Assembly: GCA_903820035.1 (NCBI GenBank)
Contig: CAIJFT010000319.1
Location: forward strand, 1-33,899
Origin: an uncultured Opitutia bacterium
Lineage (GTDB): Bacteria; Verrucomicrobiota; Verrucomicrobiia; Opitutales; Opitutaceae
Direction: 5' to 3'
DNA length: 33,899 nucleotides
Position 1 is the first letter of the stretch. Each line of letters begins with the position of its first letter. Positions 1-33,899 of this stretch are shown here, in pieces. The position numbers were made by a program, and so were the translations under genes. The notes below the pieces were generated by a model. The model was given only the letters and a program-made list of their open reading frames with translations. It did no database searches and had not been told where the DNA came from.

Positions 1-850
1 CCTTCATCGGCGTCGGCGGCTTGTTCCCCGCCGGGTAGGTTCGGCTCGCCAGCATCGCCGCGGCTTTTTCAATATCGGGCACCTCGAGACAAAGGTGATG
101 CATCGTGCGCAGCCGGTCGACGGAAGGGACCTTGTCGTAGAGCATGAACTCGACGTAGTCCTCGCCGTCGGGCACGCGGAGGTTGACCCAACTCAGCGTG
201 CGACCCGAGGCACTGCCGCGCCACGTCTCTTTGAAACCAAGGATCTCGCCGTAGAACTTCAGCGAGGCGTCGAGTTGCCCGACCATCACACCGACGTGGC
301 TCATCCGCGTCGAAACACGGGTCGCGGGCAGAAACTTGCCCTGCTCACGGCGCGTCCACCCCTCGGGCGTGTACTGCACGATCTCGATGCTGTTGCCGTT
401 GGGATCCTTGATCAGGAAATTCCGGTTGCCGATGCGGCCCGTGGGCGTCACCGGCGGCACGCCCGCGACACCCTTCGCGATCAGGTAGCGGCGCATCGCA
501 TCGGCGTCGTCCACCTCCAGCGCGATGTGATACAGCCGGTCCGCATCCGGCGCGACTTCGGCCCCGGGAAACAGCTCCACGCTTTGCCGGTCGCTGATTT
601 TGATCGAGACCATCGGCGCCGCGGGATCCGACTGCGGCACGAGGTAGGGCGACTGAAAGCCAAGGAAGCCCTCGTAGAAGGCCCGCGCCTTGGCGATATC
701 GGCGACGTAGAAGGCGGCGTGGGACACGCCGGTGATGCGCGGACGCGGCGGGACCGCCATCGCCGCCGGCTCCTGCGCGCCGGCCACCCCGGCCCAGCCG
801 AGGAGCAGGATAACCGTACGGGATAAAACGGATACGTTCGGAATCGTCAT
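1..850 (-). CDS. Exported two-domain VOC (glyoxalase-like) protein, 3' end outside window
   Basis: The reading frame starts at ATG 850 and stays open to the window edge, so the C-terminus is missing. Residues 1-25 form a Sec signal peptide (hydrophobic VILLLGWAGVAGA, likely cleavage before QEPAA), which is unusual because most VOC proteins are cytoplasmic. Two tandem VOC modules follow. The first begins near GVSHAAFYVADIAKARAFYE and contains YHIALEVDD and DPNGNSIEIVQ; the second begins at MSHVGVMVGQLDASLKFY and contains MHHLCLEVPD. The His and Glu positions fit metal-binding VOC dioxygenase, isomerase or lyase folds, but the family is too diverse to name a substrate. The gene follows the Gfo/Idh/MocA gene after about 41 bp and is probably co-transcribed with it and with the amidohydrolase upstream, which suggests a role in catabolism of a sugar or aromatic compound. 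No Shine-Dalgarno motif precedes the ATG. Confidence 0.85.
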   Translation of the reverse strand, partial: MTIPNVSVLSRTVILLLGWAGVAGAQEPAAMAVPPRPRITGVSHAAFYVADIAKARAFYEGFLGFQSPYLVPQSDPAAPMVSIKISDRQSVELFPGAEVAPDADRLYHIALEVDDADAMRRYLIAKGVAGVPPVTPTGRIGNRNFLIKDPNGNSIEIVQYTPEGWTRREQGKFLPATRVSTRMSHVGVMVGQLDASLKFYGEILGFKETWRGSASGRTLSWVNLRVPDGEDYVEFMLYDKVPSVDRLRTMHHLCLEVPDIEKAAAMLASRTYPAGNKPPTPMK

Positions 851-891
851 GGTGAAACAGGAGACGAGACGGACGACGGGACCGGGGGCGT

Positions 892-2298
892 TCAAGTGCC
901 GGCGATTTCCCAGCCCGCCCGATACGTGCCGCGGATGATCTTTTCGGCTTCCGGCAGGCCCTTCGCCTGCAGCGCGGCGGAGTCCCACTCGATCGGCTTC
1001 CCGAGGCGCTGCGCGAGCACGCCGAGCAGCGCGATCTCGGTGAGCCGGGCACCGTAGCCAAAGTGACTGCTGGCGGGATCGCCGCCCTTGCACGCATCGA
1101 TCCAGTCGCGGTGATGCCCGCGCGAACGCTTGAGCGTCGGCGCCGGTTTCACGAGCGCGGCCCGCAAGGATTCGGGGAAAACGCGCGGCGCACCGCCGGC
1201 GCCGTCGCACTGGATCACGCCCTTGTCGCCGAGGAACATCACACCCCGGCTCGGCAGGCGGAAAGAGCCGAGCTCCGGCGGAGCCGGCGGGCGCAGGCCG
1301 CCGTCGTGCCAGATGATCCGCGGCAGCGGCTTCCCCTCGCGCGCGGGAAAATCGAAGATGATCTGCGCGCCGTGCGGCGCAATCTCGGCGTCGGTCGGCC
1401 CCACCGACATCGCCTCGATCCGCGAGGGCGCGGGCAGATCGAAGGCCCAGGTGACGGCATCGAGATCGTGGCAACCGAAGTCACCCATCGACGAGCCGCC
1501 GAAGGTCCAGAAGTCGCGCCAGGCGACGGGGAAATACGCCGGATGAAACGGCCGCGGCTCCCGCGGTCCGAGCCAGAGATCCCAGTTCAGCCCCGCGGGC
1601 ACCGGTGGCGCACCTTCGGGTTTCGTGGTGAGCGCGGGGTTCCAACGCTTCGTACCGACCCAGGCGTGCACCTCGCGCACGGCCCCGATCGCGCCGGCGC
1701 GTACGAGTTCGACGGTCTCGCGGATGCCGGGGGTGGAATGACCCTGATTGCCCGTTTGCGTGGCGACACCGGTTTCCTCCGCGACGCGCGCGACCGTCCG
1801 CGCCTCCCAAAGGTTATGGGTGAGCGGCTTCTCACAGTAGACGTGCTTGCCCGCCCGCATGGCGCGGATCGAAACGGAGGCGTGCAGGTGATCGGGCGTG
1901 CCGCAGAGTACGGCGTCGATCGCCTTTTCCTTTTCGAGCATCACCCGAAAGTCCTCGTAGCCGGCGCAGCGGAAATTCGGCGTCTTCGCCGCATAATGTT
2001 TTTCCGTCAGCGCCATCGCCGGCAGGCGACCACCGAAGCCCTTGTAGTAAAAGTCATCGAGCCCGTACTTCTCCGCGGGATCGGCGACCGCGATGACCTG
2101 CACGTCGGCGAGGTCGAGCAGCGCCTTGAGATTTTGCGTACCGCGACCGCCGACGCCGACCACGGCCACGTTGACCTTCTCGCTGGGCGGCACGAAACGC
2201 GGCCCGCCGAGCACGTGGCGCGGGAGAATGGAAAACGCGGTGATGGCGGTGGCCGCGGTTTTGACGAACTGGCGGCGGGTGGAAGGGGTGACTTTCAT
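892..2298 (-). CDS. Tat-exported Gfo/Idh/MocA family NAD(P)-dependent oxidoreductase
   Basis: The protein has 468 residues. The N-terminus carries a twin-arginine signal (STRRQFVKTAATAITAFSIL, RR at 8-9), so it should be exported already folded with its dinucleotide cofactor. The Rossmann domain starts at about residue 41 with VNVAVVGVGGRG (glycine motif 48-53). The family motif EKP is at 156-158 in HVYCEKPLTHN, where the Lys usually takes part in hydride transfer. The C-terminal half is the usual alpha/beta Gfo/Idh/MocA domain (WDLWLGPREPRPFHP, GDFGCHDLDAV), and length and layout match the Tat-type members that abound in Verrucomicrobiota and Planctomycetota. Such enzymes oxidise or reduce sugars, inositols or glycosides; the substrate cannot be read from sequence. 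It lies between the amidohydrolase (131 bp upstream) and the VOC gene (41 bp downstream), all on one strand, so a three-gene operon is likely. Confidence 0.93.
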   Translation of the reverse strand: MKVTPSTRRQFVKTAATAITAFSILPRHVLGGPRFVPPSEKVNVAVVGVGGRGTQNLKALLDLADVQVIAVADPAEKYGLDDFYYKGFGGRLPAMALTEKHYAAKTPNFRCAGYEDFRVMLEKEKAIDAVLCGTPDHLHASVSIRAMRAGKHVYCEKPLTHNLWEARTVARVAEETGVATQTGNQGHSTPGIRETVELVRAGAIGAVREVHAWVGTKRWNPALTTKPEGAPPVPAGLNWDLWLGPREPRPFHPAYFPVAWRDFWTFGGSSMGDFGCHDLDAVTWAFDLPAPSRIEAMSVGPTDAEIAPHGAQIIFDFPAREGKPLPRIIWHDGGLRPPAPPELGSFRLPSRGVMFLGDKGVIQCDGAGGAPRVFPESLRAALVKPAPTLKRSRGHHRDWIDACKGGDPASSHFGYGARLTEIALLGVLAQRLGKPIEWDSAALQAKGLPEAEKIIRGTYRAGWEIAGT

Positions 2299-2429
2299 AG
2301 GCGGTGCGAAACGGGGTTGGCGTCAGCGCAGCGCGCGCCGCGACAAACTCAAATCATTTCCCGGCCGGGCGGAGGCGGAGGCTCACGCGAAGCCGCGAAG
2401 GTCGCGAAAACAAGCGGTAGGATGTCCGG

Positions 2430-3281
2430 CTACACGCGGTACACGCGTTCGGCGTTGCGGACGTAGATGCGGTGCCGTTCGTCGCGCGAGCACCCGCCCA
2501 AGGCGGCGTCGAGCGTCGCGACCCAGCGCGGGTAATCCGTGGCCTGCGTGCTGACCGGCCAGTCGCCACCGAACATGACGCGATCCGCGCCAAAGCACGC
2601 GAGCACATGGTCGAGGTACGGCTGCAGGTCCGCGGGCGTCCACGCGGCCCAGTCAGCTTCCGTCACGAGGCCGCTGAGTTTGCAGGTCACGTTGGGCAGG
2701 GCCGCGAGTTCGCGCAGTTCCGTGCGCCAGGGATCGAGGCGGCCGGCCTTGATGTCGGGCTTGCCGATGTGATCGAGCACGAAGCTCACTTCCGGGCAGC
2801 GGCGCACCAGTTGGATCACGTTCGCCAGTTGACGGTGAAAAATGCAGAGGTCGAAGCTCAGGCCAAACTGCGGGAGCAGTTGCACGCCACGCACGAAGTC
2901 AGGGCGCAGACAAAACGCGTCGTCAGCCTCAGCCTGCAACAGGCGGCGCACGCCCTTCACCAACGGCAGCGCGGCGAGCCGGGCGAGCGCGGGCGCGACC
3001 GCGACGCCGATTTCGAGCGGGGCCTGGGCAACGATGCCACCCAGCCGCGGATCACGCTGCGCCAAGCCGCTCACCCATTCCGCCTCAGCCTGCGACTGGG
3101 CGGGGACGCATTCGCACTGCACGAAGACCCACTTGACCACAGCCACCCCACCGCAGTCGCGGCGGAACTCAGCGAGGGCATGGGGCCGGTTCAGCGCGGG
3201 CACCCCTGCGAGCCAGGCGTAGTTCAACCGCCCCGGTTCCCAGAGGTGGACGTGCGTGTCGATGAGGGGAAAGTCGGGCAT
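2430..3281 (-). CDS. Amidohydrolase 2 family metal-dependent hydrolase (lactonase-like)
   Basis: The protein has 283 residues starting at MPDFPLIDTHVHLWEP. An in-frame extension of 22 codons upstream exists but lacks family similarity, so the ATG at 3281 is chosen. The DTHVH motif (HxH, residues 8-12) is the metal site of the TIM-barrel amidohydrolase 2 family. Further marks are SFVLDHIGKPD (metal-ligand His on a central strand) and VMFGGDWPVS, where the Asp is the usual catalytic general base. No signal peptide is seen, so it should be cytoplasmic. The closest named relatives by layout are L-fuconolactonase and 2-pyrone-4,6-dicarboxylate lactonase, which open sugar or aromatic lactone rings. 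With the downstream dehydrogenase this suggests a dehydrogenase-lactonase step, which is inference: the dehydrogenase appears exported and this protein does not. Confidence 0.88.
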   Translation of the reverse strand: MPDFPLIDTHVHLWEPGRLNYAWLAGVPALNRPHALAEFRRDCGGVAVVKWVFVQCECVPAQSQAEAEWVSGLAQRDPRLGGIVAQAPLEIGVAVAPALARLAALPLVKGVRRLLQAEADDAFCLRPDFVRGVQLLPQFGLSFDLCIFHRQLANVIQLVRRCPEVSFVLDHIGKPDIKAGRLDPWRTELRELAALPNVTCKLSGLVTEADWAAWTPADLQPYLDHVLACFGADRVMFGGDWPVSTQATDYPRWVATLDAALGGCSRDERHRIYVRNAERVYRV

Positions 3282-3822
3282 GGCGGATGACCCGAGTACG
3301 GCGGAGTTCAGGCCGGCGCTCAAGCCCTGCACGGCCTCGTGCGCCAAGGGACCGCTTCCGCCCTGACGTCCGAACCAGGCCGGGCGCGGGCCGTTGAAAG
3401 GTGAACGTTAAGGATTCTGAACCTGACCTCGGACCGAAATAGCGTCGTTCCCTGCCCCCCTCGGTCCGGGGCGGAAAGGGCAAGGAACCCTAGGAATTCG
3501 CGCGGGAATCGGGCGCCCGTCGGCCTCGTTCAACGTTCAACCGGGAGCCTCCACCTGAATGACTCGGGGCGCTAAGCCGGAACAATTAAGTTCAGGGATG
3601 AGAGGTGAGGGTTGAGCGACCAATTCCCGGAGGGCGAGTAGCCCGGACGACATTGGCATGGCAAACCCACCGTTTGGTTTTTCTCTCAACGCTCAGCTCT
3701 CAACCGCATGATTCCGACTAAGCGTCTTCCACCCAATAATCGGCTTTGCGAAGGGAGTAGTTTACCCCATACAAAGGTCCCTTAATCGCCCACTCCTCCA
3801 TCATAAACAACGCTTCCGCCCC
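3282..3822. other. Intergenic region with degenerate repeats, no gene seen
   Basis: This 541-bp gap separates a minus-strand gene start from a plus-strand gene start, so it should hold divergent promoters. No ORF in it looks coding. It is rich in short repeat-like strings: GTTGAAAGGTGAACGTTAAG near 3391, GTTCAACGTTCAACC near 3528, TGAGAGGTGAGGGTTGAGCG at 3599-3618, and the inverted relative CTCTCAACGCTCAGCTCTC at 3684-3702. The last two are roughly inverted copies of each other and resemble a string at the 3' end of the MFS gene (about 22960-22982). An 8-bp inverted repeat CGGACCGA/TCGGTCCG lies at 3430-3437 and 3461-3468. A weak promoter-like pair, TTGCGA then TACAAA about 18 bp later, occurs near 3747-3776 upstream of the EXORDIUM-like gene. 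I would not rely on it. Confidence 0.5.
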
Positions 3823-4773
3823 ATGAGAAACTCTACCCGAGCCGCGCTCACCGCGCTTTGCCTCACCGCCTTTACCTCGATCGCCTTCGCCGAGCGCGAG
3901 GAAAGCGAAGGCCAGCAGATCAGCCGTCACCCCCGCAACCCGCAGGCCGGTCGCGCGGTCACGGCGGGCGGCACCACCGCCACCACGGCGATCACCAACC
4001 ACGGCGGTCCGGTCATGGGCGGCAACGTGAACGTCTACCTCATCTGGTACGGCAACTGGAACCAGGGAAACGGCACCGACACCCCCGCAGGGCAGCAGAT
4101 CGTGCGCGATTTCTTCACCTACATCGGCGGCTCCCCGTACATGCAGGTGAACAACACCTACTCCACCGCAACGACCCTTCTCACCGGCGTCGTCAACTTC
4201 GGCGGTGAGACGGCTGACAGCGGATCCCAAGGCACCGCGCTGACCGATGCCAAGATCGCGACGATCGTAAAGAGCTCCATCAGCAAGCTGGCCGGTGGCA
4301 TCGCGGACCCGAACGGCATCTATTTCGTCCTGACTCCGTCGAACGTGTCGGTCTCGTCGGGCTTTTGCTCCCGCTACTGCGGCTGGCACACCTACGGCAC
4401 GATCTCGGGCAAGAGCATTAAGTACTCCTTCGTCGGCAACGCCGCCCGCTGCCTCAGCGGCTGCGCCGCCCAGACGGTCAGCCCCAATGGCAACCCGGGC
4501 GTCGACGGCATGCTTTCGGTGATCGCGCACGAACTCGTTGAGACCATCAGCGACCCGAATCTCAACGCTTGGTACGACAAGGCTGGGGCCGAGAACGCCG
4601 ACAAGTGCGCGTGGACCTTCGGTGGCACCCAGTACACGACCGCCAACGGCGCCAAGGCCAACATGCACCTCGGCAACCGCGATTTCCTCATCCAACGGAA
4701 CCTGGCCCACACGGCGTCCGGCGACTTCTGTGGCACGGCGATCGATCCCGTCACCAAGGTCGTGACCAAGTAA
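3823..4773 (+). CDS. Secreted EXORDIUM / phosphate-induced protein 1 (Phi-1) family protein
   Basis: The protein has 316 residues with a clear Sec signal peptide (1-23, cleavage near AFA|EREE). The mature part reads like plant EXORDIUM/Phi-1 proteins from end to end. It has NHGGPVMGGNVNVYLIWYGN at 59-78, VRDFFTYIGGS near 94, FCSRYCGWHTYG at 181-192, YSFVGNAARCLSGCA at 201-215 and GVDGMLSVIAHELVETISDP at 226-245, then NAWYD and a late Cys segment. Plant members are apoplastic and affect cell expansion and carbon-starvation responses; no enzymatic activity is established to my knowledge. The HELVE segment (236-240) resembles the first half of a zinc-metallopeptidase HExxH helix with Glu in place of the second His, so a metal-binding origin is possible but unproven. 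Six Cys could form disulfides, and a DsbA-like gene lies just downstream on the other strand. The gene is monocistronic with its own terminator. Confidence 0.85.
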   Translation: MRNSTRAALTALCLTAFTSIAFAEREESEGQQISRHPRNPQAGRAVTAGGTTATTAITNHGGPVMGGNVNVYLIWYGNWNQGNGTDTPAGQQIVRDFFTYIGGSPYMQVNNTYSTATTLLTGVVNFGGETADSGSQGTALTDAKIATIVKSSISKLAGGIADPNGIYFVLTPSNVSVSSGFCSRYCGWHTYGTISGKSIKYSFVGNAARCLSGCAAQTVSPNGNPGVDGMLSVIAHELVETISDPNLNAWYDKAGAENADKCAWTFGGTQYTTANGAKANMHLGNRDFLIQRNLAHTASGDFCGTAIDPVTKVVTK

Positions 4774-4800
4774 GGCCACGCAGTCTCACGCCTTCTCCCG

Positions 4801-4835
4801 CCGCCCGTGCCGTTAATTCGGCCGGGCGGTTTTTT
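4801..4835 (+). terminator. Rho-independent terminator of the EXORDIUM-like gene
   Basis: The stem CCGCCCG (4801-4807) pairs with CGGGCGG (4823-4829), and the inner GCCG/CGGC extends it around a TTAATT loop. Six T follow (4830-4835). It lies 28 bp after the stop codon on the same strand. Confidence 0.9.
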
Positions 4836-4876
4836 ATTGGGGCGAAGTCCCGCTTGAAGATACCGGAGACGATCCC

Positions 4877-4955
4877 GGTAGGACCCGATGTGCCATCGGG
4901 TTTTTCGGGCCGCGTCACGTTCCGTACCAGCCCGATGGGGACATCGGGACCCACC
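4877..4955. repeat. Palindromic intergenic repeat, type B (full two-arm copy)
   Basis: Two inverted arms face each other across about 30 bp. The left arm, 4877-4900, contains GGACCCGATGTGCCATCGGG; the right arm, 4931-4955, contains CCCGATGGGGACATCGGGAC. Each arm is itself partly self-complementary (CCCGATG/CATCGGG). Related copies occur at 12234-12307, 13713-13785 and, as one arm only, 16634-16658. The element sits between convergent genes, just past a terminator. This layout resembles REP/BIME elements that RAYT transposases mobilise; no such transposase is in the window. Confidence 0.8.
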
Positions 4956-4965
4956 TTGCCGGACC

Positions 4966-5793
4966 CTACTTCGCCACAGGCGCCGCGAGCAGCTCGTCGA
5001 GCAGGCCGCCGATCGACGCGGCCTCATCAAGACCGAGCACGATGCGATCCACGTGGACCATCTCACCCCGCTCGTCGAGCCGGCCGACGACGAACGTCGG
5101 CGTACCGCGGAAGCCCATCCGCACGGCGCCCGTCGCGCTGCGCTGAATCGCATCCGCCCACCGGCCGGAGGTGAGGCAGGCCGCCATTCTGGTCACATCG
5201 AGCCCGACCGCCTCGGCCTCGCTCCGCCATTTTTCGCCGGCCACGGCGGGGCGCGCCGCAAACAGGTAATCGTGCATCGGCCAAAACTTGTCCTGCTCCC
5301 CGGCGCAGCGCGCGAGCCGTGCCTTGAGCAGCGAGTCGGGATTCCCGCGCTCCGGCAGGTCGCGGAAAAAATATTTCAGCTTCCCCGTCGCGATGTACTT
5401 CCGGTCGAGCCCAGGCAGGAGCTTGGTTGCGAACTCCGCGCAGTGGCTGCAGTCGAAATCCGAATACTCCACGATCGCGAGCGTCGCCGCCGGGGTCCCC
5501 TTGAACGGCTCGCCACGGACGTTGAGTACCGTCGGCGGCGCGGGCAGCGCCGGCACTTCCGAACGGGTCGGAGCCGGCGGCGACTGCAACAGCGCCCGCA
5601 ACGCCTGCAATTCCTCGAGAATCTGCACCTGCGTACGCTTCAAGTCATCGATTTGCTCCTGCAGTGTCGCGGCCGAGGGGCTCGGCGGCGTGGTCGCGGC
5701 TTCAGCCGACCTCGCCTGGGCGGCGCACACCAAGGCCAGCGCGACCAAGGCCCGGCGACTCCGGGAAAATCGATTCAGTAAAGGGTCGGTCAT
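4966..5793 (-). CDS. Exported DsbA/thioredoxin-fold oxidoreductase with N-terminal coiled coil
   Basis: The protein has 275 residues. The N-terminal hydrophobic segment RALVALALVCAAQARSAEA (14-32) is a signal peptide or membrane anchor. Residues 42-70 are heptad-rich (LQEQIDDLKRTQVQILEELQ) and probably coiled coil. A Pro-rich linker leads to the thioredoxin-fold domain with the active site CSHC at 115-118 in VEYSDFDCSHCAEF, the inserted helical region, and the cis-proline loop RGTPTF (229-234). This layout matches the DsbA-like thioredoxin_4 group (BdbD-like). The expected role is thiol oxidation or disulfide exchange in the periplasm, with the coiled coil giving oligomerisation or docking. 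Neighbours are secreted proteins rich in Cys (the EXORDIUM-like protein), which may be clients, but this is inference. A twin-hairpin repeat separates it from ligA. Confidence 0.9.
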   Translation of the reverse strand: MTDPLLNRFSRSRRALVALALVCAAQARSAEAATTPPSPSAATLQEQIDDLKRTQVQILEELQALRALLQSPPAPTRSEVPALPAPPTVLNVRGEPFKGTPAATLAIVEYSDFDCSHCAEFATKLLPGLDRKYIATGKLKYFFRDLPERGNPDSLLKARLARCAGEQDKFWPMHDYLFAARPAVAGEKWRSEAEAVGLDVTRMAACLTSGRWADAIQRSATGAVRMGFRGTPTFVVGRLDERGEMVHVDRIVLGLDEAASIGGLLDELLAAPVAK

Positions 5794-5880
5794 CGGAAAG
5801 ACCCACGGTATTTTGCCCGTGCCCGCGGCGGCAAACCCTAACCGGACGACCGGTCAACGCCCCGCGACCACCCCTTTCCC

Positions 5881-5946
5881 GTAGCCCTGCGTGTGCGCGC
5901 AGGGCTCGAATCCCCCCCCGGTCCCGCGGCTCACGCCGCGGGCTAC
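5881..5946. repeat. Twin hairpin repeats, type A, in inverted orientation
   Basis: Hairpin 1 is AGCCCTGCG (5883-5891), loop TGTGCG, CGCAGGGCT (5898-5906). Hairpin 2 is CCCGCGG (5923-5929), loop CTCACG, CCGCGGG (5936-5942). The pair begins with GTAGCCC and ends with GGGCTAC, so the two face each other like a BIME. The stem bases differ between the two hairpins but remain paired. The pair lies between the 3' end of ligA and the start of the DsbA-like gene and could also act on ligA mRNA as a 3' structure. Confidence 0.8.
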
Positions 5947-5978
5947 AGCGGAGGATAGAATCGCGGGCGGCGGCGCCC

Positions 5979-8030
5979 TCACGGTTCATCCAGCATCCGG
6001 CGGAGCTCGGCTTCGTCGATCACCGGCAAGTCCAGCTTGTGCGCCCGCTCAAGCTTTGTCCCGGGATCGTCGCCGGCCACCACGTAGTGCGTATTGCGGC
6101 TCACGCTGCCGCTCACTTTTCCTCCCATGGCCTCGATCTTGGCCGTAACCTGCGCACGGGAGAGCGTCGGCAACGTACCCGTCAGCGCGAAAGTCTTGCC
6201 CGCCCATTTCGCCTCCACCGGCGGCGGCGCCGAGCCCACCCCGAGCGCGATCAAATCCGCCACCAGCATCTGATAATGCGCCTCGGCCAGCGCCGGCACG
6301 CGCGACGCACCGTGCTCCGCAAACGCAACCAACGTGCCGTACTGTCGGGCGAGTTCCTTCGCCTTGGCCGCCCCAACCTGCGGCAAGCCGAGTCCATGGA
6401 TCACGCGCCACACCTCGGTCTGCTTGCTTTGACGGATCGCCGCCAACAGGCGGTCGACGGATTTCGCGTGGTCGTGACCGAGCGTCAACAGCTCCGCCCG
6501 GCTCAGGCGGTAGAGGTCGGCGACCTCCTTCACCCAACCCTCGGCCACCAGCGTCTCGATCATCACGGGCCCAAGCCCCGCGATCTCAACCGCGGCCCTC
6601 GAGGCAAAGTGCTCCAATCGCCGCCGAATTTGCGCCGGACATTCCCGATTTGGACACCGGATCGACCCGTCGCTGTCACCGGGTCCGACCCGAGCGTAGC
6701 ACGAGGGGCACGCGATCGGCCGGGGAAAGGGCGGCGCCTCGGCCGGCCGAAGCGAGCGGTTCACCCCGGCGATCGCCGGAATTACATCGCCGGCTTTTTC
6801 CAGGACAACCGTGTCCCCGATCCGCAGGTCGCGGCGCGTTATCTCGCTCAGGTTGTGCAACGTCGCCCGTGCGATCTTCGTGCCGCCGAGCGAGACCGGC
6901 ACCAGCTCCGCCACGGGCGTCAACACACCGGTCCGGCCCACTTGAAAGCGGATGGCCAGCAGGCGCGTCTCGACCTGCTCGGGCGCGAATTTATACGCCA
7001 CCGCCCAGCGCGGGGCGGTCTCGCTCGCGCCGAGTTCACGCTGAGCGGCAAGCGCATCGACCTTGACCACCGCGCCGTCGGTCGGAAACGGCAGCACCCC
7101 CCGCGTCCGACCGCACGCGGCCACGGCGCGCACCAATTCATCGAGCCCACGGGCAGTCCATGTTTCCGCGATGGCGGAAAACCCCCAGGCCTGAAATCGC
7201 GCGGGCCACGCACGCTGGGTTTCGGGCAACACCGCCGCCGGTTCGCAGGCCCCGACCCCGAACGCCACGAACCGCAGCCCGCGCTGCGCCACCGCGTCCG
7301 CGTCCGCCTGACGCAAGGTCCCGGCCGCCAGGTTGCGCGGCGTCGCAAACCGCGCTTCACCCGCCGCCTCCCGGGCCGCATTGACCTCGGAAAATGTCGC
7401 GAGCGGCACGTAGACTTCGCCCCTCACCTCCATCACGTCGGGCACAAGCCCGCCCGCAAGTTTCCGCGGGAGGCCGACAATCCGCAGGGCGTTCGCCGTC
7501 ACCTCTTCACCCTCGCGACCGTTGCCCCGCGTCAGGGCGCGGACGAGTTCGCCGCGCTCATACGTTAGACTGAGGGCGAGTCCGTCGTACTTCGGCTCGA
7601 TCACGTACGCGACATCGCCGCGGCCGAGGGCGGTCGTGACCCGCCGGTGAAACGCGCGCAGGTCGGGCTCGGCGTAAACCTTGTCCAGACTGAGCATGCG
7701 CTCGCGATGGCCGCGCGTCGGGAAGCGACCGGTACGGTCGTCGCCGATAACGGCCGCCGTCTCGACCGACGACGCGGCGACCGTCCGGTCCCGCTCCAGC
7801 TCAGCGAGCCGTTGCCGGAGGCGGTCGTACTCGGCGTCGCTGATTTCCGCGGCCGACTCTCGGTGATAAATCCGGTCGTGCCGCGCGAGCTCGCGACGGA
7901 GGTCAGTGATCTCGCGCGCGGCGGACGTTTCCGGAGCAGGAGCCGTGGCGCCAGCGGCGGCCGCGGCGGAAGCCGGGATCACACCGCCGCACGCCGCGGC
8001 GAATGAAAGCAGGAAACGAAAAAGCTTCAT
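5979..8030 (-). CDS. ligA: NAD+-dependent DNA ligase (LigA) with a predicted Sec signal peptide
   Basis: The protein has 683 residues starting at MKLFRFLLSFAAACGG. All LigA modules are present in order. The NMN-binding Ia domain (about 36-80) has IYHRES and ISDAEYDRL, matching the Y/H/D/Y/D contacts of known enzymes. The adenylation domain has the nucleotide-accepting Lys147 in IEPKYDGLALS. The OB fold contains RTGVLTPVAEL, the zinc finger has Cys441, 444, 459 and 464, helix-hairpin-helix repeats follow, and a C-terminal BRCT domain runs from about 608 (GKTFALTGTLPTLSRAQV). Nothing catalytic is missing. The oddity is the N-terminus: a basic start, a hydrophobic core and ASA-AAAA make a textbook signal peptide, followed by about 12 linker residues. 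The first later Met is at about residue 112, inside the fold, so a shorter Met start cannot restore a normal protein; a GTG at codon 17 is the only near alternative. The 59-codon extension upstream of this ATG does not look coding. Confidence 0.93.
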   Translation of the reverse strand: MKLFRFLLSFAAACGGVIPASAAAAAGATAPAPETSAAREITDLRRELARHDRIYHRESAAEISDAEYDRLRQRLAELERDRTVAASSVETAAVIGDDRTGRFPTRGHRERMLSLDKVYAEPDLRAFHRRVTTALGRGDVAYVIEPKYDGLALSLTYERGELVRALTRGNGREGEEVTANALRIVGLPRKLAGGLVPDVMEVRGEVYVPLATFSEVNAAREAAGEARFATPRNLAAGTLRQADADAVAQRGLRFVAFGVGACEPAAVLPETQRAWPARFQAWGFSAIAETWTARGLDELVRAVAACGRTRGVLPFPTDGAVVKVDALAAQRELGASETAPRWAVAYKFAPEQVETRLLAIRFQVGRTGVLTPVAELVPVSLGGTKIARATLHNLSEITRRDLRIGDTVVLEKAGDVIPAIAGVNRSLRPAEAPPFPRPIACPSCYARVGPGDSDGSIRCPNRECPAQIRRRLEHFASRAAVEIAGLGPVMIETLVAEGWVKEVADLYRLSRAELLTLGHDHAKSVDRLLAAIRQSKQTEVWRVIHGLGLPQVGAAKAKELARQYGTLVAFAEHGASRVPALAEAHYQMLVADLIALGVGSAPPPVEAKWAGKTFALTGTLPTLSRAQVTAKIEAMGGKVSGSVSRNTHYVVAGDDPGTKLERAHKLDLPVIDEAELRRMLDEP

Positions 8031-8341
8031 GACGGAATCAAACACAACTCCCGCGGGATGAAGCGCCCGCGGCGGGTGGGAATAAAACGAGTCCACGCGA
8101 ACGCGCGGACTCGGGGTAGCGGGAAGCTTCGCCGGCGCGACGGACGCGTCGAGCCGCGCGTTTACCCGGAATGCGGTGGCGAGGCCCCCGGCTTCACGTT
8201 TACGCACCCGCGCTGCCGCGCAACGGCGCGGGTGTCACCCGGTGCGTAAGCTCAGGGACAAGGAGCCGTCCAACCACCGTGTCGCAACGTCCGGTCCCTG
8301 CGCTCACGCGGAGGGCGACCTCGGATGCGCGGACTTCAGAC
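8031..8341. other. 311-bp spacer upstream of ligA with alternative hairpins and repeats
   Basis: No gene is seen. On the ligA-proximal side, 8058-8078 holds a GAAGCGCCCGCGGCGGGTGG string related to the palindrome at 10137-10182. In the middle, two overlapping inverted repeats compete. CACCCGCGC (8205-8213) can pair with GCGCGGGTG (8226-8234), or TTACGCACC (8200-8208) can pair with GGTGCGTAA (8241-8249). These exclude each other and lie in what would be the ligA leader if transcription starts near the upstream gene. A type A hairpin is at 8294-8319. Regulation is possible but not shown. Confidence 0.5.
8294..8319. repeat. Type A hairpin repeat (imperfect stem)
   Basis: CCCTGCG, loop CTCACG, then CGGAGGG and a CGAC tail. 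It matches the copy at 20385-20410 except that the right stem has GGA instead of GCA, which breaks part of the pairing. It lies 22 bp beyond the stop of the YtcJ-type amidohydrolase. Confidence 0.75.
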
Positions 8342-10063
8342 CTAGCGCGTAAACACGGCCTTACCCTCGACCCACGTCTGCAGCACGCGGGTCGTCTTCA
8401 CGTCGTCGACGGGGCAGGTCAGCAAATCACGGTCGACCACGATGAAGTCGGCGCGCTTGCCGGGCTCGAGCGAGCCGAGCTCCTTTTCCCAGAAGAGCAG
8501 GAAGGCGTTGTTGCGCGTGTAGAACTCGATCGCCTGCCGGCGCGTCAACGCCTCCTCGGGGTGCAGTTCGCCGTCATACCATTTCGCGCGGCGCGTGAGG
8601 GTCGTCCACATCGCGAGGAACGGATTGTAGGGGTTGATCGCCCGGAGGTCGCCGATCTTGAGCATGTGGTCGGAACCGCCGCCCGTCATGCCGCCCGCGG
8701 CAAGGATACTCTTCAACGGCTGGAAATACCGCAGCCGGTCGTAGCCGAACTGGCCGACGAGGGTGCGGGTGTCGAGGTAGAGCCAGATGGGTTGGATATC
8801 GAGCACGACCCCGAGGCGCGCCGATTGCGCGACGGTGTCGGCCGTCATGAAGTTCGAGTGGGTGATCCCCATCCGCAGCGGGCGCACGGGAATTTCGCGG
8901 TTCACCTGCTCATACGCCTCGAGGAGCGTCGTGCCCGCGGCGTCGCCGACGGCATGCGCGGTGAACTGCATCCCGTGCTGCGCCACGCGCCGGACCATGG
9001 CGAGCAGGCGATCGGGCGGGACGTTCAGCACGCCGCGGTAGGTGTCGTCGCGGATGCCGTAGTTCTCGTTCCGGCCCCACGGCTTCAGCATGTACGAACT
9101 GCCGGTGAGCATGCCGCCATCGAGCCAGATCTTGGTGCCGATGAGGTGCACCCACGGGTCCTCGCGGCGCAACGGACTCGCCGCGATCTGGTCAATCGCC
9201 GTCAGAATCGAGTCCATGCTGCCGATGGTGGGAAACGTCTGCGACAACGCCACACGCACCGTGAGTGCGCCGCGTTCGCGGAGTTTCAGGTACTGCTGGT
9301 TGGACGCCGCCGAGGCCCCGCGATCGGCGATCGTCGTGAAGCCGATCTGGTTGTAATCACGAAACAGCGCCTGCAGGCGGCCAAGTTGCTCGGCCTCGGT
9401 CGCGGCGCGTCCGCCCGGTGTTTTGATGTACCGCGAGATGCCACGGGTGAGCCCATTGGGTTCGCCGTTGGCGTCTTTCTCAAGATAGCCGGGCCCGCCG
9501 TCGCTCACCTGAAAATTCCGGTCGAAGCCGCATTTCTGCAGGGCGAGCGAGTTGAGCATGTTATCCGGCCCGGTGCGAAAATTCACCGGATGCTGCGGCG
9601 CCGCGGCGTCGAGCTCGGCCTTCGTCGGGTAACGCGATTCCTTCAGCCGCGTGATGAAGACCTGGGCGGTCTGGATCCATTGCCCCGCGGGGACGACCTT
9701 CGTTCGCGCGCGGATGTACGCGAGCACATCGGCGATCGTCTCCATGTCAGGCACCTCGTGGTCGAACTCGAACATCGCCGCCGCCGGAGCATGCACGTGG
9801 GAATCGATCAGCCCGGGCAGCACCATCTGCCCGCCCAGCTCGTGGGTGCTCGTCTTGCCAGGTTGCGCCAGCCGGCGGATCTCAGCCGTCGTGCCCACCG
9901 CGACGATCTTGCCGCCGCGGACCGCGAAGGCCTCGCGCACGGTGAAGCCGGCATCGACGGTCAGAATCTTGCCGCCGAGGAACACCGCATCCGGCGGCGG
10001 CTCCTGGGCCGGGAGGACGGAAAAGAGCAATAACGCAGCGACGGAGAACAGGAAAGCACGCAT
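8342..10063 (-). CDS. Secreted amidohydrolase, YtcJ-like (amidohydrolase 3 family)
   Basis: The protein has 573 residues. Residues 1-20 are a Sec signal peptide (FLFSVAALLLFSVLPAQ). The N-terminal beta-sandwich part (DAVFLGGKILTVD, VRGGKIVAVG) and the C-terminal return (LGSLEPGKRADFIVVDRDLL) enclose the TIM barrel, as usual for this family. Metal-site marks are DSHVH (87-91), KIWLDGG, HAVGDAAG and GGSDHMLKIGD. YtcJ-type enzymes hydrolyse amide or N-formyl bonds; no substrate can be assigned here. The start codon lies 177 bp from that of a divergent esterase gene, and the gap contains a long palindrome at 10137-10182. A type A hairpin follows the stop codon. Confidence 0.9.
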   Translation of the reverse strand: MRAFLFSVAALLLFSVLPAQEPPPDAVFLGGKILTVDAGFTVREAFAVRGGKIVAVGTTAEIRRLAQPGKTSTHELGGQMVLPGLIDSHVHAPAAAMFEFDHEVPDMETIADVLAYIRARTKVVPAGQWIQTAQVFITRLKESRYPTKAELDAAAPQHPVNFRTGPDNMLNSLALQKCGFDRNFQVSDGGPGYLEKDANGEPNGLTRGISRYIKTPGGRAATEAEQLGRLQALFRDYNQIGFTTIADRGASAASNQQYLKLRERGALTVRVALSQTFPTIGSMDSILTAIDQIAASPLRREDPWVHLIGTKIWLDGGMLTGSSYMLKPWGRNENYGIRDDTYRGVLNVPPDRLLAMVRRVAQHGMQFTAHAVGDAAGTTLLEAYEQVNREIPVRPLRMGITHSNFMTADTVAQSARLGVVLDIQPIWLYLDTRTLVGQFGYDRLRYFQPLKSILAAGGMTGGGSDHMLKIGDLRAINPYNPFLAMWTTLTRRAKWYDGELHPEEALTRRQAIEFYTRNNAFLLFWEKELGSLEPGKRADFIVVDRDLLTCPVDDVKTTRVLQTWVEGKAVFTR

Positions 10064-10136
10064 GGGAATTCAGTGGGGTGCCGGCAGCGTCCGCGATGCG
10101 CGCCCGGTTTTCAACCTCCGTGACGATTTCCGACGT

Positions 10137-10182
10137 AGGTCAGCACGCGCGCCGGCTGAAGCGCCCGCCAGCGGGCTGACCT
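10137..10182. repeat. Palindromic repeat in a divergent promoter region
   Basis: The outer arms AGGTCAGC (10137-10144) and GCTGACCT (10175-10182) are perfectly complementary. The interior contains the smaller palindromes GCGCGC and CCCGCCAGCGGG. Part of it (TGAAGCGCCCGC) also occurs at 8057-8068 upstream of ligA, which suggests a dispersed element. It lies between divergent start codons at 10063 and 10241, so it could affect both promoters. Confidence 0.65.
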
Positions 10183-10240
10183 CCCACCACCCTTTACGCC
10201 ATGCGCCAAACGCTCCATCAACGGACACCCCTCCCCGCGC

Positions 10241-12226
10241 ATGAACCTTCGCCGTTTCGCCACCCTGTTGATCTGCCTCACCGTTTCGCTCGCCGCCGCC
10301 GAAAGTCCGGGCGACCGGATGCTCACCGAGTATTTCCGCACTGAGACCGCGCGCGTGCAGGCGCAGACCTTCTCGGGTGTCACCACCCTGGCTGACTGGA
10401 CGCACCAGCGCGACGCCGCCCGCGCGCAGTTGTTCGAAATGCTCGGCCTCGCGCCGTTGCCCGAACGCACGGATCTCCAGCCGGTGATCACCGGACGCGA
10501 GGAGCAGCCGGACTTCGTCGTCGAAAAACTCCATTTCCAGTCGCTCCCCGGCCTCTACGTCACCGCCAACTTCTACGTTCCGAAAAACCTGCAGGGCAAA
10601 AAAGTCCCCGCCATCCTCTACGGCTGCGGCCACGCGAGCGTGAAGGACGGCAACGTCAGCGTCGGCAACAAGGCCGGCTACCAGCACCACGGCGCGTGGT
10701 TTGCGCGGCACGGTTACGCCTGCCTGATCATCGACACGATCCAGCTCGGCGAACTCGAAGGCGTGCACCACGGCACGAGCCGCTTCGGCATGTACTGGTG
10801 GAACTCACGCGGCTACACCCCCGCCGGCGTCGAGGCCTGGAACGGCATCCGCGCCCTCGACTACCTGCAGTCGCGCCCCGAGGTCGACGGCGACAAGATC
10901 GGCATGACCGGTCGTTCCGGCGGCGGCGCCTACACGTGGTACACCGCCGCGCTCGACGAACGCATCAAGGTCGCCGTGCCTGTCGCCGGCATCACGGACC
11001 TCCACAACCACGTCGTGGACGGCACGGTGAAGGGTCACTGCGACTGCATGTTCCTCGTGAACACCTACCGCTGGGACTACGGCAAACTCGCCGCCCTGCT
11101 CGCGCCACGACCGCTGCTCCTCGCCAATTCCGACAAGGACACGATCTTCCCGCTCGAGGGCGTGCTTCGCATCCACCGCGACCTCGCGCACATCTACGGT
11201 CTGTATAAAGCCACGGACAAACTCGGCCTGCTCATCACCGAAGGTCCGCACAAGGACACGCAGGACCTGCAGGTGCCCGCGTTCCGCTGGTTCAACCGCT
11301 GGCTGAAGGGCGCCGACCCGATCATCAGCGACGCCGCCGAAAAAGTCTTCACTCCGAAACAACTGCGGGTGCTCGACGCCACGGCGCAGCCCGCCGACGA
11401 GCGCACGACGAAGATCCACGAAACGTTTGTGCCGCTCGCGACGCCGGCGGTGCCCGCGAGCGCCGCGGCTTGGCAAACCCAACGCGACGCCTGGCGTCAG
11501 GCCCTGCGCGAAAAATCCTTCGGTGGCTGGCCCGACACGGCCGAGCCGCTCGCCCTCGCGCGCGCCGGCGAGCTCAAGCTCGGCGCCCTCCGCGGCGCGA
11601 CGTGGGAATTTACGAGCCAGGGTGTCGTGCGCCTGCCGCTGCGCATCTACGCGAAGGGACCCTTCAACGCGGCGAAGCGCGTGGTGCTGCGCGTCGTCGA
11701 CGACGCCGCCTGGGCACAGCCGAAACTCAGCGCCTCCGACGCCGCCGAGCTGGAGCGCGGCGAGACCGCGTTTGTCGATTTCGCCCCGCGGGGGCTCGGT
11801 CCGACGGCGTCCGCGGCCAGCGCCGCCGATCAGAACCAACTCCGCCGCCGCTATCTGCTCCTCGGCCAAACGGTCGACGGCATGCGCGTGTGGGACATCC
11901 AGCGCGCCGTCGCCGCGCTGCGCTCACGCGAACTCTTCGGCGACACGCCCGTCCAGCTGCAGGGCGAAAAAAATCAGGCCGTGAACGCCCTCTACGCCTC
12001 ACTCTTCATTGAAGGACTCGCGGGCCTCGAGCTGACGGCGCCGCCGGTCTCACATATGAGCGGACCCGACTACCTCAACGTGCTCCGTTTCATCGACATT
12101 CCGCAGGCGACCGCGATGGCCGCCGAGCGCCAGCCGGTGAAATTGCGCGAGGCGAACCTCGACGCCTGGGCGTGGGCGACGAAGACCGCCGCCGTCCTCG
12201 GCTGGCCGCGCGAACGTTTACAGTAA
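10241..12226 (+). CDS. Secreted alpha/beta-hydrolase, acetyl-xylan-esterase / dienelactone-hydrolase-like
   Basis: The protein has 661 residues with a Sec signal peptide (1-20, SLAAA|ESPG). The hydrolase domain spans about 90-370. It has VPAILYGCGH (strand and oxyanion region, 122-131), the nucleophile elbow GRSGGG (Ser226), LLLANSDKDTIFP with the acid Asp near 298-300, and TEGPHKD with the catalytic His337. RALDYLQSRPEVDGDKIGMT just before the elbow is typical of bacterial acetyl-xylan esterases and related prolyl-oligopeptidase-fold enzymes. The remaining 290 residues form a second domain (about 400-661) that I do not recognise, with LPLRIYAKG and a C-terminal DAWAWATKTAAVLGWPRERL. A periplasmic or extracellular esterase acting on plant polysaccharide decorations fits the context, but the substrate is a guess. 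A type B repeat begins 8 bp after the stop. Confidence 0.85.
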   Translation: MNLRRFATLLICLTVSLAAAESPGDRMLTEYFRTETARVQAQTFSGVTTLADWTHQRDAARAQLFEMLGLAPLPERTDLQPVITGREEQPDFVVEKLHFQSLPGLYVTANFYVPKNLQGKKVPAILYGCGHASVKDGNVSVGNKAGYQHHGAWFARHGYACLIIDTIQLGELEGVHHGTSRFGMYWWNSRGYTPAGVEAWNGIRALDYLQSRPEVDGDKIGMTGRSGGGAYTWYTAALDERIKVAVPVAGITDLHNHVVDGTVKGHCDCMFLVNTYRWDYGKLAALLAPRPLLLANSDKDTIFPLEGVLRIHRDLAHIYGLYKATDKLGLLITEGPHKDTQDLQVPAFRWFNRWLKGADPIISDAAEKVFTPKQLRVLDATAQPADERTTKIHETFVPLATPAVPASAAAWQTQRDAWRQALREKSFGGWPDTAEPLALARAGELKLGALRGATWEFTSQGVVRLPLRIYAKGPFNAAKRVVLRVVDDAAWAQPKLSASDAAELERGETAFVDFAPRGLGPTASAASAADQNQLRRRYLLLGQTVDGMRVWDIQRAVAALRSRELFGDTPVQLQGEKNQAVNALYASLFIEGLAGLELTAPPVSHMSGPDYLNVLRFIDIPQATAMAAERQPVKLREANLDAWAWATKTAAVLGWPRERLQ

Positions 12227-12233
12227 GTCCGAC

Positions 12234-12307
12234 GGAGCCCCGGTGTCCCCATCGGGATGAAACGAGAGAGGCCACGAACCAACCCGATGAGAACATCGGA
12301 TCCCACC
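12234..12307. repeat. Type B palindromic repeat, left of the acyltransferase gene
   Basis: The left arm, 12234-12256, contains CCGGTGTCCCCATCGGG; the right arm, 12283-12307, contains CCCGATGAGAACATCGGATC. Read on the minus strand it aligns well with the element at 13713-13785: both have CATCGGGTTGGTTCGT, then a GTTTCA segment, then an arm ending CCGGGGC or TCGGGGC. The two copies are in opposite orientation and bracket the gene at 12444-13649. Confidence 0.75.
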
Positions 12308-12443
12308 CGCTCGCAGGCCCGCTCCCCTCCCGTGCGCCGGCCCGCTCCACCGGCAAATCGAAGTTTCTGCCCTCCCCGACCTTCCGGCTCACCGCCTTTT
12401 CCGTGCTCCCGTTTCGATCCTGCGGGTAAGCGCCGGGCGACAC

Positions 12444-13649
<1,206 letters not shown>

Positions 13650-13712
13650 GCCCCGACTCTTGGACGGGCGCCGCCCGCGGCTCAATCTTCAACCGTATGA
13701 CCAATCCGGCGG

Positions 13713-13785
13713 GGTCCGAGGTCCTTCATCGGGTTGGTTCGTTTCACCTCACATCACCGCCCGAAGGGGGACATCGGGGCCCACC
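13713..13785. repeat. Type B palindromic repeat, right of the acyltransferase gene
   Basis: It contains CTTCATCGGGTTGGTTCG on the left and CCCGAAGGGGGACATCGGGG on the right (13760-13779), ending in CCCACC. It is the inverted partner of 12234-12307. Its left arm is more degenerate than that of the copy at 4877-4955. Confidence 0.75.
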
Positions 13786-13826
13786 TATTGGCTCTTTCCC
13801 AACGTGCACCGGCATGAGGCCGGCAC

Positions 13827-14038
13827 TCAGAGCGTCGCGCGGAACGCTTCGGGCGTGAGCCCGGCAACCTGGGAATGTAGCCCATGGTGTAGGCATTGAC
13901 CGGATTGGGCCGCGGGACCTGCAGCATGACGACCCCGTTGGACATCGTGGCGTGCTTACCTTGGCGCAGCACACGAAACCCGCACTTCTCCAGCACTCGC
14001 ACCGCATCCTTTTGGCGGATGCCCGGCAGCTTCGGCAT
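13827..14038 (-). pseudogene. hicA: hicA-type toxin, frameshifted
   Basis: The start MPKLPGIRQKDAVRVLEKCG and then GKHATMSNGVVMLQVPRPN and VNAYTMGYI match the HicA/YcfA mRNA-interferase family, including the His of the conserved GKH motif. After GYI the frame runs into unrelated Arg-rich sequence for about 40 more codons and into a type B repeat. In the next frame, however, the expected ending QVAGLTPEAFRATL and a stop codon (13827-13829) appear. The break lies at about 13868-13882. Restoring one base gives a protein of about 70 residues, the normal family length. So the gene is frameshifted unless this is a sequencing error. The upstream hicB is also broken. Confidence 0.82.
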
Positions 14039-14044
14039 AGACGC

Positions 14045-14254
14045 TCAGACCACCACGATTTCGTGCGCGACCGAGCGGACGGATGCATCACCACTGATTT
14101 CTTCGGCTTGGGCCGCGAGGTATTCAGCAATGGCCTCCCGAATATTGGCAACGGCTTCGGCGCGAGTTGCGCCCTGCGAGCAGCAGCCAGGCAGCTGGTC
14201 GCACGACACCGCCTAGCCCTCATCTGATTCGACGAGCGTGATACCGTAGGTCAT
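14045..14254 (-). pseudogene. hicB: hicB-type antitoxin with a nonsense codon
   Basis: The frame begins MTYGITLVESDEG, meets TAG at 14213-14215, and continues without shift as AVSCDQLPGCCSQGATRAEA and VANIREAIAEYLAAQAEEI to a proper stop at 14045. This is the partial RNase-H-like HicB fold: HicB proteins normally have an aromatic residue or similar at the position of the TAG (EGYAVSC-like), so a Tyr codon changed to TAG is the simple reading. The total would be 69 residues, with no C-terminal DNA-binding part visible. It lies 6 bp before hicA, the common hicBA order. Translation could restart downstream, but no good start codon is near the break. Confidence 0.8.
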
Positions 14255-14517
14255 CGCGGCAAGGTAGCCCCGGCAGTCGACGGGGCAAGGTGCGGCCACC
14301 ACGGAAAACAGGTAGGCATACCCGAACTCAAGAGGCGGGAGGGCGTTTATGCCCCCGATTTTTTCGCCGGAAAAGTCCCAACACCAAGCCGCCCCCATCG
14401 TCAAACGAGCGGCCTGAAAACAGCATCGTCACGGTGCGCGAAACGCGCACGGTTTCCGGCAAGGTGTGGCAGGCCTGCGCCTGCGCTTCCGTTTACCCCA
14501 GCCCGAACTATCTCCCC

Positions 14518-15609
14518 ATGCGTTACCCGTCGCTACTACTCTTACTCGGATCCTTCACGCTTGGCTGCTCGTCGCCCGCGTGCGCCGCCGACACCCCGCC
14601 CGCGTTCACCGAGATCCGCAAGATCGACGTCCACTCGCACATCTTCGAGGACGTGCCGGCGATCCACGCGCTCTTCCGCCGGATCAACGTCCGCACGATC
14701 AACGTCTGCGTACCCGGCGGCGACGGGCATCTCGCAACGATGGACCGGATCGCGTTCGAGCTCTACCGCAAGGAGCCGACGCTCTATCCGGTCACGACGA
14801 CGTTCGACGTCCTCACGCGCGACGAACCCGACTACGCCGCGCGCACCAACGCGTGGCTCGACGCGGCCTTCGCCCGCGGGGCCGTCGCCGTGAAAATTTG
14901 GAAGGAGGTCGGCATCGATATCAAAGACCGGAACGGGAAGTTCATCCTCCCCGACGATCCGCGCTTCGACCCGATCTACGCGCACCTCGCGCAACGTGGT
15001 AAACCACTCCACGCCCACCTCGCCGAGCCGATCGACGCGTGGCTCCCGCTCGACCCGAACAGCGCGCACTACGGCTACTATTCAACGAACCCGCAGTGGC
15101 ACCTCTACGGCAAACCCGAGTACCCGAGCCACGCCGCGATCATCGCCGCCCGGGACCATATCCTGAAAAAACACCCGACGCTGGTCGTCGTGGGCGCCCA
15201 CCTCGGTAGCCTGGAACACGACCTCAACGGCATCGCGGAGCGGTTGGAACGCTATCCGAACTTCTTCATCGAGGTCGCCGCCCGCACGCGCAACCTCACG
15301 CGCCACCCGAGCGAGCAGGTCCGCGCGCTCTTCCTCAAATTTCCCGACCGGATCATGTACGGCGTCGATGCCAGCTGGTTGCCCCACCGCCGACCCCAAC
15401 CGCCGACCGACGCCCAGCGCAACGCCCACGCACAGATGCTCGAGGCACGTTACCAAGCCGACTTCGATTACTACGCGGGTCAGGGCGAAGTCACCTACAA
15501 CGGTCGCAAGGTGCAGGCGCTGAATCTCCCGCGCCCCGTGCTGGAAAAATTCTACCACGCCAACGCCGAACGCATCTACCGGCTCGATGCCGCGTGGGCG
15601 GGGAAGTGA
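14518..15609 (+). CDS. Secreted amidohydrolase (TIM-barrel, amidohydrolase 2-like)
   Basis: The protein has 363 residues starting at ATG 14518; an open extension of 76 codons upstream has no signal peptide or homology, so it is rejected. The N-terminus MRYPSLLLLLGSFTLGCSSP is a signal sequence. Cleavage may be after CAA, or at TLGC if it is a lipoprotein, though the -3 Thr is a weak lipobox. DVHSHIFED gives the HxH metal motif, LHAHLAEP the third His, VVVGAHLGSLE the fourth, and MYGVDASWLP the usual catalytic Asp. The ending FYHANAERIYRL is the family signature NAxRxY/F. The substrate is unknown. Its neighbours are unrelated, so it probably forms its own transcription unit, ending 38 bp from the convergent apbE. 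Confidence 0.88.
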   Translation: MRYPSLLLLLGSFTLGCSSPACAADTPPAFTEIRKIDVHSHIFEDVPAIHALFRRINVRTINVCVPGGDGHLATMDRIAFELYRKEPTLYPVTTTFDVLTRDEPDYAARTNAWLDAAFARGAVAVKIWKEVGIDIKDRNGKFILPDDPRFDPIYAHLAQRGKPLHAHLAEPIDAWLPLDPNSAHYGYYSTNPQWHLYGKPEYPSHAAIIAARDHILKKHPTLVVVGAHLGSLEHDLNGIAERLERYPNFFIEVAARTRNLTRHPSEQVRALFLKFPDRIMYGVDASWLPHRRPQPPTDAQRNAHAQMLEARYQADFDYYAGQGEVTYNGRKVQALNLPRPVLEKFYHANAERIYRLDAAWAGK

Positions 15610-15647
15610 ATGAGGCCGGACCCGACCGGGCAAGCCGGCGGACTCCG

Positions 15648-16694
15648 TTACCGCCGCGAATCCAACGCCGGCGTCACGCGCTGCTCAATCCGATCAGCGC
15701 GGCGCACCTGAAACAACGCGGCCCAGCCCCGTTCGCTCGCAAAGCGAAACCCCGCGTCCGCGCCGAGCACGAATAAGGCCGTCGCACGCGAACTCGCGGC
15801 GGCGGACGTTTCCGCGATCACGCTCACCGCCGCCAACTCGCCGCGCACCGGCTCCCCACTCCGCGGGTCGATGATGTGGCCGTAACGCCGGCCACCTTGT
15901 GCGAAGAAATTCCGGTAATCACCGGAGGTCCCCAGCGCTTCGCCGGTCAGCGTCACCACGCGCGCCACGCCGGTTTCGGCGGGTTCGATCGCCACGCGCC
16001 AGCCCAAGCCGTCGAGGCCCTGCCCGGCGGAGCGCACATCGCCGGCGATGAGCACGAGGTGATTCGTCGCCCCGAGTCCGGTGAGCAACCCGCCCACGGC
16101 ATCGGCGCTAAATCCCTTCGCCAGCGACGCGAAATCCGCGGTCATGCCCGGCCGCGTGCGCCGCAGCGCCGGCGGCTCCGCCCGCGTCTCAAGCGCCCGC
16201 CAGTCGACCAGCGCCCGGCCGCGGGCAATTTCCTCCGCGGTCGGCAACGGTCCGCTCCGCCGCTGCGCGCCGAAGCCCCAGAGTTGCACCAGCGGCCATA
16301 CGGTCGCGTCGAAGGCCCCGTCGGTCAGCACACTAAGCTCGCGGCTCTGCGCCGCCACCGCGGCGAGCTCCGTCGGCACGTCCACCCAGCCGCAGGTGCC
16401 CGACGCGTTGAAGCGGGAGAGATCGGAGGTTGGTCGGTACGTGGACAACTGCTGCTCAAGTTGCTCCAAGCGGGCGGCGACGCGGTGCTCGACCTCGGCC
16501 GCTGCCAGCGCGGGCGTCGGCTGAACCCATTTCACCGTCCACGTCGTCCCCATCGCCTTGCCGGTAATCGCCGCCGGCTCCGCTGCGACGGCCGTTGCGA
16601 TCACCGCAACCCAAACCAGCCAAAACCGTACCCGGTGGGACCCGATGTCCCCATCGGGTCGTTCCCTCGCGGAAAAGCCATCCGCACTCCTCAC
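15648..16694 (-). CDS. apbE: FAD:protein FMN transferase (ApbE)
   Basis: ApbE cleaves FAD and attaches FMN through a phosphoester bond to Thr/Ser of partner flavoproteins outside the cytoplasm. Family marks are MGTTWTVKW near the mature N-terminus, LSTYRPTSDLSRFN, FASLAKGFSADAV, HLVLIAGDVRSAG, and GTSGDYRNFF followed by RYGHIIDPRSG, where the Asp of DPRSG helps bind Mg. I place the start at GTG 16694, which overlaps the TGA of the upstream gene (GTGA), giving 348 residues; no in-frame ATG gives a signal peptide. The signal core is FWLVWVAVIATAVAAE. Its n-region is encoded by a type B half-repeat (16634-16658), so the start may have been shaped by that insertion. Its substrate is almost certainly the FMN-binding protein encoded immediately upstream. 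Confidence 0.9.
   Translation of the reverse strand: MRSADGFSARERPDGDIGSHRVRFWLVWVAVIATAVAAEPAAITGKAMGTTWTVKWVQPTPALAAAEVEHRVAARLEQLEQQLSTYRPTSDLSRFNASGTCGWVDVPTELAAVAAQSRELSVLTDGAFDATVWPLVQLWGFGAQRRSGPLPTAEEIARGRALVDWRALETRAEPPALRRTRPGMTADFASLAKGFSADAVGGLLTGLGATNHLVLIAGDVRSAGQGLDGLGWRVAIEPAETGVARVVTLTGEALGTSGDYRNFFAQGGRRYGHIIDPRSGEPVRGELAAVSVIAETSAAASSRATALFVLGADAGFRFASERGWAALFQVRRADRIEQRVTPALDSRR
16634..16658. repeat. Type B half-repeat inside the apbE leader/signal-peptide region
   Basis: A single arm containing GGGACCCGATGTCCCCATC and ending GGG, nearly identical to the arms at 4877-4955. No second arm is visible. It encodes the segment RPDGDIGSH of ApbE in the chosen reading frame. Confidence 0.75.
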
Positions 16695-17956
16695 GGCACG
16701 CCCTTGATCCACACGAGCACCGGCAGGTAGTACGCATTCAACGCGACCGCCGCGGCCACCAGCGCCAGCGCCGCAGCGTCGCGCGCCGAGAAACGATCCG
16801 TCACGCCGCGGCCACGGACAAAATTCAACAGCGCCCCCGTCGGGCATCCGAAGCGGCAATACGCCTGCGGCACGAAGCACGCCGCCACCAGGCCGATGCC
16901 CGCCACCGTGAGCGTCGCCCAGCCGGCGGAGCGGACAATGTACGCAGCGAACGGTTCCAGCCCCGCGAGATCCAGCGGCAATGCCACCATCGCGACCAGG
17001 AGCGACAGCACGAGCAAACCACCCGGCAGATATTCGAGACCGCGCACGACGTCCGCCGGCAACGTCAGCTGCCAGCGCTTCGGGCGGATGCGACCGAGCA
17101 GCTCCTGCGCGGCGCCGTGGGGGCAAACGTGATGACAATAAAACGGTTTCCGCGTCGTCCAGGGCACGACGAACGCCGCGACCACCAGCACCGCGAGCCC
17201 GGGTGCGGACTGCCACGGCACGCCGGAGCGCGCCCAGCCCGCGAGCAATTTCACCGCGATCAGATCGCCGGCGATCAAGCCGACGTAAAGCACGAGCACG
17301 GCTTGGAAGAGAAGTTTCCACCGGTGCCGCCGCGCGGCGGGCCCGAAGGCGAGCAACCCGGCGGCCGCGATCACGGCGAACATGCCCCAGTCGCGCCAGC
17401 CGAGCCGGAGTCCCGGTCGGGCGACGATCTGGTCGGCGTTCGCCTGCAGCCGGGCCTTCACGCCCTGCGCCAGCGCCATGCTCGTCATGGTCGCGCCGGA
17501 AACGCCCTCGATTCCCGCCGCGCGGAGATCAAGCGCGGCGGCAGCGTCCCACGTGAGGCCGTTCCATTTTTTCAGGAAGCGACGGTCCGTCGCGATGTTC
17601 CCGACGTAGTCCTTGGTGTCCTCGGACGCATGGATTTTCAGCCCGAGGATTTTCCAATTGGGATCGAGGATCACGAGGGTGTCCGTCACCCCCGCGTAAC
17701 CGATGAAGTCGCGGGCCTGCGGTTGCGTGCGGACCACGTAGCCGAGTTCCCGGCCCGTGCGGTTGAGAATGAAGAAACCATCGCGCGCCGAGCTGTCGGG
17801 CCGCAACGAAGCGGCCTCCGGGAGAAACGCCCTCACCTCGTCCGCGCGCACCGGCGAGTCGCCGTGCGTGCGTTGTTGCACCGCGACGTCGCGGAGGAGC
17901 CACGCGATCGCAACGACGACGGCGAGACGGTAGAGTTGGAGGAGGAACGGTTTCAT
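16691..17956 (-). CDS. FMN-binding and [4Fe-4S] membrane electron-transfer protein (NosR/NapH-like)
   Basis: The protein has 421 residues. One N-terminal membrane helix (4-22) is followed by an exported FMN-binding domain (about 35-170) ending in GVSGATMTSMAL. SGAT at 153-156 is the flavinylation motif that ApbE modifies on Thr. About six membrane helices follow, with two CxxxCP motifs: C274HHVC278P and C367RFGC371P, the NosR/NapH-type ligands for an iron-sulfur site on the cytoplasmic face. The ferredoxin tail of full NosR is absent. The likely role is to pass electrons across the inner membrane to or from a periplasmic flavin. The terminal partner is unknown; no nos genes are present. The stop codon overlaps the apbE start, so the pair is translationally coupled. 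A type A hairpin lies 35 bp upstream. Confidence 0.9.
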   Translation of the reverse strand: MKPFLLQLYRLAVVVAIAWLLRDVAVQQRTHGDSPVRADEVRAFLPEAASLRPDSSARDGFFILNRTGRELGYVVRTQPQARDFIGYAGVTDTLVILDPNWKILGLKIHASEDTKDYVGNIATDRRFLKKWNGLTWDAAAALDLRAAGIEGVSGATMTSMALAQGVKARLQANADQIVARPGLRLGWRDWGMFAVIAAAGLLAFGPAARRHRWKLLFQAVLVLYVGLIAGDLIAVKLLAGWARSGVPWQSAPGLAVLVVAAFVVPWTTRKPFYCHHVCPHGAAQELLGRIRPKRWQLTLPADVVRGLEYLPGGLLVLSLLVAMVALPLDLAGLEPFAAYIVRSAGWATLTVAGIGLVAACFVPQAYCRFGCPTGALLNFVRGRGVTDRFSARDAAALALVAAAVALNAYYLPVLVWIKGVP

Positions 17957-17990
17957 CGCGCGGCGGCGAGGAGCTTCCGCACAGCCGATT

Positions 17991-18014
17991 CCCGCGGCTC
18001 ACGCCGCGGGCGAC
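17991..18014. repeat. Type A hairpin repeat
   Basis: CCCGCGG (17991-17997), loop CTCACG, CCGCGGG (18004-18010), then CGAC. It has a perfect 7-bp stem and is identical in stem and loop to the second hairpin at 5923-5942. It lies between the FAD oxidoreductase and the FMN-binding gene. Confidence 0.85.
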
Positions 18015-18083
18015 GGACGATCCGAGCAGGGACGATTCGAAAACAGACGCTCCCGGGAACGACGATCCGCTCCATGGAGGCGC

Positions 18084-20366
18084 TCACTTCGCCGGCAGCA
18101 CCTGGACCGCGTCGATCTGCACATTGCCGTCGGCGCGGGACGCGTCGACATCGACGCCGTAGGACTTGCCGGCGGTGAAGCTATACACGCCGAGCGAAAC
18201 CCAGAGGGCGTCGATCGGGGCGGCCTTCCTTTGGTTGACGGTCACGGTCTTGGCCCCGTCGGCGCTGCGCACGGTGACGCTGGCGTTGCTGGCACGATTC
18301 TCGTGCGGCGAGGTGGCGTAGCGTACTTCGTAACGTCCCGCGGTGGGCACGGAGAATTCAAACGTCGCCTTGGCCCCCTCGCCGCGCGCGTAGGCGTAAT
18401 CGGCTCCGACATGGTCCAGATTCGAACCGGTGGTCCACTTGCCGGTGAGTTTGGCCGACGCGTTGTCCACCACCACGCCGGGCAGGGTGGCCAAAGGCTT
18501 GCTCGCGGCCCCACCGTCCACCATCGGCGGCGGCAACGGTCCGCTGATGTCGAAGGTATTGTCCGGCATGCGGCGCGCGCGGCCGGGCAGTTTAAGGAGG
18601 GCGTCCATTTCGGACCAGTAGAGCGTGTAGACGTCCCGTGGCGTGGCGTTGTGCTTGATCGCAATCGAGGCGGCCTTGCCGACGACCTCGCCCATCATGC
18701 CGATGGTCTTCATCACGCGGGTGGTGCCGAGCGCGTGGTCGGTCACGCTGATGTTGCGGCCGGCCATGAACATGTTCGAGACGTTCACCGAGTAGAGGCA
18801 GCGGTACGGGATCGGATAACCGTAGTTGCGGTCCACGCGCCGGTCGTGGTCGGCGTAGGAGATAAACGGATTGTCGCCGAATTTCTTGGCATACTCCTGC
18901 TTTGCGAAATGCAGGTCGATGCTCCACGTGCTCGGGACACAACCGTCGGGAAATTCCCGCTTCGCGATGATGTCCTCATGGGTGAGCATGACGTCGCCGA
19001 CGATGCGGCGCGACTCGCGCGTGCCGCCGACGTAGGCGACCCAGTCGAGTTTGGCATTCGGATGCTCGGGGGCGCCGTCGCGGTTTTTCATCGCGTTGAA
19101 GGCGCCGAAGACCGCGCGGAAGTTCCAGTCGCGGATCACCTCGAGGTCGTTGATCGGGTGCTTGTTGAAACCGCTCTCCCAGAACCACTCGCCCTTGCCC
19201 TTGTCGGCCATGTCCGCCTTGCCGACCTTCGGGTAGGGAAAGTCGTCCATCTTGAGATCGAGCGCCCAGGGCGTCTCGGGAAATTTCGTGGGCGCGGTCG
19301 CGTTGCTCCACACCCACATGTTGCTCATGCCGAGCAGATCCTTGAGCTCGATCTCGTACTTGGCGCCGGCGAGGTGCGCGAGGCTGCCGTGGCCGGTGCA
19401 GTCGGAGAACAGTTTGCCGCGGAATTTCTTCTCGCGGCTGGTCGAGGTGTTGAGCGAGGTGACGGAGACGATGCGGTTGTCCTTCGTCTCGGCGGCGTAC
19501 ACGTGTTCGTTGAGGAAGAGGGAGATGTTCTTCTCCTTGCGGACGTGCGCCTCCTTCTCGGCGTCACCGAATTCCTCGTACGTGCCGGGCGAGTTCTTCG
19601 CCTTGTCGGCGAACTCCTCGATCATCTCGCCGATATTCGGGTATTTGCCGCGGCGGATGAGCCCCTGGGCCCAGACGCGGATTTCCGAGGAGCCGTTACC
19701 GCCCAGCACCGGGCGGTTCTGGATGAGCGCCACCTTGAGGCCCATGCGGGCCGCGGAGATCGCGCTGCCGAGGCCGCCGTAGCCGCCGCCGACGACCACG
19801 AGGTCGAATTCGCCCATGTCCTCGGGGGCGGCAGGGAGCGCGAGCGCGTTCTTGCGCCAGGCGCCGAGCGGAGCCGAGTCGTTGGGCGGCGACTCCTGGA
19901 GGTCGTTGGTGAAATAGATCGCGTCACAACGACCATCGAAGCCCGTAAGGTCGCGCAGGCCGACGGCGACTGGTTTACCCGCAACATCGATGGTGCCGCC
20001 GTCGTGCCACGCCCACGCGGCTCCCTTGGTGCCGAAGGTCTCGGCCAGCGGCTGGCCGTCGACCAGCACCTGGAACTTGCCCGGCGCACCCGGGGCGCCC
20101 CAATGCGCGACCCAGTCCTTGGTGCGGACCCAGACGCGGTATTTGCCCGGGGCGGGAAAATTGGCCGTCGTCGTCGCATCCTTCACCGGCTGGCCGAGGC
20201 CGTGCGCCAGGAGGTACGGCGAGCCCATGAGATCGATGAACTGGGTGTCGAGCGACCAACCGCCGGGGTTCTGGAAGCTCTCAGCTTCAAGCAGCACGTG
20301 GTCGGCGGCACGCGCAGGGAGCGCGGCGGCTAGGGCAAGGGTGAGGAGGGGGAGCAGGCGTTTCAT
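18084..20366 (-). CDS. Secreted FAD-dependent oxidoreductase with flanking beta-sandwich modules
   Basis: The protein has 760 residues starting at MKRLLPLLTLALAAALPARA, a Sec signal peptide; the frame is open further upstream but not coding. Residues 21-155 form a carbohydrate-binding-like beta module (YRVWVRTKDWVAHW). The FAD domain starts at about 187 with FDLVVVGGGYGGLGSAISAA (GxGxxG-type 193-198), then LIQNRPVLGGNGSSEIRV, FSDCTGHGSLAHLAGA and the late FAD contact MFMAGRNISVTDHALGTTRV. This is the FAD_oxidored group common in Verrucomicrobiota and Planctomycetota. The C-terminal 130 residues (AKLTGKWTTGS to VQIDAVQVLPAK) resemble the golvesin C-terminal/xanthan-lyase-like module. The substrate is unknown; sugar oxidation or elimination is plausible. 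It lies 72 bp downstream of the 802-residue secreted protein and is probably co-transcribed with it. Confidence 0.88.
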   Translation of the reverse strand: MKRLLPLLTLALAAALPARAADHVLLEAESFQNPGGWSLDTQFIDLMGSPYLLAHGLGQPVKDATTTANFPAPGKYRVWVRTKDWVAHWGAPGAPGKFQVLVDGQPLAETFGTKGAAWAWHDGGTIDVAGKPVAVGLRDLTGFDGRCDAIYFTNDLQESPPNDSAPLGAWRKNALALPAAPEDMGEFDLVVVGGGYGGLGSAISAARMGLKVALIQNRPVLGGNGSSEIRVWAQGLIRRGKYPNIGEMIEEFADKAKNSPGTYEEFGDAEKEAHVRKEKNISLFLNEHVYAAETKDNRIVSVTSLNTSTSREKKFRGKLFSDCTGHGSLAHLAGAKYEIELKDLLGMSNMWVWSNATAPTKFPETPWALDLKMDDFPYPKVGKADMADKGKGEWFWESGFNKHPINDLEVIRDWNFRAVFGAFNAMKNRDGAPEHPNAKLDWVAYVGGTRESRRIVGDVMLTHEDIIAKREFPDGCVPSTWSIDLHFAKQEYAKKFGDNPFISYADHDRRVDRNYGYPIPYRCLYSVNVSNMFMAGRNISVTDHALGTTRVMKTIGMMGEVVGKAASIAIKHNATPRDVYTLYWSEMDALLKLPGRARRMPDNTFDISGPLPPPMVDGGAASKPLATLPGVVVDNASAKLTGKWTTGSNLDHVGADYAYARGEGAKATFEFSVPTAGRYEVRYATSPHENRASNASVTVRSADGAKTVTVNQRKAAPIDALWVSLGVYSFTAGKSYGVDVDASRADGNVQIDAVQVLPAK

Positions 20367-20384
20367 GGAAAATCGAAAGCGAAG

Positions 20385-20410
20385 GTCCCTGCGCTCACGC
20401 GCAGGGCGAC
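20385..20410. repeat. Type A hairpin repeat
   Basis: CCCTGCG (20387-20393), loop CTCACG, CGCAGGG (20400-20406), then CGAC. The perfect stem differs from the 17991 copy at three paired positions, with compensating changes on the other side. It lies in the 71-bp gap between two co-directional genes. Confidence 0.85.
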
Positions 20411-20437
20411 AAGTCGAAGCGGGAGACGAGATCGCGG

Positions 20438-22846
20438 TTATTCGTAAACGAGCCACGCGGTGGCGGTCGTGGCAACCTCGGCGGAGACGCGCAACCAATA
20501 GGCTTGGTAACCATCGGCGAAGGGGTGCACGACCGGCTTGCCGGCGGGCACCTCGAAGGACGCGTAGGTCACCCACGTACCGGTGCCGGTGAGGTCGACC
20601 TCGACCTTCATCCGCACGGGCTGCGCGGACTGGTGCGAAAGCGTAAGCGTCTTCCGGTCGTAGCCGGTGAGGAGGTAGGGCTCCGAGGGTTGGCCGGCGG
20701 CGACGGCGCTGTCCTTCCATGGTCCGCCGACGCCGACGGGTTTGCCGAACATCCAGAGGTCGTCGACCGCGCCGACCCACACCGCGGCGCGGCCGTCGGC
20801 GGAGCGGATGAGGTGGGCGTTGTCCTTCGGCGCATCGGCGGCGACGCCCGAAAGCACCAGCAAGCCGCGCCACGAGGCGTAGTCGTGGATGCGCCGGTTG
20901 TGCGTGGCGATCGGGCGGACCTTGGGGATACCGCCGGCGTTTTCCGCGGGCAGCTCGAAGAAAGTACCGCCGGCGTTGAGCAGGTCGCGCTCGGTGCAGA
21001 CTTCGCGGACGGTGCGCTCGGGGCCGTGCGGGCCCTCGAGCTTGTAGTCGGCGCGGCCCTTCGGCAGGCGGAAGCGTTGCCCAGCTTCGTCGGTATAGAT
21101 CACCGAGGCGGCGTCGACCGCGACGGCGTCGCGCGGGATCGCGAGATTCTTTTGCATCCACGCGACGGCATTCGCCTCGGCGCTCGGCTGGAGCTGCATG
21201 TCCGGTCCCATCTCGTAGAAGGTGTCGCCGACGGTGACGCCGAGGGTCTTCTTGCCGGCGCCGCGCGCGTGGAGGAGACCGCCGGTGGACGCCTTCGATT
21301 GGTCGGTGGCGAGTCCGGCGAAGCGCGCGTCGGCCGGCGGCGGGCGGCGGTCGAGGTTGCGGTAGGAAAAGAACGCGGTGGCCTTCGGGAGGTCGCGCGA
21401 AGCGCGGACGCGGATCCAGGCGCCCTTCGCGTCGGGGCCGAAGGCAGTCCACGCGTTGCCGCGGGCCGGCACGACGACGCGCAGGAAATTGCTCCAACGG
21501 CCGTCGCCCTTGGCGTCGACCTCGAGGGTGAAGGTCACGGGCGTGTCGGCGGCGTGCGCGAGGTGCACGCCACGCTGGTCATAACCGGAGAACAGATACG
21601 CCTCCGACGGCACATCCTGTTTCACCGGCTCGTCGTACCACACCGCGCCGCGGCCGAGGACGGGGCCGAGCTGGTCGAGCTGCGCGGGGTCGATGAACCA
21701 GAGGTTGGACTGCGACTGGCCGGGGCCGATGAGGTTGCCCTTGGCGCGGCGCTTGTTGAGGAACTCGCTCTTCGCGGTGTCGTCGCAGCCGAGTACGAGC
21801 CGGTCGTTCCAGCGCGCGAAGTCGCCAATGACCTTGAGGTAGTTGGAGCGCGGCGCGATGCCGGCGGAGTGCGTGGCGTCGAAGTTTTTCGGGAAACGCC
21901 AGAACGTCCCGTGCATCGTCATCAGCAGGTCGGTCTCGCCGATCTCGCGGATGCGCGGCCACTCGGTGTTCCACCCGTGCGCGCCGTCGTAGGAATGACT
22001 CGCCTTCGGCAGCCGGTAGCTGTGCCACTGGCCGGCGTCGAGGACCTGGAGGATCAGCGAACGGAAGTCCCAGCCGATCGACCACAGCGGGTCGGTCGCG
22101 GGCTGGGCGTTGCCGAAGATACCGCCGGGGCCGCTGACCTCGGTGAACTGGTTGCGCCGGACCACGCTCCACGCGTCGCTTTTGCCGTCCCACGCCGCGA
22201 GCACGCCGGAGGGGATCTCGGGCTTCGAGAGCGCGTCTTTCCCGTGTTCGCCGTTGTTGGCGTAAACGAGCAGGCCCTGGCCGGAGTAGAGGCCCTTGCC
22301 GTGGTAGCCGGGCAGGTTCGCCTTGCGGCCGTCCTTCACCTGCTCGTCGCGGAAGAGTTCGGTCACGGCGAGCGACTTCACGTCAACCTCGTAGAAGCCC
22401 TCCTCCATCGAAGCGAAATAAACCTGGTTGGCCGGATCCGTGAGATGCCGCGCGGTGCCGGTGGGGCGGCCGAACATTTTGGCGTACGGGATGACGCGGA
22501 CGTTGCGCTGGGCGTCGATCGCGTAGGGCCCGATGAAGAGCTGCTGCGATTCACGGTGGATGAAGCGGTTGGCGGGCGTGCCGCCGATGCTCTCCGGGCG
22601 AATGATCTGCCGCAGGTCCGGCGTGATTTCGTAAAGCTTGTCGGTCGAGCCCGTCGGCTTGTGCGGCGCATACGAAACGATCCAGAGCCGGTCGGCCCAC
22701 GGCACGACGGCGCCGGTGCCGCACTCGGCCTCCTCGTTAAAGGTGGCGAGGTGCGGGTAGATGCCGCTGAACGACGGTGGCGTCGCAGCCGTGGCGCAGG
22801 AGACGGCGCAGGCGCCCAGCAGGGCAAGGAGACGGAAGGTGAACAT
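20438..22846 (-). CDS. Large secreted protein of unknown function with a duplicated C-terminal-type module
   Basis: The protein has 802 residues with a Sec signal peptide (MFTFRLLALLGACAVSCATA). I cannot assign a family with confidence. Short blocks of alternating strands (LWIVSYAPH, LYEITPDLRQI, QQLFIGPYAID, VYFASMEEGFYEVD) look like a beta-propeller or similar repeat. A module of about 85 residues occurs twice. The first copy, near 410-500, runs from PSEAYLFSGYDQRGVHLAHA to a segment ending AFFSYRN; the second, at the C-terminus, runs from PSEPYLLTGYDRKTLTLSHQ to AWLVYE. Both contain EVD, a GxW and WLRV/WIRV, so each is probably a beta-sandwich. The position between an MFS transporter and a secreted FAD oxidoreductase suggests work on an extracellular carbohydrate. 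No catalytic motif is recognised. Confidence 0.8.
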   Translation of the reverse strand: MFTFRLLALLGACAVSCATAATPPSFSGIYPHLATFNEEAECGTGAVVPWADRLWIVSYAPHKPTGSTDKLYEITPDLRQIIRPESIGGTPANRFIHRESQQLFIGPYAIDAQRNVRVIPYAKMFGRPTGTARHLTDPANQVYFASMEEGFYEVDVKSLAVTELFRDEQVKDGRKANLPGYHGKGLYSGQGLLVYANNGEHGKDALSKPEIPSGVLAAWDGKSDAWSVVRRNQFTEVSGPGGIFGNAQPATDPLWSIGWDFRSLILQVLDAGQWHSYRLPKASHSYDGAHGWNTEWPRIREIGETDLLMTMHGTFWRFPKNFDATHSAGIAPRSNYLKVIGDFARWNDRLVLGCDDTAKSEFLNKRRAKGNLIGPGQSQSNLWFIDPAQLDQLGPVLGRGAVWYDEPVKQDVPSEAYLFSGYDQRGVHLAHAADTPVTFTLEVDAKGDGRWSNFLRVVVPARGNAWTAFGPDAKGAWIRVRASRDLPKATAFFSYRNLDRRPPPADARFAGLATDQSKASTGGLLHARGAGKKTLGVTVGDTFYEMGPDMQLQPSAEANAVAWMQKNLAIPRDAVAVDAASVIYTDEAGQRFRLPKGRADYKLEGPHGPERTVREVCTERDLLNAGGTFFELPAENAGGIPKVRPIATHNRRIHDYASWRGLLVLSGVAADAPKDNAHLIRSADGRAAVWVGAVDDLWMFGKPVGVGGPWKDSAVAAGQPSEPYLLTGYDRKTLTLSHQSAQPVRMKVEVDLTGTGTWVTYASFEVPAGKPVVHPFADGYQAYWLRVSAEVATTATAWLVYE

Positions 22847-22968
22847 GGAGAGGAGGGGCCGGGCGCCCGGAGCCGCGAGGGGCGGCGCGAGGCTCAAGAT
22901 GAGCCGGCCCGCGCCCGGAAATCAATCCGGCGTGCGGTGAATTCGTTCACCGGCGGGCCGCTCAACCC

Positions 22969-24369
22969 TCAGCTCGCAACTCCCCCAACGTCCTCCTCCA
23001 GCGGCGTCACCGGGTCAATGAAGAGCCAGCAGAACGCGCCGAGGAAGTACACGGCCGACGAGATCGCAAAGACGAGTTCCCAGTTCTTCGTCGTGCCCGC
23101 GCCGGTGGTGACGGTCGTCGCCGCGAGAACGACGCCAACCACGAAAGGCCCGGCCATGCCGCCGAAGTTGCCCATCATGTTCATGCTGCCGGAAACCGTG
23201 CCGGCGCACCTGCCGCCGATGTCCATGCAGGCCGACCACGTGCCGGGCATCGTCATGTCGTTGCAGAAACTCGCCAAACCCATCGCCAGCATCGCGAGCA
23301 GCGGATCCTTCACATAGTAAGAAAGCATCAGGAGCGCGGAGGCCCCGGTGAAGCCGATGACGCCGAACGTGCGGCGCACGCGCGTCACGCCCGATCCGCC
23401 CGCAATCAACTTCGTCGCGAGCATGCCCGCAAACAGCGACCCGAACCCACCGAAAAAGAGCGGTACACCGGCCAGCACGGCCTTGAGGATCGGCTGGATG
23501 AGATCGGCGCGCACGCTCCCCTGCATCTGGCCGGCGAGCCAACTGAGGAACGCGTTGGACAGGATCGGCCGGCCGCTGGTGTTCAGGTAGTCGGGCAGCC
23601 AGGTGACGAAAAAGTACCAGCCGTAGCTGAGGCAAAAATACTGCGCCCACAGCAGCCAGATGCTCGGTCGCGTGACGAGCCGGCGCCACGGCACATCGCC
23701 ATGGCCCGAAAGATTGCCCGCGTTTTCCTTCAGCATCTCCAACTCGGCCGCGTTCACGCTCCGGTGCTCGCTGGGGTTGTCCCGGTACCAGAGCCAGAAC
23801 ACCACCGCCCACCCCACGCCCAAGCCCGCGAAAATCTGGAACGCCGTCCGCCAGTTCACGACCGCCATGACCATGACGACCAGCAGCGGCGTAAACGCCC
23901 CACCCCACCGCGCGCCCATCCACATCAGCGCCTGCGCCCTCGTGCGCTCATGCTTCGGCAGCCACGTGCTGAACGCCTTGGTCAGATTCGGAAAGCACCC
24001 CGCCTCGCCCGCGCCGAACAGGAAGCGCGTCACCCACATCGACGCGTAGCTCCACGCCCAACCCGTGGCCGCGGTGAAAAACGACCACCAGAGCACGACG
24101 CGCACCAGGACCTTGCGCGCGCCGATCTTGTCGCCGAGCCATCCGGTGGGGATCTCAAACAGCGCATACGACATGCCGAAGGCCGCAAAAATCGCCCCCA
24201 TCTGCACGTCGGTGAAACTCATGTCCTTCGCGATGCCGTCCTTCGCCTGCGAGATCGCGACGCGATCGATGTACTGGATGACCGCCAGCACGATCGCAAA
24301 AACAACGACCAGGTAGCGGGTGCGGGTCGCCCGCAGACCAGCGGCAGCGGCAGGGGAATTCAACGACAT
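22969..24369 (-). CDS. MFS transporter, anion:cation symporter type (hexuronate/glucarate-like)
   Basis: The protein has 466 residues with 12 predicted membrane segments. The N-terminal helix with QYIDRVAISQA, then MGAIFAAFGMSYALFEIPTG and WLGDKIGARKVL (the MFS loop 2-3 motif), and RFLFGAGEAGCFPNLTKAFS in helix 4 are strongly typical of the ACS subfamily, which imports hexuronates, glucarate, galactonate and related sugar acids. The central loop (NPSEHRSVNAAELEML) also fits. The exact substrate cannot be told. It lies upstream of the 802-residue secreted protein and the FAD oxidoreductase, so uptake of an oxidised sugar released outside the cell is a reasonable reading. The last codons and stop overlap a short repeat-like string (about 22960-22982), rich in CTCAACCCTCAGCTC, that resembles sequences at 3599-3618 and 3684-3702. 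Confidence 0.9.
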   Translation of the reverse strand: MSLNSPAAAAGLRATRTRYLVVVFAIVLAVIQYIDRVAISQAKDGIAKDMSFTDVQMGAIFAAFGMSYALFEIPTGWLGDKIGARKVLVRVVLWWSFFTAATGWAWSYASMWVTRFLFGAGEAGCFPNLTKAFSTWLPKHERTRAQALMWMGARWGGAFTPLLVVMVMAVVNWRTAFQIFAGLGVGWAVVFWLWYRDNPSEHRSVNAAELEMLKENAGNLSGHGDVPWRRLVTRPSIWLLWAQYFCLSYGWYFFVTWLPDYLNTSGRPILSNAFLSWLAGQMQGSVRADLIQPILKAVLAGVPLFFGGFGSLFAGMLATKLIAGGSGVTRVRRTFGVIGFTGASALLMLSYYVKDPLLAMLAMGLASFCNDMTMPGTWSACMDIGGRCAGTVSGSMNMMGNFGGMAGPFVVGVVLAATTVTTGAGTTKNWELVFAISSAVYFLGAFCWLFIDPVTPLEEDVGGVAS

Positions 24370-24480
24370 GGGATAAGTGGGGTAGTCGCGGCCGGAGGCG
24401 GCTCAGGCCATGCACGCAACAACGGGGCATCCCTTTTGTCGTCTTGGGTCAGGGCGATTGCACGACGAAAAAAATGTCCG

Positions 24481-25359
24481 TCAGCGCGGCGCCTGCCGCA
24501 CCGCCTCAACCACCGCCGCCATGTCACGGTCGCCCTGGCCGGCCGCGATCGCCGCCCGAAACCGCGCGAGCGCCGGCGCCGCCGCCTCGAGCGTCACACC
24601 CTGACCCGCAGCCTCGGCCGCCGCATACCCGAGGTCCTTCGTCATCAGCCGCAGCAGAAAATTCGGGGTGAAATCACCGGCCAGCATCCGCGCCGCCACC
24701 ACCTGGGTGACCGGACTCGCCGCCGCACCCTCCAGCAGCAACTTCACCGCGGGATCGCGCTCGACCCCGCTGCGCTCAAGCCACGTCAACGCCTCGGCAA
24801 ACGCCGCCACGTGCACCCCGGCGAGGAAGTTGTTCACCAGTTTCACGAGCGCTCCGCTCCCCGCCGGCCCGAGGTGCGTCACACTGCGGCCCATCGCAGC
24901 CAACGCCGGGCGGATCCGCGCGAGGTCCGCCGCCGCACCCCCGATGAGAAAATTCAACTCGCCCCCCGCCGCCGCCGCCTTGCTACCGGTGACCGGCGCA
25001 TCGACGAACGGGCAGCCCGCCACCGTCGCCGCCGCCCCGAGTTCCCGCACCCAACCGACGGTGAGCGTGCTGCACTCCACGACCACGGCGCCGGCGGCAA
25101 CGCCGGCCAGGGCCCCCTCCGGCCCGAGCCAGACGGCCCGCGAGGCGGCGTCATCCGCCACCATCGCGAACACGATCCCGGCCCCGGCCACCGCCGTGCG
25201 CGGCGAGGTCGCTGCGGTCGCACCCGCGGCCACAAGCGGCGCGGCGCGGTCGGCGCTCCGATTGTACACCGTTACGGGAAAACCAGCCGCGAGCAAACGG
25301 CGGCTCATCCCTCCGCCCATGATACCGAGTCCGAGAAATGCGATATGCGGTTTCGTCAT
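24481..25359 (-). CDS. NAD(P)-dependent oxidoreductase, 3-hydroxyisobutyrate dehydrogenase family
   Basis: The protein has 292 residues, the usual length for the beta-hydroxyacid dehydrogenase family. The Rossmann motif GLGIMG is at 10-15 (HIAFLGLGIMGGGMSRRL). The substrate-binding segment FVDAPVTGSKAAAAGG is at 118-133, and the catalytic Lys173 lies in GALVKLVNNFLAG with Asn177. The Arg at 34 (VYNRS) after the second strand often goes with NADP preference. Related enzymes are 3-hydroxyisobutyrate dehydrogenase, tartronate semialdehyde reductase and glyoxylate/succinic semialdehyde reductase. Given the sugar-acid transporter 111 bp downstream, a tartronate-semialdehyde-type role is attractive, but this is inference. 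There is no signal peptide, so it is cytoplasmic. Confidence 0.9.
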   Translation of the reverse strand: MTKPHIAFLGLGIMGGGMSRRLLAAGFPVTVYNRSADRAAPLVAAGATAATSPRTAVAGAGIVFAMVADDAASRAVWLGPEGALAGVAAGAVVVECSTLTVGWVRELGAAATVAGCPFVDAPVTGSKAAAAGGELNFLIGGAAADLARIRPALAAMGRSVTHLGPAGSGALVKLVNNFLAGVHVAAFAEALTWLERSGVERDPAVKLLLEGAAASPVTQVVAARMLAGDFTPNFLLRLMTKDLGYAAAEAAGQGVTLEAAAPALARFRAAIAAGQGDRDMAAVVEAVRQAPR

Positions 25360-25718
25360 GCCCGCGAGTCAGCCAGATGCGCTCCGCCACGGAAAGACCG
25401 GAAGCGCGGGCCCGGAGCAACCCCGAGGTGGAACAGCAGGCCGGGAAGAACGGTACGACTGGAGCAGGAACTCCATCGTTGGGTAGCCGCACTGCCTTAC
25501 TCGTGGACGCCAACCCAAGGCAAAACGCCTGAACAGAATCACGCCAAGTTAAGCGCAGACGCTCCGGGTCAAAACTCGGTTGCCACCCTAAGGCCCAAGT
25601 ACTCGGTGGTGAGACGAAAATCAGCGGATGCTCCGGCTGCAGTGGTTGCGGTGAAAGGCAATCTTCCCGCCCTTCCCGATCTCACTGTATAACTCCTGAG
25701 CAGGGCTCGTCTGGGCAC
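25360..25718. other. Intergenic stretch without recognised gene
   Basis: About 360 bp lie upstream of the dehydrogenase start and beyond the terminator of the cytochrome gene. A plus-strand frame is open through most of it, but it is the tail of a shadow ORF from the dehydrogenase and shows no domain. The sequence is less GC-rich than its neighbours, especially 25500-25700. A weak inverted string TTGGGT/ACCCAA lies near 25480-25520. No tRNA, insertion sequence or clear promoter could be recognised. Confidence 0.4.
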
Positions 25719-25748
25719 AAAAAAACGCCACCGGAAACCGGTGGCGTC
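25719..25748 (-). terminator. Rho-independent terminator of the cytochrome b562-like gene
   Basis: On the minus strand, ACGCCACCGG pairs with CCGGTGGCGT around a three-base loop (25725-25747), followed by a run of seven T (seen as A at 25719-25725). It lies 30 bp after the stop codon. The plus strand lacks a T-run, so it acts in one direction. Confidence 0.9.
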
Positions 25749-25777
25749 GAAAGGGGAAAGAAACGGAGCAGGTCCGC

Positions 25778-26215
25778 TTACTTCTTCTTCTTGTCGTCCT
25801 TCTTGAACTCCTTGTGCCCGGCCTTCTGCGCATCGCCCATGGCGCCACAGATCTTGGCGGCCTCGGTGTTGTCACCCTTCTTGAGGGCGGCTTCCAGCTT
25901 GCCGCACAGCTCGACGAATTTCTTCATGCCGGCCTGGTACTCTTCGACGAACTTGGCCTGATCACCCTTCGGCTTCTCGGACTTCAGCGCGGGCTCGAAC
26001 TTGAGCGAGGCCTCGGCGTTTCCCTTGACGACCGCCAGCTTGGTCAGCGTGTCGGCATTCTTGGAGGCATCGTTGATCTGACGACGGATCACGCGGAACG
26101 CGCTGCTCATCTTTTCCATCTTACCACCGAGCTCGGTCTCGGCATCCGCGGCGCGGACGACGGGGCTGACGGCGAGGGAGCAGGCGAGGGCAAATAACAG
26201 GGTGCGGATTTTCAT
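25778..26215 (-). CDS. Periplasmic cytochrome b562-like protein
   Basis: The protein has 145 residues starting at MKIRTLLFALACSLAVSP, a Sec signal peptide cleaved near RAA|DAE. The mature part is a predicted four-helix bundle. The layout matches cytochrome b562: an N-terminal helix with Met (KMEKMSSAFRVI, Met33 or Met36), a FKxxP-like stretch, KFVEEYQAGMKKFVELCGKL, LKKGDNTEAAKICGAMGD, and a C-terminal helix with His134 in KAGHKEFKK. Met and His at the two ends are the heme-b ligands in the family. There is no CxxCH, so the heme is non-covalent. Two Cys (104, 123) could form a disulfide between helices; these are absent in E. coli b562 as I remember it. The tail is Lys-rich. The role in electron transfer is inferred from the family. 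Weak sequence identity leaves some doubt. Confidence 0.75.
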   Translation of the reverse strand: MKIRTLLFALACSLAVSPVVRAADAETELGGKMEKMSSAFRVIRRQINDASKNADTLTKLAVVKGNAEASLKFEPALKSEKPKGDQAKFVEEYQAGMKKFVELCGKLEAALKKGDNTEAAKICGAMGDAQKAGHKEFKKDDKKKK

Positions 26216-26454
26216 AGGGAGGATTAAGGGTGGTTTGGCCAAAAAAAGCCGGAGGTCAGGAAACGCGAGCCCCAACCTGTAGGGCAATCGGAATTTTTCC
26301 CACGGAGCATTGCCCCATGGGACGTCCTTCACACCGGCATTATTCATTCTTTCGCCGCCCGCCCTGCCCTCATCCCGTGCGGCGCCGCCACCGCGCGGTC
26401 CCGGTCGGAAATTAAGGATGGAGACCAGACCGGATCACGGTTGCAAATCAGGCG

Positions 26455-27783
26455 ATGCGCAAACGCGTGCTCCTTCTGGCCGGCTGCTTCGCCGCATGGC
26501 TCTGCGGCACCTTTTACGCGGTGGCCTACGAGCCCGACGATCCGTTGCTCGACCACGATGAGGTGTACTGGATCGGCTCCGCCTACTATTACAGCCTCGC
26601 CTTCACCCAATGGGATTGGAGCCACCCGGCTTGGCGGATGCTGCCGGCCCGGGAGAATCCGCCCGTTTCCAAGTACGTCATCGGGGCGGGGCTGGCGGCC
26701 GCCGGACATCACGTCACCTCGCTCGAAAACCTGAGTTATTTCTATCTGCTCTGGCTGCGCTGGGAAAAGAATCCCGCGGCGGAGTCCCGTACGCCGGACG
26801 AGGCGAAACGGGCCGCCGTGGTGGCCGCCGCCCCGCCGGGCTTCCGCCAAAAAATCCTCGCGCACCAGCGCGCGCCTCTGCCGCGCCCCGTGGTCCGGGC
26901 GGCGCGGGCCACGGTCACCGCCTGTGCCGTCGCCGGCAGCCTACTGCTGCTCCTGCTCGGCCTGGCCGGCGGCGACCGCGCGGCCGGGCTGATCGCGAGC
27001 CAGCTGATCCTGCTTCATCCCGTCGCGGTCTCCGCCGCCAGTCACGCGATGTCGGATACGATCGCGCTCATGTTTTCCCTCGCCGCGGTGTGGGCCGTTT
27101 TTGCGTGGTATGGCCGGTTTTCCGACGCCGAGCCTCCCGGCGCCCGGCGGGGCTTGCCCGCCACCCTGACCGCCGGCGGTCTGCTCGCCCTCGCCTGCGG
27201 CGCGAAGATGAATGCCCTCACCGTGGTAATCCTGGCCGGACTCATGACCGCCCTCGTCATCGCCCAGCGCTGGCGGGCGGGCGAACGCCGCGCCGCTCTC
27301 CAGGCCGGCGCCCATGGCCTGATCATGCTGGTCGTCGGCCTCGCGGTCTTCAGCGCGATCAATCCGGCGATTCTGCAGGATTTCCCCGGGGCCCTCGCTG
27401 CGACCATCACCGAGCACCAGCGCACGGAATCGATTCAGGTCGATTTGCGCTACCCGCATCCGGTCGGTTTGGCCGGCCGAATCGAAGCCGTGGTCACCAT
27501 GGGCTTCTACGGCTGGCCGCTGTTCACGATCATGGGGGCGATCGTCGGCTGGTGCGTCCTCCGCCGCTGGGCGGACCGCACCATCCGCTTTGCCGTCTGC
27601 TGGTGGGGCGTGACGCTCGTCGCAGTGACGCAATGGCTACCCTTCGCCTGGCCGCGTTACGTGCTACCGCTTCTGGCCCCGTCCGTGTGGCTGGTCGGTC
27701 TTTTCCTCTCGCACGGCCTGCGCCACCTCGTCTCGTTGGCGCTCCGCGGGAAAACCGGTCGCCGGGTCCAAGCGGCACCGTAG
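26455..27783 (+). CDS. Membrane glycosyltransferase of the GT-C fold (GT39/ArnT-like)
   Basis: The protein has 442 residues with an N-terminal helix and roughly nine further membrane segments. After the first helix, a periplasmic loop contains LLDHDEVYWIGSAYYY, with Asp-Glu in the position of the catalytic acidic motif of GT-C enzymes, and then NPPVSKYVIGAGLA, the common HPPLxK-like motif. SHAMSDTIALMFSL and KMNALTVVILAGL are typical of the later helices. Such enzymes transfer sugars from polyprenyl phosphates to proteins or lipids outside the membrane. Acceptor and donor are unknown. The gene is convergent with the peroxidase gene: the stop codons are only 6 bp apart, with no clear terminator between them. 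Confidence 0.82.
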   Translation: MRKRVLLLAGCFAAWLCGTFYAVAYEPDDPLLDHDEVYWIGSAYYYSLAFTQWDWSHPAWRMLPARENPPVSKYVIGAGLAAAGHHVTSLENLSYFYLLWLRWEKNPAAESRTPDEAKRAAVVAAAPPGFRQKILAHQRAPLPRPVVRAARATVTACAVAGSLLLLLLGLAGGDRAAGLIASQLILLHPVAVSAASHAMSDTIALMFSLAAVWAVFAWYGRFSDAEPPGARRGLPATLTAGGLLALACGAKMNALTVVILAGLMTALVIAQRWRAGERRAALQAGAHGLIMLVVGLAVFSAINPAILQDFPGALAATITEHQRTESIQVDLRYPHPVGLAGRIEAVVTMGFYGWPLFTIMGAIVGWCVLRRWADRTIRFAVCWWGVTLVAVTQWLPFAWPRYVLPLLAPSVWLVGLFLSHGLRHLVSLALRGKTGRRVQAAP

Positions 27784-27789
27784 CGTTGT

Positions 27790-29595
27790 TCAGCGGCTCC
27801 CCGCGGACGACTCCGTGAGGGTGCGCAGAAACGCCACCAGCGCCCGCTGGTCCTCCGCGCTGAGGCCGAGCCCCGCATCGGGATGCTTCGCGAGATTTGG
27901 ATCGAGGTTCGCCCCGCGCCGGACGCCGTGATCGTAGTGGGACACCACGTCCTCGAGCGTCGCGAAGCGGCCGTCGTGCATGTAAGGCGCGGTCAGCGCG
28001 ACATTCCGCAGCGACGGGGTCTTAAACTTCCCGCGATCGGTCGCTTGCCCGGTGACGGTCGCCCGCCCCGGGTCCGCCGACTCGCGATCGAGGCCGTTGT
28101 TTTTCGCCGCATAATCACTGAAAAGGATTCCACCGTGGCAATGGAAGCAATCGGCCCCGCGCAGGCCGCGGGCCGGATCAAATTCCCGCGAAAAGAGCTC
28201 GAAGCCGCGCTGCTCCTCGGCGCTCAACTCGGCCGCCCCGCGCATCGCCCGGTCGAATTTCGCGTCGGCCGCGACCAGCGTCAGTAAATACTGCTCCAAC
28301 GCCAGCGTCACGCGTTCGGGCGTGACCGTCGCGTCACCGAACACCACGGCAAACCGCGCCGCGAGCGCCAGATCCCCGGCCAGCACCGCGACGACCCGCG
28401 ACGGCTCGCCGTGCATCTCGATCGGGTTCGTCCACGCCGCCAGCGCCTGGTCGCGGATTCGCGGCCGGCTGCCGTCCCACGCGAACGCCGGATTCCACGC
28501 GAGGTTGAAGAGCGGCATCGCATTGCGCCGGCCGCGCGTGCCCTCCGACCCGCGGCTGAAGGCGACGCGATCGCCGAACGCGCGGTCGGGCAAATGACAG
28601 GAAGCGCAGGATTGCGTGCCGTTGCCGGAGAGGCGCGCATCGACGAACAGCGCCGCGCCGAGCGCGACGCCCTCGACGGTGAGCGGATTATCGGACGGCA
28701 GGTCCGGCTGCGGAAACCCGGCCGGCACGGTGAACGCCAGCGGCGTCACGGCCCCGCCCGAGGTCCCGCCGCTCACACGGCGGGGTACGCCGGGATTGTT
28801 GGTTCCGGCGCCGGGACCACGGAAGGGCGTCGGCGCAGCCTCCAGCCAAAACCACGCCCGCTCGAGGGCGGCCGCCAGCTCGGGCGCCAGGGTATCACCC
28901 GCCCCGGAATGCGTCGACTCGACGGCCTCGTCCGCCACGAGCGTCCGCGCGCCCAAAACCCGCGACAAGTCGAGCGCAAGGGTGACGGTCGTCGGACCCT
29001 GCACCGTCCACCCCGCGGCGAAGGCCACCCGCAGGCGGTGCGCGTCCGTAGCAATATGATACACGAAACCGCGCTCGCCGGAAGGCCCGCCCCACGTGCC
29101 CTCGAACGCCGCAAACACATAGCCGCCCTGCCAACTCCAGTGGAGGCCGTTGACGAGCGGATTGAGCGGATGGGTCGCAGGCCAGCGGCCGGGATCGCCA
29201 TGATTCAAATCGGCCGGAACGCCGACAACAAACGCGAGTCCGAGGTACTCTCCCTCCGGCACTCCCTGCAGCGTGAAACTCCTTCGCCCTTCCCCAACGT
29301 CGATCGCCCCACATTGGCCCTCGAGCCGTACCACGGCGCCATCGGTCCGTTGCAACGTCACCTCGGAGATCAACGCCGCCAGCCGCGTGATCCGTAGCGG
29401 CTGGCCCGCGGTGTTCGCCACCTCGGCCGACGGCACGGTCACCGGCGCCCGCCCCCAACGCGGCTCCAGCGCGACCGTCAAATCGGCCGCGAACCCGCCC
29501 ACGACGCCAGCAAGGACAAAGGCCAGCCAAGCCCCGGACTGCGCCGCCCGCCGGGCGCCGCGGCGGCAGTTGCGCTGGCCGGCAAAGTTTCCCAT
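27790..29595 (-). CDS. Secreted MbnP-MbnH fusion: MbnP-like domain plus diheme cytochrome c peroxidase
   Basis: The protein has 601 residues starting at MGNFAGQRN; a longer open frame upstream is the shadow of the response regulator. The signal peptide core is AWLAFVLAGVVGGFA. Residues 38-230 match the MbnP family: LTVALEPRWG, PLRITRLAALISEVTLQRTD, GEYLGLAFVVGVPADLNHGD and LHWSWQGGYVFAAFEG (151-166). Residues 290-601 are a MauG/MbnH-type diheme peroxidase with CASCH (330-334) and CFHCH (483-487), FAWDGS (371-376) and APYMHDGRFATLEDV. In methanotrophs, MbnH oxidises a Trp of the separate partner MbnP to kynurenine. Here substrate and enzyme seem to be one chain, so modification in cis is likely but inferred. 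A type A repeat encodes part of the linker (about residues 270-278). The start codon lies 9 bp from the divergent response regulator. Confidence 0.88.
   Translation of the reverse strand: MGNFAGQRNCRRGARRAAQSGAWLAFVLAGVVGGFAADLTVALEPRWGRAPVTVPSAEVANTAGQPLRITRLAALISEVTLQRTDGAVVRLEGQCGAIDVGEGRRSFTLQGVPEGEYLGLAFVVGVPADLNHGDPGRWPATHPLNPLVNGLHWSWQGGYVFAAFEGTWGGPSGERGFVYHIATDAHRLRVAFAAGWTVQGPTTVTLALDLSRVLGARTLVADEAVESTHSGAGDTLAPELAAALERAWFWLEAAPTPFRGPGAGTNNPGVPRRVSGGTSGGAVTPLAFTVPAGFPQPDLPSDNPLTVEGVALGAALFVDARLSGNGTQSCASCHLPDRAFGDRVAFSRGSEGTRGRRNAMPLFNLAWNPAFAWDGSRPRIRDQALAAWTNPIEMHGEPSRVVAVLAGDLALAARFAVVFGDATVTPERVTLALEQYLLTLVAADAKFDRAMRGAAELSAEEQRGFELFSREFDPARGLRGADCFHCHGGILFSDYAAKNNGLDRESADPGRATVTGQATDRGKFKTPSLRNVALTAPYMHDGRFATLEDVVSHYDHGVRRGANLDPNLAKHPDAGLGLSAEDQRALVAFLRTLTESSAGSR
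28763..28788. repeat. Type A hairpin repeat inside the MbnP-MbnH linker
   Basis: CCCGCCG (28765-28771), loop CTCACA, CGGCGGG (28778-28784). The stem is a third variant of the type A family, again fully paired, with a loop differing only in its last base. It is within coding sequence and gives VPRRVSGGT on the other strand, exactly between the two domains of the fusion. Confidence 0.8.
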
Positions 29596-29604
29596 CACTT
29601 CGCT

Positions 29605-30339
29605 ATGACCGACAGCGCCGAAGGCCGCACCCGCCTCCTGATGATCGATGATGACCGGAAGCTTTGCCGGCTCGTCGCGTCGTATTTGGAGCCGCTGGGC
29701 TTCGATGTCACCGCGGCCCACACCGGACCCGAAGGCGTGGAACGCGCGACGGCGGCAGACGCGACCTGGCACGCCATCATCCTCGACGTGATGCTGCCCG
29801 GCCTCGACGGCTTCGAGGTTTTGAAACGCATCCGCGCCCGCAGCCACATCCCGGTCCTGATGCTCACCGCGCGCGGCGACGAAACCGACCGCATCGTCGG
29901 TCTCGAAGTCGGCGCCGACGACTACCTGCCGAAAACCTTTTCCACCCGCGAACTCCTGGCCCGCCTCCGCGCCGTCCTGCGCCGCAGCGCGACCACCGCC
30001 GCCGCCGAAAACAAAGGCGCCGACGCGCCGCCGACCGAGTTGGTCGTCGGCCTGCTGCGGGTGAACCTCGATGCGCGCTCCGCCGTGATGGACACGACGC
30101 CGCTCGTGCTGACGCCGGTCGAATTCGACCTGCTCGCGAGTTTGGCGAAAGCCAAGGGCCGCGTGAAGACCCGCGAGTCGCTGCTCGATGAATGCCGCGA
30201 CCGTAACTACGACGTGTTTGACCGGTCGATCGACGTGCATGTGTCCTCGCTGCGGAAAAAATTGGGCGACGATGCGAAGGAGCCCCGCTACATCCGCACC
30301 GTGCGTTCCGCCGGGTACATGATGGTCGGACCGGAGTGA
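29605..30339 (+). CDS. OmpR/CpxR-type response regulator
   Basis: The protein has 244 residues. The receiver domain (about 10-128) has the acidic pocket DDD at 15-17, the phosphoacceptor Asp61 in IILDVMLPGLDG, Thr88 in MLTARGDE and Lys110 in YLPKTF. The Pro that normally follows this Lys (PKPF) is Thr here, a small deviation. The winged-helix domain begins near 145 and contains LTPVEFDLLASLAKAKGRV, DRSIDVHVSSLRKKLGDD and YIRTVRSAGYMM, typical of OmpR-family DNA binding. It resembles CpxR most. The expected partner is the kinase starting at 32872 on the same strand, but an oppositely oriented gene separates them. Direct-repeat sites that may be its targets lie at 32767-32837. Confidence 0.93.
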   Translation: MTDSAEGRTRLLMIDDDRKLCRLVASYLEPLGFDVTAAHTGPEGVERATAADATWHAIILDVMLPGLDGFEVLKRIRARSHIPVLMLTARGDETDRIVGLEVGADDYLPKTFSTRELLARLRAVLRRSATTAAAENKGADAPPTELVVGLLRVNLDARSAVMDTTPLVLTPVEFDLLASLAKAKGRVKTRESLLDECRDRNYDVFDRSIDVHVSSLRKKLGDDAKEPRYIRTVRSAGYMMVGPE

Positions 30340-30403
30340 GACGGGTGGACGGGCGGCCATCATCGCGCCGACTTGGGTCCGACCGGGCCTATTTCATTTC
30401 CGC

Positions 30404-32731
30404 TCATGGCAACACGTAGAGTTCGACGAGCGCGGTGCCGGTGGTGTTGCCCGCGCCGCTGACGATCGCGGTGTAGGATCCGGCGGGCAGGGTGGCGACC
30501 AGCGCGGCGTCCTTGCTGCCGGACGGCAGGGCAAACGCGCCGACTGCGCCCGCCGCCGTAGAAATCTCCAGCGGGTTGGCCGAACTCGCCCAGTTGTCGT
30601 TGCTCGCGAGCACCGTCGTACCGCGGTAAAGTGTGATCGTCGGATCCGCCAGTGCGTCGGTGACCCCGAAGCTCCCGAGCGTCGGGCCCACCGCGCGGAT
30701 CAAAAGCTTTAACGCGCCGCTCCCACTGATCACGAAGCCGGGGATCAGGACCGAGTCACCCGTGCCGACGTAGGCCCGCGTGGACGCGTTGATGACATTG
30801 ACGGACGACCCGGAGGACGCGTCGTAAACTTCCAGCAAGGCCACCCCGCTACCGCCGTCGGTCGCCGTCACCGGCGCGGTGTACGCCCCGGCGGGCAACG
30901 TCGCGACCAGCGCCGCATCCTTGCTGCCGCCGGTCAACGCAAACGCCCCGACCCCCGCCATCGTCCCCGCATCGGCGGACAGCCAGTTGTCGTTGCTCGC
31001 CACCGTGGCCGTCGCGCCGACCAGGCTGAAGCGCGGATCCGCCAAAACGCCGGTGACGCCGAAAGCCGCCAGCGACGGACCGACGGCACGCACGAGCATC
31101 GACTTCGTGCCGTTACCGTTGAGCACGAACCCGGGGATCGGCGTGCCCGCACTGCCGCCGACCGCAACGCGCGTCGCGATGTTCACGAGCCGCGCCGTAC
31201 CGGAAGAACCCACCGCCGCGGTCGTCGCGGCAGCGTTACCGATCCCGGAGAGCCCAGCGGAGCCGCGGGTATCGTAGGTCGCGAGCGCGGTGAGCGTCAC
31301 ACGGTAGTTGGGGGCAACGGTGGTCGTCGCCAACCGCGTGGTGTCGCCGCCGCTGCTCGTGACGGCACCCGCACCGGCGAGCGTCGTCCACGTCGCAGCA
31401 TCGGGCGAGGTTTCAAGCTTGTACGTCGCACCCTCCACGGACGTCCACGTGATCGTCACCGTGCCGCCGGCAGTGGTGGCGCTGACGGTGATCGGCGAGG
31501 CCTGGCTCGCGCGGACAAATTCGGTGACGGGCTCGTTGATGGCGTTGACCAGGCCGCCACTCGCCGTACCAAAGAACCACCGGCTGACCATATTGGGAAA
31601 CCGCGGCGTGCCATCCGTCTCGATGGTAAGGAAGTAGGCCCAGGTGCCGTTGGGAAATTCCGGCGTCACACCGAAGCGCACGTTGTACTCGTTGAGGTCG
31701 AAATCCGGGCCCTGGGACTTCCCGAGATCACCGAGGTAGTCGTAATCCTCGATGAAATGACCGAGCGTATAGGCCGGACTGACCGACGGGCCGTAGACCG
31801 CGGCCGGCAGCGTGGCGCTGCGGTTCTGCGCCCGGGCGGCCCACGCCGGCAAAACCGTGCGGCCGGTCGCCGCAAGATTGGCTGTGCCGTTGGCGCCGTC
31901 GCGCTTCACATAGCCGGAAATCATCCGGCGCAGGCCGCTCTTCGGGTCCAGCGGCGACGCATATCCATACGGACCATACACCGGCAGGCCGTCCTCCAGC
32001 CAGGCGACAATGGGCGAGTGGGCGGTGACCGGACCCGTACTCTCGGTGTAGAGCTTGGTCGCGGGGTTAAAATCGACGTGGTCACCCAACAGGTAGCGGA
32101 CCGCCGGGGCGTTGGCATGGTAATGGTGGTTCGTCATCGCCTGATGGGCGTAGGCGGGATCGAAGGTCTGCCCCTCGTTGGCGTACGCCTCGCGGTTCCA
32201 TACGGCGTCGCCGCGCAGGCCGTTCATGGGCGATGCATCGGTGTTGGCGGCGGTCGCGTAGGAGAACGCGTCGCGATTATCAAAGGCTGCAACCCCGTCG
32301 ACAAAGTAACCGATCGCGCCGAGGCCGGTCAGAGATTTCGCGGCGGGGATCGTCGGCGTACGCGGGATGCGGTAAAGCACCCCCATGTTGGCCGGATAGC
32401 TGGCAAAAGGCATCGTGTGCGCCGCGTTGCCGTACCAAGGGCCCATGACGTGGGTGCCGAGTCCGGTGGTCCGCAGGTAGACCCAGTTGGCCGACGAGGA
32501 CACTTGGATCACGCCGGCATAGCTGGGCGTGGCCTGACCGGTGGCGCCGCGGGACCAGGTCGTCACGGCGCTGCCGGCGACGCGCGCGGCATCGGTTTCA
32601 TAGATCCGCGCGTAGCGGCGGGTCCCGCCGGTCTGCCATGATTCCAGCAGCGGCTCGGCGGCGGACGAAAAAGTCCGCAGACAGGCGCAGCAGACGAGGG
32701 CGAGCGAGGGAATACGGGTAAAAGTGGGCAT
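30404..32731 (-). CDS. Secreted YHYH-domain protein with two C-terminal tandem repeats
   Basis: The protein has 775 residues from ATG 32731 (MPTFTRIPSL); a TTG five codons upstream is also in frame. It has a signal peptide (LALVCCACLRTFSSAAE). The YHYH domain runs from about 60 to 400 and carries NHHYHANAPAVRYLLGDH at 201-218 and DGLPVYGPYGY. Its function is unknown, although the His cluster suggests metal binding. A fibronectin-III-like segment follows (TVTITWTSVEGATYKLETS). The C-terminus holds two repeats of about 110-120 residues, each with a line like IPGFVLNGNGTKSMLVRAVG, a GVLADPRFSL or ALADPTITLY stretch, ASNDNW, and GGSKDAALVATLPAG. Repeats of this kind are common on secreted Opitutaceae proteins as I recall. 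The gene separates a response regulator from its likely kinase. Confidence 0.87.
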   Translation of the reverse strand: MPTFTRIPSLALVCCACLRTFSSAAEPLLESWQTGGTRRYARIYETDAARVAGSAVTTWSRGATGQATPSYAGVIQVSSSANWVYLRTTGLGTHVMGPWYGNAAHTMPFASYPANMGVLYRIPRTPTIPAAKSLTGLGAIGYFVDGVAAFDNRDAFSYATAANTDASPMNGLRGDAVWNREAYANEGQTFDPAYAHQAMTNHHYHANAPAVRYLLGDHVDFNPATKLYTESTGPVTAHSPIVAWLEDGLPVYGPYGYASPLDPKSGLRRMISGYVKRDGANGTANLAATGRTVLPAWAARAQNRSATLPAAVYGPSVSPAYTLGHFIEDYDYLGDLGKSQGPDFDLNEYNVRFGVTPEFPNGTWAYFLTIETDGTPRFPNMVSRWFFGTASGGLVNAINEPVTEFVRASQASPITVSATTAGGTVTITWTSVEGATYKLETSPDAATWTTLAGAGAVTSSGGDTTRLATTTVAPNYRVTLTALATYDTRGSAGLSGIGNAAATTAAVGSSGTARLVNIATRVAVGGSAGTPIPGFVLNGNGTKSMLVRAVGPSLAAFGVTGVLADPRFSLVGATATVASNDNWLSADAGTMAGVGAFALTGGSKDAALVATLPAGAYTAPVTATDGGSGVALLEVYDASSGSSVNVINASTRAYVGTGDSVLIPGFVISGSGALKLLIRAVGPTLGSFGVTDALADPTITLYRGTTVLASNDNWASSANPLEISTAAGAVGAFALPSGSKDAALVATLPAGSYTAIVSGAGNTTGTALVELYVLP

Positions 32732-32766
32732 GTTGGATGGGAACAACTCCAGAAAACCGCATTGCG

Positions 32767-32837
32767 GTTAAGCGATTGTGAGTGCGAGGCAACGTTCGTG
32801 TTAAGCCCGCGTAAACGTTGCGGAAGATTCCGTTAAC
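32767..32837 (+). promoter_or_regulatory. Candidate OmpR/CpxR-type operator between the YHYH gene and the kinase
   Basis: Four GTWAA-like half-sites on the plus strand: GTTAAGC at 32767, GTTAAGC at 32800, GTAAAC at 32811 and GTTAAC at 32832. Their start-to-start distances are 33, 11 and 21 bp, close to whole helical turns. The 32800/32811 pair (GTTAA-N6-GTAAA) resembles the CpxR box of tandem GTAAA half-sites. An 8-bp inverted repeat GCAACGTT/AACGTTGC (32789-32796, 32814-32821) overlaps it. The region lies between divergent starts at 32731 and 32872. Confidence 0.4.
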
Positions 32838-32871
32838 TGCCCTGATTTTCCCGCGTCCTCCTCCTCTGCCG

Positions 32872-33899
32872 ATGCGCGTTTCCTACCCGCTCTCACTCAA
32901 AGTTTCGCTGTGGCTGATGTTGAATCTGCTGCTGTTGGCGGCGCTTGGTATCGGATTCTTCACCCTGCACGGCGGGCTTGGCTGGAGCGCGCTCGTGGCG
33001 GGCCCGACCGGCGATCGCGCGCAGGAACTCTTCAATCTCATCGCCGGCGAAGCCGCGGTGGCCAACGGCGAAGCGCGCAACGCCGTCCTCACGCGCTTCG
33101 GCGCGGCGTCGAACGCCGAGTTTTACCTGTTTGCGGCCGACGAAAAACTGATCGCTGGGCCGGCCGTGGACCTGCCGCCTGCCGTCCGCGAACGCATGGA
33201 GTTCCGCGGAGCCGGCTGGGCCTTCCCCGGTGGCCCGGGTGGACCCGGCGGTCCGGGAGCTCCGGGCTTCGGCGGCAAGGGTCCGGGTATGCGTGGCGAT
33301 TTGCGCCGCGGGCCCGATGGCGAATCCGACCCGGGGCGTTGGCGCGACCTGCCGCCCGCCGTTCAGGAAAAACTCCTGCGCGAACGCCGTGAGGCCCGCG
33401 AGTCACACGAGACCACCGAACGCACCCGCTTCGGCCCCGTCGGCGCCGCCAACGGCATTCTCCCGAGCCGCGCCACTTTTCGTTTCATCGCGCGGACCGA
33501 CTCGCCGGCCGAGTACTGGATCGGCATGCGCGTCCCCTTCGCCCCCACCGAGCGCGCGGGCCGGATGGTGCCCGCCAAGATGGTCGCCCGGGTGGGCTCG
33601 TTCTGGGGCATGCTCAGTCTGCTCGGTATCCACACCTGGCTGCTCGCAGGCGGCGGCGTGCTCGCGTTGTCCGTCGTGTTTTGGTTGCCGCTCGTCAGCA
33701 GCATCACCCGGTCCCTCGGCCAACTCACGACCGCCACCGAAAAAATCGCCGAGGGGCACTTCGACACCCGCGTCGCGAGCCGGCGGCGCGACGAACTCGG
33801 CCAACTCGGCGACTCCGTCAACCGCATGGCCGCCCGACTCGACGCGCACATGAACGGCCAAAAGCGGTTTCTCGGCGACGTCGCGCACGAGTTGTGTTC
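32872..33899 (+). CDS. Sensor histidine kinase (CpxA/HAMP type), 3' end outside window
   Basis: The frame opens at ATG 32872 and runs off the window after 342 codons. A membrane helix is at about 10-32 (LWLMLNLLLLAALGIGFFTL), then a periplasmic sensor of about 210 residues, a second helix near 245-275 (TWLLAGGGVLALSVVFWLPL), a HAMP linker (SLGQLTTATEKIAEGHFDTR, then DELGQLGDSVNRMAARLD), and the start of the HisKA helix RFLGDVAHEL with phosphoacceptor His339. ATP-binding parts lie beyond the window. The sensor contains a Gly-Pro-rich, collagen-like stretch at about 118-142 (GGPGGPGGPGAPGFGGKGPG) followed by Arg- and Glu-rich sequence. Partner: probably the response regulator at 29605. No Shine-Dalgarno is seen; the leader is CCTCCTCCTCTGCCG. 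Confidence 0.92.
   Translation, partial: MRVSYPLSLKVSLWLMLNLLLLAALGIGFFTLHGGLGWSALVAGPTGDRAQELFNLIAGEAAVANGEARNAVLTRFGAASNAEFYLFAADEKLIAGPAVDLPPAVRERMEFRGAGWAFPGGPGGPGGPGAPGFGGKGPGMRGDLRRGPDGESDPGRWRDLPPAVQEKLLRERREARESHETTERTRFGPVGAANGILPSRATFRFIARTDSPAEYWIGMRVPFAPTERAGRMVPAKMVARVGSFWGMLSLLGIHTWLLAGGGVLALSVVFWLPLVSSITRSLGQLTTATEKIAEGHFDTRVASRRRDELGQLGDSVNRMAARLDAHMNGQKRFLGDVAHELC

Follow-up and report, generated by a model that had tools for sequence, protein, structure and literature searches.

A gene in a 33,899-nt stretch of contig CAIJFT010000319.1 from an uncultured Opitutia bacterium (the whole stretch is called the window in the following) raises the question whether a protein of the copper-binding MbnP family and the diheme protein MbnH can be made as one chain, and what such a chain would do. 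We observed one open reading frame on the minus strand (27790-29595, stop included), which runs from an ATG at 29595 to a stop codon at 27790-27792 and encodes 601 amino acids with zero internal stops. A probable signal peptide was recognized by eye at about residues 1-36 (29488-29595, minus strand), where the structural model has a helix at residues 14-33; a lipobox was not seen in this protein, and a lipobox-like pattern occurs in 1 of 76 related fusions compared below. The rest of the chain is composed of an MbnP-fold domain (residues 38-256, 28828-29484), a linker (residues 257-296, 28708-28827) and an MbnH/MauG-like diheme domain (residues 298-596, 27808-28704), all on the minus strand. 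Searching Pfam, we found the MbnP family PF20243 at residues 38-218 (E 3e-27; 96.2 bits, above the cut-off of 27), the CCP_MauG family PF03150 at residues 308-455 (E 4.5e-47) and a cytochrome c match at residues 481-593 that lies marginally above the cut-off (E 0.00046). The NCBIfam models gave scores below their cut-offs, with 46.5 bits of 140 for the MbnP equivalog model TIGR04052, 220.6 of 362.85 for the MbnH model TIGR04039 and 160.7 of 443.85 for TTQ_mauG. By the same measures the Methylocystis MbnP (264.4 bits) is above the TIGR04052 cut-off and the Deinococcus MbnP (85.2 bits) is also below it, and the separate diheme protein of Deinococcus (263.5 bits) likewise stays under that of TIGR04039. 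A sequence search of the PDB with the whole fusion retrieved MbnH 6e1c (E 1.1e-45) and, weakly, MbnP 7l6g (E 0.0039; E 0.00073 using the N-terminal part alone and E 0.014 using a profile of 24 MbnP parts). The AlphaFold model, for which the 76 fusions served as input alignment, consists of two domains and has a pLDDT of 89.3 and a pTM of 0.88. In the structure search, 6e1c_A matched residues 285-601 of the model with Z 33.7 (1.8 A over 303 residues, 36% identity), higher than all peroxidases and MauG among the matches listed (Z at most 29.3), and 7l6g_E matched residues 35-261 with Z 17.7 (3.7 A over 217 residues, 21% identity). An earlier note, made from the sequence alone, had described an MbnP-like domain followed by a diheme peroxidase in one fused polypeptide, had placed the two CxxCH motifs at residues 330 and 483, and had proposed a domain search and a structure prediction as checks. 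The profile and structure matches bear out both halves, the motifs lie exactly where they were placed, and the frame is uninterrupted; the strand, which that note did not give, is the minus strand.

In order to evaluate whether the fused frame occurs elsewhere, we used two surveys of different design. The first one covered 387 sampled genomes of the window's phylum, which were searched with PF20243 and without any motif selection. MbnP was found in 22 genomes, of which 21 belong to the window's class (five families) and one lies outside this class. The 27 MbnP rows correspond to 26 loci: 24 are intact fusions and two are broken or partial, and an intact separate MbnP/MbnH pair was not found at any of the 26 loci of this sample. 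One of the two exceptions is a single MbnP gene broken across frames (L017 with L026, genome G108); the other is an N-terminal MbnP fragment in the genome outside the window's class (L022, genome G121), near which a CxxCH motif is absent from the forward frames of 3,255 bases. These broken or partial frames (L017, L022 and L026) are left out of the alignment of 24 fusions. The second survey scanned a contig collection with the MbnP part and the pattern [LM]HWxW[QSA][GS]GY, and the best 80 of 437 relatives were kept, so that both the HWxW motif and similarity to the fusions entered into the choice of this set. Within it, 76 relatives contain two in-frame CxxCH motifs and 4 run off contig ends; the alignment of 76 fusions leaves out L037, L076, L084, L090 and L095, whose frames are open at a contig end. 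Both alignments overlap in 4 rows, which results in 96 distinct fusions, the window protein included. With both domains in one frame at 24 of 26 and at 76 of 80 loci, neither a chance open frame nor an assembly fault can account for the fusion, and the fused MbnP/MbnH-type protein is real and conserved.

The fused protein recurs in scattered relatives and is a minority trait in the phylum, as the 22 MbnP-bearing genomes of 387 indicate. The titles of the 80 relatives name mostly Verrucomicrobiota groups, together with two Planctomycetota (L065, L075), one Fimbriimonadia (L062) and one uncultured bacterium (L070). Named strains with the fusion are Rubritalea marina, Haloferula rosea, Chthoniobacter flavus, Roseibacillus persicicus and Brevifollis gellanilyticus, and the named tree rows closest to the window protein are Opitutaceae of the Verrucomicrobiota. 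In a tree of the diheme part, one branch with a support of 100/100 splits the 76 fusions from 7 separate MbnHs, and this branch fits a single fusion event. L062, L065, L070 and L075 nest inside the fusions in this tree. PF20243 was found in 1 of 343 genomes of the phylum of L065 and in 1 of 151 genomes of that of L062, in both cases the seed genome itself, and the open frames of L062 and L065 both have fusion length. From tree position and profile counts, we read the fusions of L062, L065 and L075 as probable cases of transfer. The window's own genome contains no second MbnP and no other strong MbnH match, which agrees with the claim of the earlier note that a fusion fixes the partner assignment. 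That note had also seen no methanobactin genes in the window, and this extends to the whole genome for the MbnB family (PF05114), of which there are 0 matches in an assembly that is 98% complete. A methanobactin operon is therefore disfavoured, with MbnB as the one component searched genome-wide. A copper P-ATPase was considered as a clue as well; one match over the cut-off is present in the genome, but the same is true for 13 of 14 control genomes, which makes it uninformative.

Next, we focused on the residues of the diheme half. The first heme motif, CASCH (residues 330-334, 28594-28608, minus strand), and the second one, CFHCH (residues 483-487, 28135-28149, minus strand), are invariant at C330, C333 and H334 and at C483, C486 and H487. 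Bacterial cytochrome c peroxidases have Met as a ligand of one heme. In this column, which holds Met in the peroxidases 1iqc, 4aal, 4aao and 3hq9, the fusions carry Y554 (27934-27936, minus strand) in 76 of 76 sequences, aligned with the Tyr of MbnH 6e1c. W367 and W373 are invariant in the fusions too, and W373 matches the Trp of the WDG motif of the peroxidases. The Tyr together with this Trp pattern favours MauG/MbnH-like long-range oxidation over peroxidase turnover, as far as can be judged from aligned residues. A plain cytochrome c peroxidase is disfavoured by the Tyr column and by the fold ranking.

The MbnP half combines one conserved and one altered set of positions. The copper of methanotroph MbnP is reportedly bound by His, Met and water with a kynurenine nearby, and MbnH is said to oxidise the first Trp of the MbnP WxW motif to this kynurenine, which is reportedly required for Cu(I) binding. 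In the fusions the corresponding motif is HWxW (29131-29142, minus strand) with H152, W153 as the predicted kynurenine, and W155; further predicted copper ligands are H180 (29056-29058, minus strand) and H229 of a THS motif (28909-28911, minus strand). None of these five residues varies across the 76 fusions, a set picked for the HWxW motif. In the 24 fusions that were not picked by motif, H142, H152, W153, H180 and H229 are found in 24 of 24, and W155 in 23 of 24 with Pro in the remaining one (L021). W153, W155 and H180 are also common to all 6 separate plasmid MbnPs compared, so that the kynurenine-precursor position is occupied by Trp in every fusion and every separate MbnP of these sets, and H180, as an invariant His, is the presumed counterpart of the His copper ligand in 7l6g. 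Of the Trp residues that the earlier note had listed for alignment with the modified Trp of MbnP, W153 and W155 are thus conserved, while W138 (30 of 76), W168 (49 of 76) and W196 (5 of 76) are not.

The copper-site residues of known MbnPs, which the same note had named for comparison, were not recovered as a whole: the Met ligand is not kept, since of the two places where it could lie one holds His229 and the other Leu151 in all 76 fusions, and the four-Cys motif is lost. The first candidate is the Met of CMS or CMG in four-Cys MbnPs, at the place of which all fusions have THS. Three MAFFT modes place H229 on this Met for 4 of 4 four-Cys MbnPs and a fourth mode does so for 3 of 4; another alignment sets H229 three columns off, and in the Deinococcus MbnPs the H229 column holds Gln or Thr. 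Profile-profile comparisons of fusions and separate MbnPs stop short of H229 and have no bearing on the exchange of Met for His. The second candidate lies two positions before the first Trp of WxW, where the 24 fusions have Leu in 21 and Met in 3; it is followed by the invariant H152, at the place of which separate MbnPs carry Tyr, Phe, Ala or Trp. If the Met of CMS is the ligand, it is replaced by His in the fusions, and if the other Met is the ligand, it is replaced by Leu in most of them. No fusion among the 76 holds four Cys in the MbnP part (0 Cys in 54, 1 in 18, 2 in 3 and 3 in 1), and the Deinococcus MbnPs likewise lack the four-Cys motif. The invariant His229 and His152 suggest a Cu(I) site composed of two His and kynurenine.

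Such a ligand set has been described in other proteins. The Cu(I) ligands of MopE* are H132, H203 and Kyn130 (PMC3423442) and those of CorA are H64, H114 and Kyn62 (PMC3912023), and a MauG-like cytochrome is co-transcribed in both cases (PMC3423442; PMC3912023). The fusion may therefore carry, by analogy, a MopE-like ligand set on an MbnP fold. MopE*/CorA with SACCP/CorB of Methylococcus and Methylomicrobium have a MauG-like diheme partner as the fusion does and would share with it a ligand set of one kynurenine and two His, which is a prediction for the fusion; their cytochrome is a separate gene, whereas in the fusion it is part of the same chain. When the diheme cytochrome next to the CorA-like protein of Methylomicrobium alcaliphilum was lost, growth remained unharmed, and non-enzymatic Trp oxidation was proposed (PMC3912023). 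MopE and CorA were not among the rows of the PDB sequence or structure searches, which is no proof that a likeness is absent.

A close relative is the MbnP/MbnH pair itself (7l6g, 6e1c), with which the fusion shares both folds, the first Trp of WxW, the H180 equivalent, two CxxCH motifs and the Tyr column. It differs from the pair in being one chain instead of two, in the missing four-Cys motif, in THS His for CMS Met, in Leu for the Met before WxW followed by the invariant His, in scores under both NCBIfam cut-offs and in a genome without MbnB. MbnP and MbnH are known as adjacent genes, also outside methanobactin operons (PMC3621798; PMC9426467). An example on a plasmid of Deinococcus radiodurans is the pair of WP_187767772.1 (MbnP family) and WP_028328040.1 (cytochrome-c peroxidase), which has the same gene order as the fusion; these are two chains encoded 55 bases apart and adjoin CopC/CopD. 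Scored with the profile of the fusions, the MbnP of this pair came first among the separate MbnPs with 57.1 bits, and that of D. grandis reached 55.4. The D. radiodurans MbnP has Met-Tyr-Trp where the fusions have Leu-His-Trp, and there is an offset of 3 columns between its C-terminal His and H229. The diheme fold is also similar to that of MauG (3l4m_B, Z 29.0, 2.2 A over 282 residues), whose substrate is a separate protein, methylamine dehydrogenase, with TTQ as the product. In 4 of 7 annotated plasmid loci, copper or methanobactin genes adjoin the separate pair or the diheme gene (Deinococcus radiodurans, D. grandis, Paracoccus and Methylocystis), and in the other 3 (Trichormus, Pseudoalteromonas and Diaphorobacter) such genes are absent beside the pair. 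In plasmid records, several diheme proteins of MbnH type (H3, H4, H7, H13 and H16-H19) carry the name 'methanobactin export MATE transporter MbnM', which looks like a spread annotation error.

We consider it probable that the gene encodes a secreted (periplasmic or surface) Cu(I)-binding protein that carries its own maturation enzyme. In the proposed course of events, two c-type hemes would be attached to the C-terminal diheme domain, and the loaded domain would react with peroxide or oxygen to give a high-valent state in which one heme is His/Tyr-ligated via Y554. This state would convert W153 of the MbnP-fold domain into kynurenine by oxidation, in the simplest case without involving a second chain, and the kynurenine would form a high-affinity Cu(I) site with H180, H229 and perhaps H152. 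Outside the cytoplasm, the matured fusion could scavenge or store copper or act as a copper chaperone, and it would work together with the YHYH protein described below, in Opitutaceae under a two-component system. A copper role is proposed because of the protein family and of the copper or methanobactin genes at 4 of 7 plasmid loci, and not because of the genes beside the fusion. Points that speak against this reading are the scores under both NCBIfam cut-offs, the lost Met ligand, the Pro in place of W155 in L021, the unharmed growth of the M. alcaliphilum strain without its diheme cytochrome and the lack of a recurrent copper gene near the fusion.

The intramolecular modification put forward in the earlier note is plausible given the kept linker length and the two-domain model, although a reaction between two molecules is possible as well. 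In the latter case one fusion molecule would modify another one in a dimer and the fusion would merely set a 1:1 ratio. The separate MbnP/MbnH pairs do react between chains, and the linker contains a low-confidence stretch at residues 265-278 (pLDDT below 50 at 265-270 and 272-278), both of which agree with a reaction in trans; the pTM of the single-chain model and a segment 256-291 that is 25 to 36 residues long in 74 of 76 fusions favour the reaction in cis without proving it, and we regard the trans reaction as rather unlikely. Many peroxidase chains align to the model from residues 151-154 on, which is a weak and indirect hint on docking.

For better evaluation of the biological context we analyzed the genes around the fusion. 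Clustering of the neighbours within 7 kb of the 80 loci put a YHYH-domain protein (PF14240) in first place (61 loci), followed by a response regulator (18) and a kinase (16). In the window this protein is encoded at 30404-32746 on the minus strand. The 61 YHYH genes are located upstream on the same strand in 51 loci and downstream in 10, and 41 of them lie within 150 bases of the fusion; among the 63 loci with at least 4 kb of upstream sequence, YHYH is present in 51 and missing in 12. In the 387 genomes YHYH was found in 48, and all 22 MbnP genomes are among these (hypergeometric 7e-23 over genomes, with relatedness not controlled); counted by genus, YHYH is present in 16 of 16 with MbnP versus 34 of 197 (2e-14, again without control for relatedness). 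The distance to MbnP is less than 5 kb in 17 of the 22 genomes, and in 5 (G140, G187, G190, G199 and G339) YHYH occurs only elsewhere. Each of the two genomes with partial or broken MbnP genes (G121 with L022 and G108 with L017/L026) has a YHYH match within 3 kb of them. A six-frame reading of the 8 plasmid loci contains no YHYH. For the model of the YHYH domain (pLDDT 94.0, pTM 0.92), Foldseek gave no match with an E-value under 1 (best 1.7) and VIA gave no row at Z of at least 2 among 192 chains, and the PDB contains no significant match by sequence; the absence of a PDB match for the model is no proof of a new fold. H201, H208, H210 and H243 are invariant in the 53 YHYH proteins compared and suggest a metal site, and the family also has an invariant Trp.

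With this Trp and His, and as the commonest neighbour (61 of 80 loci; present in 22 of 22 genomes), the YHYH protein could itself be the main target of the diheme domain, with the MbnP-fold domain as a docking or sensing module. We judge this unlikely: W153 is kept in 76 of 76 fusions as well as in the unselected 24 and would be needless for a mere docking module, and 5 of 22 genomes lack a YHYH gene in the 5 kb around MbnP. Similarly, copper could be bound by the His residues H152, H180 and H229 without kynurenine while the diheme domain works as a plain protective or sensing peroxidase. The additional invariant His residues, one adjacent to the Trp and others at a distance from it, and the lost Met ligand are consistent with this explanation, but the Tyr in the peroxidase Met column as in MbnH, the first Trp shared by all six separate MbnPs and the fold match to MbnH above all listed peroxidases argue against it, and we hold it to be improbable. 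We therefore retain the self-maturing Cu(I)-binding protein as the preferred reading.

Further neighbours in the window are an OmpR-type response regulator (29605-30339, plus strand), which is located between the two minus-strand genes, and the start of a sensor kinase with a HAMP domain (32818-33897, plus strand), which is cut by the contig end and is likely the partner of the regulator. Thus, strands alternate from 27790 to 33897 (fusion minus, regulator plus, YHYH minus, kinase plus), and 9 bases separate the start codons of fusion and regulator. Among the 80 loci, 19 have an opposite-strand regulator between YHYH and fusion, and 15 of these also show a kinase match further along. YHYH and fusion are more than 2 kb apart in four of the 19 (L030, L031, L036 and L045). 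Six of the 19 have a regulator frame that, as read, extends over the start of the fusion, which makes the regulator start unsure. In 9 other loci the regulator is divergent and lies outside the two genes; 7 of them have the end of YHYH within 50 bases of the fusion. If transcription continued from YHYH into the fusion, the RNA would run antisense through the regulator gene. Layouts that span an antisense gene in this way are named noncontiguous operons (PMC7154746), and the arrangement of YHYH, regulator and fusion is possibly one of them, a guess from gene order alone. No recurrent copper gene was found beside the fusion, as the neighbour clusters present in at least 5 of 80 loci comprise, apart from small ones, only YHYH, the regulator and the kinase. 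At 8 of the 80 loci a small protein that looks secreted is encoded near the fusion; it has an LTxxQ-like stretch and resembles CpxP/Spy by eye (for example L105:3451-4194, with similar ORFs in 7 other loci). The window also encodes a cytochrome b562-like protein (PF07361; 25778-26347, minus strand), beyond a PMT-like gene that ends beside the fusion, and an ApbE-family flavin transferase (15648-17321) with a long N-terminal extension, matched at residues 257-537 of 557 with the ORF start as called.

A wider reading, which we put forward tentatively, is that of a methanobactin-independent copper system of the Verrucomicrobiota, in which the MbnP fold has exchanged its His/Met/kynurenine site for a His/His/kynurenine Cu(I) site, the fused diheme domain carries out the maturation in cis, and a YHYH metalloprotein whose fold the PDB lacks so far acts as a partner. 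The paper listings and passages covered contain neither an MbnP-MbnH fusion, which the main MbnP/MbnH papers may nevertheless mention, nor a link between YHYH and copper, and domain databases probably list the MbnP-MbnH architecture. To our knowledge, MauG-like oxidation of a Trp in a partner protein otherwise involves two proteins. With enzyme and substrate in one chain, at a fixed ratio and perhaps in a fixed geometry, this Trp oxidation would become directly testable. If the ligand swap is true, two protein families would have arrived at the same kynurenine/two-His copper chemistry. Finally, the YHYH family, which occurs in 48 of 387 genomes and has no PDB relative by sequence or fold, gains a testable copper hypothesis.
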